From: Bacillus sp. 491mf
Lineage (GTDB): Bacteria; Bacillota; Bacilli; Bacillales; Bacillaceae_G
Direction: 5' to 3'
NCBI RefSeq assembly: GCF_900112415.1
Contig: NZ_FOLV01000004.1
Coordinates: 1 to 64,000, forward strand
DNA length: 64,000 bases
The translations under genes and the position numbers were made by a program. A model generated the notes under the pieces. That model worked only from the letters and a program-made list of their open reading frames with translations. It made no database searches and was not told the origin of the DNA. Below, piece after piece: positions 1-64,000 of this stretch (positions are counted from its first letter, which is position 1; each line of letters starts with the position of its first letter).

Positions 1-214
1 CAAAAATGGATTTCAACAATAAATATTTGAACATACGAACGGGCGGCACTGCATTGCGACCGTTATCGAGACAATATTTATTCTTTAATTCCTCTAACAC
101 AAAAGAAAAATCAACCATTTCATTAAATTGACGAAGCATATTATCTTTTGGCACGACGATATCGTAAATCGCCATGAATGGGCTAAGGTTAAGAGGTTGT
201 TGTTTTGAAATCAT
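1..214 (-). CDS. IS1182-family transposase, N-terminal part, cut by the left window edge
   Basis: Reading the minus strand from the ATG at 214 gives 71 open codons to the window edge, beginning MISKQQPLNLSPFMAIYDIV and ending with PVRMFKYLLLKSIF. This is the N-terminal DUF772-type region of IS1182-family DDE transposases, which cut and join the ends of their own insertion sequence. The catalytic residues lie outside the window, so it cannot be told whether the gene is intact. The start is clear because the family begins with this Pro-rich lead followed by the AIYD and VPKDNMLR motifs. The IS terminus should lie upstream, between this gene and the bcr1 copy at 352. Confidence 0.85.
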   Translation of the reverse strand, partial: MISKQQPLNLSPFMAIYDIVVPKDNMLRQFNEMVDFSFVLEELKNKYCLDNGRNAVPPVRMFKYLLLKSIF

Positions 215-345
215 CCGAGACACCACCTAGAGTTAGTACAACCATTATACATAAAAAAAGTGAAAGCTTCCTCGATTTCATCGGGGAAGCTTTCACTTTT
301 TGAACTATGAGGACTTTTTCAGTGGCCTCATCATATAAGCTGAGA
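215..345 (-). mobile_element. IS1182-type terminal region with hairpin
   Basis: Upstream of the transposase start lies a strong inverted repeat (arms 255-271 and 285-301, GTGAAAGCTTCC core) followed by GGACTTTTTCAGTGGCCTC at 311-329, a sequence of the kind seen at IS1182-family ends. The hairpin could stop outside transcription from entering the transposase gene, a common arrangement in insertion sequences. The exact outer end is not fixed; it must lie before the bcr1 repeat at 352. Confidence 0.5.
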
Positions 346-351
346 CCTTTT

Positions 352-432
352 TTTATCCCGTAAAAGCGCAATTGATTCAATTAACCATCAGCAGGGGATA
401 AAGACTCCCCGCTGATAGAAGTTTCATTTTAT
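352..432 (+). repeat. bcr1 repeat, internally deleted copy
   Basis: TTTATCCCG at the left and TTTCATTTTAT at the right are the two bcr1 ends. Compared with the full copies at 12220 and 39185, about 70 bp are missing between two CCCG tetramers (TATCCCG and CTGCCCG), so TTTATCCCG joins directly to TAAAAGC. The right-hand TTTAT contains the stop codon of the hemolysin III gene (429-431). Confidence 0.8.
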
Positions 433-1085
433 GCTACAGGTAATACATAAAATAAAACGCAGAAAAACATCATTGTGCTTCCGCCTAATACAAAGAGATG
501 CCAAATTGCATGGTTAAATGGGAGCTTCTCCCATAGGAAGAAGATAGCACCGACAGAGTATAAAATCCCGCCAATTAATAATAATGAGAAGCCGCTACCA
601 GTTAAGTTTTCATATAGTGGTTTAATAGCAACGATAATGAGCCAGCCCATCAGAATGTAAAATAAAGTAGATAGTTTAATAAAACGACGTACAAAAAATA
701 TTTTAAAAATGATTCCTGCTATTGCAAGTGTCCAAATAATCGCAAGTAATGTCCAGCCAAGTGGCCCGCGTAGTGTAACGAGTAAAAACGGTGTATATGT
801 GCCGGCGATTAACAAATAGATGGCAGAGTGATCTAAAATAGTGAATAATTTTTCCACTTTTGGATGATGGATGCTATGTAATAGTGTTGAACATAAATAT
901 AGTAAAAACATGCTCACGCCATATACAGTAAATCCTACAATTGCTGATGCAGTTCCATGTTTTGATGCATGAATAATTAAAATAATTAATGCAGGGATAC
1001 TTAAAATGGCACCGATGCCATGTGTAATTGCATTAGCGATTTCTTCTTTAACAAATTGAGTCATTCGAGTTATTTTTTGAGTCAT
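429..1085 (-). CDS. hlyIII: Hemolysin III family membrane protein
   Basis: 218-residue polytopic protein with seven hydrophobic segments, of the HlyIII/YqfA branch of the PAQR superfamily. Conserved features are EEIANAITHGIGA near the N-terminus, STLLHS, LDHSAIYLLIAGTYTPF in the middle and HAIWHLFVLGGS near the C-terminus; the Ser, Asp and three His residues correspond to the metal site of PAQR proteins. B. cereus HlyIII is a described pore-forming hemolysin, though the native role of the family is unclear. The ATG at 1085 is preceded by AAAGGAG at 8 nt, so the longer start is used. It is transcribed away from tatA, and its stop codon lies inside the end of a bcr1 repeat. Confidence 0.93.
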   Translation of the reverse strand: MTQKITRMTQFVKEEIANAITHGIGAILSIPALIILIIHASKHGTASAIVGFTVYGVSMFLLYLCSTLLHSIHHPKVEKLFTILDHSAIYLLIAGTYTPFLLVTLRGPLGWTLLAIIWTLAIAGIIFKIFFVRRFIKLSTLFYILMGWLIIVAIKPLYENLTGSGFSLLLIGGILYSVGAIFFLWEKLPFNHAIWHLFVLGGSTMMFFCVLFYVLPVA

Positions 1086-1278
1086 GTTTCGACTCCTTTC
1101 TCACATAGTAAAATGAAGAATATAGTTTCTTTCACAATATCATATACAAATGGAATAGGAAATGAAAATTGTATAAAGGATTTATTTTCTAATTTTTTTG
1201 ACAAAAGACAACGGATACATTGACGTTTACAGACTTTTTTGACAAAATAAAATTAATTGAGAATAAGGGGGAAGTATC

Positions 1279-1443
1279 ATGCCAAATATTGGGTTTCCAG
1301 GATTGATTTTAATTTTAATTTTAGCATTAATTATTTTTGGGCCAAAAAAATTACCGGAAATTGGACGAGCGTTTGGAGAAACCTTAAAAGAATTTAAAAA
1401 ATCCGCCAAAGGTTTGCATGATGATATAGATGAAAAAAAATGA
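1279..1443 (+). CDS. tatA: TatA/TatE family twin-arginine translocase subunit
   Basis: 54-residue protein. One N-terminal transmembrane helix ([13 protein letters not shown]) is followed by the [23 protein letters not shown] hinge and amphipathic helix that define TatA, then a short charged tail ending DDIDEKK. It oligomerises to form the pore through which folded proteins with an RR signal peptide are exported, working with the TatC receptor encoded just downstream. A GGGGGA ribosome binding site lies 6-7 nt before the ATG. The gene and tatC are separated by about 135 bp containing a strong hairpin (1517-1553). Confidence 0.93.
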
Positions 1444-1516
1444 ATTTTGTATCAGTAGGGAGGAGTTCCTGCTTATTATCAGTTGAATCAAACGGATACC
1501 TACGTCCGTTTGTGAA

Positions 1517-1553
1517 GGAAAAAAGATGTAAGACGAGCTTGCATCTTTTTTCC
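1517..1553 (+). terminator. Hairpin between tatA and tatC, possible attenuator
   Basis: Inverted repeat with arms of about 16 bp (GGAAAAAAGATG outer part) around a 5-nt loop, ending in CTTTTTTCC. It lies within the presumed tatA-tatC transcript, one base before an upstream GTG and 26 nt before the likely tatC start. It could partly terminate transcription or protect the tatA mRNA end, giving more TatA than TatC. Confidence 0.6.
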
Positions 1554-1578
1554 AGTGAACAAGGAAATGGGTGAGAAT

Positions 1579-2322
1579 ATGAACGATCATGAAATGAGCA
1601 TAGTAGATCATCTTGGTGAGTTGCGAAAGCGACTTATTATTACAGCATTGGCATTTTTATTTTTCCTTATTATGGGTTTTTCTTTTACGAAAGAGATTTA
1701 TAGTTTTATTGTGAAAGATTTACATATGAAATTAACAGTTCTTGGACCGAGCGATATTTTATGGATTTATTTTGTAATTGCGGCTGTGTTTTCAATCGTA
1801 TGCACTATTCCAATCGCTGCCTTGCAGCTTTGGTTATTTGTCAAGCCAGCATTACTTCCACATGAGCAGAAAATGACGCTTTTATACGTACCAGGACTAT
1901 TTATATTATTTATTGGTGGACTATGTTTTGGATATTTTATTATTCTACCATTTGTACTAAAGTTTTTGGTTAGTCTTGGTGATGAAATGTTTCAAACAAT
2001 GTTTACAACAGAGAAGTATTTTTCCTTTGTTATGAACATGACAGTACCATTTGCTGTGATTTTTGAATTACCTGTTGTAACTATGTTCTTAACGAGCATT
2101 GGAATTTTAAATCCAGTAGCATTACAAAAGATTAGACGGTATGCGTACTTTATATTAATTGTAATTGCGGTATGTATTACACCACCTGATTTTATTTCAG
2201 ATTTTTCTGTAGCAATCCCGTTATTAGTTATTTATGAATTAAGTATTACAATGTCAAAAATTGTTTATAAAAGAAAAATAAAGCGAGAATTGCAATCTTC
2301 ATCGAAAAGTGCCTCTTTATGA
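1579..2322 (+). CDS. tatC: Sec-independent protein translocase subunit TatC
   Basis: 247-residue membrane protein with six hydrophobic segments. The diagnostic N-terminal motif is MSIVDHLGELRKRL, followed later by LPHEQKM, FxxGxxFGYF and the ITPPDF stretch before the last two helices. TatC binds the twin-arginine signal peptide and nucleates TatA. The ATG at 1579 (MNDHEMS) is preferred over GTG 1555 or ATG 1567 because GGGTGAG lies just before it and TatC proteins start close to the HLGELR motif. A terminator overlaps the 3' end, so this is a two-gene tat unit. Confidence 0.93.
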   Translation: MNDHEMSIVDHLGELRKRLIITALAFLFFLIMGFSFTKEIYSFIVKDLHMKLTVLGPSDILWIYFVIAAVFSIVCTIPIAALQLWLFVKPALLPHEQKMTLLYVPGLFILFIGGLCFGYFIILPFVLKFLVSLGDEMFQTMFTTEKYFSFVMNMTVPFAVIFELPVVTMFLTSIGILNPVALQKIRRYAYFILIVIAVCITPPDFISDFSVAIPLLVIYELSITMSKIVYKRKIKRELQSSSKSASL

Positions 2323-2337
2323 CAGGCACTTTTTTTA
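2307..2337 (+). terminator. Terminator of tatAC
   Basis: AAGTGCC / GGCACTT stem around an 11-nt loop that contains the tatC stop codon, followed by seven T. Confidence 0.85.
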
Positions 2338-2477
2338 TTTCTTTGTTATACTATTGGTGTAAGCGTATACAATATGAAAAAGAAAAAAATTAATGCTTCT
2401 CCAAAATTTAGACAAACTTTTTGTCTTTGTCGGTTTATACTAAAATTATAAATCCAAAAAAAAAGAGGATTGATATC

Positions 2478-2729
2478 GTGATTATGAAGAGTTTTTATTT
2501 TACTCATCCAACAGGAAAGTGCGTAAAGGTGGTTGAAATTCCAGTACTACAAACACAGCATCCATTAGCGTTTCAAATTCAGTCGCGTCTTCAGCTCTTT
2601 ATTTCTAAAATTCAAAAACAAAAACAACCAAGGTTTTCGTACTCATTTCGAGAATATTTGCAAGGTTGCTTGCAATGGAATGATTATTCAAATGTATATG
2701 AAATAAATACGTTAGAAAAAAATGCATAG
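2478..2729 (+). CDS. Small hypothetical protein (83 aa)
   Basis: Not recognised. The protein is basic and soluble, with no membrane segment, Cys cluster or obvious DNA-binding motif: it begins MIMKSFYFTHPTGKCVKVVE and ends YEINTLEKNA. GTG at 2478 is chosen because AGAGGA lies 8 nt upstream; the ATG two codons later (2484) is the alternative, and the longer open frame from 2421 has no ribosome binding site. It stands alone between terminators, so it is probably its own transcription unit. Confidence 0.7.
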   Translation: MIMKSFYFTHPTGKCVKVVEIPVLQTQHPLAFQIQSRLQLFISKIQKQKQPRFSYSFREYLQGCLQWNDYSNVYEINTLEKNA

Positions 2730-2737
2730 GAAAAAAT

Positions 2738-2773
2738 CGCGGCAGAGCAAAGGTGCTCTGCTGCTTTCTTTTT
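2738..2773 (+). terminator. Terminator
   Basis: GCAGAGCA / TGCTCTGC stem with an AAGG loop and a T-rich tail, 10 nt after the hypothetical gene. Confidence 0.8.
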
Positions 2774-2882
2774 AGATATAAAAAATAAGAATTTCATGGG
2801 AAAATTACCTTAAACTGTTGAAAGCAGTGGGAATACTAGTATAATAACAGGGAGAGCGTAGTGGAAAGGGAAGAAATCAAAC

Positions 2883-3725
2883 ATGCAAAAAATTAAAATT
2901 GTCACAGATTCAACGGCGGATTTTTCACAAGATGTGATTGAGAAATACGATATTCATGTTATCCCATTATCAATTTCTGTGAACGGACAAACTTATTTAG
3001 ATCGTATAGACTTACAACCAGATAAGTTTATTGAAGAAATGGAAAAGGCAGAAGAGCTACCAAAAACATCTCAACCAGCAGTTGGTTCATTTGTAGAATT
3101 GTATGATCGTTTAGGAGAGGACGGTAGCCAAGTTCTTTCGATTCATTTAACAAATGGACTAAGTGGTTCAGTTGCAACAGCAGGTACTGCAGCAACAATG
3201 ACAAATACAAAAGTAACTGTAGTAGATTCTTTATTCACTACTCATGCTTTAGGATATCAAGTGATTGAGGCAGCGAAAATGGCGCAAGCAGGACGTTCTT
3301 TAGAAGATATTTTAAAACGTATTGAAGAAGTTAGAAAAAATACACGCCTATTTGTTGTCGTTGATACGTTAGATAACCTTGTAAAAGGTGGCCGTATTGG
3401 TAAAGGAAAAGCAATGCTTGGATCTTTGTTAAATATTAAGCCAATTGCTAGTATTGAAGACGGAGTCTACAACCCGATTACTAAGGTACGTAGTCAAGGG
3501 CAAATTGTAAAAACATTAGCGAAAATATTTGAAGAAGATATAGCTGGAAAAACAGTGAAAGCAGTCGCGATTCCACATGCAAAAGCATTACCGTTAGCAC
3601 AGAAGATGAAAGAGGCAGTTGAAAAGATTAGTGGATTCACACAATCAGAAATTTTCTATACGACACCGGTTATTAGTACACATACAGGTGTTGGGGCGAT
3701 TGGATTCTCTTATTTTGCAGAATAG
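2883..3725 (+). CDS. DegV family fatty-acid-binding protein (FakB type)
   Basis: 280-residue two-domain DegV protein. IVTDSTADF at residues 6-14 is the N-terminal family signature; SQPAVGSF, SIHLTNGLSGS and VVDSLFTTHALG line the fatty acid pocket, and GGRIGKGKAMLGSLLNIKPI is the conserved central segment. The C-terminal domain ends THTGVGAIGFSYF. DegV/FakB proteins present fatty acids to the FakA kinase for phosphorylation and membrane lipid synthesis; the kinase is not in this window and which fatty acid is bound cannot be read. Single-gene unit with its own terminator. Confidence 0.9.
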   Translation: MQKIKIVTDSTADFSQDVIEKYDIHVIPLSISVNGQTYLDRIDLQPDKFIEEMEKAEELPKTSQPAVGSFVELYDRLGEDGSQVLSIHLTNGLSGSVATAGTAATMTNTKVTVVDSLFTTHALGYQVIEAAKMAQAGRSLEDILKRIEEVRKNTRLFVVVDTLDNLVKGGRIGKGKAMLGSLLNIKPIASIEDGVYNPITKVRSQGQIVKTLAKIFEEDIAGKTVKAVAIPHAKALPLAQKMKEAVEKISGFTQSEIFYTTPVISTHTGVGAIGFSYFAE

Positions 3726-3730
3726 AAAAG

Positions 3731-3762
3731 AGCTACTTGATGATATTCAAGTAGCTTTTTTT
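3731..3762 (+). terminator. Terminator of the degV-family gene
   Basis: AGCTACTTGA / TCAAGTAGCT stem followed by seven T. Confidence 0.9.
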
Positions 3763-3770
3763 CGTACTGA

Positions 3771-4074
3771 ATAAAGTGAAACTTTAATCAGTGGGAGGGT
3801 TTTTTCATCCCTCACTAATTATTAGCCCTCACCAATTGGGCTTTGATGGGCAGTTTATCTCCCACTTAACTTCTTAAGAAAAGCGGAAGCGGCTCGTTCA
3901 GAATCGCAGGACGCCCACGCCCAAGGCGGAGAGGCGCTTTTTGCCTCGTCCGAGGGGGCGAAACGGCCGGAGATTCTAGCCGTTAGAGCTTGACAACAAA
4001 GAAATGTGGAACTGGACAATGCTTTTGCTGAATTTTGAGGTGGGAGTATTACTGCCCACGAATAGCGGGATAAA
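3771..4074 (-). repeat. bcr1 repeat interrupted by a nested element
   Basis: ATAAAGTGAAAC at the left and GCGGGATAAA at the right are bcr1 ends in inverted orientation. The copy is about 300 bp instead of 155 because roughly 145 bp are inserted after CTTCTT (see 3876-4020). Confidence 0.85.
3876..4020. repeat. Nested repeat element inside bcr1
   Basis: GC-rich segment beginning AAGAAAAGCGGAAGC and ending near GACAACAAAGAAATGTGG. It contains short inverted repeats (CCGGAGATTCTAG, GAATCGCAGG). A near-identical copy sits at the same position in the bcr1 at 30546, and a relative with similar ends is at 19422-19545. Confidence 0.7.
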
Positions 4075-4148
4075 TAGATTTTGTATGCTATAAATGAGTA
4101 TTTCTCTCTCTACTTCTTTTTTTGGACAGGAGGGGGAAGGTGTAATAT

Positions 4149-4241
4149 ATGTTTACCAAAGAAATAAAACATGCAATCATGCCTATGGAAGCATTCGGAA
4201 ATTTATTGAAAACCAAGAAAGAAGTAAGTAAAATTGACTAA
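4149..4241 (+). CDS. Possible 30-aa peptide or gene remnant
   Basis: ATG at 4149 preceded by AGGAGGGGGAAGGTG opens a 30-codon frame starting MFTKEIKHAIMPMEAFGNLL and ending KKEVSKID. No family is recognised. The strong ribosome binding site is the only support; the frame may be the surviving start of a longer lost gene. Confidence 0.3.
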   Translation: MFTKEIKHAIMPMEAFGNLLKTKKEVSKID

Positions 4242-4302
4242 GTATTAAAAAAGTGTAAAAATTCAATAGGATACGATTTGAATAGTAAGAAAGGGTGCTC
4301 AA

Positions 4303-4761
4303 ATGAATAAAGACGAAGTGGTATTAATAATTGCGAAAAAAATGAAGTTAATTAGAACTGAATATAATTATACACAAGAAGAAATGGCAGAAATTTTAGG
4401 GCTTTCTAAAAAGACACTTGTTCAAATTGAAAAAGAGCGCATCTTACCTTCGTGGACGACCGTTATTGCGGTATGTGCGCTGTTTCAAAACAGCGAAGTA
4501 TTGCAGTCTGCATTTGGGGGAGCTGTTCTTGAAGTTGTCCAAACAATTGCTCGTCATCAAATGGAATATAAAAAAGAAAAAACGATGGGCGGACATATAT
4601 GGTGGAAAGAAATTGAGAAAAAAGGAGAGTTCCGTTTACAACAAAATATTGTTAGTCAACATTATCGGATTTTAGACGGTGAAAATTATAGGTGGTTTAG
4701 CACATTACATAAAGAAGAAGCAATTGGAAAATTAGTACGATTTAGTGAACAAGTGAAGTAA
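4303..4761 (+). CDS. XRE-family transcriptional regulator
   Basis: 152-residue protein with an N-terminal Cro/CI-type helix-turn-helix at about residues 9-62: MKLIRTEYNYTQEEMAEIL, then GLSKKTLVQIEKERILPSW, the usual recognition-helix pattern. The remaining 90 residues have no known domain but include aromatic-rich HIWWKEIEKKGEFRLQQ and ENYRWFSTLHKEEA, perhaps a sensing or dimer domain. A GAAAGGGTG ribosome binding site lies before the ATG. The neighbours (bcr1 DNA and a copper chaperone) do not reveal the regulon. Confidence 0.85.
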   Translation: MNKDEVVLIIAKKMKLIRTEYNYTQEEMAEILGLSKKTLVQIEKERILPSWTTVIAVCALFQNSEVLQSAFGGAVLEVVQTIARHQMEYKKEKTMGGHIWWKEIEKKGEFRLQQNIVSQHYRILDGENYRWFSTLHKEEAIGKLVRFSEQVK

Positions 4762-4793
4762 ACGGTTTTCTCATGGTGTTTACCTTTGTTACA

Positions 4794-4842
4794 ATAAAGT
4801 GAAACTACGGTTAGCAGGAGCGTTATACTGCTCGTTAGTATA
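4794..4842 (-). repeat. Decayed bcr1 end
   Basis: ATAAAGTGAAACTACGG followed by a degenerate hairpin (GAGCGTTATACTGCTC) matches the first 40-50 bp of inverted bcr1; the rest is missing. Confidence 0.5.
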
Positions 4843-4888
4843 GGATAGAAGAAATGTAATTTTTAAAGGAGAGAAAGGTGTTTTAATA

Positions 4889-5476
4889 ATGAAGCGATAT
4901 CAAAAGTGGGTTGGACTTCTTACTGTTTTTTGCATACTGCTTTTAGCTGGATGCAGTTCAGGATCGAAACTTCGAAAACCGCTAAATTGGGATGTTGAAA
5001 GTTTTCAATACATAAATCAAAATGGTGAAAAATTTGGTACAAAAGATTTAAAAGGAAAAGTATGGGTAGCGGATCTCGTATTTACAAATTGTCAAACAGT
5101 ATGTCCGCCGATGACAGCAAATTTGGCGAAATTACAAAAAATGGCAAAAGAAGAAAAGTTAGATGTTCAATTTGTATCATTTAGTGTTGATCCAGAGGTA
5201 GATACGCCTGAAAAGTTAAAAGCATTTGTACAAAAATTTACTGATGATACGAAGAATTGGAACTTATTAACGGGTTATTCGCAAAATGACATTAAAAAAT
5301 TTGCGGAAAAAAATTTTAAAACGTTAGCTGATAAACCTGATAATTCAGATCAAGTCATGCATGGAACACAATTTTACTTAGTGGATCAAAACGGAAAAGT
5401 GATGAAAGAATACAGCGGTATTAAGAATACACCATATGATGATATATTGCGTGATATTAAGCGTTTAACACGATAA
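4889..5476 (+). CDS. Sco1/SenC family copper lipoprotein
   Basis: 195-residue lipoprotein. The signal peptide ends in the lipobox LLAGC with Cys22 as lipidation site, so it should face outward on the membrane. The thioredoxin-fold domain has the CxxxC copper site in FTNCQTVCPPM (Cys68, Cys72) and the third ligand His in QVMHGTQFYLVD; FVSFSVDPEVDTPEKL is also typical. Sco proteins (YpmQ/BsSco in B. subtilis) are needed to assemble the CuA centre of cytochrome c oxidase. GGAGAGAAAGGTG precedes the ATG. It appears to be a single-gene unit. Confidence 0.92.
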   Translation: MKRYQKWVGLLTVFCILLLAGCSSGSKLRKPLNWDVESFQYINQNGEKFGTKDLKGKVWVADLVFTNCQTVCPPMTANLAKLQKMAKEEKLDVQFVSFSVDPEVDTPEKLKAFVQKFTDDTKNWNLLTGYSQNDIKKFAEKNFKTLADKPDNSDQVMHGTQFYLVDQNGKVMKEYSGIKNTPYDDILRDIKRLTR

Positions 5477-5486
5477 TAATACTATT

Positions 5487-5509
5487 TGTTTATTCCTTTT
5501 GAATAAACA
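5487..5509 (+). terminator. Hairpin after sco
   Basis: TGTTTATTC / GAATAAACA stem with a CTTTT loop, 11 nt past the stop. There is no T run after it, so it may be an mRNA-stabilising hairpin rather than a terminator. Confidence 0.5.
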
Positions 5510-5614
5510 GTAAAAAAGAGTCCAATTACTCTGTAAAATAAATAAGTGACAATATCTATCGTTCCTTGTAAGGATAAGAGGATGGATATAATGTTGCACA
5601 TTATATATGTATTG

Positions 5615-5648
5615 GTACATTGCTCAATAAGAGTGATGTACTTTTTTT
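5615..5648 (+). terminator. Terminator without an associated gene
   Basis: GTACAT..CTC / GAG..ATGTAC stem followed by seven T, 140 nt past the sco gene and 109 nt before the next. It could be the real end of the sco transcript or the 3' end of a small RNA from about 5530. Confidence 0.5.
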
Positions 5649-5756
5649 ATTATACAGATCTCTTTACGACCTCATATACAACAACATTAGTGTGGTTACA
5701 CTAAACAGGAATGTATGTTTCTATTTTAAATAACCGTTTATTTTTGAGGTGCTTAC

Positions 5757-5984
5757 ATGAACATGTATACAGTAAAAGAATTGGCGTTAGCTTTACAGAA
5801 GCATGAAGAAACAATTAAACGATGGCTACGGTCTGGAAAGTTCCCAAACGCATTTCGCAATAGTGATAAAGAAGGATGGAGAATTCCTGAAAATGACCTT
5901 GTACAGCGATTGATTTTGGCAGAACAATATATTGCAGAAAATAATTCAAAATGGGTGGCAAATTATTTTGAAATGTTTAAGTAG
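5757..5984 (+). CDS. Small helix-turn-helix protein (excisionase-like)
   Basis: 75-residue protein almost wholly made of a MerR/excisionase-type winged helix: YTVKELALALQKHEETIKRW is the helix-turn-helix, LRSGKFPNAFRNSDKEGWRI the wing, and PENDLVQRL closes the domain, as in HTH_17 proteins. The tail QYIAENNSKWVANYFEMF is specific. GAGGTG lies 6 nt before ATG 5757; ATG 5763 is the alternative. Single DNA-binding proteins of this size occur as phage excisionases and as small chromosomal regulators; no integrase is near, so the latter is more likely. Confidence 0.8.
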   Translation: MNMYTVKELALALQKHEETIKRWLRSGKFPNAFRNSDKEGWRIPENDLVQRLILAEQYIAENNSKWVANYFEMFK

Positions 5985-6383
5985 TAGCCTCCCTACTCCT
6001 TATTCAACTAAATGGCAGTATAGTTGAACAAGGATTATTGATTAACTCTGTCGAATATGTCCTTTAGCATTTCTTCCTGGCCCACAACAAGATTGCGAAA
6101 AATTGCCTAAAAGGGTGCTTAATTAAACAAGAGCATCATTTCGATGGTTTATTTTTATGTACAGAACATCAAGTAGATTTCGGCGATTCAGTGTGAAATG
6201 TTTAAAACGACAAAAAACTTGGAAGTAAGCAAATTATCAATTGGTATTCTACAGATTTCTTTTGGAGTGGTTTCAGCTGAAGTTACAAAATAAAAAACGG
6301 TAAGGTTCGCAAAATATATAATAATCAAATTATTATGGAAATATTGATAGTGTGAAGCTTATAATTGAACTGGGTGATTAAAA
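5985..6383. other. Non-coding stretch with IS-like inverted repeat
   Basis: No credible gene. At 5998-6033 there is a 13-bp inverted repeat, CCTTATTCAACTA / TAGTTGAACAAGG, like the palindromes seen at the ends of B. cereus insertion sequences. The rest shows short broken frames and looks like decayed mobile DNA between the HTH gene and the following two-gene operon. Confidence 0.5.
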
Positions 6384-7142
6384 GTGACTATACAAAATAA
6401 AAAGATAATTGATATCTGTGATAACCGCAGACTATTAAATAAATATTCACGTAACAGTATTCCAAGCGTAATCTTCATAGCAGGGTTAGGCGATAGCTAT
6501 GAGACATGGAAAAAAGTCCAAGACCGAATATCGCAAAAAACATCAACCTTTTCCTATAACAGGTCGGGTATTGGCAGGAGTCAAGTCGCATCCGTCCCGA
6601 CGACTTGCTATGATCTAGTCGAGGAGCTCAACGAATTGTTGCTAGCGCTTGAAGTGGAGAAGCCCTATATATTGGTGGGACATTCTTTTGGTGGTTTGGT
6701 CGCTAGATTATATGCCAGCCTTTATCCACTGAACATCTGTGGTATGGTTTTGGTTGACGCTGCACCGGAATATAAAGAACTTGCCTATGAAAAGGTTCTA
6801 CCTGAAAATCTGCTTGCAGGAAATAGGGAATATTACGAGAATCCTATGTTGAATAGTGAGAAGATTGATAAAATACAAAGCTATAAGCAAGTCGTTGATC
6901 ATTCAAAGCAAAGTAACCTCCCTCTCGCAATTATTACAAGAGGTTTACCTGACAATGGTGAAGAGGGATGGCCATCTCAAGAAATATTGGAAATTGAGCA
7001 AAGACTCCAAGCAGAATTCCAATGGCTGTCAACGTCAAGCAAGTACCGGATTGCTAGTCGAAGTGGACATTATATTCAACATGATGAGCCAGAAATTGTT
7101 ATAGAGGAGATTATGTTAATGTTGAAGGAGATAGGAAAATGA
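6384..7142 (+). CDS. Alpha/beta hydrolase
   Basis: 252-residue alpha/beta-hydrolase. FIAGLGDSYETW carries the oxyanion-hole region, YNRSGIGRS is the usual strand-turn, VGHSFGGLVARLYA is the nucleophile elbow (catalytic Ser), and the catalytic His is likely that of SGHYIQHDEPEIV. The substrate cannot be inferred. GTG at 6384 follows GGGTGAT; no better start is present. The gene ends in an ATGA overlap with the DUF2785 gene, so the two are translated together. Its codon use and GC are higher than those of its flanks. Confidence 0.88.
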   Translation: MTIQNKKIIDICDNRRLLNKYSRNSIPSVIFIAGLGDSYETWKKVQDRISQKTSTFSYNRSGIGRSQVASVPTTCYDLVEELNELLLALEVEKPYILVGHSFGGLVARLYASLYPLNICGMVLVDAAPEYKELAYEKVLPENLLAGNREYYENPMLNSEKIDKIQSYKQVVDHSKQSNLPLAIITRGLPDNGEEGWPSQEILEIEQRLQAEFQWLSTSSKYRIASRSGHYIQHDEPEIVIEEIMLMLKEIGK

Positions 7143-7984
7143 GCGATACAAGGACTAAATTGATGATGGATTTGCAAAGAATTGAGAAGGATAAGTATCA
7201 GTTACGCGAAGGTGAGCGGCATCAAGATTTCTTACCTTTGTTACTTCAATATATTGGCGATCCTCAGCCAGAATTACGGGATAACCTGATTTATCCAATG
7301 TTTTATATGTGGATTAAGGAAGAAAATAGATTCAGTGGAGAGGAGTTGCGTAGCCTCTTAACTGTTCTGACTGATGAGAACCATTTGTTCTATAATATTG
7401 GCAGCGAGGATGATCAGTCAGTTTTTACAAGGACGTTCTCTGCCTTGACTATCGCTTTGATTGTGCAACACCACAGACAGAATCCATTTTTCAATCAAGC
7501 GGAAATTGAGCAATTAATGCATGCAATGCTCCGTTATTATAAAGAGGAGAAGGATCTGCGAGGTTACCTTTCAGTAGGAGGCTGGGCTCATAGCGCGTCT
7601 CACGGTGCGGATGTTTTTGTCGAGCTGGTGCAGTGCGAGGAGAGCAGCGTCGCACTGCTACGTGAGGTTCTTGTCGCTATTTCTAACATGCTTCATAATG
7701 GTAGACACATTTTTAGCGATGAGGATGATGAACGCTTGGTCAGCATCGTGGATACGATGATGGACAAAGAGTTACTTCCACATTTAGAAATCGCTGATTG
7801 GATTAGCGACTTAGCGCAATGCTGCAATTTGCCGAGAAGTCGCAGTCAGGTGATTGCTCGTGTGAACAGCAAGAATTTTTTACGCAGTCTCTATTTCAGA
7901 AGGGGACAAGATAGCCGAGGGAATGAGCTTAACACTGTCATGCTTGGTACTGAGGCAAAATTGAACAAGTTTTCTATCAGTTAA
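7139..7984 (+). CDS. DUF2785 domain protein
   Basis: 281-residue, mostly helical acidic protein matching the DUF2785 family: PELRDNLIYPMF, FSALTIALIVQHH, and the signature GYLSVGGWAHSASHGADVF near residues 140-158. The family has no established biochemical role; the HEAT-like helical pattern suggests protein binding. Start ATG overlaps the hydrolase stop by 4 nt. Both genes of this pair are richer in G and C (for example GCGAGGAGAGCAGCGTCGC at 7636-7654) than their neighbours and are flanked by IS-like palindromes, so lateral transfer is likely. Confidence 0.85.
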   Translation: MSDTRTKLMMDLQRIEKDKYQLREGERHQDFLPLLLQYIGDPQPELRDNLIYPMFYMWIKEENRFSGEELRSLLTVLTDENHLFYNIGSEDDQSVFTRTFSALTIALIVQHHRQNPFFNQAEIEQLMHAMLRYYKEEKDLRGYLSVGGWAHSASHGADVFVELVQCEESSVALLREVLVAISNMLHNGRHIFSDEDDERLVSIVDTMMDKELLPHLEIADWISDLAQCCNLPRSRSQVIARVNSKNFLRSLYFRRGQDSRGNELNTVMLGTEAKLNKFSIS

Positions 7985-8373
7985 AGGATTAGAGGGGCCG
8001 TCCCAAAAGCCGTGGAAAATTGGCTGAGGGATTTTGCCCCTTTTTATGTCAAGAAAAACAAAAAGAAACCATCCATTGGTAAAATGGAAGTACCACCCAC
8101 CACGCACAAAAGGAGAGGCAAGGGCTGCAATTAAGGCAGTTTTTTCTCATTGAACTAACGCATGCGTTAGTTCAATAAGGTCCAAAAATGTTGTTGTAGT
8201 AAATGAAGTCATTTGTAGTACAAAGAAGGATAGAAATAGCAGTTTCCACTTCTGCTTTCCTATCCTTCTTTTTTCACTATATAATGTGTGACAGTATATA
8301 AAAACCTCCACTTACAAATAAATTTAATTATTTGCTTGACTTTTAATAAAATGGTATGATGGACTCTTTTTTG
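7985..8373. other. IS remnant region with perfect palindrome
   Basis: GGGGCCGTCCCAAAAGCC at 7994-8011 looks like an insertion sequence terminus, and a perfect 28-bp palindrome (core GAACTAACGCATGCGTTAGTTC) spans 8149-8176. No transposase frame survives. The segment most likely marks the edge of an excised or decayed element next to the imported hydrolase/DUF2785 pair. Confidence 0.45.
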
Positions 8374-8414
8374 TTTATCACGCTATTCGCGGACAGTAAG
8401 ACCCCCACCTCAAG
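8374..8414 (+). repeat. bcr1 left-end fragment
   Basis: TTTATCACGCTATTCGCGG and the following CAGTAAGACCCCCACCTCAAG match the first 41 bp of bcr1; the homology stops abruptly at a long palindrome. Confidence 0.7.
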
Positions 8415-8416
8415 AT

Positions 8417-8467
8417 AGAAGTGCATCCCAATTGTTAGACACAGTCTAACAATTGGAGTGCACTTCT
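8417..8467. repeat. 51-bp palindrome fused to a bcr1 fragment
   Basis: AGAAGTGCA, a 2-nt mismatch, CCAATTGTTAGAC, a 3-nt loop, then the mirror arm GTCTAACAATTGG..TGCACTTCT. Very stable as RNA on either strand. The arm resembles an IS3-family (IS150 group) terminus, so the palindrome could be two such ends joined after loss of the element. Confidence 0.6.
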
Positions 8468-8534
8468 TTATCTAGAGGGGATTTTGAGATTGTTTTCTAT
8501 TTGGAGTGGATACGATTAGCTTAGCATTCTTTTC

Positions 8535-8993
8535 TTATTCAATTGATAAAATATCATGTTGCTGCGGAAGCTTTGGTGCACGAATTTCTAAAATGCCGTT
8601 TTGGTAAGAAGCTTTTGCTTGTTTTTTGTTAATGGGATACGGTAATTTAATAACGCGAGAAGCTTCTGACATTGTACACTCACGGCGATAATAATTATAT
8701 GATTCGTTCATTTCTTCGCCTAAAACGTCGTCTTTTACGGAAATTTTTAAGTATTCACCTTGTATTTCAATTTGAATCTGTTGTTTTTGAATTCCAGGAA
8801 GTTCAGCTTTTATAACAAGGTCATTTTCCACTTCAAATAAATCAACTGGAAATGTTACTAAACGGTTTCCTTTTTGGAAAAAGTGGTTCATATCTGCAAT
8901 CACATCACGAAGTGGAGTTTGTTCGAAAAAGTCATCAATTTGTTTTAAGTAACCTCGAAATTGTGGACGTGTAGGTTTTTTTTCATCGCTCAT
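8535..8993 (-). CDS. Hsp20/alpha-crystallin family small heat shock protein
   Basis: 152 residues from the second of two adjacent ATGs (8993; the first is 8996), which sits 7 nt after AGGAGG; a longer frame to 9035 has no such signal. The alpha-crystallin domain covers about residues 48-145: FPVDLFEVENDLVIKAELPG, IQKQQIQIEIQGEYLKISV, ASRVIKLPYPINKKQAKASY and the closing NGILEIRAPK (A-x-x-x-N-G-I-L motif). The C-terminal ILSIE carries the I-x-I type anchor used in oligomers. It should act as an ATP-independent holdase. Similar Bacillus proteins occur in stress and spore-coat contexts; the sequence does not show which. Confidence 0.88.
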   Translation of the reverse strand: MSDEKKPTRPQFRGYLKQIDDFFEQTPLRDVIADMNHFFQKGNRLVTFPVDLFEVENDLVIKAELPGIQKQQIQIEIQGEYLKISVKDDVLGEEMNESYNYYRRECTMSEASRVIKLPYPINKKQAKASYQNGILEIRAPKLPQQHDILSIE

Positions 8994-9385
8994 CATTTCT
9001 CCTCCTAAAAATAAATCTGAAATATCATATGACAAAAAAGCCTAAATGTGAGTGTGGTTTTTTAGGTAAGTAAAAAATTGAAAATTGATGAAGGATAAGA
9101 ATAGAATCGTTTTATATAATTGCAAATTGAAAAAGCAACAGAAAACATCTTTTTTAGGTGAGTGGGAGCAGCTGGATATATTTAGGGGCAGTCAAAGCTT
9201 TTTTAAAGGAAAGAGGGAAAACTGAGAAAAGTATGTTTTATTTTGCATAGCAGTGATGAATATGTTGAAAAAACATAATGGATTTATGTACTTTTTGTCG
9301 CCATATTGCTATGATTATGCTAGTATAAATAGGGTTGATATAGTAGTATAGAAAAAGAATGAAAACCGAAAGAGGGTAAGAAAGT
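8994..9385. promoter_or_regulatory. asnB upstream region
   Basis: 392 bp without a gene. A/T-rich sequence such as GCTAGTATAAATAGGG near 9319 and GTTGATATAGTAGTATAG near 9333 probably contains the asnB promoter. A T-box leader was looked for, because asparagine genes can carry one, but the conserved T-box sequence and a terminator pair are absent. Confidence 0.4.
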
Positions 9386-11287
9386 ATGTGTGGTTTTGTA
9401 GGATGTTTATGTGAAAACCCTAGAGGGTTTTCGGCAGAAGAAAAACATCAATTTGAAAATATGAATACGATTATCTTTCACCGTGGTCCAGACGATGAAG
9501 GGTACTTCCGTGATGAACATGTACAATTTGGCTTCCGCCGTTTAAGCATTATTGACTTAGAGGCAGGACATCAGCCGTTAACGTATGAAAATGATCGTTA
9601 TGTAATTATTTTTAATGGTGAAATTTATAACTATGTAGAGCTTCGCGAAATGCTTCTTGAAAAAGGTGCAACATTCGCTACACAATCTGATACAGAAGTA
9701 ATCATTGCATTATATGCTCATATGAAAGAAAAATGTGTAGATTACCTTCGTGGTATGTTTGCATTTATGATTTGGGATCGCGAAGAGAAAAAACTATTCG
9801 GTGCACGTGATCATTTCGGTATTAAGCCACTTTATGTTGCGCAGCACGAGGATACAACATTCTTTGCATCTGAAAAGAAAAGTATATTACATGTGATGGA
9901 AGATAAAGGAGTAAATCCAACTTCCTTGCAACACTACTTTACGTATCAATATGCTCCTGAGCCTGAAACGTTAACAGTAGATATTAACAAAATTGAGCCA
10001 GGTCACTACTTTGTAAAAGAACTTGGTAAAGAAATGGAAATCCGTCGTTATTGGCAACCATATTTCAATGCATCTGATGCGACGAAAGAAGAGCATATTC
10101 AAGCAATTCGTGACGTATTATACGATTCTGTGAAAATGCATATGCGCAGTGATGTACCAGTAGGTTCATTCTTATCTGGTGGTATCGATTCGTCGATTAT
10201 CGCGTCTATCGCAAAAGAAATGAATCCAAACTTATTAACTTTCTCTGTAGGCTTTGAACGTCGTGGTTTTAGTGAGGTTGACGTAGCGAAAGAAACAGCG
10301 GAAAAACTAGGTGTAAAAAACTATAGCGTATTCGTAACACCACAAGAATTCATGGATGAATTTCCAAAAATCATGTGGCACATGGATGATCCATTAGCGG
10401 ATCCAGCAGCTGTACCATTGTACTTCGTTGCGAAAGAAGCACGTAAACATGTAACAGTTGTTCTTTCTGGTGAAGGTTCAGACGAGCTATTTGGCGGATA
10501 TAACATTTATCGTGAGCCAAATTCTTTGAAAATGTTCTCTTACATCCCTAGCCCAGGAAAACGCGTATTAAAAGCGTTAAGTGGTGCATTAAAAGAAGGG
10601 TTTAAAGGGAAAAGTTTCTTAGAGCGCGGATGTACATCGATTGAAGAGCGTTACTATGGAAATGCGAAAATCTTCCGTGAAGAAGAAAAAGCAGCACTTA
10701 TGAAGCACTACGATGAGAGTGTGAATTACATGGATATTACGAAGCCGTTGTATGATGATATCAAGAATTATGACGATGTAAGCAAAATGCAATACATTGA
10801 TATGTTCACATGGCTGCGCGGCGACATTTTATTAAAAGCTGATAAAATGACAATGGCACATTCATTAGAACTTCGTGTACCATTTTTAGATAAAGAAGTA
10901 TTTGATGTGGCATCTAAAATTCCAACAGAATTAAAGATTGCAAACGGCACAACAAAAGCTATTTTACGTGAAGCAGTACGTGGTATTGTACCAGATCACG
11001 TATTAGATCGTAAGAAGTTAGGCTTCCCAGTGCCAATCCGTCACTGGTTAAAAGATGAAATGCATGATTGGGCTGTAAATATTATTAAAGAAAGCAAAAC
11101 AGAGCATTTAATCGATAAGCAGTACGTATTAGACTTGTTAGAAGCACATTGTGCAGACAAAGGTGATTATAGCCGTAAAATTTGGACAGTACTTGCATTT
11201 ATGGTGTGGCATCAAATTTTTGTTGAACATAAATATGATACAAATGCATTTCATGAAGAAACAAAGCGCGCTTATAGCTTAGTTTAA
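9386..11287 (+). CDS. asnB: Asparagine synthetase (glutamine-hydrolysing)
   Basis: 633 residues, the full length of B. subtilis AsnB. The glutaminase domain begins MCGFVGC (Cys2 is the nucleophile after Met removal) with FHRGPDDEG, RLSIIDLEAGHQPL and FNGEIYNY; the synthetase domain has the PP-loop FLSGGIDSSI at about residue 262 and ALSGEGSDE-like VLSGEGSDELFGGY. It transfers ammonia from glutamine to aspartate using ATP. AAAGAGGGTAAGAA precedes the ATG. Monocistronic, closed by a very strong terminator. Confidence 0.96.
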   Translation: MCGFVGCLCENPRGFSAEEKHQFENMNTIIFHRGPDDEGYFRDEHVQFGFRRLSIIDLEAGHQPLTYENDRYVIIFNGEIYNYVELREMLLEKGATFATQSDTEVIIALYAHMKEKCVDYLRGMFAFMIWDREEKKLFGARDHFGIKPLYVAQHEDTTFFASEKKSILHVMEDKGVNPTSLQHYFTYQYAPEPETLTVDINKIEPGHYFVKELGKEMEIRRYWQPYFNASDATKEEHIQAIRDVLYDSVKMHMRSDVPVGSFLSGGIDSSIIASIAKEMNPNLLTFSVGFERRGFSEVDVAKETAEKLGVKNYSVFVTPQEFMDEFPKIMWHMDDPLADPAAVPLYFVAKEARKHVTVVLSGEGSDELFGGYNIYREPNSLKMFSYIPSPGKRVLKALSGALKEGFKGKSFLERGCTSIEERYYGNAKIFREEEKAALMKHYDESVNYMDITKPLYDDIKNYDDVSKMQYIDMFTWLRGDILLKADKMTMAHSLELRVPFLDKEVFDVASKIPTELKIANGTTKAILREAVRGIVPDHVLDRKKLGFPVPIRHWLKDEMHDWAVNIIKESKTEHLIDKQYVLDLLEAHCADKGDYSRKIWTVLAFMVWHQIFVEHKYDTNAFHEETKRAYSLV

Positions 11288-11292
11288 GGAGA

Positions 11293-11330
11293 AAACCTTA
11301 AGATAGCATTGCTATCTTAAGGTTTTTTTT
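11293..11330 (+). terminator. Terminator of asnB
   Basis: AAACCTTAAGATAGC / GCTATCTTAAGGTTT perfect 15-bp stem, 3-nt loop, T run. Confidence 0.93.
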
Positions 11331-11377
11331 CATAAATACTTGTCCTGTTTGATACAATAATAAGGAGTGGAATAAAT

Positions 11378-11737
11378 ATGTTAACGTTCGAAAAAGTAAC
11401 AGACGAAACAAAGCTGGTAGTAAAAGAAATGTTTTCTTCTCATGATTTACTAGTTCAAGATGTAGCATATTGTATAAAAGCAGATGATACATATATAGGT
11501 ATTGTTGACTATACTGTGAAACAAGAGAAAGCGATATTATCGTATCTTCTTATTCATCACGATTATGAGGGATACGGATATGGAACGAATGCTTATTATA
11601 CGTTTGAGGAGATTGTAAAAAGAGAGCATGTGAAAGAGATTCAAATCACATTTATAAATAAAAATGAAAGAATAGAATCATTTTTTGAACAACTTGGTTT
11701 TCAACAAAGTAATCATGTTTACATAAAGAAAGTGTAA
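11378..11737 (+). CDS. Small GNAT family acetyltransferase
   Basis: 119 residues with a minimal GNAT fold: the strand YIGIVDYTVKQEKAILSYLLIH, the acetyl-CoA loop GYGYGTNAYYTFEEIV (a Q/RxxGxG/A-like variant, here E-G-Y-G-Y-G), then IQITFINKNERIESFFEQLGFQ, the typical C-terminal Asn and LGF. Acceptor unknown. AAGGAGTGG ribosome binding site. It lies 16 nt before a second acetyltransferase gene, so both probably share a transcript. Confidence 0.85.
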   Translation: MLTFEKVTDETKLVVKEMFSSHDLLVQDVAYCIKADDTYIGIVDYTVKQEKAILSYLLIHHDYEGYGYGTNAYYTFEEIVKREHVKEIQITFINKNERIESFFEQLGFQQSNHVYIKKV

Positions 11738-11753
11738 TGGGGGAGACGAAGAA

Positions 11754-12305
11754 ATGGAAATTCGCAGCGCATATAAAAGAGACGTAAAATCTATTTTACA
11801 TATATATAATGATGCGATTATTCATACAACTGCTACATTTGATTTGCAAGAAAAGACATTAACAGAGATGAATATGTGGTTTGATGCGCATAATGAGATG
11901 TATCCAGTCATCGTTGCTGAAGAAGATGGTATCGTACTTGGGTATTGCTCTTTATCACCATTCCGTGAAAAAGAGGCATATAAGCAAACAGTAGAGATTT
12001 CAGTTTATGTGGATAAACAAGCGCGCGGGAAAGGTGTAGCGAAGAAATTGATAGGACACATACTTCAATTGGCAGAAGAGGCAGCGCATCATACTATTAT
12101 TGCTGGAATTACAAGGGGAAACGATATAAGTGTGAAGCTGCATGAACAGATGGGATTTACATATGTAGGGTGTTTTCAAGAAGTAGGTTATAAGTTTGAT
12201 GAGTGGCAAGATGTGTTGTTTTATCCCGCATTAACGGGCAGTAATACTCCCGCCTCAAAATTCAGCGGAAGCAAAGAAGTTAGGCGGGAGATAAACTGCC
12301 CGTAA
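11754..12305 (+). CDS. GNAT acetyltransferase of the phosphinothricin/methionine sulfoximine type, with bcr1-encoded C-terminus
   Basis: 183 residues. MEIRSAYKRDVKSILHIYNDAIIHTTATF and GYCSLSPFREKEAYKQTVEISVYV follow the PAT/YwnH pattern, with the acetyl-CoA motif QARGKGVAKKLI and LHEQMGFTYVG near the end. Such enzymes acetylate phosphinothricin-like or methionine sulfoximine-type amino groups; the true substrate is unproven. From residue 156 onward the frame runs into a bcr1 repeat (12220): after DVLFYP the tail ALTGSNTPASKFSGSKEVRR is repeat-derived, so about 28 foreign residues replace the normal end. The catalytic core is complete, so activity may persist. Confidence 0.88.
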   Translation: MEIRSAYKRDVKSILHIYNDAIIHTTATFDLQEKTLTEMNMWFDAHNEMYPVIVAEEDGIVLGYCSLSPFREKEAYKQTVEISVYVDKQARGKGVAKKLIGHILQLAEEAAHHTIIAGITRGNDISVKLHEQMGFTYVGCFQEVGYKFDEWQDVLFYPALTGSNTPASKFSGSKEVRREINCP

Positions 12306-12376
12306 AAGCCCGATTGGTTCAACTAATAATCAGTGGGGGATGAAGAAAACCCCCACTGATTAAAGTTTCACTTTAT
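12220..12376 (+). repeat. Full bcr1 repeat overlapping the acetyltransferase gene
   Basis: 157 bp from TTTATCCCGC to CACTTTAT, both ends carrying TTTAT. Internal hairpins: CCCGCCT / AGGCGGG in the left half and ATCAGTGGGG / CCCCCACTGAT in the right half. The first 86 bp are translated as part of the acetyltransferase. Confidence 0.92.
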
Positions 12377-12406
12377 CAGTACATTATAAAATAAGGTGGG
12401 AAGTGT

Positions 12407-12742
12407 ATGGGGATGACACTAGCACTTATTGTAATTCTGGGCTGCTTTTTGTTTGCAGAGCTTTTTCAATTATTAGTAAGAAATATATTAAGTAAGAGAC
12501 GTAAACCATATGAATTACAGTATTTTCCTTTATTTTTAATGTTATTTCTTTTGCTATATATTTTGCAAAAAGTCACTCTTTTCCCACCAACGATTGCGAT
12601 TTTTTTGAAATTAGGGTTAATATATAGCTGCATCGGAATGGGAATTCTTTGTTGTTTACTTTGTCTGAGATATGTCCACTATCAAACTTATATTTTGATT
12701 ATAAATTGGCTGAAGCGAGATGATGGAAACCGTCTTTTATAA
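12407..12742 (+). CDS. Small integral membrane protein of unknown function
   Basis: 111 residues with three hydrophobic segments: residues 2-24 (LALIVILGCFLFAELFQLLV), 39-55 (YFPLFLMLFLLLYILQ) and 63-88 (AIFLKLGLIYSCIGMGILCC). The basic loop NILSKRRKPYELQ and tail NWLKRDDGNRLL indicate cytoplasmic sides. No family recognised. AAGGTGGGAAG lies 5 nt before the ATG. The preceding bcr1 has separated it from the acetyltransferase genes. Confidence 0.75.
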   Translation: MGMTLALIVILGCFLFAELFQLLVRNILSKRRKPYELQYFPLFLMLFLLLYILQKVTLFPPTIAIFLKLGLIYSCIGMGILCCLLCLRYVHYQTYILIINWLKRDDGNRLL

Positions 12743-12785
12743 GATGATTTTTGTCTATCATCAACACGGTCTATTCGTTCTATTG

Positions 12786-12823
12786 ATAAAGTGAAACCTC
12801 CATCACAGGACGTGATGGAGGTG
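12786..12823 (-). repeat. bcr1-like end with hairpin
   Basis: ATAAAGTGAAACCTCCATCAC then GTGATGGAGG forms a 10-bp stem. The left end matches inverted bcr1, but the rest has diverged or been replaced. The hairpin may end transcription of the preceding membrane protein gene. Confidence 0.45.
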
Positions 12824-12839
12824 TAGTTAGAGTGAATAA

Positions 12840-12873
12840 CCCCTCCATATCCACAATTGTGGATATGGAGGGG
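12840..12873. repeat. Perfect 34-bp palindrome
   Basis: The sequence is identical to its reverse complement over 34 bp, centred on CACAATTGTG, with outer CCCCTCC / GGAGGGG. No gene uses it as a terminator with a T run; it could be a cruciform-forming relic of two joined element ends. Confidence 0.8.
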
Positions 12874-12912
12874 AACCCTTAAGTTTGCTAATAGCGCGAA
12901 ACGTTAAAATAA

Positions 12913-13083
12913 CTAGGTTCTTTTGTATTTCATCGAGAACGCAAGATGTTTTTCTTGAACTTCTCCATCACGGTAAACGCTTGAGATAATGATGTCTTTT
13001 TGTATTCATTCGTAGTATGTGGCGTTGTTTTCTGTGAAATTGTCGTTTCCATCTTTGGCTGTAAGAGTGAATGGAACGTACAA
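12913..13083 (-). pseudogene. Decayed gene fragment (minus strand)
   Basis: On the minus strand a readable segment encodes LYVPFTLTAKDGNDNFTENN followed by ATYYE, an in-frame TGA, and then KDIIISSVYRDGEVQEKHLA ending FSMKYKRT and a stop. It has protein-like composition and a sensible terminus but no start codon or ribosome binding site, and a stop lies immediately upstream of LYVP. The parent family is not recognised. Confidence 0.5.
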
Positions 13084-13402
13084 TTAGAGGAGAAAACGCT
13101 CCGCTAAAATTGTTGTATCCTTCCAAAAAACCCAAGTTATTACCCCCTTTTTGCAGAAGATGAAAAATGAGAATAAACAAGTTTAAGTCTAATATTTTAT
13201 GTTTTTATATACAATATGAGCAAGTCCTTTCGAAAAATCTAGGTTCTTTCGGCATGTCTTCAAATGGGAATGATTTATATATCGCGTTTCTAAGAATGAT
13301 AAGTAGAGAGAATATTTTGTTTTTAAATAGATCGAAAATTATTTATTTTTAATTAATTCAGGTTGTACAATAGAAGTATGTATGAAGAGGAGGCGGAATG
13401 GT

Positions 13403-14296
13403 ATGAAAAATAATCATAAAGATTGGATTTTATTTAATGGAAGCATCGTGAATACGAAAGAGAAAGAACCAATGATTTCATTAGAAGAGCGAGGATTACA
13501 GTTTGGAGATGGAGTATATGAAGTATTTCGTTTATATGATGGGAAGCCTCATTTATTAGATCTTCATTTAGAGCGTTTTTTCCAATCTATGAAAGAAATT
13601 GAATTAGAACCGCCTTTTACAAAAGAAGAACTTATTTATCAGTTGGAGCAATTGGTTGAGAAAAATCAATTTCAAGAGGATGGAAATGTATATATTCAAA
13701 TTTCAAGAGGTGTACAGCCTAGAAACCACTTGTTCGAGTCCGATCTTCAGCCCACATACTATGCAAATATCGTACCATTTCCAAGGCCAAATACTTTGAT
13801 GGAAAACGGAATTACGGCAACAATTGCTGAGGATATACGTTGGCATTATTGTCATATAAAATCACTTAATTTACTTCCTAATATTATGATTAAAAATAAA
13901 ATTGCAAAAGGTGGTTATTACGAAGCAATTTTAGTTCGAAATGGCATTGTAACAGAAGGGTGTCATTCTAATTTCTTTATTGTTAAAAACGGAACTTTGA
14001 TTACACACCCTGCAAACCAATATATTTTGTATGGGATTACACGTCATCATGTCATTTCCTTAGCAAAGAAGTTAAACATTCCTGTTGAAGAACGACAATT
14101 TTCTCTTCAAGAAGTATTTGGCGCGGATGAGTGTTTCTTTACAGCTACACCCATTGAAATTGTACCAGTAAAGCAAATTGGAGAAGAGTGGTATCAAACG
14201 GGAGACCAACCAATTATAAGAATGCTGCAGGCGGCGTATAAGGCGAGTGTGTATAGTGGGAATGTCACTTACCCCCACCTTAACCGCGGACGATAG
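13403..14296 (+). CDS. dat: D-amino acid aminotransferase (fold-type IV PLP enzyme)
   Basis: 297 residues from the ATG at 13403, which follows GAGGAGGCGG; an in-frame ATG at 13382 lies upstream of that signal and is not used. Class IV aminotransferase features: FNGSIVNTKE, LEERGLQFGDGVYEVFRLY, the PLP lysine in HIKSLNLLPNIMIKNKI, then EAILVRNGIVTEGCHSNFF and ADECFFTATPIEIVPV. It interconverts D-alanine and D-glutamate for the cell wall; aminodeoxychorismate lyase is a related alternative, but the RGVQPRNHLF segment favours D-AAT. The last dozen residues (GNVTYPHLNRGR) may derive from a degenerate repeat. Confidence 0.85.
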   Translation: MKNNHKDWILFNGSIVNTKEKEPMISLEERGLQFGDGVYEVFRLYDGKPHLLDLHLERFFQSMKEIELEPPFTKEELIYQLEQLVEKNQFQEDGNVYIQISRGVQPRNHLFESDLQPTYYANIVPFPRPNTLMENGITATIAEDIRWHYCHIKSLNLLPNIMIKNKIAKGGYYEAILVRNGIVTEGCHSNFFIVKNGTLITHPANQYILYGITRHHVISLAKKLNIPVEERQFSLQEVFGADECFFTATPIEIVPVKQIGEEWYQTGDQPIIRMLQAAYKASVYSGNVTYPHLNRGR

Positions 14297-14384
14297 GTGA
14301 GGGATGAATCGCTTTTTTTTATTATATGTTATAATCAGTCAGGTAGAGGTTTTGAAAACGTTATAAAAGGGGATTTTGAATCGT

Positions 14385-15032
14385 ATGGATTATCAAGCAT
14401 TTAAAGATATTATTCACGGTCGTCGCAGTGTTCGTAAATATACAGAGCAAGATGTTTCTATGGAAGATATTGAAGAAATTATTGATTGTGCGAGATATGC
14501 ACCGAGTGATACAAATTCGCAAACGTGGGAATTTGTCGTTATTATGAACCGTGATAAAATTAAAGACATAGAAGAAATGACATGGAACGCATTACATAAA
14601 AGAGCAGAAGAGGCAACAGAAAAAGGAGAAGAAAAAGCAGGAAAGTTATTGACTCGTTCTTTTGGACCATACGCAACAGCTTTTTCAGATGCACCGGTAT
14701 TAATTATTTGTTTAGCAACACCATATCAATCTAAATTCCGGGAAAAGATTTTTGATCCGATTGAGTTTGTTCCAAATTCTATTTGGGAAGAAGAAGGCAT
14801 CAAAAGTAGTTGCTTAGCTTCACAAAATTTAATGCTTGCGGCTCATGCTAGGGGTCTTGGTACATGCCCAATGACGGGACCGGTGTTATTAGCGCAGGAT
14901 GAGCTAAGAGACTACTTAGAAATTGAATCTGATAAACAAATTAATATGGTGATTGCATTAGGACATCCAAAGGACCAGCCGAAAAAGTTAGCTCGAAAAG
15001 AGGTTGCGGAAATTACGAAGTTTATCCGATAA
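14385..15032 (+). CDS. Nitroreductase family protein
   Basis: 215 residues from ATG 14385 (MDYQAFKDII); a TTG nine bases earlier is only 3 nt from AAAAGGGG and less likely. FMN-dependent nitroreductase fold: HGRRSVRKYTEQDVSMEDIE binds FMN phosphate, ARYAPSDTNSQTWEFVV is the second FMN motif, SCLASQNLMLAAHARGLGTC and MVIALGHPKDQPKKLAR close the fold. It probably reduces nitro- or quinone-type substrates with NAD(P)H. The stop codon lies inside ATAAA at the edge of a decayed bcr1, followed by a terminator. Confidence 0.9.
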   Translation: MDYQAFKDIIHGRRSVRKYTEQDVSMEDIEEIIDCARYAPSDTNSQTWEFVVIMNRDKIKDIEEMTWNALHKRAEEATEKGEEKAGKLLTRSFGPYATAFSDAPVLIICLATPYQSKFREKIFDPIEFVPNSIWEEEGIKSSCLASQNLMLAAHARGLGTCPMTGPVLLAQDELRDYLEIESDKQINMVIALGHPKDQPKKLARKEVAEITKFIR

Positions 15033-15064
15033 AGTGAAATTTCAATTGATAGTGAGAAAGTTTG
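15029..15064 (-). repeat. Decayed bcr1 end overlapping a stop codon
   Basis: ATAAAGTGAAATTTCAATTG and GATAGTGAGAAAG match the start of inverted bcr1, with the remainder lost. The nitroreductase stop TAA (15030-15032) is within the terminal ATAAA. Confidence 0.55.
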
Positions 15065-15099
15065 AAATAATCTTAGCTGAAAGAGCTAAGATTATTTTT
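15065..15099 (+). terminator. Terminator of the nitroreductase gene
   Basis: AAATAATCTTAGCT / AGCTAAGATTATTT stem with a GAAAG loop and a T tail. Confidence 0.9.
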
Positions 15100-15315
15100 C
15101 GTGTAGAAAGAAATACAGGGAAAATAGGTTGAGAAGAATGCTGAAAAGGATTTACAAAAATTTCTTGAAGAAATAATGATGATAATAAGTTGATAAGTGT
15201 GGTACAGTTAGTTGTGTAGGTACGATAGTATGTTTACGAAAGTGATTCAAATGGGTGTATATATAAAATATTTTTATTAAATAAATTAGGTATTAAGATA
15301 CAGGGGGAATGGATT

Positions 15316-15804
15316 TTGAAAAAATTCATAATCACTGGATTATCTGTTATGTTGTTAGTGGGCTGTGGAGTAACAAAGGAAAAGAATGTGAAGAAAGAAA
15401 CGCAACAAGAACAAACAATTAATGCGCAGCAAGAAAGCAAGTACTCATTTCCTGAAGGAGTAACTTCAGTTGGTGAAGGAAAAGTGAAAGTTATTACACC
15501 TGATGGTACATCAGAAAATGGGAATGTACCTGTCGTATTTATTAAAAAAGATACGATTATTCAACAAGTAGAAATCGAACTTGCAAATTTCCAAGGGGAT
15601 AAAGAAACATTTGTATACGTTGATAAACGATTTGAAGAAACGCATCAAGCAAATGAACTAACCCAAACGACAATCGCATTAAAAAAAGAAACACTACAAC
15701 CAGGTATTCATACCGTAACAGTAATCCAGTATGAAAATAATGATCCAAATGGAAAAGTAATTAACTTTGCCGAGGCGAAGTTTGAAAATAAACCAGCACT
15801 GTAA
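15316..15804 (+). CDS. Putative lipoprotein of unknown function
   Basis: 162 residues starting at TTG 15316 (GGGGGA 7 nt upstream). A short signal peptide ends in the lipobox MLLVGC with Cys17 as the lipidation site, followed by a charged linker (KKETQQEQTINAQQ). The mature part is beta-rich, with VTSVGEGKVKVITPDGTSEN and TFVYVDKRFEETHQANELTQ; no catalytic motif is visible and the family is not recognised. It has its own terminator, so it is probably monocistronic. Confidence 0.8.
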   Translation: MKKFIITGLSVMLLVGCGVTKEKNVKKETQQEQTINAQQESKYSFPEGVTSVGEGKVKVITPDGTSENGNVPVVFIKKDTIIQQVEIELANFQGDKETFVYVDKRFEETHQANELTQTTIALKKETLQPGIHTVTVIQYENNDPNGKVINFAEAKFENKPAL

Positions 15805-15807
15805 GAA

Positions 15808-15840
15808 GAAATCTGCTTTATAAGCAGGTTTCTTTTGTTT
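15808..15840 (+). terminator. Terminator of the lipoprotein gene
   Basis: GAAATCTGCTT / AAGCAGGTTTC stem with a short loop and T-rich tail. Confidence 0.85.
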
Positions 15841-15935
15841 TTATAGGGATTTTCACTATACATGTCGAATTTATCATAACGTGTCAAAATAACGCGTTTT
15901 CTATTGTTTACTATGAAACGAAAGGAATAGAAAAG

Positions 15936-16078
15936 ATGAAACAAGCACTTATTAACATTGATTATACATATGATTTAGTAGCGGAAGACTAGGACAAGTA
16001 ATAGAAAAGGTTGGAGTGGCGATCCAGGATTTTGGAGTTGAACTCGTTGGAAGTTATATTGATTTGGGTAGTCTGTAA
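15936..16078 (+). pseudogene. Isochorismatase-family pseudogene, N-terminal fragment
   Basis: AAAGGA ribosome binding site and ATG 15936 open MKQALINIDYTYDLVAED, the exact type of N-terminus of cysteine hydrolases (the Asp of NIDYTYD is the first catalytic residue), and then a TAG. Directly after the stop the frame continues GQVIEKVGVAIQDFG and ends at 16078. GQVIEK is the expected next helix but the residues between it and VAED are missing. The matching C-terminal piece is at 18321-18473. Confidence 0.75.
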
Positions 16079-16163
16079 AAACAGTTAATAAATGTGGCTG
16101 AATATATAAAAAGTATTGAAAGAATATATTTAAAATCTATTCGATAATGGGAGATGAACAAAT

Positions 16164-16706
16164 ATGGGAAAAGAAGCTTTATTAATTGTAGATATGAGTA
16201 ATGATTTTGTGGCAGATAAGGGAGCTTTGACTGCTGGTAAACCAGCACAGGAAATTGTACCGTATATTAAAGAATTAGCAACCCAATTTTTAGAGGAGGG
16301 AAATATTGTTGTAGTTACAATGGATGCACACCAAGCTGATGATCCGCACTTTAAGTTATGGACACCACATAATATTGTGAATACAGAAGGACAACAATTA
16401 TACGGCGAATTATACGAATGGCATCAAGAAAATAGTAGAAACCAAAATTTAATTTATGTCCCAAAAACAAATTATAATGCTTTCTTTCAAACAGATTTGG
16501 CTACCACTTTAAAAAAATTAGGAGTTGAAAAAGTTCATACTGTCGGAGTTTGTACGGATATTTGTGATTTTTTGACAATAGCTGGAGCAGATGCAGAAGG
16601 TTTCAAAACGGCAATACACAAACGAGGCGTAGCGACATTTACTGATCTTGGAGAAATGATGATTAATCATATGCAGCTTTGTTTTCATACTGAAATCATT
16701 GAATAA
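16164..16706 (+). CDS. Isochorismatase-family cysteine hydrolase
   Basis: 180 residues with a complete catalytic triad: Asp10 in LLIVDMSNDFV, Lys101 in VPKTNYNAFFQTDL and Cys134 in GVCTDICDFLTIAGA. GALTAGKPAQEIVPYIKEL and TMDAHQADDPHFKLWTPHN (metal/His region) are also typical. The family includes nicotinamidases, ureidoacrylate and N-carbamoyl hydrolases; a nicotinamidase-like amide hydrolase is plausible but unproven. It is an intact relative of the split pseudogene that surrounds it. Its stop TAA falls in the ATAAA end of a bcr1 repeat. Confidence 0.88.
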   Translation: MGKEALLIVDMSNDFVADKGALTAGKPAQEIVPYIKELATQFLEEGNIVVVTMDAHQADDPHFKLWTPHNIVNTEGQQLYGELYEWHQENSRNQNLIYVPKTNYNAFFQTDLATTLKKLGVEKVHTVGVCTDICDFLTIAGADAEGFKTAIHKRGVATFTDLGEMMINHMQLCFHTEIIE

Positions 16707-16859
16707 AGTGAAACTTTAATCAGTGGGGGTTTTCTTCATCCCCCACTGATTATTAGTTGAACCAATCGGGCTTTTACGGGTAGTTTATCTCCCGCCTAAC
16801 TTCTTTGCTTTCGCCGAATTTTGAGGTGGGAGTATTACTGCCCGTTAATGCGGGATAAA
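16703..16859 (-). repeat. Full bcr1 repeat
   Basis: 157 bp in inverted orientation, ATAAAGTGAAAC to GCGGGATAAA, with both internal hairpins intact. It touches two genes: the isochorismatase stop codon on the left and the truncated 5' end of a kinase pseudogene on the right. Confidence 0.92.
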
Positions 16860-17295
16860 AAAGTGCATATCAGCCATATGCCAGTTTCAGGACGTGAGAA
16901 GTCTTGGGGATCTGAAAACGAAAAGGAACTCGTTTGGAAAAATATCGTGTCATTGTGTAATAATTTTTTAGACGCAAAGTATGACGTTATAATTGATTGG
17001 ATCGCATTTTGGGATGATGTTAAGAAGTACACGACTATTGGATTAAACAAGGGATAGAAGTGCGTTGTGGGCAAACCAGGAAATTCACTTGAAACGTGAC
17101 CTTCAAAGACCAACTGATGCACAAATGAGGGAAAGAGTCATAATTCTTCGGAAAGAGTTTCTGCAGTCTGATACTCTTTCTTATTTTTTTATTGATAATA
17201 CATCAGTTAATCTAGCATATTCAAGAGAAGGGTCAGTTTTTACTAGTTTAATATTGGTAAAATGGGAGGGGAATAATGAGAATTGCGACTTTTAA
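16860..17295 (+). pseudogene. P-loop kinase pseudogene, N-terminus removed by bcr1
   Basis: Directly after the bcr1 the frame encodes KKVHISHMPVSGREKSWGS, then ENEKELVWKNIVSLCNNFLD and AKYDVIIDWIAFWDDVKKY; after frameshifts near 17030 and 17065 it continues LWANQEIHLKRDLQRPTDAQ and MRERVIILRKEF, ending beside FFIDNTSVNLAY. This is the lid and C-terminal part of a small AAA_33-type nucleotide kinase. The P-loop is gone, so no kinase activity is possible. The end overlaps the next gene by 20 nt. Confidence 0.75.
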
Positions 17296-18052
17296 TATTT
17301 GGAATAATCAAACTTTGTGGGGTGAACGGCTAGCAGCAATCTGTGAAGTAATCAAAAATGTTAATCCTGAGGTTCTTGCTATTCAGGAAGTCAGGAGCAC
17401 TATTGATGGTGAAAAAGGGATAAATGTTGCACAATACATTGCGAATCAAACAGGTTATCCATTTTGTATTTTCAAAGAATATCCAGATTCTCCAGATGAA
17501 GGACTTGCATTTTTAAGTAAAGTCCCAATTTGTACTGAAGATGTTATTTGGAACAAAAATACTAAAGAATCAAATTACTGTGCCATTAGAATCACTTTCA
17601 AATATGGAAATTATGAATTTGGCATAACAAATGTTCATTTGAATTGGAAATCCACTTTCATAAGAAATGAACAAATTAGAGCAGTACATGATTGGATTTT
17701 TACAGAAAATAAGGCTAGAACATGCGAAATTCTTTGTGGAGATTTTAATGACGACCCTTATTCGAGTATTCATCAATACCTAACTGATAATCAGTGGATA
17801 GATGTAGCACAGTTTAAAGAAGAACACAATGATATTAAACCTCAACCAACTCTAGACTTTATAAATAATTTAAACATAAAAAATGAATCAAGTTTAAAAT
17901 TACAAGCTCGATATGATTGGATTTTAATTAACAAAAATAATAAATTGAATATTTCATCCATAGACAACGTGGAAGTCTTTGGGGATTATCCAGTTACTAA
18001 AGAAGCGATATTACCGAGTGATCATTATGGGGTGCTGATGGATATCACATAG
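17276..18052 (+). CDS. Endonuclease/exonuclease/phosphatase family hydrolase
   Basis: 258 residues with the EEP-fold motifs in order: RIATFNIWNNQTLWGERL (Asn7), VLAIQEVRS (metal Glu), FGITNVHLNW (His), CGDFNDDPYSS (GDFN motif, Asp and Asn) and the C-terminal SDHYGVLMDI (SDH motif). All catalytic positions are present, so it should be a Mg-dependent phosphoesterase; whether the substrate is nucleic acid, a phospholipid or a sugar phosphate cannot be told. GGAGGGGAATA precedes the ATG. It lies inside a zone of decaying genes but shows no damage itself. Confidence 0.88.
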   Translation: MRIATFNIWNNQTLWGERLAAICEVIKNVNPEVLAIQEVRSTIDGEKGINVAQYIANQTGYPFCIFKEYPDSPDEGLAFLSKVPICTEDVIWNKNTKESNYCAIRITFKYGNYEFGITNVHLNWKSTFIRNEQIRAVHDWIFTENKARTCEILCGDFNDDPYSSIHQYLTDNQWIDVAQFKEEHNDIKPQPTLDFINNLNIKNESSLKLQARYDWILINKNNKLNISSIDNVEVFGDYPVTKEAILPSDHYGVLMDIT

Positions 18053-18320
18053 ATGTATGTTTAATATAAATAACTAAAGAAGAAAACTAAAAGCATACTT
18101 TCTTCTTAAATTGGAGAAAATGATATTTTATAAATATCTTAAAATCGATTTTTATATTAAAACGCTGGTAGTATTTCAGAACTTCTTAACGTTTATTAGC
18201 AATACATTAAAACTTATTAATTATGTACTATTTTAATTATGCACACTTTTAAAAGTATTGATATATAAGGGTTTTTGTAGAGGATTATAAATATGCATAT
18301 GGTAAATTCAAAGATAATGT

Positions 18321-18473
18321 ACGGACATTTGTGTGTTACATACAGCAATTGATGCCTATAATAAAGGATTCCGCATTCTCGTGTATGAAAAAGCAGTTGC
18401 ATCATTAAATGAACAAGGGCATAAGTTCGCCCTGCAGCATGTAAAGTCTTGTCTACAAGCTAAAGTAGAGTAA
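18321..18473 (+). pseudogene. Isochorismatase-family pseudogene, C-terminal fragment
   Basis: A readable frame TDICVLHTAIDAYNKGFRIL, followed by VYEKAVASLNEQGHKFALQH and VKSCLQAKVE, ending in TAA at 18473. It contains the nucleophile Cys of the family (TDICV) and the full C-terminal helices, but no start or upstream half. Its style matches the N-terminal fragment at 15936, 2.3 kb upstream, suggesting one gene split apart. Confidence 0.8.
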
Positions 18474-18479
18474 GAAGAA

Positions 18480-18515
18480 AAAACCGCCAGAAAAATAGAA
18501 ATTTTGGCGGTTTTG
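18480..18515. terminator. Bidirectional terminator
   Basis: AAACCGCC / GGCGGTTT stem with A and T tracts on either side, between the isochorismatase fragment and the convergent methyltransferase gene. Confidence 0.8.
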
Positions 18516-19106
18516 TTATTTTCTTACAAAAATACAAATTGATCCCCTATATTCATGGAATATCACGTTGTTATATCCCGTTTCTTTTAGCAATTTTTCT
18601 ATGTCTGTTTTCGTTTTGAATTTTGTCATATGATACTTTATTTTATAGTGCTCAGCGACAATGAGAAAATATCCATTTGGTTTTAATACTCGAAATACTT
18701 CTGTTACATCATTCTCTAAATTAGGCCAAAAATAATGGGTTTGAAAAGCAGTAATCATATCAAAAAAGTCATTTAAAAAAGGTATAGCCGATACGCTTGC
18801 TTGTTTGATAAGCACTTTTCCTGAATCCACATCTTTTTTATTCATTTTGATAGAGTTTTCTACGGCTTGTTTGGAATAATCTATACCATATATTTTTCCG
18901 TCCAGATTCATTTTAGAGAGAATATGTATTGATTTTCCACCGCCGCACCCTATATCAAGCATGATTGCACGCTCACTAATTTTCACCTTACTTAAAGCCC
19001 ATTTTGTCATACTAGTATGAGCGACATTCATGATGCATAACATAGATGAGCCGACAAAACCTTGTGGATTTTTAGCTTGTTTAATTAATTTATTCAAAAC
19101 ACTCAA
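18516..19106 (-). CDS. SAM-dependent methyltransferase (class I)
   Basis: 196 residues from TTG 19106, which follows AAAGGTGAT; the long upstream extension to 19313 is T-rich non-coding sequence. Motif I AIMLDIGCGGGKSIHILSKM binds SAM, GKIYGIDYSKQAVENS supplies the acidic residue, VSAIPFLNDFFDMITAFQTH is motif II/post-II, and EVFRVLKPNGYFLIVAEHY motif III. It is UbiE/Methyltransf_11-like; the substrate is unknown. Transcribed toward the isochorismatase fragment. Confidence 0.87.
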   Translation of the reverse strand: MSVLNKLIKQAKNPQGFVGSSMLCIMNVAHTSMTKWALSKVKISERAIMLDIGCGGGKSIHILSKMNLDGKIYGIDYSKQAVENSIKMNKKDVDSGKVLIKQASVSAIPFLNDFFDMITAFQTHYFWPNLENDVTEVFRVLKPNGYFLIVAEHYKIKYHMTKFKTKTDIEKLLKETGYNNVIFHEYRGSICIFVRK

Positions 19107-19234
19107 TTTTTTATCACCTTTCTTTTTTATTTTAATGTAAAAAATTGTTTCTTTTAGAACTTCTTTCTGTATATTTTTCTTTATCCTCTTTTCGAATTCC
19201 TTTCTTATGGAAGAGGGAGATAGAAAAGAGTAAA

Positions 19235-19354
19235 GTCGACTTTGAAAAGGATATGTTAACAATTCAAGTGACGCAAAATGATGAAATAGAAGAAAAAAGT
19301 GAAAGTGGCACATATATTCGAAAAGATACAGGATCGGTTATTCGCCGGCAATAA
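19235..19354 (+). pseudogene. Hsp20 gene fragment
   Basis: About 40 residues, VDFEKDMLTIQVTQNDEIEE then KSESGTYIRKDTGSVIRRQ, resemble the strand-turn part of alpha-crystallin proteins (typical pattern V-x-x-x-x-x-LTI-x-x-x-x-x-x-EEK-x-x-x-x-x-x-IR). There is no start region and the end of the domain is missing, so this is a relic. It directly precedes a nested repeat. Confidence 0.5.
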
Positions 19355-19390
19355 GATTCCTAGAAAAAGAGAGATGCAGACATTCGAACA

Positions 19391-19726
19391 ATTATATATG
19401 TCCATTTTAATTTTTCGACATCTTTGTCTAGCTCTGCCTCCTAGGCCCTCCTGTCTAAGAACCTTCCACACAAGAAGGTAAAAAACACCTTCTGTGTGAA
19501 AGAACCTTAGCCAACGAGCCTAAACAGTCGGCTCCGCTTTTCTTTATAAGTCGCTACTATGCAGAATACAATTATGATCAGTACTCGATTGCTCCTTTTG
19601 TTTTAAACCTTGCATGTGGCAGAAAAAGGCCTGACCGCTTTTATGCATGGCTAGATGCTCTTGCTTGCCTAAAAAGAAAGAGGGTTTTTATGTCGATTTT
19701 TTCATTTGTATTTATATAGTGATATA
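19391..19726. repeat. Palindromic repeat (family R), interrupted copy
   Basis: The left end TCCATTTTAATTTTTCGACA and right end TATGTCGATTTTTTCATTTG form imperfect inverted ends; inside are TAAGTCGCTACTATGCAGAA and GAAAGAGGGTTTTTATGTCG. The same layout occurs uninterrupted at 37396-37600, and one end alone at 41192. This copy is split after CGACAT by a nested element. It may be one of the other numbered bcr repeats of the B. cereus group. Confidence 0.7.
19422..19545 (-). repeat. Nested element inside repeat R
   Basis: Read on the minus strand it starts AAAGAAAAGCGGAGCCGACT and ends GAGCTAGACAAAG, so its ends match the nested elements at 3876 and 30606 (AAGAAAAGCGGA... and ...GAGCTGGACAACAAAG). 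The interior is different and contains the hairpin ACACAGAAGGTG / CACCTTCTTGTGTG-like. It falls precisely between CGACAT and ATAAGTC of the host repeat. Confidence 0.6.
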
Positions 19727-19777
19727 AGTTTTGTTTCATTTATAGTATTTAGAAATTTCTTAATGTTATAATAGGAA

Positions 19778-20908
19778 ATGGTGATGAACATGAATGAAAA
19801 TGAAAAACAAATGCATCGATTGCAAGCGTTAAAAGAAATTGCGGAGTTATTAAATGAAGCGACTGATTTGCAGAAAATGTTAGAAAAAGTATTGCATACG
19901 CTCTTGCAAGTCATGAATTTACAAACAGGGTGGATTTTTTTTATTGATGAAAAAGGAACACATCGAATGCTCGTTGATACAAATTTACCACCAGCACTTA
20001 CATGGGAAGAAAAGAAACCAATGTGCGAAGGTGATTGTTGGTGTATTGATCGATTTGTTGCGGGGCGTTTGCAAAAAGCAACAAATATTATTGAATGTAA
20101 GCGTATAGAAGATGCGATTGAATATGAATGGGGAGAAACAGAGAGTATTACGCATCATGCGACGATTCCACTTCAGGCAGGAGGGGAGAGGTTTGGATTA
20201 TTAAATGTTGCTTCTCCTCATAAAACGCACTTTGCAGAAGAAGAATTAGCTTTATTAGAAGCGATTGCTTTTCAAATTGGGACAACGATTCAACGGATTA
20301 GGCTAGTTGAGAAGGAACGGAAATATGTAGTCGTTGCCGAAAGAAATCGCCTAGCACGTGATTTACATGATTCTGTTAAACAGCTTCTTTTTTCAATTAT
20401 GTTAACAGCTCGAGGAACAATGGATATGACGAAGAATACAGAATTAAAGGAGATGTTAACGTATATAGGAGAGTTATCACAAGAGGCACTGCAAGAGATG
20501 ACATTATTAATTTGGCAGTTACGGCCTGAGGGTTTAGAAAAAGGTCTTGCTGAAGCAATTCGAAATTATGGAAAGCTCCTTGGTATTCATGTAATTATGC
20601 GAATTGATGGAGTTATTTCGATAGACGATGAAATAGAAGAAATGTTATGGCGTGTTAGTCAAGAAGCGCTTCATAATTGTAAAAAACATGCTTCTTGCGA
20701 AAACGTATTTGTACATTTAAAAATAGAAAATAATATGTTGAAGTTTCAAATTGAGGATAACGGAATAGGGTTTATGAAAGAAAAAGTAAGAGATTCTGCG
20801 CTTGGTTTAAAAAATATGAAGGAACGCATTGAGTTGTTGAAAGGAAAGTTTCATATTCAAACGAAACTAGGTGAAGGAACGAAGATTGAGATTCAGTTAC
20901 CGGTATAA
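19778..20908 (+). CDS. GAF-domain sensor histidine kinase (NarL/LiaS class)
   Basis: 376 residues, no membrane segment. A GAF domain covers about residues 15-180, with the unusual cluster CEGDCWCIDRF that could bind a metal or sense redox. The HisKA_3 dimerisation helix has the phospho-acceptor His in ERNRLARDLHDSVKQLLFS (about residue 201), and the HATPase_c domain has SQEALHNCKKHA, EDNGIGF and LGLKNMKERIELL. Domain order matches B. subtilis YhcY. Start ambiguous among ATGs 19778, 19784 and 19790. The response regulator follows after 14 nt. Confidence 0.9.
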   Translation: MVMNMNENEKQMHRLQALKEIAELLNEATDLQKMLEKVLHTLLQVMNLQTGWIFFIDEKGTHRMLVDTNLPPALTWEEKKPMCEGDCWCIDRFVAGRLQKATNIIECKRIEDAIEYEWGETESITHHATIPLQAGGERFGLLNVASPHKTHFAEEELALLEAIAFQIGTTIQRIRLVEKERKYVVVAERNRLARDLHDSVKQLLFSIMLTARGTMDMTKNTELKEMLTYIGELSQEALQEMTLLIWQLRPEGLEKGLAEAIRNYGKLLGIHVIMRIDGVISIDDEIEEMLWRVSQEALHNCKKHASCENVFVHLKIENNMLKFQIEDNGIGFMKEKVRDSALGLKNMKERIELLKGKFHIQTKLGEGTKIEIQLPV

Positions 20909-20922
20909 AGGGGAGACAAATA

Positions 20923-21558
20923 TTGAAAATTAAATTACTGCTTGTAGAAGATCATCATATTGTCCGAAGGGGACTTGTTTTCTTTTTAAAGACAAAAGAA
21001 GAATTTGACATTATTGGTGAAGTGGGAGATGGAGAAGAGGCATTACAATTTATTCAAACAGAACGACCTGATGTTGTATTAATGGATGTGTCGATGCCGA
21101 AAATGGACGGAATTGAAGCAACGAAGCGTATAAAACAATATGACTCATCTATTAAAATACTAATGTTAAGCAGTTTTTCAGAACAAGATTATGTTCTTCC
21201 AGCAATAGAAGCAGGTGCAGATGGATATCAATTAAAAGAAGTGCAACCGGATCAACTTGTAGCTTCTATTATTGCGGTTTATCAAGGGAATGCGAATTTT
21301 CATCCAAAAGTAACACCTGCCTTATTAGGTCGTCCTGCGGCAATGGAGATCAAGCAAGATCATTTATCTATGTTAACGAAGCGAGAAAAAGAAGTGTTGC
21401 GTGAAATCGCCAAAGGAAGAAGTAATAAAGAAATTGCAGTAGAGTTACATATTACAGAACAAACTGTGAAAACACATGTTTCCAATGTCCTAGCTAAATT
21501 ACATGTAGATGATCGAACGCAAGCAGCCTTGTATGCGGTGAAACATGGTGTTGTATAG
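20923..21558 (+). CDS. NarL/LuxR-family response regulator
   Basis: 211 residues from TTG 20923 after AAGGGGAGACAAATA. The receiver domain has VEDHHIVRRG (acidic pocket), the phospho-acceptor Asp in DVVLMDVSMPKMDG and the conserved Lys of GYQLKEV. The C-terminal LuxR-type helix-turn-helix is LTKREKEVLREIAKGRSNKE, then IAVELHITEQTVKTHVSNVL. It is the partner of the preceding kinase, like YhcZ with YhcY. The signal and regulon are not visible here. Confidence 0.93.
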   Translation: MKIKLLLVEDHHIVRRGLVFFLKTKEEFDIIGEVGDGEEALQFIQTERPDVVLMDVSMPKMDGIEATKRIKQYDSSIKILMLSSFSEQDYVLPAIEAGADGYQLKEVQPDQLVASIIAVYQGNANFHPKVTPALLGRPAAMEIKQDHLSMLTKREKEVLREIAKGRSNKEIAVELHITEQTVKTHVSNVLAKLHVDDRTQAALYAVKHGVV

Positions 21559-21570
21559 GAAGCGTAATGA

Positions 21571-21605
21571 CAGAAACTCATACGAAAGTATGAGTTTCTG
21601 TTTTT
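21571..21605 (+). terminator. Terminator of the two-component operon
   Basis: CAGAAACTCATAC / GTATGAGTTTCTG perfect 13-bp stem with GAAA loop and T run. Confidence 0.95.
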
Positions 21606-21713
21606 GCTTATTCATACTATTTTCTCAAATGGTTTCCATCTTTCTTACGGTTTATAAGAGGGAATTTTCTGATAAGATAAATATACAAATTCAAACAAGG
21701 GAGAGAAATAAGT

Positions 21714-22250
21714 ATGAAACTAGTTGTTATTAATGGTACACCACGTAAATCCGGTAAAACTCGCGTCATTGCAAAGCATATTGCACAGACTTTTAACGGA
21801 GAATTATATGATTTAGCTGTTGAGGCACTTCCATTATATAACGGAGAAAATTCTCAATATGAATTACAGGCAGTAGCAAAATTAAAGAAACTTGTAAAAG
21901 AGGCAGATGGTGTTGTACTATGCACGCCGGAATATCATAATGCGATGAGCGGTGCACTAAAAAATGCATTTGATTTTCTTGGAAGCAGTGAGTTTATGCA
22001 TAAGCCGGTTGGTCTTCTTGCAGTTGCAGGCGGCGGTAAAGGCGGTATAAATGCATTAAATAGTATGCGCATCGTGGCAAGAGGAGTATATGCAAATGTG
22101 ATTCCGAAACAAGTTGTTATTGATAGTCTTCATGTGCAAAACGGAGAATTAGGAGAAGATGCGAAACCGCTAATTGCGGATTTGTTAAAAGAACTGAAAG
22201 GATACATGAGCATTTTTCCAGAACTGAAAAAACAGTTAGGAGCTGATTAA
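21714..22250 (+). CDS. NADPH-dependent FMN reductase
   Basis: 178 residues of the flavodoxin-like NADPH-FMN reductase family (azobenzene reductase/YhdA type). GTPRKSGKTRVIAKHIA at the N-terminus binds the FMN phosphate; VVLCTPEYHNAMSGALKNAFDF is the second FMN motif, followed by VAGGGKGGINALNSMR. It should reduce FMN, azo compounds or quinones with NADPH. GGGAGAGAAATAAGT precedes the ATG. The MFS gene begins one base after its stop, so the two are co-translated. Confidence 0.92.
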   Translation: MKLVVINGTPRKSGKTRVIAKHIAQTFNGELYDLAVEALPLYNGENSQYELQAVAKLKKLVKEADGVVLCTPEYHNAMSGALKNAFDFLGSSEFMHKPVGLLAVAGGGKGGINALNSMRIVARGVYANVIPKQVVIDSLHVQNGELGEDAKPLIADLLKELKGYMSIFPELKKQLGAD

Positions 22251-22251
22251 T

Positions 22252-23481
22252 ATGTCATCTCTTTACCGTGATTCTCGGTTGTACTATATTCTTGGAGCCA
22301 ATAGCCTATCAGCGATTGGCTCTGGGATTACAATGATTACGATTTCGTGGCTGCTTGTATCGTCGCCAGGTGGAAATACAACGTTCGGTTATATTTCAAT
22401 TATGTCTACACTTTTTATGTTTTTGTGTACACCGTTTATCGGACATTGTATTGATCGTTTTTCTCGTAAAACGTTGCTCTTAGTGAATGAAGCCATTGGA
22501 GCAATCGCTGCCTTAGCTATGGTATGTTGGGGATTTACAGGTCACTCCTATGAAACAATCCATTACATTGTGCTGTATATAACAGGTTCATTTTATTACT
22601 TAGTGTTTTATCCGAACATTTTCGCATTTAACCAAGAAGTGTTTGCACCGGAGCATTATAAATCATTAAGTGGAACGATGGAAATACAGGGACAGTTAAC
22701 ACAAGTCATCGCAGGTGCTGTTGCAAGTCTTATGATTGCAATTGTCGATGTGAAATGGATTTTATTGATCAATATGATATCTTATGTAGGAGCATTTATT
22801 TTATTATCGTTTATTCCGTATACAAAACAGAGAACAAAAGTGGGAAAACAACCATTCGTAAAACAAATTTTTGAAGGTGTTCATTTTATGAAGCAAAGAA
22901 AGCGATTATTTTGGTTTTTATTTGCGACATATATGCCGTTTATCGGTGTGATGATGACAAATTATTTAATGCCTGTATATATTTCAGACGTACTAAAGGC
23001 AAATGGATCGGTATATGGTACAGAAGGAATGATGTACGGTATTGGTGCGATGCTTGCGGGAATTGGCATTCCAATTCTTATGAAATATGTAAAAACAGAA
23101 GTATCTATTGTATTCACGATGCTCATATATACAATTTCAATTACCGTAATGATTATACAACCATCCGTTTACTTATTATACGGCCTTGCTATTTTTAAGG
23201 CGATGGGAAATGCAGGAACACGTGTTGCGCGAAGTGTGCTTATGATGGAAGAGGTTCCAAATGAAATAGTTGGGCGTGTTGATAGTCTATTTCGATTTGT
23301 TGGTACAGGTGTACGAGTTATTCTTCTTATTGCCTTTACAACGTTTGTGTCTCAAATCGGTGTCATGGTGCCGTTTTATGCACTGAGCCTATTATTAATT
23401 AGCGCAACATGTATTGCGTTTTCATATGTGAAAATGCAGCGGCAAGAACGAATTCATATTACCAAAAAAACGGTTGTATAG
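22252..23481 (+). CDS. MFS transporter
   Basis: 409 residues with about 12 hydrophobic segments. The MFS_3-type signature is the first cytoplasmic loop GHCIDRFSRKTLLLVNE between helices 2 and 3, with ANSLSAIGSGITMITISWLL as helix 1; the second half repeats the pattern around IPILMKYVKTEVSIVF. Probably a drug or metabolite efflux pump driven by protons; the substrate is unknown. Start ATG one base after the FMN reductase stop, with TTAGGAG inside that gene as ribosome binding site. The coupling suggests the reductase and exporter handle the same class of toxic compounds. Confidence 0.88.
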   Translation: MSSLYRDSRLYYILGANSLSAIGSGITMITISWLLVSSPGGNTTFGYISIMSTLFMFLCTPFIGHCIDRFSRKTLLLVNEAIGAIAALAMVCWGFTGHSYETIHYIVLYITGSFYYLVFYPNIFAFNQEVFAPEHYKSLSGTMEIQGQLTQVIAGAVASLMIAIVDVKWILLINMISYVGAFILLSFIPYTKQRTKVGKQPFVKQIFEGVHFMKQRKRLFWFLFATYMPFIGVMMTNYLMPVYISDVLKANGSVYGTEGMMYGIGAMLAGIGIPILMKYVKTEVSIVFTMLIYTISITVMIIQPSVYLLYGLAIFKAMGNAGTRVARSVLMMEEVPNEIVGRVDSLFRFVGTGVRVILLIAFTTFVSQIGVMVPFYALSLLLISATCIAFSYVKMQRQERIHITKKTVV

Positions 23482-23537
23482 TAACGAATCTAAAACACAT
23501 CCTATAGATGTAATATTTAAAAAAGGTGTGAATTGAT

Positions 23538-23651
23538 ATGGGAAAAACAAAAGCATTAGGTTCAGCGAAGCATAAAGGTAATCAAACGCAAGATCATACG
23601 TCTTCAAAGAAAGCACGCAATGCTCAAAATGCAGGACAGCGTCAAGGGTAG
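23538..23651 (+). CDS. Small basic hydrophilic protein (37 aa)
   Basis: ATG 23538, 6 nt after AAAGGTGTG, encodes MGKTKALGSAKHKGNQTQDH followed by TSSKKARNAQNAGQRQG. Rich in Lys, Gln, Asn and Gly with no hydrophobic residues to form a core; it has the look of small spore-associated or nucleic-acid-binding proteins of bacilli, but the family is not certain. A terminator follows 10 nt after the stop, supporting a real gene. Confidence 0.75.
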   Translation: MGKTKALGSAKHKGNQTQDHTSSKKARNAQNAGQRQG

Positions 23652-23659
23652 GGAAGGTG

Positions 23660-23687
23660 GCGAGGATTGACTCCTCGCTATTTTTTT
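23660..23687 (+). terminator. Terminator
   Basis: GCGAGGA / TCCTCGC stem, TTGAC-containing loop, seven T. Confidence 0.85.
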
Positions 23688-23767
23688 GAAATTTAATAAA
23701 TGTAGGTAAAATACTTCTGTAGCATCTTTTTCTTTTATATAATATAAAAAAGGGAGAGAACTGCTAT

Positions 23768-24322
23768 ATGAATAAATGGTTATTATTACTGTTGTTAATG
23801 CCGCCAGTATACGTTGTGTATATCACATATCGCATGAAGAGAATTGCTAATGAGAAAGTAAGTCATACAGCACCGTATGTTTTAATTTTAGGTGCGAAAC
23901 TATTTGGTGATAAACCATCGTTATCACTACAAAATCGATTAGATGTAGCGCTAGGCTATTTACATTCGCATCCAAAAGTAAAGGTAGTTGTATCTGGTGG
24001 ACAAGGAGACGATGAAGATATTTCAGAGGCGCTTAGTATGAGCCGCTATTTAATGGAAAACGGTATTGGAAAAGAAAGAATTTTACTTGAAGATCGTTCT
24101 ACGAGTACATATGAAAATATAAAGTTTTCTAAGGATTTATATGAGATAAAGCATGCGGTTGTAGTCAGTAACACCTACCATTTATACCGAGCAAAAATTA
24201 TTGCAGACCGCTTAGGTATGAAGATGGAAGCACTTGCTGCACCGACGCCAAAGCGTTCGAGAAAAAAGGCATATATACGTGAATATGCGGCAATCATAAA
24301 GACAATTTTAAACGATTATTAG
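23768..24322 (+). CDS. YdcF/SanA-type DUF218 membrane-anchored protein
   Basis: 184 residues. One N-terminal membrane anchor (LLLLLLMPPVYVVYITY) is followed by the DUF218 domain: YVLILGAKLFGDKPSLSLQN, VVVSGGQGDDEDISEALSM, ILLEDRSTSTYENIKFSKDL and VVVSNTYHLYRAKIIADRLG, the family's four conserved blocks with the acidic and SNTYHL residues of the putative active site. Relatives (SanA, ElyC) affect the cell envelope, but the reaction is unknown. Own ribosome binding site and terminator. Confidence 0.87.
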   Translation: MNKWLLLLLLMPPVYVVYITYRMKRIANEKVSHTAPYVLILGAKLFGDKPSLSLQNRLDVALGYLHSHPKVKVVVSGGQGDDEDISEALSMSRYLMENGIGKERILLEDRSTSTYENIKFSKDLYEIKHAVVVSNTYHLYRAKIIADRLGMKMEALAAPTPKRSRKKAYIREYAAIIKTILNDY

Positions 24323-24345
24323 AGCTCAAAATAGAGCTCTTTTTA
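24321..24345 (+). terminator. Terminator of the ydcF-like gene
   Basis: AGAGCTC / GAGCTCT stem with AAAATA loop and T run, starting at the stop codon. Confidence 0.75.
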
Positions 24346-24423
24346 TTTTGAGAAGGCAAATCATTTGAAAATAGCTCAAAATTCCGTAAGAATAGAGGAA
24401 AGAATGAAAAAGGAGTTGTATTT

Positions 24424-25377
24424 GTGATTCGATTTGAACGCGTTTCAAAAACGTTTGATGATAAAACGAAGGCTGTAGATTCGTTGCAGCTAGAGATCCG
24501 TAAAGGAGAATTTTTTGTTTTAATCGGCCCGAGTGGATGTGGAAAAACTACGACAATGAAAATGATCAATCGATTGATTGAAACAACAGAAGGTTCAATT
24601 TTTATTGATGGGAAAAATATTCGGGATTATAACATTCATGAATTACGATGGGATATTGGATATGTATTACAACAAATTGCGCTATTTCCGCATATGACAA
24701 TTGCAGAAAACATTGCGGTTGTTCCAGAAATGCGCAAATGGAGTAAAGCGAAAATTCAAGAGCGTGTTGATGAGTTATTAGAAATGGTAGGGTTAGATCC
24801 TGATATATATAGGGATCGTATGCCAGATGAATTATCTGGCGGTCAAAAGCAGCGTGTCGGCGTTGTGCGAGCACTTGCTGCTAATCCGAAAATAGTTTTA
24901 ATGGATGAACCGTTTAGTGCGCTAGATCCTTTAAGCCGTGAGCAGCTGCAGCGTGATTTGGTAGACTTGCAAAAAAAGATTCAAAAAACAATTGTTTTCG
25001 TAACTCATGATATGCAAGAAGCGTTAGCGCTTGGTGATCGTATTTGTATAATGAAAGATGGGAAAGTTGTCCAACTTGATACGCCGGAAGCAATTATACA
25101 AAATCCCGCAAATAAATTTGTAGAAGAATTTATTGGGAGACCACGATTATCCTGGTATGATCATAAAAAAGTAGAAGATATAGTATCAATATTAGCACAA
25201 GAAGGGAAACAAGGTGATGGTTATCCACTTTCGACTAAAGTTTCCCTACATGATGCTTTACTTCGTTTAGAACACGAAAAAGAAATACCCGTCGAAGAAA
25301 ATGGTACATATATTGGTACTTTAACAAGTCAGCATATCGTTCAGTACATAGTAGAGCAAATGAAAGTGAGGGCATAG
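24424..25377 (+). CDS. opuFA: OpuF-type compatible-solute ABC transporter, ATPase subunit
   Basis: 317 residues. Walker A GPSGCGKTTTMKMINRL, Q-loop VLQQIALFPHMT, ABC signature ELSGGQKQRVGVVRALA, Walker B IVLMDEPFSALDPLSR and H-loop FVTHDMQEAL; overall closest to OpuA/OpuC/ProV ATPases for glycine betaine, carnitine or choline. Downstream is a regulatory segment (WYDHKKVEDIVSIL to YIGTLTSQHIVQYI) with what looks like one CBS motif instead of the two in OpuCA, so it is about 60 residues shorter. It lies 3 nt from the fused permease gene. GTG/ATG choice: ATG-equivalent GTG 24424 follows AAAAGGAG. Confidence 0.88.
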   Translation: MIRFERVSKTFDDKTKAVDSLQLEIRKGEFFVLIGPSGCGKTTTMKMINRLIETTEGSIFIDGKNIRDYNIHELRWDIGYVLQQIALFPHMTIAENIAVVPEMRKWSKAKIQERVDELLEMVGLDPDIYRDRMPDELSGGQKQRVGVVRALAANPKIVLMDEPFSALDPLSREQLQRDLVDLQKKIQKTIVFVTHDMQEALALGDRICIMKDGKVVQLDTPEAIIQNPANKFVEEFIGRPRLSWYDHKKVEDIVSILAQEGKQGDGYPLSTKVSLHDALLRLEHEKEIPVEENGTYIGTLTSQHIVQYIVEQMKVRA

Positions 25378-25380
25378 AAA

Positions 25381-26892
25381 GTGACAACCATTTTACAAAC
25401 GATGCAAGAGCGTAAACAAGAATTGTTAAGTGCCCTTTTAGAACATTTGCAAATTTCGTTGATTTCCTTATTTTTTGCAATTCTTATTGCAGTTCCACTT
25501 GGAATTTTGTTAACTAGAAAAGAGCGTATTGCTGAATGGGTAATTGGTACTTCTGCTGTGATGCAAACGATTCCTTCTTTGGCCCTTCTTGGATTGTTAA
25601 TTCCATTAGTTGGTATCGGGAAGTTCCCAGCTATAATTGCCCTTGTGATTTATGCACTGCTTCCTATTTTAAGAAATACATACACAGGGATTCGTGAACT
25701 AGATCCATCGCTTATTGAGGCAGCAGAAGCAATGGGAATGAACGGTTGGAGACGGTTATGGAAGATAGAAATACCACTTGCTTGGCCTATTATTATGGCA
25801 GGGATTCGGACCGCAATGGTACTAATTGTTGGTACAGCGACATTAGCTGCTTTAATTGGAGCAGGAGGGTTAGGGAAGCTTATTCTACTTGGAATTGATC
25901 GGAATGACCATGCTCTAATTTTATTAGGTGCTATTCCGGCTGCATTATTAGCATTATTTTTTGATGGTGTGCTGCGCATGATCTTGCATGTAAGACGTTC
26001 ACCAAAACGAATAATTGTTACAATTGCCGTTGTAGTTGGAATCATCATCACACCATTTCTTTGGAGTACACAAAAGAAAGACATTATAATCGCTGGTAAA
26101 CTTGGTTCAGAGCCGGAAATTTTAATTCAGATGTATAAACAATTAATCGAACAAGATACGGATTTAAATGTAGAAGTAAAACCTGGGTTTGGAAAAACAT
26201 CATTTGTATTTGAGGCATTAAAATCTAAAGAAATCGATATTTATCCAGAGTTTTCAGGAACGGCTTTATCAACGTTCGTAAAAGAAGAACCCAAAAATAA
26301 AGATCGTCAAGAAGTATATGAGCAGGCACGAAATGGGATGGAGAAGAAATTTAATATGAGGCTATTAAAGCCAATGCAATATAATAACACGTACGCATTA
26401 GCAGTCCCAAAACAAATAGCGACGCAGTATAACATTAAGACAATTTCTGACTTAAAAAATGTTTCTTCTCATATGAAAGCTGGATTTACGCTTGAATTTG
26501 CAGATCGTGAAGATGGATATAAAGGAATACAAACACTTTATAATATACAGTTTCCTAATTTAAAAACAATGGAACCAAAGCTGCGGTATAGTGCTATTCA
26601 ATCTGGCGATGTGAATCTCATTGATGCCTATTCAACAGACAGTGAATTACAGCAATACGGTATGCAAGTACTAGAAGATGATAAAGGGCTGTTTCCGCCA
26701 TATCAAGGAGCGCCATTATTGCGTGAAGAAACGTTAAAGAAATATCCGGAAATTGAAAAATCATTAAATAAACTTGCAGGGGAAATTACTGATGAAGAAA
26801 TGCGTAAAATGAATTATGAAGTGAACGTAAAAGGGAAAGCAGCGGAGAATGTAGCAAAAGATTTTTTACGAAAAGAAGGATTATTAAAATAG
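25381..26892 (+). CDS. opuFB: OpuF-type transporter, permease fused to substrate-binding protein
   Basis: 503 residues. The first 215 form a BPD permease domain with five or six helices and the EAA-like loop LDPSLIEAAEAMGMNGWRRL contacting the ATPase. A further helix (IIVTIAVVVGIIITPFLW) leads to an extracellular OpuAC-type binding domain, starting KDIIIAGKLGSEPEILIQMY and containing EALKSKEIDIYPEFSGTALS and LRYSAIQSGDVNLIDAYSTD. This permease-binding protein fusion defines the OpuF class of osmolyte importers described in Bacillus. It should take up glycine betaine-like solutes under osmotic stress. GTG start, 3 nt after opuFA. Confidence 0.9.
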   Translation: MTTILQTMQERKQELLSALLEHLQISLISLFFAILIAVPLGILLTRKERIAEWVIGTSAVMQTIPSLALLGLLIPLVGIGKFPAIIALVIYALLPILRNTYTGIRELDPSLIEAAEAMGMNGWRRLWKIEIPLAWPIIMAGIRTAMVLIVGTATLAALIGAGGLGKLILLGIDRNDHALILLGAIPAALLALFFDGVLRMILHVRRSPKRIIVTIAVVVGIIITPFLWSTQKKDIIIAGKLGSEPEILIQMYKQLIEQDTDLNVEVKPGFGKTSFVFEALKSKEIDIYPEFSGTALSTFVKEEPKNKDRQEVYEQARNGMEKKFNMRLLKPMQYNNTYALAVPKQIATQYNIKTISDLKNVSSHMKAGFTLEFADREDGYKGIQTLYNIQFPNLKTMEPKLRYSAIQSGDVNLIDAYSTDSELQQYGMQVLEDDKGLFPPYQGAPLLREETLKKYPEIEKSLNKLAGEITDEEMRKMNYEVNVKGKAAENVAKDFLRKEGLLK

Positions 26893-26906
26893 AATTAATT
26901 TACAAA

Positions 26907-26955
26907 TGCATAAAAAAAGGTCGTTTATATAAAAATAAACGACCTTTTTTATGCA
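26907..26955. terminator. Terminator of opuF, bidirectional
   Basis: AAAAAAGGTCGTTTAT / ATAAACGACCTTTTTT perfect stem, extended by TGCAT / ATGCA at the base. Confidence 0.95.
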
Positions 26956-27140
26956 TACTTATACTTTTTTTCGAAAAAGTATTCCATTTTTGCTCGTTTT
27001 CTTTTAGAATAAGTAATGTTTTTCTGAAAGAATATAAAGTGAAACAGTTCGTTATTTTCGAGGTACGTATTTTATATAAATAACTCATATTATGGATGCC
27101 TGATAGAACGGAATGAGCACAACAAGAAATTACAGATGGG

Positions 27141-28556
27141 GTGATACCAATAGAAAAGAAATTAGGATTTTTTCCATTAATCGCACTTGTAGTAGGAACA
27201 ATGGTTGGAGGCGGTGTATTTAGTTTACCGCACGATTTAGCAGCAGGAGCAAACAGCGGTGCGACCTTAATTGGTTGGTGTATTACAGGACTAGGAATGA
27301 TTCCGCTTACTCTCGTATATCAATCGTTGGCATATCGAAAGCCTGAACTTGAGGGTGGTATTTATAGCTACGCACGCGCTGGATTTGGGGAATATATTGG
27401 ATTTAACAGTGCATGGGGATATTGGATTGCTGGAATATTAGGCAACGTTGCAACAATTATGATGCTATTTAACTCATTAGCATATTTTTTCCCGATTTTT
27501 AAAGGTGGTAATAATGTTCCATCTATTGTCGGTGCATCACTTTTATTGTGGACACTTCATTTTCTTATATTAGTTGGAATTCGTGAAGCTTCGATTATGA
27601 ATTTTATTGCGACAATTGGTAAGCTTGTCCCAATTGTATTATTTATTGTGATTATGGTTATTGCATTTCGCTGGGATACATTTACGCATGATTTTTGGGG
27701 AAAAGGTACGGTCTCATTATCTTCTGTATTTGGACAAGTGAAGAACACGATGCTCGTTACGCTTTGGGTATTTATTGGGGTAGAAGGAGCCGTCGTTTTA
27801 TCAGGACGAGCAAAACATAGCCGTGATGTCGGAAAAGCAACTGTATTCGGTTTACTGCTAGTAATGAGCATTTATATTTTAATTTCTGTTTTATCACTAG
27901 GGGTAATGTCACGAGAGGAATTAGCGGCACTTGAAACACCATCAATGGGACATGTATTAGAACATGTCGTTGGTTCATGGGGAGCATATGTGATTAACTT
28001 AGGATTAATTGCTTCGCTTATTGGTACATTAATTGGTTGGTTTTTACTTGTTTCGGAAATTTCTCACGTTGCTGGAAAAGACGGCGTATTTCCGAAGGTA
28101 TTTACGAAAACAAACAAAAAAGATACACCGCATATGGCATTATGGATTTCAAACTGTGTTGCCCAAACATTATTTATTATTGTGTTATTTTCAGCATCCA
28201 CATATCAGATCATGTATTTTATTGCATCAACATCAATCTTACTCCCATATGTATTTTCAGCACTATATCAGTTGAAATTAGTGATTACAAAAGCATATGA
28301 AGGAAACAGATGGAAAGATGGGATACTTGCTTCTATGGCATCTTTATATGGGATTTGGCTTGTATATGCAGCAGGATTAAAAAATTTATTACTTGTTTCT
28401 TTAGTATATGGCATCGGACTTATCGTATATGTTGCTGCAAGAAAAGAACAAGGAAATCGCTGTTTTACTCGCGCTGAACGGTATGTGATGATAATCATTT
28501 TACTTGCAGCAGTAGTTTCTATTTATATGCTCGTTGCTGGCAAGATTGGAATGTAA
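27141..28556 (+). CDS. Basic amino acid antiporter (arginine/ornithine type, APC family)
   Basis: 471 residues, 12-13 hydrophobic segments. The APC signature KKLGFFPLIALVVGTMVGGG then VFSLPHDLAAGANSGA, and ELEGGIYSYARAGFGEYIGF and LWVFIGVEGAVVLSGRAKHS, match the ArcD/YdgI arginine:ornithine antiporter branch. It probably exchanges arginine or lysine for their products. No arginine deiminase genes are adjacent, so it may serve amino acid catabolism or acid resistance. GTG 27141 is used: the nearest in-frame ATG is inside the first helix. The ribosome binding site (GATGGG) is weak and close. Confidence 0.85.
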   Translation: MIPIEKKLGFFPLIALVVGTMVGGGVFSLPHDLAAGANSGATLIGWCITGLGMIPLTLVYQSLAYRKPELEGGIYSYARAGFGEYIGFNSAWGYWIAGILGNVATIMMLFNSLAYFFPIFKGGNNVPSIVGASLLLWTLHFLILVGIREASIMNFIATIGKLVPIVLFIVIMVIAFRWDTFTHDFWGKGTVSLSSVFGQVKNTMLVTLWVFIGVEGAVVLSGRAKHSRDVGKATVFGLLLVMSIYILISVLSLGVMSREELAALETPSMGHVLEHVVGSWGAYVINLGLIASLIGTLIGWFLLVSEISHVAGKDGVFPKVFTKTNKKDTPHMALWISNCVAQTLFIIVLFSASTYQIMYFIASTSILLPYVFSALYQLKLVITKAYEGNRWKDGILASMASLYGIWLVYAAGLKNLLLVSLVYGIGLIVYVAARKEQGNRCFTRAERYVMIIILLAAVVSIYMLVAGKIGM

Positions 28557-28574
28557 AAATATCAATATACAAAA

Positions 28575-28755
28575 AGGGTAGGGCCAGCAAAGCTGTCACC
28601 ACCCGTAAAAAGGAAGTGTTAAGATTACAACAAGTTGTTTAAGTTTAATACTTCCAACACACATACCCCCGTCCTGGTTTGGATGGGGGTAAAATATCCT
28701 TAAAAAGGATGTCTTAGCAATACAGTCATTTAAAATTATTAATTTTTTCAATAAG
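28575..28755. other. Structured non-coding remnant left of the IS231-type cassette
   Basis: No gene. It contains a GC-rich hairpin CCCCCGTCC / GGATGGGGG around 28664-28690 and TAAAAAGGAAGTGTTAAG-type sequence. On the minus strand the composition resembles the non-coding 3' end of IS200/IS605-type elements, which would make it an older element into which the cassette inserted. That reading is tentative. Confidence 0.35.
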
Positions 28756-28766
28756 GGGTCTTAACG

Positions 28767-28950
28767 CATGCCCATTAAACGTTTACTTTTATCCTTCATG
28801 ATAATGCCTTTCTTCTTTTCGCGTATCGCTTGGTTTTTCAGACGTGTTTGCGTTTGATCATCGGTTAAACGATATTTAATGCTTGTTACGGGATTTTTTT
28901 TGGTAATGAGTTTCGGAACTGGTTTTTGACCATCTTTCTGTTAGTTTCGT
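28767..28950 (-). pseudogene. IS231 transposase fragment
   Basis: On the minus strand DGQKPVPKLITKKNPVTSIK is followed by YRLTDDQTQTRLKNQAIREK and KKGIIMKDKSKRLMGM. This is the central part of IS231-type IS4 transposases, just before the conserved N-V-Y-V-T-N strand; there is a TAA a few codons upstream, and the DDE residues are missing. The last codons (KRLMGM, TTAATGGGCATG) coincide with the left boundary of the cassette. Confidence 0.7.
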
Positions 28951-29055
28951 TAGAACTCAATAAAGTTCCTTAAACGGCCGTTTTTGGCTCATTTTGTTAA
29001 ATCCTTGTTATATGTAAACGACAAATAGACCTAAAGAAATAATAAAATTGATTTT

Positions 29056-29388
29056 TTAGCTCTTTTTTCTTTTCGGTAAGTCAGGAGCCTTCTTCATTGT
29101 GTCAATAACATGCATGACCGCGAAATATGGATGTTTTAAAATCATTTTCGGTCCGCTCTTCTTCATAACATCCTTAACGAAATTTTTCATATCTGGTTTA
29201 TAACAATGAATTTTACAATTTTGACATGCTGGCTTCTTCTCTTGAAATGGACATTTTGATAAACGAAAATAAGCATACTCTTTTAACTTCTGACATTCTT
29301 CACATATAGTATCTTGTTCATGTTCGTTTTTACAATACATATCAATCATAATGCTAATTGTTTTCTCTTCACGTTCAATTCGATTCAT
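29056..29388 (-). CDS. YgbA-family (nitrous oxide-stimulated promoter) protein
   Basis: 110 residues from the ATG at 29388, 8 nt after GGGAGG; starts at 29463 or 29469 lack a good signal. Contains the Cys-rich YgbA_NO pattern: CKNEHEQDTICEECQKLKEY, RLSKCPFQEKKPACQNCKIH and CYKPDMKNFVKDVMKKSGPK, then MILKHPYFAVMHVIDTMKK. Eight Cys and one His could hold a metal or Fe-S cluster. E. coli YgbA is induced by nitric oxide and supports growth under nitrosative stress. Here it is the passenger of an IS231-type cassette, so it is horizontally mobile. Confidence 0.82.
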   Translation of the reverse strand: MNRIEREEKTISIMIDMYCKNEHEQDTICEECQKLKEYAYFRLSKCPFQEKKPACQNCKIHCYKPDMKNFVKDVMKKSGPKMILKHPYFAVMHVIDTMKKAPDLPKRKKS

Positions 29389-29616
29389 GGCTAGTGCCTC
29401 CCGTTCCAAAGTCTCTCTGCTTTGATTGTAAGATTTTTTTAGAGGGTTTACATGAATTTTCATTGACAATTTTTCTAATATTTATCTCTTTCCTACGAAT
29501 TATTAATGGAGAATGGCCCTACCAATCATAACCAACAATAAAAACGAGCATAATGCACAAAATTTTTGTTTTGGGGAATTTTAAAATCTTAAGTTGATGG
29601 GCATAGGGTCTTAACG

Positions 29617-30231
29617 ATAAAACGCGGATATTATACGCTAAGATATTTTAGAAATCAGGTTTTTTTATCTTATATATTGTTTGTTTTCAAAAAAAATTTC
29701 ATTCTTTTCATGAATAACTAAAACAACTGAACCAATGATGTTGTATGAATTGTTATCGTAATCGTCGCTAATTGAAATCCAGTAGAATCACTAAAAACAT
29801 TTATTATAAGATCTGTATCAAAAATGCCACATATACTATCAACAACAAATTGAGATAAAGGACAACATCCATTACTCGCAGAATTACACATATATATATA
29901 ACTCTTCTTCTTTATAAAGTTATAGTATATAAAATGACAAATAAGGAAAAGTGTTTGTACAAATAATCTATTTGATTTATTTTATAAGCTATAACTTTTA
30001 TAGTACTTATGAAATTATGGTTTCGTAGGAGACAAGTAAGATTTTTGAGCAAACAACACTTAAAAATTTCCATCTTTATAATAAAAAAATTGGATCATTG
30101 ATTCCCATCTTAAGGCTAACGCCTTTTTAGTGGGTGAATAAGGTTTCTTACGTGTTAATTTTAAAAATTGGCAGGAATTTTTAAGGATAAACAGAATATA
30201 TAGTTTTAATAATGTGTAGGAGGGGATTGTT
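29617..30231. other. Mostly non-coding stretch
   Basis: Apart from the small minus-strand frame at 29718-29891, this A/T-rich stretch contains only broken frames. A hairpin AAGG-CTAACG-CCTT lies near 30111-30125. The sequence just right of the cassette (ATAAAACGCGGATATTATACGC) belongs to whatever DNA the cassette inserted into. Confidence 0.4.
29718..29891 (-). CDS. Small Cys-containing protein, possibly an endospore appendage (DUF3992-like) fragment
   Basis: 57 residues, MCNSASNGCCPLSQFVVDSI then CGIFDTDLIINVFSDSTGFQ and LATITITIHTTSLVQLF. The N-terminal Cys cluster, the VVDSICxxF segment and the beta-strand repeats TGFQLATITI resemble the start of Ena-type (DUF3992) spore appendage subunits of the B. 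cereus group, but the protein is only half the usual length. The ribosome binding site (AAGAAGAAGAG) is weak. Either a short subunit or a truncated gene; relation to Ena proteins is by pattern only. Confidence 0.45.
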   Translation of the reverse strand: MCNSASNGCCPLSQFVVDSICGIFDTDLIINVFSDSTGFQLATITITIHTTSLVQLF

Positions 30232-30492
30232 ATGGAAGAAAAGGAAAAATTGATGCGGATTGTAGAGTTAGCTAAAGATATTCAGAAATTATTAGTGCAA
30301 GAAGCGTTCTTTAATCGACATCCCGAACTGCGCGGAGCGGTAGAAAATTTAGCTTGTTCTGTAGAAGTTTTAGCCAATATGCATGTACATGAAGATATGA
30401 ATGCAGAAGATACATTACGTTATGTTTTAGCGAAAATGAAGATTGCTCACAATGCAATTTCACAAGAAAAAGAAGGCTTACATTTGAACTGA
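30232..30492 (+). CDS. Small helical protein of unknown function (86 aa)
   Basis: Not recognised. The sequence is highly helical and acidic (MEEKEKLMRIVELAKDIQKL, AVENLACSVEVLANMHVHED) with no membrane segment. AGGAGGGG precedes the ATG by 6-7 nt and a terminator follows immediately, so it is a real monocistronic gene. Helical composition and size suggest a dimeric bundle. It lies upstream of the McrB-like pair but is separated from it by a terminator and a bcr1 repeat, so no functional link is implied. Confidence 0.8.
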   Translation: MEEKEKLMRIVELAKDIQKLLVQEAFFNRHPELRGAVENLACSVEVLANMHVHEDMNAEDTLRYVLAKMKIAHNAISQEKEGLHLN

Positions 30493-30512
30493 CAATTAGT
30501 GTCAGTTTTTTT
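30488..30512 (+). terminator. Terminator
   Basis: ACTGACA / TGTCAGT stem, ATTAG loop, eight T; the stop codon lies in the stem. Confidence 0.85.
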
Positions 30513-30545
30513 TATTTCTAGTTTGCTCTTATTATTCATACAATG

Positions 30546-30798
30546 ATAAAGTGAAACTTTAATCAGTGGGGGGTTACGGGTAGTTTATCTCCTACCTAAC
30601 TTCTTAAGAAAAGCGGAAGCAGCTTGCTCAGAATCGCAGGACGCCCACGCATAAGGCAGAGTGGTGCTTTTTGCCTCGTCCGAGGGGGCGAAATGACCGG
30701 AGATTCTAAGCCGCTAGAGCTGGACAACAAAGAAATGTGGAAGTGGCTCGTCCAGAATGTGAGGTGGGAGCATTACTGCCCGCGACTAACGGGATAAA
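30546..30798 (-). repeat. bcr1 repeat with nested element
   Basis: Inverted bcr1 ends ATAAAGTGAAAC and ACGGGATAAA. The left half is shortened (the second hairpin arm is missing after GTGGGGGG) and a nested element of about 140 bp (30606-30745) sits after CTTCTT, exactly as in the copy at 3771. Confidence 0.85.
30606..30745. repeat. Nested element inside bcr1, second copy
   Basis: AAGAAAAGCGGAAGCAGCTT to GACAACAAAGAAATGTGG, about 90 percent identical by eye to 3876-4020. Confidence 0.7.
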
Positions 30799-30824
30799 AG
30801 CATTGAAAAAAGAAGGTGAGCGAG

Positions 30825-32639
30825 ATGAAACTTGAGAAAGCTCTTCACCCAAGCTTTGTAAAGAGATTACAGCATATGCGTTTTATTGGGAAATTTGTAG
30901 AAGAGAAAAAGAAGAAGAAAGGGTCATTTTTTGTCGTTTGTCTTTCGCCAATCCCAAACATAATTGAAGCGGCTTTTGGAGAAGATTCACATATATTTGA
31001 GGGTTTATATAAAAGTAAACAAAATGAAAAATTCTTTGCCAGTATAAAAGAAGGAAGACGAGAAAAACAATTGTTGCTATTCCAACTTTCTTATATGGAG
31101 AACATTTTATATGCAGAATTAATAGCTGCTGAAGAAAGAGAAATTGCAAGCTCCTATAAAATGATTCCTTCTCCTAAACTATCAGTCCCAAAAGCGAGAG
31201 AAGTATTTGAAAGAAAACTTGGGAAAGGATATGTTTCATTTCTAGTGCCCAAATTCCCGCATGATTTTGGTACGCCAGAGTTGCTATGGCATGAAGGGCG
31301 GATATATGGAAATGTATCTTTAAAACCTTCTATTAGTACCATTACATATCGAGAACTGAGGCGTGATGTTCGTTACCTCGATATGGATGATTGGATGCAG
31401 TATGTCGATATGAATGTAGAGAATAGTTTGTTTTTTGTTCGAGCAGAAGTATATGAACAATTAGAAAAACAAATAAAAGAGAATGGAAAACAAATTGAAA
31501 TCAGCGATACACGTAAACAAGAAAAGAGAAATGAATGGAATGAACGTGAGTATTCTTTTATACAATACGTAAAGAAAATTATCACAGAAAAAGAATTATA
31601 TATTGATGAAATCGATATTTACAATTTTCATATTTGTGTAAAGACAAATTTATTAACAATAGTAGGTGGTATGCCTGGAATCGGAAAATCACAGTTTGTG
31701 CAAGCCTATGCAGAAGCGCTCGGATTAACGTTTGGGAAAGATTTCATTTGGATTCCTGTGTCACCATCGTATCAAGAACCGCATGACGTATTAGGTTATC
31801 TTCATTCAAATGGAACGTATATGGAAAGTGAAACTAAACTTGTTCGAACACTGTTAGATGCCGCTAAAAATCCAAATCAATTATATATGATTGTATTTGA
31901 TGAAATGAACTTGTCATATATTGAACATTGGTTTACTCCTTTTCTATCACTCTTGCAGCTAAATCGGAAAAATCGTATTTTAACTTTATATGCAGCTAGT
32001 AATGAAAAAGAACAGGATGTACCACCGCAAATAGAAATTGGTGATAATGTCATATTTATTGGTACAGTTAATTTTGATGAAACAACAAAGGAGCTATCTG
32101 ACCGTTTATTAGACCGTGTAAATGTCGTATTCCTTCAAAAAATCCCATTTTGTGAGATGAGTATAGTGGAGAGAAAGATGATAAATATTCCGTGTGCATT
32201 ATCTGTTTCAGCATTAGAATTTCGAATGAATTGGGTTCACCACAAGGTAATGCTTGACGTGTTTACAGATGAAGAGTTGGAGTTATTAGATAAAGTGCAT
32301 CAACTGTTATTTCTTCACGATGCTTCAAAAGGAATTTCTTTTCGCGTTGCATCGGCAATTGCATCTTATTTACAAAATATTCCGTATGATGAAGGAGAAT
32401 CTTTGTTAATAAGTCGTGAAGAAGCATTTGATTTACAAATAAAACAACGTATTTTAACGAAGTTACGTGGCACAGAAGCGACAATAGGGGCATTGCTTCG
32501 TGAAGAGGGGAAAAAAGAGATGTCTCTTGTACAATTATTACAGTCATCACTTGCAAATCGTGTTTCAACCTTTGAACACTCACTGCTGTATATGAAACAA
32601 AAACAGCGAGAGTTGGAGCTGTACGGATATGTTAAATGA
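30825..32639 (+). CDS. McrB-like AAA+ NTPase
   Basis: 604 residues from ATG 30825 (AAGGTG 6 nt upstream; a GTG three codons earlier is less likely). The N-terminal 250 residues are of unknown fold and probably recognise the target; a charged linker (TRKQEKRNEWNE) follows. The AAA+ core has Walker A GGMPGIGKSQ (about residue 280), Walker B MIVFDEMN (358), and GTVNFDETT...LSDRLLDRVN (412-431), the McrB-type sensor and arginine-finger pattern in which the N-x-x-D element of McrB GTPases appears as VNFD. It overlaps the nuclease-like partner by 11 nt. Together they resemble a type IV, McrBC-like restriction module; GTP versus ATP use is not decidable. Confidence 0.82.
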   Translation: MKLEKALHPSFVKRLQHMRFIGKFVEEKKKKKGSFFVVCLSPIPNIIEAAFGEDSHIFEGLYKSKQNEKFFASIKEGRREKQLLLFQLSYMENILYAELIAAEEREIASSYKMIPSPKLSVPKAREVFERKLGKGYVSFLVPKFPHDFGTPELLWHEGRIYGNVSLKPSISTITYRELRRDVRYLDMDDWMQYVDMNVENSLFFVRAEVYEQLEKQIKENGKQIEISDTRKQEKRNEWNEREYSFIQYVKKIITEKELYIDEIDIYNFHICVKTNLLTIVGGMPGIGKSQFVQAYAEALGLTFGKDFIWIPVSPSYQEPHDVLGYLHSNGTYMESETKLVRTLLDAAKNPNQLYMIVFDEMNLSYIEHWFTPFLSLLQLNRKNRILTLYAASNEKEQDVPPQIEIGDNVIFIGTVNFDETTKELSDRLLDRVNVVFLQKIPFCEMSIVERKMINIPCALSVSALEFRMNWVHHKVMLDVFTDEELELLDKVHQLLFLHDASKGISFRVASAIASYLQNIPYDEGESLLISREEAFDLQIKQRILTKLRGTEATIGALLREEGKKEMSLVQLLQSSLANRVSTFEHSLLYMKQKQRELELYGYVK

Positions 32640-34479
32640 AAGTCCGTATGAGACAGAGATTATAGAGACAGGGGAGAGGCTTCCTTTCGTATTGAAAGTG
32701 ATAGTAGGAGCAGGAGAGAAGGGGGAACATATTGTTTTAAATAAACTTTGTGTTTCACCAGTTACAATTTCTTCATGTGTGTACAAAGTACAAGAATTAA
32801 AACCGCTTCGGTTACATATACAATCACAATATCCTATTAAAGTTACGTTTATTTGGAATAAAGTATATGAAGGCCAAAAGCACCATATGGAATGGAAATA
32901 TGAACTGCATGAAAAACAGCGTACCGTTTTACTGTATGAGCACGGAAAAACGGATTATACATATCCATGGCGCTGCGGTATATATCACTTTGAAGTGCAG
33001 ATTGGAGAAGAGCTGTTTTACGGAGCATTTCAAATCGTTCCGAAAAATTTTTTTGACGATCAACTAGAGTTAATTCAGCAATATGTAAAGTCTATACTAG
33101 GTGGAGTCATTTTAGATCGGGGATATTATAAAAAGACATTTGTTACGTTTGCAGAGATTGAAGATTATTCATATATGCGTATGCTACGTGTGTTGCCGCA
33201 AAAAATGAAAAAAGTAAAGCAGTTATATTATGAAGTGCAGCATAAGAAATTTTTTGAACAAGAATATATATGGGAAATAAAAGAGAGAAAGCCCACAAGA
33301 AAGAGCATCATTTCACATGAGAAAAAGCCGTATGCAAAAAGATTTAATCGCCGATTTACAGAGCAAAAGCACTGTAATGAAAATGGCTATGTAAAATATA
33401 AAACGAAGTTGTTTTATAATAAGCTATTAGAAATTGATTTGTTTTTACGTGAAACGATTCAGAAATTAGAGAGGGCACAGCAAACGCGAAGAGAAGAGAA
33501 AAAAGCAGTGCATACCATTATGCAAATGATTGAGCGAAATGGCTCTGTAACTGAGCGAGACAAACAAAAATATAGTAATATTCATTTGTTAAAAGACACT
33601 GATTTGCGCAAAATTGCGATGAAAATTCAAGAATATAAAGTGCTATATTCCATTTTGCAAAGTATACTTACGTATTTTTCACATCTTTTATACACACCAT
33701 TTTGGAGAGGTGTTCGGGAAGAAGCTACGCTTACAACACATACACTCCCCCCTGTTTATCATCAGTTATTACGTCAGCTTGAATTTTTACCGCAGCACAA
33801 TGAAATAGAACCATCATTTTTATTTGTTTATAAGCCGACATTTTTAATTTATGAGTACTATGCATATTTTACTGTTGTGGCAATTTTACAGGAGATTGGC
33901 TTTAACGATGTTCCGTCAATTGCAGAACAAATTCAATCGTATTTCTATTTAGACGGTTTACAAGATGGTACAATAATCGTGTTAGAAAACGAAGAGTTGC
34001 AGCTGCATGTGGCATTCAATGATTTAATTGAAACCCATCCACTTATTGCACTTAGTAAACAGAGCCATTTTTATAATGGAGAAGATACAAAAAAACCGGA
34101 TATTCGTATCGATTGTTATAAGCGAGGGGAAACTGCTTATGAATATCAATCATCAATTATTATTGAAGTAAAATATAGTCCGATGTATAACATTTTTCAG
34201 CCAGTTGGAAATACGAAAGCAACCGAGCAGATGTACAAATATTGGTCAATTAAATACGTAGAAGAGCAGGATGGAAAACGATTATTTCACCGCCGTGCAA
34301 TTTATGAAGTTATATGTGTATATCCAGGCAGTCATTTGCATGCCAAAAAAATTGAAGCAGGTTGCGGTGTATTTTTACAATTGTATCCGTATAAAACAAA
34401 AAAAGGAGAAGAGAGGCTAGCGGGGAAGAAAGAATTAGTGAACATTTTTCAGAGATGGCTGGCGGGGATAAGGGAATAA
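32629..34479 (+). CDS. DUF2357-like protein with PD-(D/E)xK nuclease domain (McrC-like partner)
   Basis: 616 residues. The N-terminal half has a beta-rich DUF2357-type region (VTFIWNKVYEGQKHHMEWKY, YPWRCGIYHFEVQIGEELFY), then a basic, helical middle with ETIQKLERAQQTRREEKKAV that may form a coiled coil. The C-terminal domain carries KKPDIRIDCYKRGE (about 489) and SSIIIEVKYSP (about 510), the PD...ExK motif of restriction-type nucleases, followed by KATEQMYKYWSIKYVEE. It starts inside the McrB-like gene, so production is coupled. The ATPase likely loads or moves this nuclease on foreign nucleic acid. Target (modified DNA or RNA) is unknown. Confidence 0.8.
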   Translation: MLNESPYETEIIETGERLPFVLKVIVGAGEKGEHIVLNKLCVSPVTISSCVYKVQELKPLRLHIQSQYPIKVTFIWNKVYEGQKHHMEWKYELHEKQRTVLLYEHGKTDYTYPWRCGIYHFEVQIGEELFYGAFQIVPKNFFDDQLELIQQYVKSILGGVILDRGYYKKTFVTFAEIEDYSYMRMLRVLPQKMKKVKQLYYEVQHKKFFEQEYIWEIKERKPTRKSIISHEKKPYAKRFNRRFTEQKHCNENGYVKYKTKLFYNKLLEIDLFLRETIQKLERAQQTRREEKKAVHTIMQMIERNGSVTERDKQKYSNIHLLKDTDLRKIAMKIQEYKVLYSILQSILTYFSHLLYTPFWRGVREEATLTTHTLPPVYHQLLRQLEFLPQHNEIEPSFLFVYKPTFLIYEYYAYFTVVAILQEIGFNDVPSIAEQIQSYFYLDGLQDGTIIVLENEELQLHVAFNDLIETHPLIALSKQSHFYNGEDTKKPDIRIDCYKRGETAYEYQSSIIIEVKYSPMYNIFQPVGNTKATEQMYKYWSIKYVEEQDGKRLFHRRAIYEVICVYPGSHLHAKKIEAGCGVFLQLYPYKTKKGEERLAGKKELVNIFQRWLAGIRE

Positions 34480-34630
34480 TGTTACACTTTATCCCCTGAT
34501 TGGTCAGTTTTTCTTTTGAAATTTGAGATGTGTAGGGCCTTCTCAAGATGTAACATGTTTTTCAGGGGATTTTTGTATAAATTTAAAAATAATTTAGGAA
34601 CCATTATTTTTAAATGAAAAATATTTTTTC

Positions 34631-34659
34631 TTGCATAGCAAGTTACCTTTTTATATGAT
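34631..34659 (+). promoter_or_regulatory. Sigma-A type promoter
   Basis: TTGCAT at 34631 and TATGAT at 34654, spaced by 17 bp, upstream of the acetyltransferase gene. Confidence 0.6.
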
Positions 34660-34665
34660 AGATTG

Positions 34666-34679
34666 TGAAAGCGCTAACA
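34666..34679 (+). promoter_or_regulatory. cre site for CcpA
   Basis: TGAAAGCGCTAACA fits the consensus TGWNANCGNTNWCA at every position. It begins about 6 nt past the -10 element of the promoter at 34631, a position at which CcpA usually represses. Confidence 0.75.
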
Positions 34680-34711
34680 AAAGTAAATAGCGATGGGAAA
34701 GGCGGGGAAGT

Positions 34712-35308
34712 ATGTTCCAACGTGTTCAAACAAAGGAAGAACATTTTTGGTTCGAACAATTATGGGGAGATTTTTGTGAAGAACGAAACTTAATGTTTGT
34801 AGAACGAAATTTAACACCTTCAAGATTTTTATTGATAGAGGACAATCATTATATCGGAACCATTGAATGCATAAATTATACAACACCTGAACAATCGAAT
34901 TCCGAGTTTTTTTATCCGTTTTCTGAAAATGAATATATAAAAGGGTTAAAAAACTTGTACGAAGTTGGAAAGTTAAGTATTGCAAAAACATCTCGCGGTC
35001 GTGGGCAATTTAAACAACTTGCGACGATTTTATTTATACATGCATTAGAAGTTAAAGCAGAGTGGTATATTGCGGTTGTAACAAAGCGTATGTATATGTA
35101 CTTACGTTCATTAGGGTTTCCAATAGAACCAATTGATGATGCATTTCCTGTTAATGATGAGATACAAGGTGTACCAGTTTGTATTCATGTTTTGAAAGGA
35201 TTAACACATATGTACTCCTTGAAAGAATTTCGTGACGTGATTCAAGGAAATGAACATGCACAAGCACTAATTAAAGAAAACAGTAAAAAAATTATGTTAA
35301 CAAGGTAA
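34712..35308 (+). CDS. GNAT-type N-acyltransferase
   Basis: 198 residues of the GNAT/N-acyl amino acid synthase-like type. RFLLIEDNHYIGTIECINY and YEVGKLSIAKTSRGRGQFKQ supply the central strands and the acyl-CoA or acyl-carrier loop, followed by LATILFIHALEVKAEWYIAV and RMYMYLRSLGFPIEPID. Similar proteins acylate amino acids or act in lipid signalling; the substrate is not determined. GGCGGGG ribosome binding site. A cre box overlapping its transcription start suggests repression during growth on preferred sugars. hcp follows after about 100 bp with its own Fnr-type promoter. Confidence 0.78.
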   Translation: MFQRVQTKEEHFWFEQLWGDFCEERNLMFVERNLTPSRFLLIEDNHYIGTIECINYTTPEQSNSEFFYPFSENEYIKGLKNLYEVGKLSIAKTSRGRGQFKQLATILFIHALEVKAEWYIAVVTKRMYMYLRSLGFPIEPIDDAFPVNDEIQGVPVCIHVLKGLTHMYSLKEFRDVIQGNEHAQALIKENSKKIMLTR

Positions 35309-35335
35309 TTATTGTCACATAATTGCATTATTCCA

Positions 35336-35351
35336 TGTGATTCTCATCACA
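35336..35351 (+). promoter_or_regulatory. Fnr box upstream of hcp
   Basis: TGTGA-TTCTCA-TCACA, a perfect Fnr/Crp-type palindrome, 61-76 nt before the hcp start codon and roughly 45 nt before a TATAAA -10 element at about 35383. Bacillus Fnr activates anaerobic genes from such a position. Confidence 0.8.
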
Positions 35352-35411
35352 TCTTTCGATAGTGATTTGTATTACGCTTACACTATAAAGATTGCTAGAG
35401 AGGGGATGGGA

Positions 35412-36701
35412 ATGATGTTTTGTCATCAATGTGAACAAACGTCTACCGGAGGATGTAAAATTATCGGAGTTTGTGGAAAAGATGAAACCATTGCAAGTTT
35501 ACAAGATATTATCGTCTTTGCATTAAAAGGAATTGCTGCATATCGTACCCACGCAGCGCAGCTTGGGTACACAGACCCATTTGTAGATGCAGTAGTAAAT
35601 GAAGCATTATATATGACGTTAACAAATTCAAACTTTAATGAACAAGAACATTTAGATATGGCAATGAAAGTTGGGAAAGCTGCAATTCATGTGATGGAAT
35701 TACTTGATAAGGCACATATTGATCATTTCGGAGTGCCAGAACCAGTACAAATTACACAAAATCGCGCCTATGGAAAAGCGATTGTTGTTACAGGACATAA
35801 TTTGTTCGCGTTAGAAGAGTTATTAAAGCAAACAGAAGGAACAGGTATCAATATTTATACACATTCTGAAATGCTGCCAGCACATGGCTATCCGCAGTTG
35901 AAAAAATATACGCATTTAAAGGGGAATATCGGAAAGGCTTGGTATGATCAGCGTCGTTTATTTGAAAAATTTTCAGGAGCTATATTAGCAACGACAAATT
36001 GTGTCATGCCAATTAAAGGAACATATGCAAACCGTTTCTTTTCCTATGATGTTGCAGGATTAGAAGGAGTACGTAGGATTGAAAATAATGATTTTACATC
36101 GCTTATTGAAACGGCGTTGGAGCTTCCAGATGTCCAAATGGAGTCAGAAGAACAGTTAACAACGGGATTTCACCATGAAACTGTATTATCCCTTGCACCA
36201 GAAATAATTGATGCGGTGAAAGCTGGTAAAATTCAACGTTTCTTCGTCATTGCTGGCTGTGATGCACCTGGCAAAGGCGGAGAATATTACCGGGAATTAG
36301 CAACATCCTTACCAGCAGAAACAGTTATTTTAACGACATCTTGCGGGAAATTCCGCTTTAATGACGTAGATTATGGTGTTGTACCAGGAACGAATATACC
36401 GCGTTATATTGATCTCGGACAATGTAATAATTCGATTTCAACAGTAAAAATTGCAGCCGCTTTAGCAGAAGCATTTCAATGTGAAGTGAATGAATTGCCA
36501 GTTAGCATTGTATTATCTTGGTTTGAGCAAAAGGCTGTAGCCATTTTACTCGGATTATTTAGCCTTGGTATTCAAGATATTCGTATCGGCCCGAAAGCAC
36601 CGGAGTTTATATCACCAAGTGTACTACAAGTGTTACAGGACGCATTTCGTTTAAAACTCATTACAACGGCAGAAGAAGATATGAAAGTGATGTTATCATA
36701 A
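35412..36701 (+). CDS. hcp: Hybrid cluster protein (hydroxylamine reductase)
   Basis: 429 residues from ATG 35412; the ATGs at 35406 and 35415 are alternatives, all after GAGAGGGG. The N-terminal motif CHQCEQTSTGGCKIIGVC binds a cubane Fe-S cluster. Hybrid-cluster ligands are spread through VVTGHNLFALEELL, THSEMLPAHGYPQL, TTNCVMPIK, FVIAGCDAPGKGGEYY, ILTTSCGKFRFND and LGQCNNSIS, with the C-terminal WFEQKAVAILLGLFSLGIQD. Hcp reduces nitric oxide or hydroxylamine under anaerobic conditions. The protein is shorter than 550-residue class I/II forms, as in many Gram-positives. An Fnr box precedes the gene; the mobile ygbA-family gene at 29056 is another NO-linked function nearby. Confidence 0.93.
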   Translation: MMFCHQCEQTSTGGCKIIGVCGKDETIASLQDIIVFALKGIAAYRTHAAQLGYTDPFVDAVVNEALYMTLTNSNFNEQEHLDMAMKVGKAAIHVMELLDKAHIDHFGVPEPVQITQNRAYGKAIVVTGHNLFALEELLKQTEGTGINIYTHSEMLPAHGYPQLKKYTHLKGNIGKAWYDQRRLFEKFSGAILATTNCVMPIKGTYANRFFSYDVAGLEGVRRIENNDFTSLIETALELPDVQMESEEQLTTGFHHETVLSLAPEIIDAVKAGKIQRFFVIAGCDAPGKGGEYYRELATSLPAETVILTTSCGKFRFNDVDYGVVPGTNIPRYIDLGQCNNSISTVKIAAALAEAFQCEVNELPVSIVLSWFEQKAVAILLGLFSLGIQDIRIGPKAPEFISPSVLQVLQDAFRLKLITTAEEDMKVMLS

Positions 36702-36702
36702 T

Positions 36703-36740
36703 GAAAAAGGTGATGTTCAATGAACGTCACCTTTTTCATT
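36703..36740. terminator. Bidirectional terminator between hcp and racA
   Basis: GAAAAAGGTGA / TCACCTTTTTC stem with inner TTCA/TGAA pairing; A and T tracts on both sides serve the convergent genes. Confidence 0.9.
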
Positions 36741-36747
36741 ACGTGTA

Positions 36748-37239
36748 TTAAAATCCAAAAATACTTAAAAGCATTTTCCGACGTTTTGGTTTTTCTTCTT
36801 GTTTTGACGCTGCGACTTCCTGTGTAATATAGATAGATTCTTTTTGTTTAAGTGCTGCTTCTAATTGGTTAATTTTTGCATACATTTCTTCCATTTCATT
36901 TCGGTGTTGTAACAACTGATAACTTACGACATCATCTGCTTTATTGTGTAATTTTTCTTCTAGCCGATCTAATCGTAAGGATAGATGTTTTAATTCTTTT
37001 ATAAACTGTTCCATTTCATTTGACGGTGCTGCTTCAGCAGCATGATAGGAAGATGGTTCATGATTTTGACTTGGTGCAGATCGCTGGAAATCAAGCATTT
37101 GTTGTAAATCTTTTTCGAAAAAAACATAGTGGCCAAATTTATTCTTTTTTAACTCTAATCCCATTTGCTGTGCAAGGCGGATAACAGCTTTTGGACTAAT
37201 CCCTAACGTTTTGGCAATCATCGGCGTTTTATACTCCAC
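36748..37239 (-). CDS. racA: Chromosome-anchoring protein RacA
   Basis: 163 residues from GTG 37239 after GGAGGGG. N-terminal MerR-like helix-turn-helix (KTPMIAKTLGISPKAVIRLA, then GHYVFFEKDLQQML), a variable linker, then a coiled coil at about 80-140 with LSLRLDRLEEKLHNKADDVV and SYQLLQHRNEMEEMYAKINQ, the sequence shared with B. subtilis RacA. The C-terminal KRRKMLLSIFGF is a short amphipathic end for polar DivIVA or membrane contact. RacA binds sites near the origin and anchors the chromosome at the pole during sporulation. Confidence 0.88.
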   Translation of the reverse strand: MEYKTPMIAKTLGISPKAVIRLAQQMGLELKKNKFGHYVFFEKDLQQMLDFQRSAPSQNHEPSSYHAAEAAPSNEMEQFIKELKHLSLRLDRLEEKLHNKADDVVSYQLLQHRNEMEEMYAKINQLEAALKQKESIYITQEVAASKQEEKPKRRKMLLSIFGF

Positions 37240-37395
37240 AATAACCCCTCCTATATTTCATTAATTAGAAGGTTTCGTGATAACTTGTTTGTTCCCTGCA
37301 TAGCTGACAAAAGAAGCGAGGAATCGGCAAAGAAAGTGCTTTTTGACAAAAATAAATTTTTTTAGGATAGAAACATCTCGAAAATGAAAAAAATG

Positions 37396-37600
37396 TCTAT
37401 ATATATCTAGTTTGATTTTTCGACATATAAGTCACTTCTATGCAAAATACAATATGACCGCTACTTGCTTTTTTTTGTTTTAAACCTTACCAGGCATAGA
37501 ATAAGAACCTGGCCGCTTCTATGCCTGACAAGCTGCTCTCGCCATCCCGGAAAGAAAGAGTGTTTTTTTTATGTCGATTTTTTAATTTGTATGTATATAA
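37396..37600. repeat. Palindromic repeat (family R), complete copy
   Basis: Left end CTAGTTTGATTTTTCGACAT, right end TATGTCGATTTTTTAATTTG. Inside, AGGCATAGAA / TTCTATGCCT form a hairpin. Matches 19391-19726 without the nested element. The intergenic region 37240-37780 otherwise holds no gene. Confidence 0.7.
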
Positions 37601-37765
37601 TTTCAGTTGTTTCTCTTATTTGACGGAGAGTATAAGTTTCGTTATCATAAACGTAAATATCCTTATCATGTATGCATATAATGTATAAAAGGGAATTACT
37701 AGTGTAGAAACTTGTAAGATTGTTAGAGTAGTCTTTTCTTTAGAATAAAACAATTAGGAGGTGGC

Positions 37766-37792
37766 TTCCTTACTTACAAAGTGAGTAAGGAA
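37766..37792 (+). promoter_or_regulatory. Hairpin with the start codon in its loop
   Basis: TTCCTTACT / AGTAAGGAA perfect 9-bp stem; the 9-nt loop TACAAAGTG ends in the GTG start of the CNNM gene. The AGGAGG site is 19 nt upstream of that GTG, unusually far, so folding may control initiation. Confidence 0.6.
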
Positions 37793-39157
37793 ACGTATTT
37801 GGACATATTTAGTATAAGTATGGTGATTGTTTTAATTGCCTTAACTGCTTTCTTTGTTGCAGCTGAATTTGCAATTGTCAAGGTTAGGAGCTCACGTATC
37901 GATTATTTAATTGGAGAAGGAAATAAACGTGCAATTGCAGCGAAAACAGTCATTACAAACTTAGACGAGTATTTATCAGCATGTCAGTTAGGGATTACAG
38001 TGACAGCACTCGGCCTTGGTTGGCTAGGAGAACCGACAGTGAAACGTATGCTGGAACCGATTTTTACAAAATTGGAAGTGCCTCCCTCGGCGACATCTAT
38101 ATTATCTGTTTTTCTAGCTTTTATGTTCATTACCTTTCTTCATGTTGTTGTAGGCGAACTAGCTCCGAAAACATTGGCGATTCAGAAGGCAGAAGGAATT
38201 AGCTTATCAGTTGCAAGACCGCTTATCTTCTTCTATCGACTTGCGTATCCTTTTATTTGGACATTGAATGGTTCAGCGCGTATAGTTACAAGAATGTTTG
38301 GTATAATGCCAATGCAAAAGCATGAAGCAGCACATTCAGAAGAAGAGTTACGTATGCTTGTATCAGAAAGTTATAAAAATGGTGAAATTAATCAATCAGA
38401 ATATAAATATGTGAATAAAATTTTTGAATTTGACGATCGAATAGCGAAAGAAATAATGGTTCCACGAACAGAAATGGTCATTTTAGAGAAAGAGCAATCT
38501 GTTATGGAAGCAATGAAAATGATGTCAAATGAGAAATATACGAGATATCCTGTCATTGACGGTGACAAAGATCATGTTATTGGCTTTGTAAACTTTAAAG
38601 ATATTTTCAAAGATTTTGTGAAACATAATGGCACAAATAATAAAGAAACTGTTGCGCAGTATGCTCGTCCAATTATTCAAATTATTGAATCCATCGCTAT
38701 TCATGATTTATTTGTGAAAATGCAACGGGAACGCACGCATATGGCAATTTTAGTGGATGAGTACGGCGGGACATCGGGAATTGTAACAGTTGAAGATATA
38801 TTAGAAGAAATTGTTGGCGACATACAGGATGAATTTGATACAGATGAAAAGCCAGAAATTCAGCGCATTAGCGAAACAAGATTAATTTTAGAAGGAAAGG
38901 TACTTGTTAGTGAAGTGAATGTATTGTTAGGACTTGCGATCGACGATGAAGATGTTGATACAATTGGAGGCTGGATTTTAACAGAACATCTTGAAATTGA
39001 ACAAGGTGATAGTATCGATATTGAAAATTATAAGTTTCGTATTGTTGAATTAGATGGATATTACATTAAACAAATTGAAGTGACAAAGCAACTTACAGTT
39101 CAGTCTGCAGAGGTAGTAGAACAGCCCGTTTCATTTCAAGAACAAGTCAGTTCATAA
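37781..39157 (+). CDS. CNNM/CBS-domain membrane protein (hemolysin C-like, CorC-type)
   Basis: 458 residues. An N-terminal CNNM (DUF21) domain with four hydrophobic segments includes [36 protein letters not shown] and [17 protein letters not shown]. Two CBS motifs follow ([40 protein letters not shown]), then a CorC_HlyC domain ([20 protein letters not shown]). The family transports or regulates Mg2+ (MpfA in other Gram-positives); the name hemolysin is historical. GTG 37781 is the only reasonable start, in the loop of a hairpin. A terminator and bcr1 follow. Confidence 0.88.
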
Positions 39158-39184
39158 CCTTTACCTTTAAGGTGAGGTTTTTTA
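39156..39184 (+). terminator. Terminator of the CNNM gene
   Basis: AACCT..ACCTT / AAGGT.AGGTT stem and T run, starting at the stop codon. Confidence 0.85.
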
Positions 39185-39342
39185 TTTATCCCGCTATTCG
39201 TGGGCAGTAAGACCCCCACCTCAAGATTCAGAGAGAAGCAAAGAAGATAGGTGGGGGATAACTGCCCGTAAAAGCCCGATTGGTTCAACTAACCGTCAGT
39301 GGGGGATGAAGAAAACCCCCACTGACGGAAGTTTCACTTTAT
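39185..39342 (+). repeat. Full bcr1 repeat
   Basis: 158 bp, TTTATCCCGC to CACTTTAT, the least diverged copy in the window. Both hairpins intact (CCCCCACCT / AGGTGGGGG, GTCAGTGGGG / CCCCCACTGAC). Confidence 0.92.
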
Positions 39343-39346
39343 CGTA

Positions 39347-39381
39347 CAAAATACGCCCGTTTAGAGGCCGGGCGTATTTTG
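39347..39381 (-). terminator. Terminator of yueI
   Basis: CAAAATACGCCCG / CGGGCGTATTTTG perfect 13-bp stem, ending at the yueI stop codon. Confidence 0.88.
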
Positions 39382-39774
39382 TCAGTTCATTTCTTGCTTG
39401 TATATTTCATCTTCTACATAAATCTGTTCTTTTTCAATTGCTGTATTATGTGCGAGAACAAGTCCAATTGGTGTATTTGCATCTTTATTTTGTACAATTG
39501 TAAAAGGCACTTGTTTTTCATTTGCTAATGTAATGTATTTAGATAAATGTGGATAAGTGATGTTACCGTTCACATACAATGTTAATCCTTTAGAAGAACT
39601 AATACGATCTTTAATCTCTGGATATACGCTTTTTTGCATCACTTGTCCGATCGTTAATGCTATTTCTACACGTTCACGCAATGTGCTTAAAAACATGTTA
39701 CGCTCTTCAGGTTTGTTTTGTTTTTGGCCGTGAATGCCTTCTTGAAGATAGTCTTCCACATTTTTATTTATCAT
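39382..39774 (-). CDS. yueI: YueI family protein (DUF1694)
   Basis: 130 residues from ATG 39774, preceded by GGAAAGGTG; a longer frame to 39870 has no start signal. Matches the small DUF1694 family: NVEDYLQEGIHGQKQNKPEE, RNMFLSTLRERVEIALTIGQ, then LTLYVNGNITYPHLSKYITL and IVQNKDANTPIGLVLA. The pattern of a Rossmann-like alpha/beta domain is clear but no function is established; family members are conserved in Firmicutes. Convergent with the CNNM gene, separated by a bcr1. Confidence 0.85.
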   Translation of the reverse strand: MINKNVEDYLQEGIHGQKQNKPEERNMFLSTLRERVEIALTIGQVMQKSVYPEIKDRISSSKGLTLYVNGNITYPHLSKYITLANEKQVPFTIVQNKDANTPIGLVLAHNTAIEKEQIYVEDEIYKQEMN

Positions 39775-39955
39775 TTTTTTCACACCTTTCCTGTTTATAT
39801 TGTATGAAAAAAATGAAAAGGATGCAAAAAAAATAATTTCACATACTATATTGAAAAATTTTATCAACATGAAATAACAAAATGTGACAATAGTGTCTTA
39901 ACGAAAAATGTTTTTTGTGTTAATATTCAAAATATATATATAGGGTATTTTTCGT

Positions 39956-41092
39956 ATGGAGATGGAGGGAATGGGGGTTTTTCCGATCGAGGATATTAGT
40001 AAAATGTTTTGTACGTACTTAAAAATTAATAATCAGCAATTCGTAGAGAAATGGAAAAACAAAATTATTATTTCAGAAAATGATCCTTTTAAACAAGAAA
40101 TCGTTGAGAACGGAGAAGAAATATTATCATTAATGATTGAGCTTATTATGAGTGAGAAAGATATTGAGCTTATTAGACCATTATGTGAGAAAATTGCCAT
40201 TGAACGTGCGAAGGCAGACGCAAATATTGGCGATTTTGTCTATAATGCAAATGTAGGGCGGAATGAATTATTTGAAGCGATGTGTGAATTGGATGTGAAC
40301 GCTCGTGAATTGAAACCAATCATGGGTAAGATACATATTTGTTTTGATCGTTTAATTTATTATACAGTTCTGAAATATTCGGAGATTATTTCGAAAAATT
40401 TGGAAGAAAAGCAAAAATTTATTAATGAAACACATAAAGAGAGATTGACAATATTAGGGCAAATGTCAGCGAGTTTCGTTCATGAATTTCGTAATCCATT
40501 AACATCTATTATGGGATTTGTAAAATTGTTAAAATCAGATCAACCGAATCTTCCGTATTTAGATATAATTTCACATGAGCTTGATCAATTAAATTTTAGA
40601 ATTTCTCAATTTTTACTTGTATCAAAAAAAGAAATATGGAATGAAGCAGAAAGATTTTGGCTGAATGACTTATTTCATGATATTATTCATTTCTTATATC
40701 CGAGTTTAGTGAATGCAAATGTTTCTATTGAGAAAAATTTGCCGTATCCAATACCATTTACAGGGTATCGAAGCGAAGTTAGACAAGTGTTTTTAAATAT
40801 TTTAATGAACTCTATTGACGCTCTTGAAGGAATAGATGAAAGCAAGAGAATTGTTATTGAAATTTGTGAAGATGAAGAATTAATACATATTTTTATTAAA
40901 AACAACGGACCGATGATTCCAATAGAAAATATAGAAACAATATTTGAACCATTTGTAACTACAAAGAAGTTAGGAACTGGAATTGGTTTATTTGTTTGTA
41001 AACAAATTGTGGAGAAACATAAAGGGTACATTACGTGTAAGTCAACAAAAGAGTGGACAGAATTTCATATTTCGTTTGAAAAAGCAATATAA
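39956..41092 (+). CDS. Cytosolic orphan sensor histidine kinase, possibly sporulation-related
   Basis: 378 residues without membrane helices. The N-terminal 150 residues are a helical globin-like or RsbR-like sensor (WKNKIIISENDPFKQEIVEN, AIERAKADANIGDFVYNANV). The HisKA domain carries the phospho-acceptor His in ASFVHEFRNPLTSIMGFVKL (about residue 178), and the HATPase_c domain has VFLNILMNSIDALEG (N box), FIKNNGPMIP (G1), FEPFVTTKKLGTGIGLFVCK (F/G2). No response regulator is adjacent. The FVHEFRNPLT style is typical of Bacillus phosphorelay kinases, so Spo0F is a plausible target. Start uncertain among 39956, 39962 and 39971. Confidence 0.85.
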   Translation: MEMEGMGVFPIEDISKMFCTYLKINNQQFVEKWKNKIIISENDPFKQEIVENGEEILSLMIELIMSEKDIELIRPLCEKIAIERAKADANIGDFVYNANVGRNELFEAMCELDVNARELKPIMGKIHICFDRLIYYTVLKYSEIISKNLEEKQKFINETHKERLTILGQMSASFVHEFRNPLTSIMGFVKLLKSDQPNLPYLDIISHELDQLNFRISQFLLVSKKEIWNEAERFWLNDLFHDIIHFLYPSLVNANVSIEKNLPYPIPFTGYRSEVRQVFLNILMNSIDALEGIDESKRIVIEICEDEELIHIFIKNNGPMIPIENIETIFEPFVTTKKLGTGIGLFVCKQIVEKHKGYITCKSTKEWTEFHISFEKAI

Positions 41093-41191
41093 CGGCAGAG
41101 CGAGCGGTCAGTCTATAAACGTATCGATTATAGACCACATATAACGGTCTTTTTTAAGAGGCGCAGAGCATTTGGCTGTGCATGGCAGCAA

Positions 41192-41226
41192 TTTGTATGT
41201 CGAAAAATTAAAATGGATTTATATAT
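41192..41226 (+). repeat. Single end of repeat family R
   Basis: GTATGTCGAAAAATTAAAAT followed by GGATTTATATAT matches the reverse complement of the left end of the copy at 19391. The remainder of the repeat is absent. Together with the flanking terminators this fills 41093-41345. Confidence 0.55.
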
Positions 41227-41265
41227 TTTTTAATAGGTACTAAAGTGTGGTACATTGTACATTTA

Positions 41266-41302
41266 AAAACACACCGTTCTCATTTTGAACGGTGTGTTTT
41301 TG
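41266..41302. terminator. Terminator between the histidine kinase and ampS
   Basis: AAAACACACCGTTC / GAACGGTGTGTTTT stem with TCATTTT loop; serves both convergent genes. Confidence 0.9.
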
Positions 41303-41345
41303 TTGAAAGAAAAGTTGATATATTTTTATGTTTTGAAACAAAAAA

Positions 41346-42578
41346 TTAAAATGCCCAATTACCATTTCTAAAGATAGGCTCAAATTTTCCATCTAATGTT
41401 TCACCATCAATATCGAGGTTGGCAGATCCAACCATAAAATCAACATGTGTAATACTATCGTTTAATCCATTGTTTTGCAGATCTTCTTTACTCATATGAA
41501 TACCGTCTTTGATACACATAGGGAGTGCACTGCCTAATGCAAGATGACAGGATGCATTTTCATCAAACAATGTGTTGAAAAAGATAACGTTTGTATTAGA
41601 GATAGGTGAATCGTACGGAACGAGCGCAACTTCTCCTAAGTGCAAGGCGCCTTCATCTGTTTCTAATAATTTTTTCAAAGTTTCATAACCAGTTTCGGCT
41701 GAAAAATCAACAACTTTTCCTTCACGGAAAGTAAGAGAAAAATTATTGATTAATGTACCGCCATAATTTAAGGGCTTTGTACTTCCTACTACACCGTTTA
41801 CACCAGTTTTTAATGGGACAGTAAATACTTCTTCTGTAGGCATGTTCGGTATAAACGGAGTATGTATTTTATTTTGAAATTGTGCACTTAACCATTTGTG
41901 AGTATCCGGAAGTTCTATCGTTAAATCAGTTTTATCAGATTTATAGTGCAGCTTTTTATACTTTTTCTCATTTAAATGATGTGCTTTACTATTTAATAAT
42001 TGAATATGATTTTGCCATGCCTGTATTGGATTATCATCAGTTACTCTTGTAGTTGTAAAGATAAGCTCCCATAATTTATTGACACCTTCTTCAGCACTAA
42101 GTTCAGGAAAGATTTGCGACGCCCATTCGGTGGTTGGAAAAGAGATAATAGACCAACTACATTGACTATTAACTCGGTATTCGGTCAGTTCCTTCATACC
42201 AGCTGCACTTGTTTTCATCGCAATTGCAAGTCGTTCTGCATCAATATCTTGAAGAAGAGTAGGGTTAGATGCATCAACATACAAAAAGGCAGCGTTGTTT
42301 TTCGCTAATTCAACAAGTCCTTTTGCTTTCCAGTGAGGGAATTCCTTCAAACCTTCTAGTGGTGAATGTAAGTATTTAATTAACGTTAAATCTTCATCCG
42401 AGTATTCGACATGGACATTTTTTGCTCCAGATTTATAGGCTTGCTTTGATAGTTCACGAACTAAGCGTGAAGATGTAATAGGGGCATGGATAACGAGAGT
42501 TTGTCCTTCTTGAATATTAATCCCAATTTGTATAACTAATTGCGCGTACTTTTTTAAATTTTCTTCAAAATGAGTCAT
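41346..42578 (-). CDS. ampS: Aminopeptidase AmpS (M29 family)
   Basis: 410 residues from ATG 42578 (GGAGG 6 nt upstream; a TTG two codons earlier is unlikely). Thermophilic metallo-aminopeptidase family M29: metal ligands are in FIPNMPTEEVFTVPLKTGVN (Glu), LHLGEVALVPYDSPIS (Glu), CHLALGSALPMC (His) and DSITHVDFMVGSANLDIDGE (His, Asp). The N-terminal domain shows QIGINIQEGQTLVIHAPITS and YSDEDLTLIKYLHSP. It removes N-terminal residues from peptides with two divalent metals. Probably monocistronic. Confidence 0.93.
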   Translation of the reverse strand: MTHFEENLKKYAQLVIQIGINIQEGQTLVIHAPITSSRLVRELSKQAYKSGAKNVHVEYSDEDLTLIKYLHSPLEGLKEFPHWKAKGLVELAKNNAAFLYVDASNPTLLQDIDAERLAIAMKTSAAGMKELTEYRVNSQCSWSIISFPTTEWASQIFPELSAEEGVNKLWELIFTTTRVTDDNPIQAWQNHIQLLNSKAHHLNEKKYKKLHYKSDKTDLTIELPDTHKWLSAQFQNKIHTPFIPNMPTEEVFTVPLKTGVNGVVGSTKPLNYGGTLINNFSLTFREGKVVDFSAETGYETLKKLLETDEGALHLGEVALVPYDSPISNTNVIFFNTLFDENASCHLALGSALPMCIKDGIHMSKEDLQNNGLNDSITHVDFMVGSANLDIDGETLDGKFEPIFRNGNWAF

Positions 42579-42675
42579 GTTCAACCTCCTGGAAATATAT
42601 ATTTATTTACAATTATAAATAAAATTCAATATTTTTTCTATTCTGTTTTTTTGTTAGTCGCATGTTTATGGAAAA

Positions 42676-43440
42676 CTAATTTGTCAAAAATAAACTCTCC
42701 AGTTTTGGGGATTTATTTACATAACCAAGTGTAACAATCGTATAAATTTTATTTGCCTCAATTTTCACCTCAGGTATTGTTAAAATAACGTTTTTTGTTT
42801 CTGCAGCACTTATTTCAATATCTGCGACTCCAGGGCTCACTTGTAAATAATCTGTTGCTTGTTTAAATATAACCTTTTCAAACAGGCTTTCCCCATCTTT
42901 TAAAGCCACATCTACTTGAGGTGCATCAGGAGATAAATGAACGAATCGTATTTTGGCTTGTCCATATGGAAGAGGTGTATTATCAGTTAAATGTAGAAGT
43001 TGCAGTTTATTGGAATTTCCAGCTGCCGCAAAAGTATATGCATGATTTCCCATTACAGGAGCGAGCGTTGAAAAGATGGGGGTTTCTTCGCCAGTAGGTA
43101 CGATATCAACGCGGTATTGTCCTTGGATAAGTGAAAGATATGGACTATATTGCTTAAATGAAATGTTTTTTACTACTTTTTGTCCATTCATGACAATATC
43201 AATAGCAGATAAATCAGGAGAAGCGTGTAGGATTCGAACGTAAGAGGGTAATGATTGCTCACTTGAAAATGGTAGTGATACACGATTCTTCTCATAAGCT
43301 TGTACGAATTGTTTCATCACCTCATAGTGTCTTAAGTATACTTCCATATATTTTTGGGGATTTGTATATTTGTAATAACGAGCAAGTTGCTCATACATCG
43401 AAGCTTGCTGCGCGTATTTTTCTCCTTCAAATGAATTCAT
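42676..43440 (-). CDS. DUF4397 domain protein
   Basis: 254 residues from ATG 43440, 7 nt after GGGAGG; upstream in-frame codons lack a start signal. After a helical N-terminus (YEQLARYYKYTNPQKYMEVY) two DUF4397 beta-sandwich repeats occur: YVRILHASPDLSAIDIVMNG and IRFVHLSPDAPQVDVALKDG, each with the R-x-x-H-x-SPDxPxVD pattern. There is no signal peptide. The family is widespread on bacterial surfaces with unknown function; in spore formers, relatives occur among spore proteins. It lies beside the sporulation gene yjcZ, which is divergent. Confidence 0.85.
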   Translation of the reverse strand: MNSFEGEKYAQQASMYEQLARYYKYTNPQKYMEVYLRHYEVMKQFVQAYEKNRVSLPFSSEQSLPSYVRILHASPDLSAIDIVMNGQKVVKNISFKQYSPYLSLIQGQYRVDIVPTGEETPIFSTLAPVMGNHAYTFAAAGNSNKLQLLHLTDNTPLPYGQAKIRFVHLSPDAPQVDVALKDGESLFEKVIFKQATDYLQVSPGVADIEISAAETKNVILTIPEVKIEANKIYTIVTLGYVNKSPKLESLFLTN

Positions 43441-43643
43441 TGATATGCCTCCCTCTTTTCTCATTATTACAACTATATGCATGTACAAGGAGAAGATATG
43501 CAAAAAAAGCCTTAAGTGGATGAAATCTCTATCTGAACTGGAGATTTTTTTAATTTCTAGGCAAACACACATACAAAATAATGTTTGTCCTACATATTTT
43601 GTAAATGTAAACTATTTTAAATGGATGTAAGGAGTGAAAAATT

Positions 43644-43787
43644 ATGTGGGGCTATGGTGGAGGATATCCAGGCTATGGCAGTGGTTATGGCTGCGGTGGT
43701 GCTGGAGGCTGTGGTTTTGGCTTTGCAATCGTGGTCGTGTTGTTTATTTTATTAATTATAATTGGAGCTACTTGCGTACGTTTCTAA
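43644..43787 (+). CDS. yjcZ: YjcZ family sporulation protein
   Basis: 47 residues. The N-terminal half is MWGYGGGYPGYGSGYGCGG with further Gly and Cys, the C-terminal half a membrane segment FAIVVVLFILLIIIGATC. This Gly/Tyr-rich head plus single helix is the YjcZ family, small proteins made during sporulation and found in the spore envelope or membrane. AAGGAGTG lies 8 nt before the ATG. Likely transcribed by a late sporulation sigma factor, but no promoter was assigned. Confidence 0.88.
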   Translation: MWGYGGGYPGYGSGYGCGGAGGCGFGFAIVVVLFILLIIIGATCVRF

Positions 43788-43823
43788 TTATGCAGAAAGA
43801 GCGTCATGGTGAACCGATTAAAA

Positions 43824-43968
43824 ATAAAGTGAAACTTCCATCAGTGGGAGTCTTTTCGCCTCACTGATGAAAAGTTTGCCCAATTGGGTTTATACAGGCA
43901 GTTATCCTCCACCTAGCTTTATTGCCTCTTTTAAATGTGAGGTGGGGGTCTTACTCTCCAGTGATGCA
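43824..43968 (-). repeat. Diverged bcr1 repeat
   Basis: ATAAAGTGAAACTTCCATCA at the left; CTTTTAAATGTGAGGTGGG near the right, but the terminal ATAAA at the right is lost (ends CCAGTGATGCAG). The right hairpin CCATCAGTGGGAG / CTCACTGATG survives. It occupies most of 43788-44154. Confidence 0.75.
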
Positions 43969-44154
43969 GAAATGATTAATCGGTTCTTTCTTGTTTTGGA
44001 TGCTATTTTTATTTGTTTACATAAAAAAACGTGATTTTTCACGAACATTTAAACATTTTTATTAATAATCGTTCGTTAAATCTGTTGACTTTCCAAATGG
44101 GACATGATACCTTTAGTAAGGGTTTTCTTAGGAATGCAATGGGGGAATGAATAT

Positions 44155-45627
44155 ATGAATACGAACTATGATGTAATTGTTGTAGGTGCAGGTCCTGCGG
44201 GGATTTTTACTTGCTATGAAACAACTGGTAAAATGCCAGATGCAAAGGTGCTATTAATCGATAAAGGACATGATATATATCGACGTAATTGTCCGATTCT
44301 TCAAAAGAAAATAACGAAATGTCCGCCTGCTGTTGGAAAGAAAGAGTATGCAGGATGTTTACCAGCATGCTCTATCACAAATGGATTCGGCGGGGCAGGA
44401 GCATATTCAGATGGGAAATTTAACATTACAAGTGAATTCGGTGGTTGGATGACAGATTATTTATCGCCATCGACAGTAATGGACTTAATCAAATATGTAG
44501 ATAAAATTAACTTAGCACACGGCGCAACTACTTCAATTACAGATCCATTAACGGATGAAGTTCGTGATATTGAAAAACGTGCTTATGCAGCGGGGTTAAA
44601 ACTATTACGTGCGCAAGTTCGTCACTTAGGTACAGAACAAAACTTAGAAATTTTAAAAAGCATTTTCGAATATTTAAAAGAGAAAATTGACATGAAATTT
44701 AAAGTGGAAGTGGACGATATCGTAACTGAAAAGGCAGAGAATGAACATACCGTTCGTGGAATTGTTTTAAAAGATGGAACAATATTATCTGCAAAAAAAG
44801 TAGTCATTGTACCAGGTCGTGATGGATCTGCTTGGCTTACTAAAATTATGAAAAAACGCCGTTTAAAAATGAACACGAACCAAGTAGACATCGGTGTTCG
44901 CGTTGAAACTTCAAATATTGTGATGGAAGAAATAAATAGGCATCTCTATGAAGGAAAATTCGTATTCAACACATCTGTAGGAACGCGAGTACGCACATTC
45001 TGTAGTAATCCATCTGGTCACGTCGTTGTTGAAAATCATTCTGGTATTATGACAGCGAATGGTCACGCGTACAAAGATTCTGCGCTAGGTAGTGATAATA
45101 CGAACTTTGCGCTCTTAGTATCACATCAATTTTCTGAGCCATTCGATCAGCCGAACGAATATGCACATGAAGTTTCACGCTTAGCAAATCGCATTTCAAT
45201 GGGCGGGGTTACGATACAAAAATATGGAGATATCTTAAAAGGTCGCCGTTCTACACCGAAGCGTATTCAAGAAGGGTTTCTTGAGCCAACATTAAAAGAA
45301 GCGGTACCAGGAGACTTAGGTCTTGTATTGCCATACAATACAATGAAGAGCTTAATTGAAATGACTGAGGCATTAAACCATGTCACACCAGGCATTGCCT
45401 CTGAACATACATTATTTTACGGTGTAGAAGCGAAATTCTACTCTGCAAGACCAAAACTTAATAAACACTTTGAATCAGAAATTTCCGGTTTATACTTAGG
45501 CGGAGACGGTGCTGGCGTAACACGGGGATTAGCACAAGCAAGTGCATGTGGTGTTCATATTGCTCGTAATATCGTAGAATATTTAACTAGCAAGACAGAA
45601 AAAAGAGAAGAAGTTGTAGTGGGATAA
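44155..45627 (+). CDS. FAD-dependent oxidoreductase (COG2509-like)
   Basis: 490 residues from ATG 44155 after GGGGGAATG; a longer frame from 44104 lacks a signal. Dinucleotide fold YDVIVVGAGPAGIFTCYE at residues 6-23, then a Cys-rich stretch CPILQKKITKCPPAVGKK and YAGCLPACSITNGFGGAGAY, which is characteristic of this uncharacterised flavoprotein group. The second FAD motif is near the end: ISGLYLGGDGAGVTRGLAQA. No substrate is known; the Cys cluster may bind a metal or take part in electron transfer. Monocistronic with strong terminator. Confidence 0.85.
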   Translation: MNTNYDVIVVGAGPAGIFTCYETTGKMPDAKVLLIDKGHDIYRRNCPILQKKITKCPPAVGKKEYAGCLPACSITNGFGGAGAYSDGKFNITSEFGGWMTDYLSPSTVMDLIKYVDKINLAHGATTSITDPLTDEVRDIEKRAYAAGLKLLRAQVRHLGTEQNLEILKSIFEYLKEKIDMKFKVEVDDIVTEKAENEHTVRGIVLKDGTILSAKKVVIVPGRDGSAWLTKIMKKRRLKMNTNQVDIGVRVETSNIVMEEINRHLYEGKFVFNTSVGTRVRTFCSNPSGHVVVENHSGIMTANGHAYKDSALGSDNTNFALLVSHQFSEPFDQPNEYAHEVSRLANRISMGGVTIQKYGDILKGRRSTPKRIQEGFLEPTLKEAVPGDLGLVLPYNTMKSLIEMTEALNHVTPGIASEHTLFYGVEAKFYSARPKLNKHFESEISGLYLGGDGAGVTRGLAQASACGVHIARNIVEYLTSKTEKREEVVVG

Positions 45628-45638
45628 TATACAGTAGG

Positions 45639-45673
45639 AGAACCTCGTCTTATCATAGGACGAGGTTCTTTTT
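45639..45673 (+). terminator. Terminator of the flavoprotein gene
   Basis: AGAACCTCGTC / GACGAGGTTCT perfect 11-bp stem and T run. Confidence 0.93.
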
Positions 45674-46050
45674 GTGAAAATTTTGTCTAAATTTGTTTGA
45701 AAGTATATGGAATAAAATGAAGAAGTAAGAAGGAAATTTACTAGAGGGTTGTCGAAGTTTACATATTAGCAACATGTTTTCGCTTAAAATGATAGTTTAG
45801 AAGAGAGGAGTACGTGGTTTTTAATTGATGTTTTCGTTTGGATAGGGAGGGATGTAGAGAAAACGTTGTTGATTTATAGGTTTTTATTTCTGAAATTTCT
45901 TTCTATTTTATTTTTATGCATTTATTTTTATATTCTATAATATTGGCTTTTTAATAGATTCACTGCTTAAGCAGAGAGTTCTTTTTTTTATGAAAGAAGA
46001 ATTGATTTTCTACATATTTATATATGAGTTGAAGAAACGGGGGGAACGTC
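45674..46050 (+). promoter_or_regulatory. Leader region of the beta-amino acid operon
   Basis: 377 bp without a gene. It contains GTTGTCGAAG at about 45749 (a Spo0A-box-like TGTCGAA), a palindrome CTGCTTAAGCAG at 45963-45974 followed by AGAGAGTTC and eight T (a small terminator-like structure), and CATATTTATAT at about 46013 that could be a sporulation (sigma-E like) -10 element. No -24/-12 sigma-54 promoter with correct spacing was seen here. Confidence 0.4.
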
Positions 46051-47361
46051 ATGCGTGATTACTTAATTAAGCCACTTGTTGGTCAACCGTATCCGATGAT
46101 TTCACACGGGAAAGGTGTTTATTTATATGATCAAAATGGAAATAAATATTTTGATGGTTCGTCAGGAGCGATTACAGCAAGCATTGGTCATGGTGTAACA
46201 GAGATTGCAGAGGTTATTAAACAGCAAGCAGAAGAAATTGCTTTTGTATATCGTTCACAGTTTACGAGTGAGCCAGCAGAGAAGCTAGCGAAGAAGCTAA
46301 GCGATTTAAATATGGGCGATTTAAATTGGAGCTTTTTCGTGAATAGCGGTACAGAAGCAAATGAAACGGCTATGAAGATTGCGATTCAACATTTTCAAGA
46401 GCGCGGTATTCAAGGAAAGAATAAAATTTTGTCACGCTGGATGAGTTATCACGGAATTACGATGGGAGCATTATCATTGTCTGGGCATCCATTGCGTAGA
46501 CAACGTTTTGTTTCCATTTTGGAAGATTACCCGACATTACCAGCACCGTATTGTTTCCGTTGCCCTGTACAAAAGGTGTACCCAACATGTCAACTTTCGT
46601 GTGCGACAGAGTTAGAGCGATCCATTGAACGTATTGGCGCAGAGCATATTGCAGCGTTTATTGCGGAGCCAATTATTGGTGCAGCTGGGGGAGCTGTAGT
46701 ACCACCGAAAGATTATTATAAGGTGATTAAAGAGATTTGTGAGCATTATGATATTTTATTTATTGCTGATGAAGTTATGACAGGACTAGGCCGCACAGGA
46801 GCATGGTTTGCGATGGAGCATTGGGATGTCCAGCCGGATATTATGACGCTCGGAAAAGGATTAGCAGCTGGTTATGCGCCAATTGCTGCCACGATGGTAA
46901 GTGATCGTGTGATGGAACCGATTTTACGAGGGTCTCGTTCTGTGATGAGCGGACATACATTGAGTGCAAATCCACTATCTGCGGCGACAGCTTTAGCGGT
47001 AATTGAATATACAGAGAAGCACCGTTTACCAGAAGAAACTGCTGAAAAAGGGAAATATTTAATGGCAGGTTTGCAAAAGGTGCAGCAACAATCGACAATC
47101 ATTGCTGATGTACGCGGGAAAGGATTGTTAATCGGGGTAGAATTGCAACCGTTTACAAAGGCGTCTGAACTTATTTCTGTTGCGGCGAAAAACGGTCTTC
47201 TTTTATACCAAGCTGTATCGGGACAAGCGGGTAAGGAAGATAGTGCATTATTAGTTGCACCGCCGCTTACGACTACATATGCAGAGCTTGATGAACTACT
47301 TCATATTTTTGCGAAAAGCGTAGAAGAAATGACGCAAAAAGGAGGGCATAGTATCGTATGA
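46051..47361 (+). CDS. yodT: Class III aminotransferase, YodT-like
   Basis: 436 residues. Fold-type I class III transaminase: YFDGSSGAITASIGHG, FVNSGTEANETAMKIA (PLP phosphate), WMSYHGITMGALSLSGH, IAEPIIGAAGGAVVPP, ILFIADEVMTGLGRTG and the PLP lysine in MTLGKGLAAGYAPIAA. A Cys pair segment YCFRCPVQKVYPTCQLSC is a subfamily feature. In B. subtilis YodT heads the yodTSRQP-kamA sporulation operon; it probably transaminates beta-lysine or an intermediate. The stop overlaps the next start (ATGA). GGGGGGAAC precedes the ATG. Confidence 0.9.
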   Translation: MRDYLIKPLVGQPYPMISHGKGVYLYDQNGNKYFDGSSGAITASIGHGVTEIAEVIKQQAEEIAFVYRSQFTSEPAEKLAKKLSDLNMGDLNWSFFVNSGTEANETAMKIAIQHFQERGIQGKNKILSRWMSYHGITMGALSLSGHPLRRQRFVSILEDYPTLPAPYCFRCPVQKVYPTCQLSCATELERSIERIGAEHIAAFIAEPIIGAAGGAVVPPKDYYKVIKEICEHYDILFIADEVMTGLGRTGAWFAMEHWDVQPDIMTLGKGLAAGYAPIAATMVSDRVMEPILRGSRSVMSGHTLSANPLSAATALAVIEYTEKHRLPEETAEKGKYLMAGLQKVQQQSTIIADVRGKGLLIGVELQPFTKASELISVAAKNGLLLYQAVSGQAGKEDSALLVAPPLTTTYAELDELLHIFAKSVEEMTQKGGHSIV

Positions 47362-48056
47362 CAACTATTACAAATACATTTGGAAAGATAAAAACAATAC
47401 AAGATGTTATGCCATATTTTCATGATGAGATGACGCTTATGTTTGGAGGATTTGGAGGGATTGGTTCTCCTCCCTCTTTAATTCAAGCAATCTTAGATAA
47501 AGGAATTCGTGATTTACATTTAATTGGAAATGATACAGGTTTTCCTGATGTAGGCATTGGCCGTCTTGTAACAAATAAGCGTGTAAAATCGTTAATTACA
47601 TCACATATCGGTTCAAATCCAAATGCAGGACGGCAGTTAAATGAAGGGAGATTACAAATTGAATTCTCTCCTCAAGGCACATTAGCAGAACGAATTCGAG
47701 CTGGAGGAGTAGGACTAGGTGGTGTTCTTGTTGATGTTGGGATGGATACAATTGTAGAAGAAGGAAAACGAACGGTTGAAATAAATGGGAAGACATATTT
47801 GATTGAAACGGCCCTAACTGCAGAAGTATCTATCGTGTTTGCGAAACAAGCAGACCCGTTTGGAAACCTAGTGTTTGATAAAAGCGCGCGCAATATGAAT
47901 CCACATGTCGCGATGGCCGGTGATATTACGATCGTCGAGGCTGAAGAAATTGTTCCACTTGGAGAACTCGATCCAGAAGAAATTATCACGCCTGGTGTAT
48001 TTGTTGATTATATCGTTCCATCGGAAGGAGTGAACTGGAAATGGGCATGGGAGTAG
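47358..48056 (+). CDS. yodS: CoA transferase subunit A, YodS-like
   Basis: 232 residues of the family I 3-oxoacid CoA transferase alpha subunit: LMFGGFGGIGSPPSLIQAIL (the GGF-x-x-x-G CoA loop), LTSHIGSNPNAGRQ-like LITSHIGSNPNAGRQLNEGR, EFSPQGTLAERIRAGGVGLG, and YLIETALTAEVSIVFAKQAD with GNLVFDKSARNMNPHVAMAG. Works as a heterodimer with the YodR-like subunit encoded by the next gene, overlapping by 16 nt. It would activate an acid made by the aminotransferase pathway as a CoA thioester. Confidence 0.93.
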   Translation: MTTITNTFGKIKTIQDVMPYFHDEMTLMFGGFGGIGSPPSLIQAILDKGIRDLHLIGNDTGFPDVGIGRLVTNKRVKSLITSHIGSNPNAGRQLNEGRLQIEFSPQGTLAERIRAGGVGLGGVLVDVGMDTIVEEGKRTVEINGKTYLIETALTAEVSIVFAKQADPFGNLVFDKSARNMNPHVAMAGDITIVEAEEIVPLGELDPEEIITPGVFVDYIVPSEGVNWKWAWE

Positions 48057-48703
48057 ATGTTCGCAACAAAATTGCAAAACGTGCGGCAAAGGAAATTCAA
48101 AACGGGATGATTGTGAATTTAGGAATCGGCATCCCATCTCTTATTCCGAATCATTTGCCAGATGATATGCATGTTATGTTTCATGCGGAAAATGGCATTG
48201 TAGGTATGGGGCCAACACCGGTAAAAGGCGAAGAGGATGAAAATTTATGTAATGCGGCTGGCTTGCCAACATCAATTATTGCCGGAGCTAGTTATTTTGA
48301 TAGCAGCACAGCATTTGGAATGATTCGAAAAGGATTACTTGATGTTACCATTCTAGGGTCACTACAAGTAAGTGAAAAAGGTGACTTAGCAAATTGGATT
48401 GTACCTGGAAAGCGTGTACCAGGAATAGGTGGTGCCATGGATTTAGCACAAAAGGCAAAACGTGTTGTCGTTGTAATGAGTCATGTCGATAAATACGGAA
48501 AATCCAAAATTGTTTCAGAATGTACACTTCCGCTTACGTCAAAACGATGTGTAGACGTCATTATTACAGATATGGCTGTAATGGAAGTAACACCGAAAGG
48601 ATTAGTATTGCAAGAATTAATGAGTCCGTACACAGTAGAAGATATTAAAAAATGTACAGAAGCTGCTTTTCATGTAAGTCCATCTTTACTAGTGATTGAC
48701 TGA
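48041..48703 (+). CDS. yodR: CoA transferase subunit B, YodR-like
   Basis: 220 residues of the beta subunit. IVNLGIGIPSLIPNHL is the family's N-terminal signature and MFHAENGIVGMGP contains the catalytic Glu in the S-E-N-G/A-E-N-G position. YFDSSTAFGMIRKGLLDVTI, GGAMDLAQKAKRVVVVMSHV and ITDMAVMEVTPKGLVLQEL follow. Together with YodS it moves CoA between carboxylic acids. AAGGAGTG lies inside the yodS reading frame. Confidence 0.93.
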   Translation: MGMGVDVRNKIAKRAAKEIQNGMIVNLGIGIPSLIPNHLPDDMHVMFHAENGIVGMGPTPVKGEEDENLCNAAGLPTSIIAGASYFDSSTAFGMIRKGLLDVTILGSLQVSEKGDLANWIVPGKRVPGIGGAMDLAQKAKRVVVVMSHVDKYGKSKIVSECTLPLTSKRCVDVIITDMAVMEVTPKGLVLQELMSPYTVEDIKKCTEAAFHVSPSLLVID

Positions 48704-48718
48704 AAGGAGAGGTAACAA

Positions 48719-49987
48719 TTGGAGCAATATAAAAAACAAGTGTGTGAATATATTGAAAGTCATGAAAATATGAGTGTGAAATTATTAAAACGTTTAATTC
48801 AAGAAAAAAGCACGAGCGGAGATGAAAGCGGTGCGCAGGCAGTAGTAATTGAAAAGCTGCGTGAGCTTGGTTTAGATTTGGATATTTGGGAGCCGTCGTT
48901 TACGAAAATGAAAGATCATCCGTATTTTGTTTCACCGCGTACAAGTTTTAATGATAGTCCTAATATTGTAGCAACATTAAAGGGGAGCGGCGGCGGAAAG
49001 TCGATGATTTTAAATGGTCATATTGATGTGGTGCCTGAAGGAGATTTGAAGCAGTGGGAGCATCATCCGTATGCAGGAGAAAAAATTGGGAATCGTATAT
49101 ACGGTCGCGGCACTACTGATATGAAAGGTGGTAATGTATCGCTCATGCTGGCGATAGAAGCCATTGTAGCAACAGGCATTTTTCTAAAGGGAGATGTATA
49201 TTTTCAAAGTGTAATAGAAGAAGAGAGCGGCGGCGCAGGTACGCTTGCGACACTTTTACGAGGTTACGAGGCAGATGGCGTAATTATTCCAGAACCAACG
49301 AATATGAAATTTTTCTCGAAACAACAAGGTTCAATGTGGTTTCGTTTATTCGTAAAGGGGAAAGCTGCGCATGGTGGGACACGTTATGAAGGTGTAAGTG
49401 CTATTGAGAAAAGTATGCTTGTTGTTGAGCATATGAGGAAGCTAGAAGAAAAACGAAATGAGCGGATTACGGATCCTTTATATAAAGGAATTCCGATTCC
49501 AATCCCGATTAATATTGGGAAAATTGAAGGTGGCAGTTGGCCAAGTTCTGTACCTGATTTTCTTACTTTAGAAGGCAGATACGGCGTAGCGCCAAATGAA
49601 AGTATGGAAGATGCAAAAATAGAATTTGAAAATTGGGTAGGACAGTTAAATCAGGTAGATTCATGGTTTACAGAACATCCAGTAGAGGTAGAATGGTTTG
49701 GCGCACGATGGGTTCCGGGGGAATTGGAAGAAAACCATCCGCTTATCACGACACTAAAAGATAATTTTTTACATATTGAAGGCACAGAGCCAATTGTTGA
49801 GGCATCACCTTGGGGAACAGATGGAGGGTTATTTACACAAATCGCAAATATTCCAACGATCGTATTTGGTCCAGGGGAAACGAAAGTCGCACATTATCCA
49901 AATGAATATATTGAAATTGATAAAATGATTGCAGCGGCAAAGATTATTGCATGTACACTGCTGGATTGGTGCGAGGTGGACCAATGA
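48719..49987 (+). CDS. yodQ: M20-family deacylase, YodQ-like
   Basis: 422 residues from TTG 48719 after AAAGGAGAGG. Acetylornithine deacetylase/ArgE-type zinc amidohydrolase: metal ligands in LNGHIDVVPEGD (His, Asp), RGTTDMKGGNVSLMLAIEA (Asp), the catalytic Glu pair in QSVIEEESGGAGT, IIPEPTNMKF (Glu/Asp) and the C-terminal VFGPGETKVAHYPNEYIEID (His). It probably removes an acetyl or other acyl group from a (beta-)amino acid, matching the acetyltransferase gene that follows with an ATGA overlap. Confidence 0.9.
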   Translation: MEQYKKQVCEYIESHENMSVKLLKRLIQEKSTSGDESGAQAVVIEKLRELGLDLDIWEPSFTKMKDHPYFVSPRTSFNDSPNIVATLKGSGGGKSMILNGHIDVVPEGDLKQWEHHPYAGEKIGNRIYGRGTTDMKGGNVSLMLAIEAIVATGIFLKGDVYFQSVIEEESGGAGTLATLLRGYEADGVIIPEPTNMKFFSKQQGSMWFRLFVKGKAAHGGTRYEGVSAIEKSMLVVEHMRKLEEKRNERITDPLYKGIPIPIPINIGKIEGGSWPSSVPDFLTLEGRYGVAPNESMEDAKIEFENWVGQLNQVDSWFTEHPVEVEWFGARWVPGELEENHPLITTLKDNFLHIEGTEPIVEASPWGTDGGLFTQIANIPTIVFGPGETKVAHYPNEYIEIDKMIAAAKIIACTLLDWCEVDQ

Positions 49988-50832
49988 AATATTACGAAGA
50001 ATTTGTAGAACAGACGAAGTACTATACTTTAGAAGGCACGTTAGATTATTTTAATAAACGTATTCGAGTTGACCATTATAAGGGAAATGTTGAAAAAGTA
50101 ATGCATAGAGTTGAAGAACTCGCAAACTCTCATTCTTTCACGAAATTAATTATTAAAGGAAAGGGAGAGCACATTTCTGAGTGGCTCTCTCTTGGCTTTG
50201 CGCTAGAAGCAAATATTCCTCAATACTTCCAGGGGCATGATGCATATTTTATGGTAAAGTATCGGGATGATGAGCGCCGTAATAGCGTGCAGTGGGTGAA
50301 GGAAGATGAAATTTTAAGTGGTGTAATTGCTAAGAAAGTAATAGAAAAAGAAATACAAGTACAGTTTATATTACGAAAAGCGACAGAAGAAGATGCACAG
50401 CAGCTTGCGGATGTATTTGGAAAAGTATTTGAGATTTATCCAACACCTTTAAATGAAGTCGATTATATTGTGAAAACGATGAAGGAAGATACAATTTATT
50501 ACGTGTATGAAACGGATGGAAAGATTATAAGCACCGCTTCAGCAGAAATAAACGTAAAAGAAGGAAATGCAGAATTAACAAATTGTGCAACATTACCAGA
50601 GTATCGAAAACACGGTTTTATGAAAAGTTTACTGATGAAGTTAGAAGAGGAACTGCAAGAGAGAGGTATTTTTTGTTCGTATACAATCGCGCGGGCACTT
50701 TCATTTGGTATGAACGCAGCATTTTATCAGCTTGGATATACGTATACAGGCCGACTTGCGAATAACTGTTATATTTTCGATAAGTTAGAGGATATGAACG
50801 TTTGGGTAAAGGATTTATCTCGTATTTCGTAG
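49984..50832 (+). CDS. ablB: Beta-lysine N-acetyltransferase, YodP/AblB-like
   Basis: 282 residues from ATG 49984 (ATGA overlap with yodQ; GCGAGGTGG upstream). The N-terminal 130 residues are AblB-specific (YYTLEGTLDYFNKRIRVDHY, SEWLSLGFALEANIPQYFQG). The GNAT domain spans about 135-280, with LRKATEEDAQQLADVFGKVF, CATLPEYRKHGFMKSLLMKL (acetyl-CoA loop) and MNAAFYQLGYTYTGRLANNC. With KamA, encoded downstream, it converts lysine via beta-lysine to N6-acetyl-beta-lysine, a known compatible solute pathway (ablA/ablB). Confidence 0.9.
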   Translation: MKYYEEFVEQTKYYTLEGTLDYFNKRIRVDHYKGNVEKVMHRVEELANSHSFTKLIIKGKGEHISEWLSLGFALEANIPQYFQGHDAYFMVKYRDDERRNSVQWVKEDEILSGVIAKKVIEKEIQVQFILRKATEEDAQQLADVFGKVFEIYPTPLNEVDYIVKTMKEDTIYYVYETDGKIISTASAEINVKEGNAELTNCATLPEYRKHGFMKSLLMKLEEELQERGIFCSYTIARALSFGMNAAFYQLGYTYTGRLANNCYIFDKLEDMNVWVKDLSRIS

Positions 50833-50921
50833 ATAACAGTTCATAAAGAATCAACTTACTTAACTTCCATAAGCGTAGAAGAAAATATCTTCGCTGATGG
50901 GAGTTTCATCTTAGTGATTGA

Positions 50922-50960
50922 TGCTCAAAATTTGGCACCATAATTGCTGATTTTTGAGCA
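50922..50960 (+). promoter_or_regulatory. Inverted repeat flanking the sigma-54 promoter
   Basis: TGCTCAAAA (50922-50930) and TTTTGAGCA (50952-50960) are perfect 9-bp inverted arms around the -24/-12 elements. Either a DNA-binding site for a regulator or, as a hairpin, a device at the transcript start. Confidence 0.6.
50932..50948 (+). promoter_or_regulatory. Sigma-54 (-24/-12) promoter
   Basis: TTGGCACCATAATTGCT: GG at 50934-50935 and GC at 50946-50947 with exactly 10 bp between them, matching TGGCAC-N5-TTGC. Transcription should begin near 50959, only about 17 nt before the activator's TTG start. Confidence 0.85.
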
Positions 50961-50975
50961 AAGGAGGGAAGTACG

Positions 50976-52355
50976 TTGCTGGCGATTTCAACACAAGAAG
51001 TGATTGAAGCGATTTTAAGTAGCATTGATGAAGCTATTCATGCAGTAGATGAAAATGGGGTTACGATTTTTTATAACACTGTGGCAGCAAAACATGATGG
51101 ATCGAATGTAGAAGATGTACTTGGTAAATATTTATTAGAAGCATTTCCCTCGTTAACGCCAGAAACGAGTACACTGTTAAAGGTATTGCAAATGAAAAAG
51201 CCAATCCTACACCAAGTGCAACGATATCAAAATCAAAGGGGAGAAGATGTATACACGGTGAATACAACGCTTCCTATTTTTATAGAAGGACGCATAGCAG
51301 GCGCTGTTGAAATTGCAAAAGATTATTCTACGATTCAAAAGTTAACGGAAAAAATTGCTGACCTGCAGTCGAAAATGAAACGGTCATCACCGAAAAAAGC
51401 ACCATACAGGCATGTAGCATTCGATACGATTATAACGAATGATAAGCGCTTTTCACAGGCGAAACAATTGGCGCAAAAGGTTGCAACTACAAATGCAAAC
51501 GTGCTGATTTACGGTGAAACAGGGACGGGAAAAGAGTTATTTGTACAAGCGATACACGAAGCATCGAAACGAAGAAATAACGCGTTTATTGCTCAAAACT
51601 GTGCTGCTTTGCCAGAATCATTACTTGAAAGCTTACTGTTTGGAACGACAAAAGGAAGCTATACAGGTGCCATAGAGCGCGCCGGCTTATTTGAACTTGC
51701 GGACGGTGGTACCTTATTTTTAGATGAACTGAATTCGATGCCGTTAGATTTACAAGCAAAAATGCTTCGTGTACTAGAAGATGGTGTTATTCGCCGCATC
51801 GGTGATAATAAAACAAGAAAAGTTGATGTGCGTGTAATTACAGCGATGAATCAACCTCCAGATGAGTGTCTTCGTGAAAATAAAATTCGTACAGATTTGT
51901 ATTATCGGTTAAATGTGTTTTCCTTATTTATTCCGCCGCTTCGTGAGCGAAAGGAAGATATTTTATTGTTAGCTCCGCACTTTTTGAAAGCTTATAATAA
52001 GGAATATAAAAAGAATGTAGTTGGAATAGATGAAGATGCAAAGCAGCACTTACTTCAATACAATTGGCCAGGTAATGTACGTGAATTAAAGCATATGATT
52101 GAACATGCGGTCATTGTAGCAGAAGGGAAAATGCTAACATTATCTTGTTTACCACGTTCGTTTCGACAAACACCGCATCTGCCGAAAAAGTCGATATTAC
52201 CACTTCGAGAGGCACTTCATCAAACGGAAAAAGACTTGATTGAACAAGCAATGTTAGAATCGAAAGGAAACGTTTTACAGGCTGCAAAGTTGTTAGGCAT
52301 TCCAAGACAAACGTTGCAGTATAAATTAAATAAATATGCGAAATATGCCGAATAA
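50976..52355 (+). CDS. Sigma-54-dependent transcriptional activator (RocR-like)
   Basis: 459 residues from TTG 50976, 7 nt after AAAGGAGGG. An N-terminal PAS domain (about 5-115; [20 protein letters not shown]) probably senses a ligand. The AAA+ domain has Walker [10 protein letters not shown] (about 181-189), the sigma-54-contacting loop GSYTGA in place of GAFTGA, Walker [13 protein letters not shown] and [19 protein letters not shown]. The C-terminal Fis-type helix-turn-helix is [20 protein letters not shown]. Such proteins activate amino acid catabolism genes (RocR, BkdR, AcoR). It sits between ablB and kamA and has its own -24/-12 promoter. Confidence 0.92.
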
Positions 52356-52600
52356 TTGGCAGCTTTTTGTGCATTTGCACCAATAAATGAGTGCTTACAT
52401 ATATAAAAGTAAAGAAAATTCTGTTTCTTTTAAGGGGTATTTATTTTTTGTTTTCGTATAAAACGATATTTTTATAGTAAGAAAGCTTGTAATAGTTAAG
52501 GTTGTACTAGTAAAAGCGAATCAAAATCTAGATGTAACCGATAAAGTTGGCATGATTATTGCTTTAATAAGTAGTGAGCGTTTAAAAAGGGGGAATGGCA
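52356..52600 (+). promoter_or_regulatory. kamA leader
   Basis: About 245 bp without a gene. The start holds TTGGCAGCTTTTTGTGCATT, reminiscent of a -24/-12 promoter but with 11 instead of 10 bp between GG and GC, and overlapping a GTGC/GCAC hairpin. GTGCTTACATATATAAA at about 52393 may be a sporulation-type promoter. Neither is conclusive. Confidence 0.35.
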
Positions 52601-54019
52601 ATGTTACAAGACGTATATAAACCACAACGTCATTGGAAAGATATTGAATTATGGAAAGATGTTACAGAGGAACAATGGAATGATTGGATTTGGCAGTTAA
52701 CAAATACAATTAAAACATTAGATGATTTAAAGAAAGTTATTAATTTAACACCGGAAGAAGAAGAAGGTGTTAAAATTTCAACAAAAACAATCCCATTAAA
52801 CATTACACCATACTATGCATCCCTTATGAATCCAGATGATCCACGTTGTCCAATTCGTATGCAATCTGTTCCGATTACAGAGGAATTATATAAAACGAAG
52901 TATGATTTAGAAGACCCGCTTCATGAAGATGAAGATTCACCAGTTCCAGGATTAACTCATCGTTATCCAGACCGTGTTCTTTTCCTAGTTACAAATCAAT
53001 GTTCGATGTATTGTCGCTATTGTACACGTCGTCGTTTTAGTGGACAAATTGGGATGGGTGTACCAAAGAAACAATTAGACGAAGCGATTGCTTATATTCG
53101 TGAAACACCGCAAGTTCGTGACGTATTAATCTCTGGCGGTGACGGACTTCTTATTAACGATAACATTTTAGAGTATATTTTAAAGAACTTACGTGCAATT
53201 CCGCATGTGGAAATTATCCGTATTGGAACAAGGGCTCCCGTTGTGTTTCCGCAGCGTATTACGGAAAATCTTTGCAATATCATTAAGAAATATCATCCAG
53301 TTTGGTTAAATACACATTTTAATACGTCTATTGAAATTACAGAAGAATCTAAACTTGCTTGTGAAATGCTGGCAAATGCAGGTGTACCACTTGGAAACCA
53401 AGCTGTTATTTTAGCAGGAATTAATGATAGCGTACCAATTATGAAAAAACTGATGCACGATTTAGTAAAAATTCGCGTACGTCCTTACTATATTTATCAA
53501 TGTGACTTATCAGAAGGAATTGGTCATTTCCGTGCGCCGGTATCAAAAGGTCTTGAAATTATTGAAGGATTACGCGGACATACATCTGGTTATGCGGTAC
53601 CAACATTTGTTGTAGATGCACCGGGCGGCGGTGGTAAAATTGCCGTTCAGCCAAACTACATTATTTCACAAAGTGCTGATAAAGTTGTTCTTCGTAACTT
53701 TGAAGGTGTTATTACAACGTATCCAGAGCCAGAAAATTATGTAGCAGGCAGAGCAGAAGGATATTTCAAAGAAATTTATCCTACTTACGAAGAAAAGCGC
53801 TCTGATGTTGGTATAGCAGCGCTAATGAGTGATAAGAAATTTAATCTTGTACCTGAAGGCTTGCAGCGTATGAATCGCCGTAAAGATTATGAAACAAATA
53901 ATACACATGCTTCATTAAAAGATAAACGTGAAAAGCGTGATCAATTGAAAGATAAAAAATTTAAAGCGCAAATGGCAAAAGTAGATGAGGATACAAAAAC
54001 TGAAGGAGATGCAGTATGA
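52601..54019 (+). CDS. kamA: Lysine 2,3-aminomutase
   Basis: 472 residues from ATG 52601, 6 nt after GGGGGA (ATG 52595 is too close). Radical-SAM enzyme: Cys134, Cys138 and Cys141 in CSMYCRYCTRRRF bind the Fe-S cluster; SGGDGLL is the SAM-binding turn and DAPGGGGKIAVQPNYI carries the PLP lysine. It converts L-lysine to L-beta-lysine. The charged C-terminal tail (KDKREKRDQLKDKKFKAQMA) is typical of Bacillus KamA. Overlaps yokU by 4 nt. Confidence 0.95.
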   Translation: MLQDVYKPQRHWKDIELWKDVTEEQWNDWIWQLTNTIKTLDDLKKVINLTPEEEEGVKISTKTIPLNITPYYASLMNPDDPRCPIRMQSVPITEELYKTKYDLEDPLHEDEDSPVPGLTHRYPDRVLFLVTNQCSMYCRYCTRRRFSGQIGMGVPKKQLDEAIAYIRETPQVRDVLISGGDGLLINDNILEYILKNLRAIPHVEIIRIGTRAPVVFPQRITENLCNIIKKYHPVWLNTHFNTSIEITEESKLACEMLANAGVPLGNQAVILAGINDSVPIMKKLMHDLVKIRVRPYYIYQCDLSEGIGHFRAPVSKGLEIIEGLRGHTSGYAVPTFVVDAPGGGGKIAVQPNYIISQSADKVVLRNFEGVITTYPEPENYVAGRAEGYFKEIYPTYEEKRSDVGIAALMSDKKFNLVPEGLQRMNRRKDYETNNTHASLKDKREKRDQLKDKKFKAQMAKVDEDTKTEGDAV

Positions 54020-54288
54020 GATGTATGTGGTGTGGAGGTGAAGAAGCAATTGAAAGCGTAAACACCGTATACTGGGAATTACCAGATGGAACACAAACAG
54101 TTACAATTGAAGAAACACCTTGTATCGCATGTTCAAATTGCGGAATGCATTATCAGTCAGATACGATTGTGAAAGAAATTGAAGATCAACTCTTTTTGAT
54201 TTATACGAAAGATTTGCCAAAACAAATCAAATTTACAGAGCTTATGGAGCGTCCACGTTTATTAAAGCGAAATTATTTTGATTTTTAA
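54016..54288 (+). CDS. yokU: YokU family zinc-finger protein
   Basis: 90 residues. Two CxxC pairs, MRCMWCGGEEAIE at the start and PCIACSNCGMHYQSD in the middle, form an MqsA-like zinc ribbon; the C-terminal half (IEDQLFLIYTKDLPKQIKFT) is helical. YokU is encoded next to kamA in B. subtilis too. Function unknown; the ATG overlaps the kamA stop, so it is translationally coupled and may act with the aminomutase. Confidence 0.88.
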   Translation: MRCMWCGGEEAIESVNTVYWELPDGTQTVTIEETPCIACSNCGMHYQSDTIVKEIEDQLFLIYTKDLPKQIKFTELMERPRLLKRNYFDF

Positions 54289-54315
54289 CCGGCATTTTTT
54301 ATGCTGGTTTTTTTC
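54288..54315 (+). terminator. Terminator of kamA-yokU
   Basis: ACCGGCAT / ATGCTGGT stem around six T, followed by eight T. Confidence 0.85.
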
Positions 54316-54360
54316 TTGTTTGCCTTGTATAATGTAGCCAAGTTAGAAAGGTAGGGAATA

Positions 54361-54579
54361 TTGTTGAAAAAGTCATTTTATCATTATATGATGAAGCACC
54401 GTGCTTCCTTATTGAAAGATGAACTATCCGACTTGGCAGAAACAATGTATGAAGATCATAGTTTTCCAAAGCAATCTGAGGATTATGATGAAATTAGTTC
54501 ATACCTAGAGTTAAGTGGTTCATTAGAAAGCATGAGCATTTTTGATCGTGCCTGGGAATTATATATGCAAGAGCGGTAG
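54361..54579 (+). CDS. yozE: YozE family protein (SAM-like fold)
   Basis: 72 residues. KSFYHYMMKHR, ETMYEDHSFPKQSEDYDEIS and SYLELSGSLESMSIFDRAWE are the conserved blocks of the YozE/UPF0346 family, a small sterile-alpha-motif-like helical bundle of unknown function. Starts with TTG (54361 or 54364) after AAAGGTAGGG. It sits in the same neighbourhood as in B. subtilis (yokU-yozE). Confidence 0.88.
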   Translation: MLKKSFYHYMMKHRASLLKDELSDLAETMYEDHSFPKQSEDYDEISSYLELSGSLESMSIFDRAWELYMQER

Positions 54580-54637
54580 AGTGAAACGACTATTTGTAGA
54601 TTGTTTTACTACGAATCATTTTTCAATTTGTATTAAG

Positions 54638-54665
54638 TACACTCCGATAGTGGAGTGTATTTTTT
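54638..54665 (+). terminator. Terminator of yozE
   Basis: TACACTCC / GGAGTGTA stem, GATAGT loop, six T. Confidence 0.9.
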
Positions 54666-54775
54666 ATGAAAAATATTCAATTATACAACCTCATGTTATA
54701 AGCGTTTTCGGAGTGGGGCGCATATACTGTTATCGTCACATACTTAAAATCACGACTACAAAAGGAGAGAGAAAC

Positions 54776-55438
54776 ATGACGAGAAAAAAACAGCCCAAAT
54801 ACAATATAGGAGATATAGTCGTGATTACGTTATATGGTACAGTTGGTAAAATCACGAACATTAAAATGCTCGATGGCGTTCATGTATATGAAGTAAACAA
54901 TCACGATGGATTTTATGTAGAACATACACTGCAGCTTGTGACGGACCAAGAAATGAAGGATGGCGAATTAGAGTGGATTGAACTTCGTTATAAATTTACT
55001 TTTGGTGATCTCGTTCAAGTAACAGGCTATGAAAAAGATGTGTTTCGTGTTGTTGGTTACCGGACGGAAGTATGGCGTTATAAAAATGATGCTTGGGAAG
55101 ATACAATTTATGAATTATCTCGTATTACAGATGGGGAATGGCTCGAAGCGGATGAATCCGATTTGACCCTTATTGTGAATGCACAAACAGCAAATGTAAT
55201 TTTAAAGAAAATGAAACAAGATAAGGCAGGTATGAATAAGCTAGATCTAGGAAAATTAAAGTCTATTAATAATTCGAAAAAAGTAAGTATAAAAACGAAT
55301 CGAAAAGAGATTATTGATGGTTTACTAGATATTTTTAATGATTACAGAACATTGTATGAAACATTTCAAGATGAAGAATATAAAATTGTGATGGATGTTG
55401 TACGTAATTATTTAATCAAATTATCCGAGAAAAAATAA
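54776..55438 (+). CDS. yodN: YodN-like protein
   Basis: 220 residues from ATG 54776 after AAAGGAGAGAGAAAC; the longer open frame to 54542 crosses a terminator and is not real. The N-terminal part is two small SH3-like beta modules (YNIGDIVVITLYGTVGKITN; YKFTFGDLVQVTGYEKDVFR), then a helical region ending YEIFQDEEY-like YETFQDEEYKIVMDVVRNYL. Length and position between yozE and yozD correspond to B. subtilis YodN. No function is known. The next gene is convergent with a 1-bp gap. Confidence 0.75.
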   Translation: MTRKKQPKYNIGDIVVITLYGTVGKITNIKMLDGVHVYEVNNHDGFYVEHTLQLVTDQEMKDGELEWIELRYKFTFGDLVQVTGYEKDVFRVVGYRTEVWRYKNDAWEDTIYELSRITDGEWLEADESDLTLIVNAQTANVILKKMKQDKAGMNKLDLGKLKSINNSKKVSIKTNRKEIIDGLLDIFNDYRTLYETFQDEEYKIVMDVVRNYLIKLSEKK

Positions 55439-55439
55439 C

Positions 55440-55595
55440 TTAAAAAGAGAAAAGGAACTGAAAGAAAATATAAGTTGTATATGGTATGCCTATAATTGTT
55501 AAAAAGATAATAAATATAGAAACGAGCTTGTCCACCCACACATCTTCATGTACGAAACCGTCTTCTGTATGTATGATTTCTTGTTTATATTTCAT
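55440..55595 (-). CDS. Small single-pass membrane protein (51 aa)
   Basis: ATG at 55595 follows AAGGAGG with 7 nt spacing, an excellent start. The peptide has an acidic soluble head (MKYKQEIIHTEDGFVHEDVW) and one membrane helix (LVSIFIIFLTIIGIPYTTYI) ending FFQFLFSF. It is encoded on the strand opposite to its neighbours, and its stop lies 1 bp past the yodN stop, so the genes converge. No family recognised. Confidence 0.75.
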   Translation of the reverse strand: MKYKQEIIHTEDGFVHEDVWVDKLVSIFIIFLTIIGIPYTTYIFFQFLFSF

Positions 55596-55747
55596 TGTGT
55601 TTTCCTCCTTTATATAGCTTGTACTACATCCTATGCAAAAACTTTTTTTATATAACCTATTTATCTAGCAAAAAAAGAAAAATGTTTTCTATTGTTATAC
55701 ATAATTTCTATTTTTCTTCATAAAACAGAATTAAAGGGGTGATGCTC

Positions 55748-55933
55748 ATGAAGGAAATAGAAGTCGTGATTGATACGGAAGAAATTGCGGAATTTTTTTA
55801 TGAGCAATTAATTGTAAGAGGCTATGTACCAAAGCACGAAGAAATTGAAGATCTTGCAGATATTGCATTTGATTATTTGTTAGAAAAATGTATGATTGAT
55901 GAGGTATTTGACGAAGATGATGAAGGAAAGTAA
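55748..55933 (+). CDS. yozD: YozD family protein
   Basis: 61 residues from ATG 55748, after AAAGGGGTGAT (GTG 55739 and ATG 55742 are upstream alternatives). MKEIEVVIDTEEIAEFFYEQ, RGYVPKHEEIEDLADIAFDY and LLEKCMIDEVFDEDDE match YozD of B. subtilis closely. Very acidic, function unknown. Conserved position next to yodN. Confidence 0.9.
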   Translation: MKEIEVVIDTEEIAEFFYEQLIVRGYVPKHEEIEDLADIAFDYLLEKCMIDEVFDEDDEGK

Positions 55934-55958
55934 CGACGGGATAGACTCGTCGTTTTTT
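55932..55958 (+). terminator. Terminator of yozD
   Basis: AACGACG / CGTCGTT stem and six T, starting at the stop codon. Confidence 0.85.
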
Positions 55959-56042
55959 GCACCGTATAAATAAAAACTAATATCACTATCTCGTGTTGTA
56001 TTTGGTATAATAAAAGTGAAAATTTTTTGAAGAGGTGAAGAG

Positions 56043-56234
56043 ATGTTCAAAAAAATTATTGATTCTTTGCTTGGGAATAAACATAAGCACCGCTCTTACT
56101 CCAGTAGTGATTATCGACATCGACATCGTTCGTATTCTAGCAGTGATTATCATAAGCATCATCCATCCCATGGGTATGGACATCATCATTATAAAAGAAA
56201 ACATAAAAGTCACAGCTTTTTCTCTAGTAGCTGA
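56043..56234 (+). CDS. His/Ser/Tyr-rich small protein
   Basis: 63 residues. After MFKKIIDSLLGNKHK come two near-repeats HRSYSSSDYRHR and HRSYSSSDYHKH, then HPSHGYGHHHYKRKHKSHS and FFSSS at the end: 15 His, 15 Ser. No fold is predicted; the His may bind metal and the serines look like phosphorylation sites. GAAGAGGTGAAGAG is the ribosome binding site. The stop shares a base with the start of a protein kinase gene (TGATG), so they are co-translated, and spo0M follows in the same operon. Confidence 0.8.
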   Translation: MFKKIIDSLLGNKHKHRSYSSSDYRHRHRSYSSSDYHKHHPSHGYGHHHYKRKHKSHSFFSSS

Positions 56235-57052
56235 TGAATTTTCAAAAAATATTGGCGTGGATTGATCGACCGTTATCTATCAATACTGTCGTTGCACAGC
56301 GATATCAAATTCATCAAATTCTCGGTATGGGAAGTTATGGTTTTACGTATCTTGTTTCGGATCTATTGTCCGGTGAGAAAAGAGTTTTAAAACAACTTCG
56401 AAAAAGTAAACAGTGCTACGCATCAGGTAGGAAATCGTTTACATATGAGCAAACGATTTTACAGCAGTTAGAGCATCATGCAATTCCTCGTTTCTTTCAT
56501 AGTTTTACATGGAGAAAAGGTTCTTTTTTTGTAATGGAGGAAATGAGGGGAAAGACATTTGAAGATTTTATTTTTGATTATAGAGAAATTTATACAGAGA
56601 AAGAAGTTTTTCTTATTTTATATAAAGTACTTCAAGTTGTTTCTTATTTTCATAGTCATGGTATTGTGCATCGCGATTTACGAATTCCTAATATATTAAT
56701 GAATGATGATGAAATATCTGTCATTGATTTTGGATTAGCTCGTTTTATTGGTGAAAATGATGAACGAGCTCAATCTTATAAAGGGGAACAAGCGCATATG
56801 CGTGAAATCCATTATCGGAGTGATTTTTATGCTCTTGGACATTTTGTTTTGTTTTTGCTGTATTCTAGTTATGAATCTTCAAAAGAAGAACGGCCTTGGT
56901 ACGAAGAATTAACATTATCAGCAAATAGTAGTGATGTAATTATGCGGATGCTACAAATGAAAGAGCCATATTATGAAAATGTACAAGAATTACTTGAAGA
57001 TGTGCGCTGTATAATAGAAAGGGTGGGAAATACATGTTCCAAAAGTTTTTAG
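56234..57052 (+). CDS. Hanks-type serine/threonine protein kinase
   Basis: 272 residues, soluble, kinase domain only. ILGMGSYGFTYLVSDLLSGE is the Gly-rich loop, RVLKQLRKS holds the ATP-binding Lys, MEEMRGKTFEDFI the hinge, IVHRDLRIPNILMND the catalytic loop (HRDLR instead of HRDLK), and ISVIDFGLARFIGEN the DFG segment. Similar to B. subtilis YbdM-type kinases. No transmembrane or PASTA domain, so it is not PrkC. It lies between a Ser-rich peptide gene and spo0M with overlaps on both sides (1 and 19 nt), a candidate substrate pair. Confidence 0.88.
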   Translation: MNFQKILAWIDRPLSINTVVAQRYQIHQILGMGSYGFTYLVSDLLSGEKRVLKQLRKSKQCYASGRKSFTYEQTILQQLEHHAIPRFFHSFTWRKGSFFVMEEMRGKTFEDFIFDYREIYTEKEVFLILYKVLQVVSYFHSHGIVHRDLRIPNILMNDDEISVIDFGLARFIGENDERAQSYKGEQAHMREIHYRSDFYALGHFVLFLLYSSYESSKEERPWYEELTLSANSSDVIMRMLQMKEPYYENVQELLEDVRCIIERVGNTCSKSF

Positions 57053-57789
57053 CAAGCGTTGGGATTGGCAGTGCAAAAGTTGATACTGTATTAACACAAG
57101 AAGAATGGTTTATCGGTGAAGAAATTACAGGGGTTGTACATATTACTGGTGGATCAGTAGCGCAAGAAATTGATTGTATTTATTTAACGTTGTCTACGAC
57201 GTATATTCGCGAAGTAGATGATAAGAAAATGAGTTCAACATATGATTTAAAGAAAGTTCGTTTAACAACTCCTATTACTATCGGGATAAATGAAAAACGA
57301 GAAATTCCATTTTCTTTCCCGATGCCGATTGAAGCGCCGTTAACATTTGGAATGAATACCGTTTGGGTACAGACTGGGCTTGATATTAAACGCAGTGTTG
57401 ACCCAAGTGACCGTGATTACATTCAAATACTTCCCAACCTGTTATTAAAAAGTGTACTAGATGCAGTCCAAAACCTTGGATTTCGTCTTCGTCAAGCCGA
57501 ATGTGAAGAACTTCCGTATCGTTTGCGCGATCATGTACCATTCGCACAAGAGTTTGAATTTGTTCCTGTATCAGGTCAATATTATGGAAAGCTCGATGAA
57601 TTAGAACTTTTAATTATTCCGCGTTCGTATGATAGTTTAGAAATTGTAATGGAAGTAGATCGAAAAGCAAGAGGAATTGCTGGACTATTATCGGAAGCTT
57701 TAGATATGGATGAGAGAATTTCACGTTTCACAGTGAAACGTGAAGACATTCCAACAATGCAGCAAAAAATTAGCAGTTATATTTCTTGA
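57034..57789 (+). CDS. spo0M: Sporulation-control protein Spo0M
   Basis: 251 residues. The Spo0M family pattern runs through the protein: MFQKFLASVGIGSAKVDTVL, GEEITGVVHITGGSVAQEID, IPFSFPMPIEAPLTFG, SVDPSDRDYIQILP and ELELLIIPRSYDSLEIVMEV ending DRKARGIAGLLSEALDMDE. Spo0M has an arrestin-like double beta-sandwich and affects entry into sporulation and cell division in B. subtilis. Here it is the third gene of an operon with a kinase whose frame it overlaps by 19 nt; in B. subtilis it is not known to be linked to a kinase. A terminator follows. Confidence 0.93.
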   Translation: MFQKFLASVGIGSAKVDTVLTQEEWFIGEEITGVVHITGGSVAQEIDCIYLTLSTTYIREVDDKKMSSTYDLKKVRLTTPITIGINEKREIPFSFPMPIEAPLTFGMNTVWVQTGLDIKRSVDPSDRDYIQILPNLLLKSVLDAVQNLGFRLRQAECEELPYRLRDHVPFAQEFEFVPVSGQYYGKLDELELLIIPRSYDSLEIVMEVDRKARGIAGLLSEALDMDERISRFTVKREDIPTMQQKISSYIS

Positions 57790-57808
57790 TGATTCATGCA
57801 TAAAAAAG

Positions 57809-57845
57809 AAATGGAGAGGGAAAATAAAACACCCGCTCCATTTTT
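57809..57845 (+). terminator. Terminator of the kinase-spo0M operon
   Basis: AATGGAG..GGG / CCC.CTCCATT stem and T run 20 nt past spo0M. It shows that an open frame from 57796 is not the start of the next gene. Confidence 0.85.
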
Positions 57846-57864
57846 GTATAGTGAGGTTATGCAG

Positions 57865-58518
57865 ATGAAGAGATATCGACATTTATATATGCTACTTATT
57901 GTTTTACTCGTTTGTTTTGTCGTACTATCTTTTTCTTATGAAACATCTTGTATCGATCAATTTGATCATGTAATAAGTAATTATATACAAAGTTTTCGTA
58001 ACGAATATTTTACTGCTTATTTTGTATGGATGTCTTACATTGGCTCAAAAAAGGTATATTTTCCTGTAATGTTTATCCTGTTTACGTATTTCTTGATTCG
58101 AAGACGATATATGACAGCGATTTTGTTAATGATAAATTTTTATGGTTCGCGCTATTTGAACTACATATTAAAGGCATGGTATGAACGAACAAGGCCCGAT
58201 ATATCACAACTTGTTACTGCGACAGGTTACAGTTTTCCGAGCGGGCATGCGATGAATGCTGTTGCATTTCTTGGGTTTATTGCATATATTACAATTACCG
58301 AACATCGCCTGCAATTGTATCAAAAATTATTGCTAATTGTAATTGCCTGCTTTCTCATCTTTTCCATTTCTATTAGTCGTATATATTTAGGGGTACATTA
58401 TCCGTCTGATATTTTAGCGGGCTGGGCTGCTGGTGGAAGTTGGCTTATTTTATGTATCATGTTTCATCAAACATTTCTCTCGCATGCAGCCGACAATAAA
58501 TCTTCTGTATCAAGTTAA
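57865..58518 (+). CDS. yodM: PAP2-family phosphatase, YodM-like
   Basis: 217 residues from ATG 57865, 8 nt after GTGAGG. Five or six hydrophobic segments and the three PAP2 motifs: KAWYERTRPD (K-x6-RP), FPSGHAMN (PSGH) and SRIYLGVHYPSDILAGWAAG (SR-x5-H-x3-D). A lipid phosphatase acting on undecaprenyl diphosphate or phosphatidylglycerol phosphate is likely. YodM occupies the same region in B. subtilis. Terminator at 58616. Confidence 0.87.
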   Translation: MKRYRHLYMLLIVLLVCFVVLSFSYETSCIDQFDHVISNYIQSFRNEYFTAYFVWMSYIGSKKVYFPVMFILFTYFLIRRRYMTAILLMINFYGSRYLNYILKAWYERTRPDISQLVTATGYSFPSGHAMNAVAFLGFIAYITITEHRLQLYQKLLLIVIACFLIFSISISRIYLGVHYPSDILAGWAAGGSWLILCIMFHQTFLSHAADNKSSVSS

Positions 58519-58615
58519 ACAATGATTTGTTATAGGATGACTTCGATCCATTTTATTATATAAAAAGAACCTATAGACCTTTATCAAGATCTAAATTATA
58601 AAAATCCTTTAAAAT

Positions 58616-58660
58616 AAAGAAGAGCACATATTAGTCATGTATAATATGCGCCCTTCTTTT
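58616..58660. terminator. Terminator
   Basis: AAAGAAGAGCACATATTA / TAATATGCGCCCTTCTTT long imperfect stem; can serve yodM and the opposing zinc-ribbon gene. Confidence 0.75.
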
Positions 58661-58778
58661 ATTCAATTAAAGCGTCCGATTGTAGAATATTGAAAAATAC
58701 GATGACTGTAAAATAACTCCACAGTCATTTTGCTAAAGCCCCTTTTAGTTTAATAAGGAAATTTTAAGAACCAATTTC

Positions 58779-59177
58779 CTAGTCCCAATCCATATAAAAA
58801 CTCACCTTTAGCTTTTCTTGCCCACAATCTGGACAATCTAGAACATCACTTTGATTAATATCGACTAAAGGCTTTGACGGCATTTGAGTATTACATCGAG
58901 GACAAGTATGAGTGTTCGTGTAATATTGGGTTCCTGACTTCATATGTAAATGTACTTTATTTAATAGGTAACAACACTTCTGACAAACATATAGACCGTC
59001 GTAGCATTCAAAAGACGTTTCCTTGTTATTAATAAACTCTCTGATGTATTGCCGACCTTCTTTTTCCTCATACCATTCTAAAATCGAACTCAAGTTTATA
59101 TACCTAAATCCAATTCCTAAAAAAACATTTTGATTGTAAGAGCAATGTCCGCAGTTCAAATTACAAGCTACTCCCAT
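58779..59177 (-). CDS. Cys-rich (zinc ribbon) hypothetical protein
   Basis: 132 residues from ATG 59177, after a weak GAGG; a slightly longer start at 59186 is possible. Four Cys groups: CNLNCGHCSYN at the start, CYDGLYVCQKCCYLLNK, HTCPRCNTQMPSK and DVLDCPDCGQEKLKV near the end, suggesting at least two zinc ribbons. MYTNTHTCP-like TQYYTNTHTCPRC resembles bacterial rubredoxin-type ribbons. No family is recognised. It stands alone at the edge of an accessory region, with an in-family look of immunity or antitoxin-like small proteins but no proof. Confidence 0.7.
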   Translation of the reverse strand: MGVACNLNCGHCSYNQNVFLGIGFRYINLSSILEWYEEKEGRQYIREFINNKETSFECYDGLYVCQKCCYLLNKVHLHMKSGTQYYTNTHTCPRCNTQMPSKPLVDINQSDVLDCPDCGQEKLKVSFYMDWD

Positions 59178-60163
59178 AAACCTCAAATACCTCTCTTGTC
59201 CAGTTTAGATGGAAAACACTACAGAGAAATTTTAACACAAATATCCAGATTTTAAAGGTGTTATTCCATAAAATGGCCCGTTAGTGAAGTAACTTTATTG
59301 CTACTCAACAGTTCCTTAATCTGCCTTTCAGTTCAGATTTTCTTTTCACTATAAAAACACCCCTTTAGATAAACAGATCCAAAGGGAAAAACGTCGCGAC
59401 TTTTTTATAAACACCGTGACTTTATTTAAAAGCGACATATTCAACTAATGAGGAGCTCAGTGGAATAACATATGATAATTTGTTGCGGTAAAAATCTTGA
59501 AACGTGTAGTGTTTGCAAATGAATGTATGCTTCACTAACAAGACGTAAAAAATACCTCTAGATACATTAAAATTGTGCTAGTTCTAAAGTAGCAGCTGGT
59601 GAAAATAAATTTGATTGGAGATTAAATTATGAAAAGAAAGATAACCATTCTAGTCTGTTTCAGTTTTCTACTCTACGACTTTTTTTCATTTTGTGAATAC
59701 AAATTCACTTTAGCTTGATAGAGATGTGGCAATACCTCAAATATCCCCAATATTTCTCAATAACCATCTTATGTAAAATATTAATTTGTAAAAATAAGGA
59801 GGGATGTATGGAAAGAAATGCCCAACTATAGAATTATTGGTGAAGATAGACACAGTTTTCAGATTTGTCATGTTTAATTAGAGATGTGGTATCGTGTTTA
59901 AAAAATGATTTAACCTAAAATTCTTAAAGTGAAGATTGTTATTGATAAAGTTTATAAGAATTACATATTTGTTTATCTTCTACTTTATTCATACCACTCT
60001 AAATTTCTTTAACTATTGTATTTTATTCAATTAAATTAAATTGACTTGTTAAGAATTATTCTTTTGTGAAGAGAAAGGTATGATTTGAACTATCTTTCCG
60101 AAATGAGGGAATGTATGCGATTAATGTCGAGTTTTAAATGATTTCAAGAAACGAGGCGATAAA
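59178..60163. other. Nearly 1 kb of mostly non-coding DNA
   Basis: Only very short frames occur. At 59629 ATGAAAAGAAAGATAACC opens a 29-codon signal-like peptide (MKRKITILVCFSFLLYDFFS) that contains the first copy of a 26-bp direct repeat (59654-59679). TTGACTTGTTAAGAATTATT near 60051 may hold the -35 of the surface-protein promoter. GGAGGGATGTATGG at 59801 is followed by an early stop. Confidence 0.4.
59654..59679 (+). repeat. 26-bp direct repeat, copy 1
   Basis: Begins TCTGTTTCAG and ends CTCTACGAC; identical to 63354-63379. The pair brackets the surface-protein gene and the group II intron. Confidence 0.85.
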
Positions 60164-62500
60164 ATGGCGCGGAGGAGCCTATTGTACAAAAAAACTAGGG
60201 AACGTTTTAAACAAATTGTAGTATTCTTCATGATGTTTTTATTAGCATTTAGCGGCATGCTGCCTAGCGGTTTGCCGATGCTAAAAGTGAAAGCTGAAGA
60301 TAATACTAATACAGCAGGTACGTGCTCACAACAACAGAAGCAAGTAGTGTTGATTAATGGTGATTTTGAAACTCCAACTGCAGGAGAACCAGTTTCATTT
60401 TTTGATGCTAAAGATGTTCCGGGATGGAATACTACGGATGTATTTGGACAAATAGAGATTTGGAGAGATCAGAATCCAGCATCTGGACATCAACATGCAG
60501 AATTAAATGCATCGAGCGTTGGAATGCTGTATCAAGATGTAGAGACAACACCAGGACAAACAATACATTGGAGACTAGCCCATAAGGGAAGACTAGGGAC
60601 TGACACTATGAGACTTCGAATTGGTGCAGTAACTGCAAATCCTCTAGAGACTCCAGAAGTGCAACAAATGACTGATGGAGACGAAACATGGGGACACTAT
60701 GAGGGAACATACATTGTTCCACCAGAACAAACGGTAACACGATTTGGTTTTGAGTCTGTGTCTGCTGCCGGTGGGGACATAGGAATAGGGAATTTCTTAG
60801 ATGATATTTTTCTTGGTTCAGGACCTTGTGTCTCAGCGACCAAATCTGTTGATAAAGACGGAGCCGTATATTTAGGAGATGAATTAACATATAAAGTGAA
60901 TGCCAAAAACTATGGTGGTGACATTGCTTCTGACTCTGTTTTCATAGATACGATTCCTGATGGAACGGAATATGTTCCGGGGTCAATCAAAGTGACGAAA
61001 AATGGAACAATAACAGGTATAACGGATGCGATAGATGGTGATGAAGGAGATTTCCAAAATAATAAAGTTACTGTTAAATTAGGAAATTTACCTAACATAA
61101 AAGATACGCCAGAAGGATTTACCGTACAATTTAAGGTGAAAGTTAAATCAAGTAATATTGGTAAAACAATAACGAATAAGGCGCAGATACAATATCAAGA
61201 TTTATTAGTAAAACAACAAAAACAAACTGAAACGAACAAAGTTGTTAATGATGTTACCCTAAGAGATTCAAAATTAGAATCGGAAAAAATAGCGAAAAAC
61301 CTCCAAAATAAAAGTACAGAAGTTGGAGACGAAATCGAGTATACGATTCGAACACGTAGTACAATTTCGGATAGCTTAGCTAAAAATGTAGTGATTGAAG
61401 ATACATTACCGGAAGGCTTAGATTATGTGCCAGGCACATTACAAGTAGACGGAAAAGCTGTAACAGATGCAACTGACACAGACAAAGGTCAATTTGAAAC
61501 AGGAAAAGTAACTGGAAAACTGGGAGATGTGACAGATACTGAGTGGCATGCGGTAAAGTTCCACGCAAAAGTAAAAACGGGCCAAGCGGGTAAAGACATT
61601 CAAAACAAAGCGAAAGTAATAGGAGAGAATGTAACGTCACAAGAGCCACAGGTAAAAGTGAAAGTATATCCAAGAGATTCGAAGTTAGAATCAGAAAAAA
61701 CAGCGAAAAACCTCCAAAATAAAAATACAGAAGTAGGCGATGAAATCGAGTATACGATCAAAACACGTAATACGGTTTCCGATAGCCTAGTAAAAAATCT
61801 AGTAATTGCGGATACATTACCAGAAGGATTGGAATATGTACCAGGTACATTACAAGTAGATGGAAAAGATGTGACAGATGCAGCTGACACAGACAAAGGT
61901 CAATTTGAAACAGGAAAAGTAACTGGAAAACTGGGAGATGTGACAGATACAGAGTGGCATACAGTGGTATTTCACGCGAAAATCAAGTCAGGTCAATTTG
62001 GAAAAACGATTACGAACACAGCGGAAGTAACAGGAGAGGGTATATCAATACAAACTCCGAAAACGGACGTATCAGTGGATCCAGAAAAAACAGATGACAA
62101 GCCAGCGATTGATCCAATCAAAGATACAGATAAAGAGATTACGGGTACAGGAACTCCTGGAGACGAAATTATTGTCAAAGATTCAACAGGAAAAGAGATC
62201 GGTAAAACAACTGTAGATAAAGATGGAAAATGGAAGTTAGATGTTCCGGAAGGAACAAAATTAACCAAAGGTGATGAAATCACCGCTGTAGCGAAGAAAC
62301 CTGGAAGCGAGAAAGAAAGCGAACCAGCAAAAACAGTAGTTACAAGTGAAGAGAAAACAGTGGATCCAACAAAACCGATAGATCCGATGAAACTGTTACC
62401 AAGTACAGGTGGTCAATTTTCAATAGCACCATATGCAGGTGGATTACTTCTTGTAATTGGTTTACTGTTCTTAATGAGAAGTAAAAGAAAATATAACTAA
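60164..62500 (+). CDS. LPXTG-anchored surface protein with DUF11 repeats
   Basis: 778 residues. Signal peptide (residues 1-44, FFMMFLLAFSGMLPSG core), an N-terminal carbohydrate-binding-like domain (about 55-225: VLINGDFETPTAGEP, VPGWNTTDVFGQIEIW, HQHAELNASSVGMLYQ), one DUF11 domain (ATKSVDKDGAVYLGDELTYK), two near-identical 137-residue DUF11 repeats (61265 and 61676), a Big_6-like module (EITGTGTPGDEIIVKDSTGK), and the sorting signal LPSTGG at 745 with membrane helix and RSKRKYN tail. Sortase would link it to peptidoglycan. Probably an adhesin. GAGGCGAT lies before ATG 60164. Confidence 0.92.
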   Translation: MARRSLLYKKTRERFKQIVVFFMMFLLAFSGMLPSGLPMLKVKAEDNTNTAGTCSQQQKQVVLINGDFETPTAGEPVSFFDAKDVPGWNTTDVFGQIEIWRDQNPASGHQHAELNASSVGMLYQDVETTPGQTIHWRLAHKGRLGTDTMRLRIGAVTANPLETPEVQQMTDGDETWGHYEGTYIVPPEQTVTRFGFESVSAAGGDIGIGNFLDDIFLGSGPCVSATKSVDKDGAVYLGDELTYKVNAKNYGGDIASDSVFIDTIPDGTEYVPGSIKVTKNGTITGITDAIDGDEGDFQNNKVTVKLGNLPNIKDTPEGFTVQFKVKVKSSNIGKTITNKAQIQYQDLLVKQQKQTETNKVVNDVTLRDSKLESEKIAKNLQNKSTEVGDEIEYTIRTRSTISDSLAKNVVIEDTLPEGLDYVPGTLQVDGKAVTDATDTDKGQFETGKVTGKLGDVTDTEWHAVKFHAKVKTGQAGKDIQNKAKVIGENVTSQEPQVKVKVYPRDSKLESEKTAKNLQNKNTEVGDEIEYTIKTRNTVSDSLVKNLVIADTLPEGLEYVPGTLQVDGKDVTDAADTDKGQFETGKVTGKLGDVTDTEWHTVVFHAKIKSGQFGKTITNTAEVTGEGISIQTPKTDVSVDPEKTDDKPAIDPIKDTDKEITGTGTPGDEIIVKDSTGKEIGKTTVDKDGKWKLDVPEGTKLTKGDEITAVAKKPGSEKESEPAKTVVTSEEKTVDPTKPIDPMKLLPSTGGQFSIAPYAGGLLLVIGLLFLMRSKRKYN
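61265..62086 (+). repeat. Two tandem 411-bp coding repeats
   Basis: Units start at DSKLESEKIAKNLQNK (61265) and DSKLESEKTAKNLQNKN (61676), exactly 411 bp apart. A stretch around 61473-61539 and 61884-61950 is nearly identical at DNA level, which points to recent duplication or gene conversion; the second unit ends just after NTAEVTGEGIS. Confidence 0.85.
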
Positions 62501-62565
62501 GAAGTAGTTAAACTATACCCATTATACAACGGAAGGTTTCATAGAAAGACTTTAGAATTTAAGCA

Positions 62566-62601
62566 GATGGTTTCGGTAGTGCACCGAAACCATCTTTTTT
62601 T
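62566..62601 (+). terminator. Terminator of the surface-protein gene
   Basis: GATGGTTTCGGT / ACCGAAACCATC perfect 12-bp stem, AGTGC loop, seven T. Confidence 0.95.
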
Positions 62602-62696
62602 AGCATCTAGGCCCAGTACCAGCATTATTGTAAACAGGGGCAAAGTAAATATTTTAAACAGTAGAGTTCTGGCTTCCAGAATTCTTTTTATATGGC

Positions 62697-63350
62697 GTGC
62701 CCAGCTAAGCTGGAGAAAGTCCGGTCTAGGTAAGAACCAAGTCGCCTAGTAGCTGACAGGCAGCTAGTGGAGAAATCCTAAGGTTGAAGCCCTGTGACAA
62801 AGTAACTACAAATAGAAGTGCGAGCGAATCAGCAGACCGTAACATAAAGTGAACCTTGCGGCCTCGTTAAAAGCAACCTAGTAATAGGACAAAGGGAAGT
62901 CGAGCCTGGTGTATATAGGCGAAGACCATGGAAGATGTGAAGAACTTGGAAAAGCAGCATCGAAGAATCCCTCGGGGTACGGAGGACGGTATGTTGAGAA
63001 AGCAGTGTCTGGAACTGGGGAGACCCTCCTTTGCCCTTACATAAGTAAGGAAAGAGGAAACCTATAAGCAAATGCGAAAGAGTGGACTGCAAAGAGGGAG
63101 TCGGAGGAGGTCATAGTACTGAACACCATAATGACAACACAACGTTATGTAGGGAAGGACCTCTACTTTGTTCATAGGTTGGAAGGAGGTAAGGGTGAGT
63201 GAATGCTGGAAAACTAGCTAACTACACCGATGTAAAAGCTCGAGAACTTTGGAAAACTTTATATCTTTGTGCCAAAGAAAGAAGAACATCGGAAAGCCGT
63301 ATGAGGGAAAACCTCACGTACGGTTTGATGAGGGGAAGCCATCTCTAAAG
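62697..63350 (+). mobile_element. Group II intron without encoded protein
   Basis: Starts at GTGCCCAGC after ...TATGGC and shows typical group II domain I motifs (GGAGAAAGTCCGGTCTAGGT; CTGACAGGCAGCTAGTGG; GGTATGTTGAGAAAGC). Domain V is clear at 63293-63326: AAGCCGT ATGAGG, a GAAA loop, then CCTCACGTACGGTT, including the AGC catalytic triad. Domain VI follows (GATGAGGGGAAGCCATCTCT). The total of about 650 nt has no room for a reverse transcriptase, so splicing or mobility would need a maturase in trans. The exact 3' end is uncertain by a few bases. Confidence 0.82.
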
Positions 63351-63353
63351 AAA

Positions 63354-63379
63354 TCTGTTTCAGTTTTCTACTCTACGAC
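63354..63379 (+). repeat. 26-bp direct repeat, copy 2
   Basis: Identical to 59654-59679; it begins within a few bases of the intron 3' end and so forms its 3' exon. Confidence 0.85.
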
Positions 63380-63584
63380 CTTGTTACATAGTAAATATTA
63401 TTGGTATTCTCCAAACACATGAAAAAATCACAATGAAACTCATTGTCACGAGACGTACTATATTCAAAACAGTAAATAAAATATATTGATTTCATGTTGA
63501 AAAGACAAATTGAAGTGGCTTAATAAACACAATCTTGACAGGAAAAACTATCTATCCAAATACAAATTCTGTAGAGGTGATAAC

Positions 63585-63733
63585 ATGAATTTTCCGATGC
63601 GTTTGCTAGTTACGTCCATTCTCATATCAATCCAATTTTAATTCAAACCAAGGAAATTAAATATAATCACAACAGTATTACTGTATCTGAAATTAAAGAG
63701 AAAGTAGGATTTAAGGTATATGTTCCAAAATAA
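63585..63733 (+). pseudogene. Truncated or frameshifted gene remnant
   Basis: GAGGTGATAAC precedes ATG 63585 (MNF...), but the coherent frame is the next one: DAFASYVHSHINPILIQTKE, then IKYNHNSITVSEIKEKVGFK and VYVPK followed by TAA. The SEIKEKVGFKVYVP pattern resembles DUF4367-type proteins with a VxEAxxxVxFxVxxP element. The gene is cut by the insertion sequence that follows. Confidence 0.5.
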
Positions 63734-63764
63734 GTACCCGATAATTGGACATTGGGGTCCCGCC

Positions 63765-64000
63765 CCATCACTATCAAGCTAAGAAAACAAAATCCCCCCT
63801 AAAATGAAAAAATACGCTATTCTTTCTGTAGAATCATAAGAAAGGATGGCGTCTTTGTATGTCTATTTCTGTATCTGATGAATTGCAACTATTTGCTCAA
63901 GAAATTTAAAGCTTCTTATCCCAAAATATCTTACGAGATCTTGCTAAAGATGTTGGTTTTGTGCAACGAACCAGTAAGTACCAAGCTAAGGAATAATCAT
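63765..64000 (+). mobile_element. IS4-family (IS231-like) element, start region with broken transposase
   Basis: CCCCATCACTATCAAGCTAA near 63766 looks like the terminal inverted repeat. ATG 63859 begins MSISVSDELQLFAQEI, followed by an in-frame TAA, then SFLSQNILRDLAKDVGFVQR and TSKYQAKE before another stop. This is the N-terminus of IS231-type transposases, normally uninterrupted, so this copy is inactive unless suppressed. It runs off the right edge. Confidence 0.7.

What the first reader, a model, noticed from the sequence alone, without database searches (positions are those of the whole stretch)
30825..34479. Two-gene McrB-like ATPase / DUF2357-like nuclease module
Seen: overlapping genes (11 nt). 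The first has Walker A GGMPGIGKSQ, Walker B FDEMN and the McrB-like GTVNFDETT...DRLLDRVN block, preceded by about 250 residues of unknown fold. The second has a DUF2357-type beta region, a basic helical middle and a C-terminal PD...EVK nuclease motif. Known: McrBC-type type IV restriction pairs combine these functions, and DUF2357-linked variants include systems suggested to act on RNA. Inference: a defence module with a new recognition domain in the ATPase. It sits right after a composite bcr1, consistent with a variable locus, but it might also be a fixed chromosomal pair.
Basis: partly seen in the sequence, partly recalled or inferred. Interest (0 to 1): 0.75.

Follow-up and report, generated by a model that had tools for sequence, protein, structure and literature searches.

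The report
Fixed chromosomal McrBC-like gene pair
Two adjacent genes encode a motor protein and a nucleic-acid-cutting partner of a recently named bacterial immunity family, but here they look like a permanent, strongly conserved part of the chromosome rather than a swappable defence module.

Summary
In detail: 30825-32639 encodes an AAA+ McrB-like protein and 32629-34479, overlapping by 11 nt, a PD-(D/E)xK protein with a beta-rich N-terminus and long central helices. The pair fits the published "Pseudo-Type I-B CoCoNuT" (Bell et al. 2024, PMC11090510): NxD instead of NxxD in the motor, kinship with the three-gene Type I-B system, no coiled-coil gene CnuA, and a FeeM-like (acyl-amino-acid-synthase-like) gene next door. 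The ~250-residue head is not a new recognition domain; Type I-B motors share it. The locus is not variable: 19 of 19 held genomes of the nearest family carry the pair at one site, CnuA occurs in 1 of those 19, and motor and nuclease residues are intact in all 20 loci. In one subclade both genes have the lowest median dN/dS of ten genes there. Elsewhere in the order relatives are patchy (16 of 288 genomes) and those 16 have CnuA. Best reading: a nucleic-acid-cleaving motor complex kept as a core stress or immunity module; which one is untested. The closest held relatives are only 53-59% identical, so the window's own species group could not be checked. Side finding: two distant relatives keep the nuclease but have degenerate motor motifs.

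The parts
30825..32639 (+). CnuB / McrB-like AAA+ motor (604 aa): shared Type I-B head (1 to about 240), AAA+ (about 255-435) with NxD motif, helical C-terminus
32629..34479 (+). CnuC / McrC-like partner (616 aa): beta-rich 9-137, long helices about 250-354, PD-(D/E)xK block about 402-540
   Evidence: DUF2357 only in Type I-B relatives
34712..35308 (+). FeeM-like N-acyl amino acid synthase / GNAT-type protein (198 aa), conserved third neighbour
   Evidence: Pfam FeeM E 0.0004, below its cut-off for the window protein; 8 of 8 aligned members match at 0.01 or better
34666..34679 (+). cre-like palindrome TGAAAGCGCTAACA in the leader of the FeeM-like gene
30232..30492 (+). small gene (86 aa, no Pfam match), directly upstream in 6 of 20 family loci; no similarity to CnuA
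30486..30508 (+). terminator-like hairpin at the end of the small gene
   Evidence: 3 such sites found in the stretch, mean 2.3 in shuffles, so no evidence by itself
30544..30799 (+). composite bcr1-like repeat between the small gene and the pair
   Evidence: the name bcr1 is recalled

Best explanation
The pair is a Pseudo-Type I-B CoCoNuT: a two-protein McrBC-type machine (CnuB, CnuC) without the separate coiled-coil partner CnuA, which has become a vertically inherited core locus. Inferred mechanism: the CnuB head binds a nucleic-acid ligand (RNA has been predicted for this group); CnuB subunits form an AAA+ ring that hydrolyses NTP; a CnuC stalk sits in the ring and stimulates it; the CnuC PD-(D/E)xK domain cuts the engaged nucleic acid. 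Because the locus is fixed and tightly constrained, its trigger is more likely a conserved internal or stress-related target than a variable phage mark. Shown here: identity, missing CnuA, fixed position, intact motifs, purifying selection. Inferred: ring, ligand, substrate, trigger.
Against: No activity is tested. PADLOC lists a related motor domain as a phage-defence candidate (PDC-M26A, partial match, E 4e-34; also matched by two Type I-B motors). Low dN/dS does not exclude a core immune role; it was measured in one subclade, by a simple count, on pairs that share ancestry. One Type I-B genome pair (L085, L086) also shows low values (0.064, 0.065) at a shared site. With two divergent CnuB rows added, single origin of the family rows appears in 28% of bootstrap trees. 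The AlphaFold models are weak (mean pLDDT 66 and 57), so the head fold is not settled. CnuC has no detectable profile match to E. coli McrC.
Confidence: 0.6

Rival explanations
1. A core anti-phage or anti-plasmid system: the same complex cuts invading nucleic acid, and it is fixed because it protects against a constant threat.
For: Kinship to Type I-B systems that are patchy (16 of 288 non-family genomes of the order) and also on plasmids (two examined); PADLOC candidate match.
Against: No presence/absence turnover in 19 of 19 genomes, lowest median dN/dS at the locus in one subclade, flanking genes of metabolic and regulatory type. None of this excludes a core immune role.
Confidence: 0.3
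2. A recently acquired, variable defence module with a new recognition domain.
For: An adjacent repeat element and the general habit of McrBC systems.
Against: Same site in 19 of 19 family genomes; head shared with Type I-B CnuB; repeat not found in the relatives' loci.
Confidence: 0.04
3. The pair works with a CnuA supplied by a second Type I-B system elsewhere in the genome (a possibility raised by Bell et al.).
For: G019 holds a Type I-B system as well.
Against: No CnuA match at E 0.001 or better in 18 of 19 family genomes. The window's own genome could not be searched.
Confidence: 0.05
4. A regulatory AAA+ complex whose nuclease no longer cuts.
For: Fixed, housekeeping-like inheritance.
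Against: E, PD, E-V/I-K and QxxKY are kept in 20 of 20 family loci.
Confidence: 0.05

Closest known systems
Pseudo-Type I-B CoCoNuT (Bell et al. 2024, eLife, PMC11090510)
   Same: NxD motor, CnuB-CnuC only, relative of Type I-B lacking CnuA, Bacillus-type host, neighbour resembling a quorum-sensing hormone synthase
   Different: Section 8 of the paper speaks of islands and of possible use of a CnuA encoded elsewhere; here the locus is fixed in 19 of 19 held family genomes and 18 of 19 lack any CnuA match
Type I-B CoCoNuT (CnuA-CnuB-CnuC)
   Same: CnuB head, AAA+ with NxD, CnuC architecture
   Different: Has CnuA just upstream (19 of the 22 non-family loci examined), patchy distribution, no FeeM-like gene in the fetched stretches (0 of 22)
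E. coli McrBC (Type IV restriction)
   Same: AAA+ McrB-type domain (HHalign E 8.4e-7, probability 91.5%) plus nuclease partner in one operon
   Different: NxxD motif, 348-aa McrC; no detectable profile match to CnuC
Inactivated-CnuB systems (Druantia I/II, called Type IV CoCoNuT in preprint PMC12458937, passages seen)
   Same: Part of the same wider family
   Different: Motor motifs here are intact

Membership tests
Pseudo-Type I-B CoCoNuT | NxD (not NxxD) signature in the McrB-like motor | tested here: met
   NFD in the window; NFDE 19 and NIDE 1 of 20 family loci
Pseudo-Type I-B CoCoNuT | CnuB and CnuC adjacent, no CnuA gene | tested here: met
   CnuA in 1 of 19 family genomes; the window's own genome could not be searched beyond the window
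Pseudo-Type I-B CoCoNuT | Close kin of Type I-B in the motor phylogeny | tested here: met
   the published tree itself was not reproduced
Pseudo-Type I-B CoCoNuT | CSD-like OB fold and often YTH-like domain in the CnuB head (described for Type I-B) | tested here: inconclusive
   Head homologous to Type I-B heads; no Pfam or PDB profile match to CSD or YTH; model mean pLDDT 66
Pseudo-Type I-B CoCoNuT | Ig-like N-terminal sandwich of CnuC resembling RhoGDI (described for Type I-B and I-C) | tested here: inconclusive
Pseudo-Type I-B CoCoNuT | Neighbouring quorum-sensing hormone synthase and transporters | tested here: met
   FeeM-like gene (weak Pfam match; no significant PDB match); CNNM, OpuAC/BPD_transp_1 and amino-acid permease genes
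Pseudo-Type I-B CoCoNuT | Mechanosensitive ion channel in the neighbourhood | not tested
   No search was made for one
Canonical McrBC Type IV restriction | NxxD signature | tested here: not met
   NFD, one residue shorter than E. coli NTAD (alignments)
Canonical McrBC Type IV restriction | McrC with DUF2357 and PD-(D/E)xK | tested here: inconclusive
   PD-(D/E)xK motifs kept; DUF2357 matches CnuC of relatives, not the window protein
Canonical McrBC Type IV restriction | Cleavage of modified DNA | not testable with these tools
   needs biochemistry
Variable defence island | Presence/absence turnover among related genomes | tested here: not met
   19 of 19 genomes of the nearest held family, one site; the window's own species group untested

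The most novel reading that the evidence does not exclude
An McrBC-type restriction machine was domesticated in the ancestor of one bacterial family into a housekeeping nucleic-acid-processing or self-restraint factor, tied to an N-acyl-amino-acid signal whose gene carries a catabolite-control-like operator.
Probability: 0.25. Interest if true: 0.75.

Novelty: new member of a known kind. Interest (0 to 1): 0.45.

Why it matters
Type IV restriction systems are normally accessory. A pair that keeps all its catalytic residues, sits at one site in every held genome of a family and, in the subclade tested, evolves under tighter constraint than its neighbours is a good candidate for asking what an McrBC machine does when it is not simply a swappable immune gene. 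It also offers a natural CnuA-free version of a CoCoNuT for biochemistry, since a trans-acting CnuA is absent in 18 of 19 genomes.

Tried and rejected
Genome of the window: none held, so presence or absence in the window's own species group could not be tested. Viral contigs: no relative of CnuC. Phages: two weak motor-only matches. Plasmids: no close DNA match to the pair; protein relatives under 60% identity only, 265 records for the motor and 6 for CnuC. Pfam gave only generic AAA families for the motor and nothing convincing for the nuclease protein; NCBIfam nothing relevant. PDB profile search with the CnuC alignment: nothing significant. Head against Pfam and PDB: nothing convincing; CSD or YTH folds were not seen among the listed structural matches, which AAA+ rows fill. 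CnuC against E. coli McrC by HHalign: no match. The small upstream gene as a CnuA remnant: no match. bcr1 query in plasmids: no match. The strict cre consensus tried first (TGWAANCGNTWNCA) fitted 2 of the 17 FeeM leaders (window, L003), and a second pattern (WTGNAANCGNWNNCW) fitted L003 and 8 subclade loci; the wider pattern was chosen after looking at the leaders, so its 16 of 17 is descriptive. Literature: no experimental test of Pseudo-Type I-B was found in the searches made, of which only PMC11090510 (abstract, passages, sections 6-8) and PMC12458937 (passages) were opened; the rest were seen as listings.

Full report

Signature motif. The motor reads GTVNFDET: NxD, one residue shorter than the NTAD of E. 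coli McrB. Bell et al. 2024 (PMC11090510; [quoted passage not shown] They hypothesise a role in overcrowding stress and perhaps use of a CnuA from a Type I-B system elsewhere. Their supplement could not be read, so whether this very locus is listed is unknown.

Relatives. One genome-contig scan gave four loci, three of Ectobacillus and one of Bacillus sp. 165 (53-58% identity in CnuC). All 19 held genomes of the family around the first of them carry CnuC and CnuB. An even draw of 299 genomes of the order gave 27 positives: 11 from that family and 16 of the other 288. A draw of 398 genomes of the class gave 9 positives: one family member, two already in the order set and six new.

Two organisations. 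All 16 non-family loci from the order, and three of the six further ones from the class, have a CnuA-type gene just upstream of CnuB. Fourteen of the 16 were used to build the CnuA profile, so L082, L086, L121, L124 and L125 are the independent cases; in L082 the match falls in two ORFs. The three without are L122, L123 and L126. None of the 22 has a FeeM-like gene in the fetched stretch. Two plasmid loci show the CnuA layout too. Of the family, 1 of 19 genomes has a CnuA match at all, next to a second CnuB-CnuC pair, and six-frame pieces of the 20 family loci (window and 19 genomes) contain no remnant. Instead 16 of 19 genomes carry a FeeM-like gene, in every case adjacent to the pair; G004 and G005 lack it, and in G014 the contig ends beside CnuC and no match was found elsewhere. 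The FeeM label is weak: Pfam E 0.0004 for the window protein, below the cut-off, with 8 of 8 aligned members matching at 0.01 or better and 6 of 8 also matching a GNAT family. In the order draw 39 of 299 genomes have a FeeM-like match; 9 are the family's close orthologues (E below 1e-86) and 30 are more distant (E 1.8e-29 or weaker), two of them (G054, G096) in genomes with a Type I-B system at another place.

Fixed site. In the 18 family loci with enough downstream sequence, the HTH, YueI-like, histidine-kinase and CNNM genes of the window recur in 17, 17, 16 and 15 loci (the HTH match is below Pfam's cut-off, and the name YueI is recalled). The 20 CnuB rows form one clade, support 98/95, next to a Type I-B clade, with a second Type I-B clade further out, consistent with loss of CnuA (midpoint root). 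The 11 family CnuC rows used also form one clade, 96/99. When two very divergent CnuB rows are added, a single origin for the family rows appears in only 28% of bootstrap trees.

Constraint. In an eleven-locus subclade, 36 of 55 pairs were usable for all ten genes compared. Median dN/dS was 0.034 for CnuB and 0.039 for CnuC, against 0.055 to 0.113 for the other eight, and one of the two was lowest in 26 of 36 pairs. The pairs share ancestry and the method is a simple count, so this is a ranking, not a test. A Type I-B comparison (L085 and L086) gave 0.064 for CnuB, 0.065 for CnuC and 0.099 for CnuA, within the range of neighbours. The Walker A GKS, Walker B, NxD and all nuclease positions examined are kept in 20 of 20 family loci.

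The head. Profile comparison of the CnuB head (before Walker A) with the heads of the nearer Type I-B clade gives probability 100% over 282 columns, and with the second clade 98.5% over 271. It is therefore an inherited Type I-B head. Bell et al. assign CSD-like and often YTH-like domains to Type I-B heads; Pfam and PDB profile searches did not confirm this and the model is too weak to decide.

Surroundings. The FeeM-like leader contains a cre-like palindrome in 16 of 17 loci (L001 lacks it), against 3 of 300 leaders of other ORFs in the same loci; the pattern was widened after inspection, and the strict consensus tried first fits only two. A terminator-like hairpin lies at the end of the small gene upstream (no more such sites than in shuffles) and the bcr1-like repeat fills most of the space before CnuB, so the promoter of the pair, if it has its own, probably lies in or just before the repeat.

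Mechanism. From McrBC biochemistry as summarised by Bell et al., a hexameric CnuB ring stimulated by a CnuC stalk with a cutting nuclease is the natural reading. Ring formation, nucleotide, ligand and substrate are all untested here. Fixation plus constraint favour a constant trigger; core immunity remains a serious rival. As a kind of system this is already named; what is added is the fixed site, the missing CnuA and the strength of constraint.

Noticed in passing
L122 3355-6664 and L123 5027-8381: The two held genomes of one small family carry a CnuA-less pair; upstream ORFs look like an ABC transporter (judged from sequence starts only). CnuC nuclease motifs are intact, but the CnuB motor is degenerate: one keeps Walker A and has lost the usual Walker B and NxD, the other has lost all three (sequences).
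   Followed up: partly
window 34666-34679: Cre-like palindrome in the leader of the FeeM-like gene, recurring in 16 of 17 loci under a pattern chosen after inspection.
   Followed up: partly
window 30544-30799: Composite bcr1-like repeat directly before the pair; RNA fold z-score -2.05 for 30560-30800; another long copy at 3848-4074 and partial copies elsewhere in the window.
   Followed up: partly
window 30232-30492: Small gene without Pfam match, directly upstream in six of 20 family loci and about 5 kb upstream in L036.
   Followed up: partly
L094 8364-18000; L091 5241-7290: Decaying Type I-B systems: in L094 CnuC is in two pieces far apart on opposite strands with transposase-like ORFs between (judged by eye), in L091 CnuB is in two ORFs.
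   Followed up: no
L039 11114-11449: A 336-nt gap between CnuB and CnuC in one family genome where the other 19 loci overlap.
   Followed up: no
L085, L086, L088: Three genomes hold a Type I-B system at a shared site, so Type I-B can apparently also be inherited vertically.
   Followed up: partly
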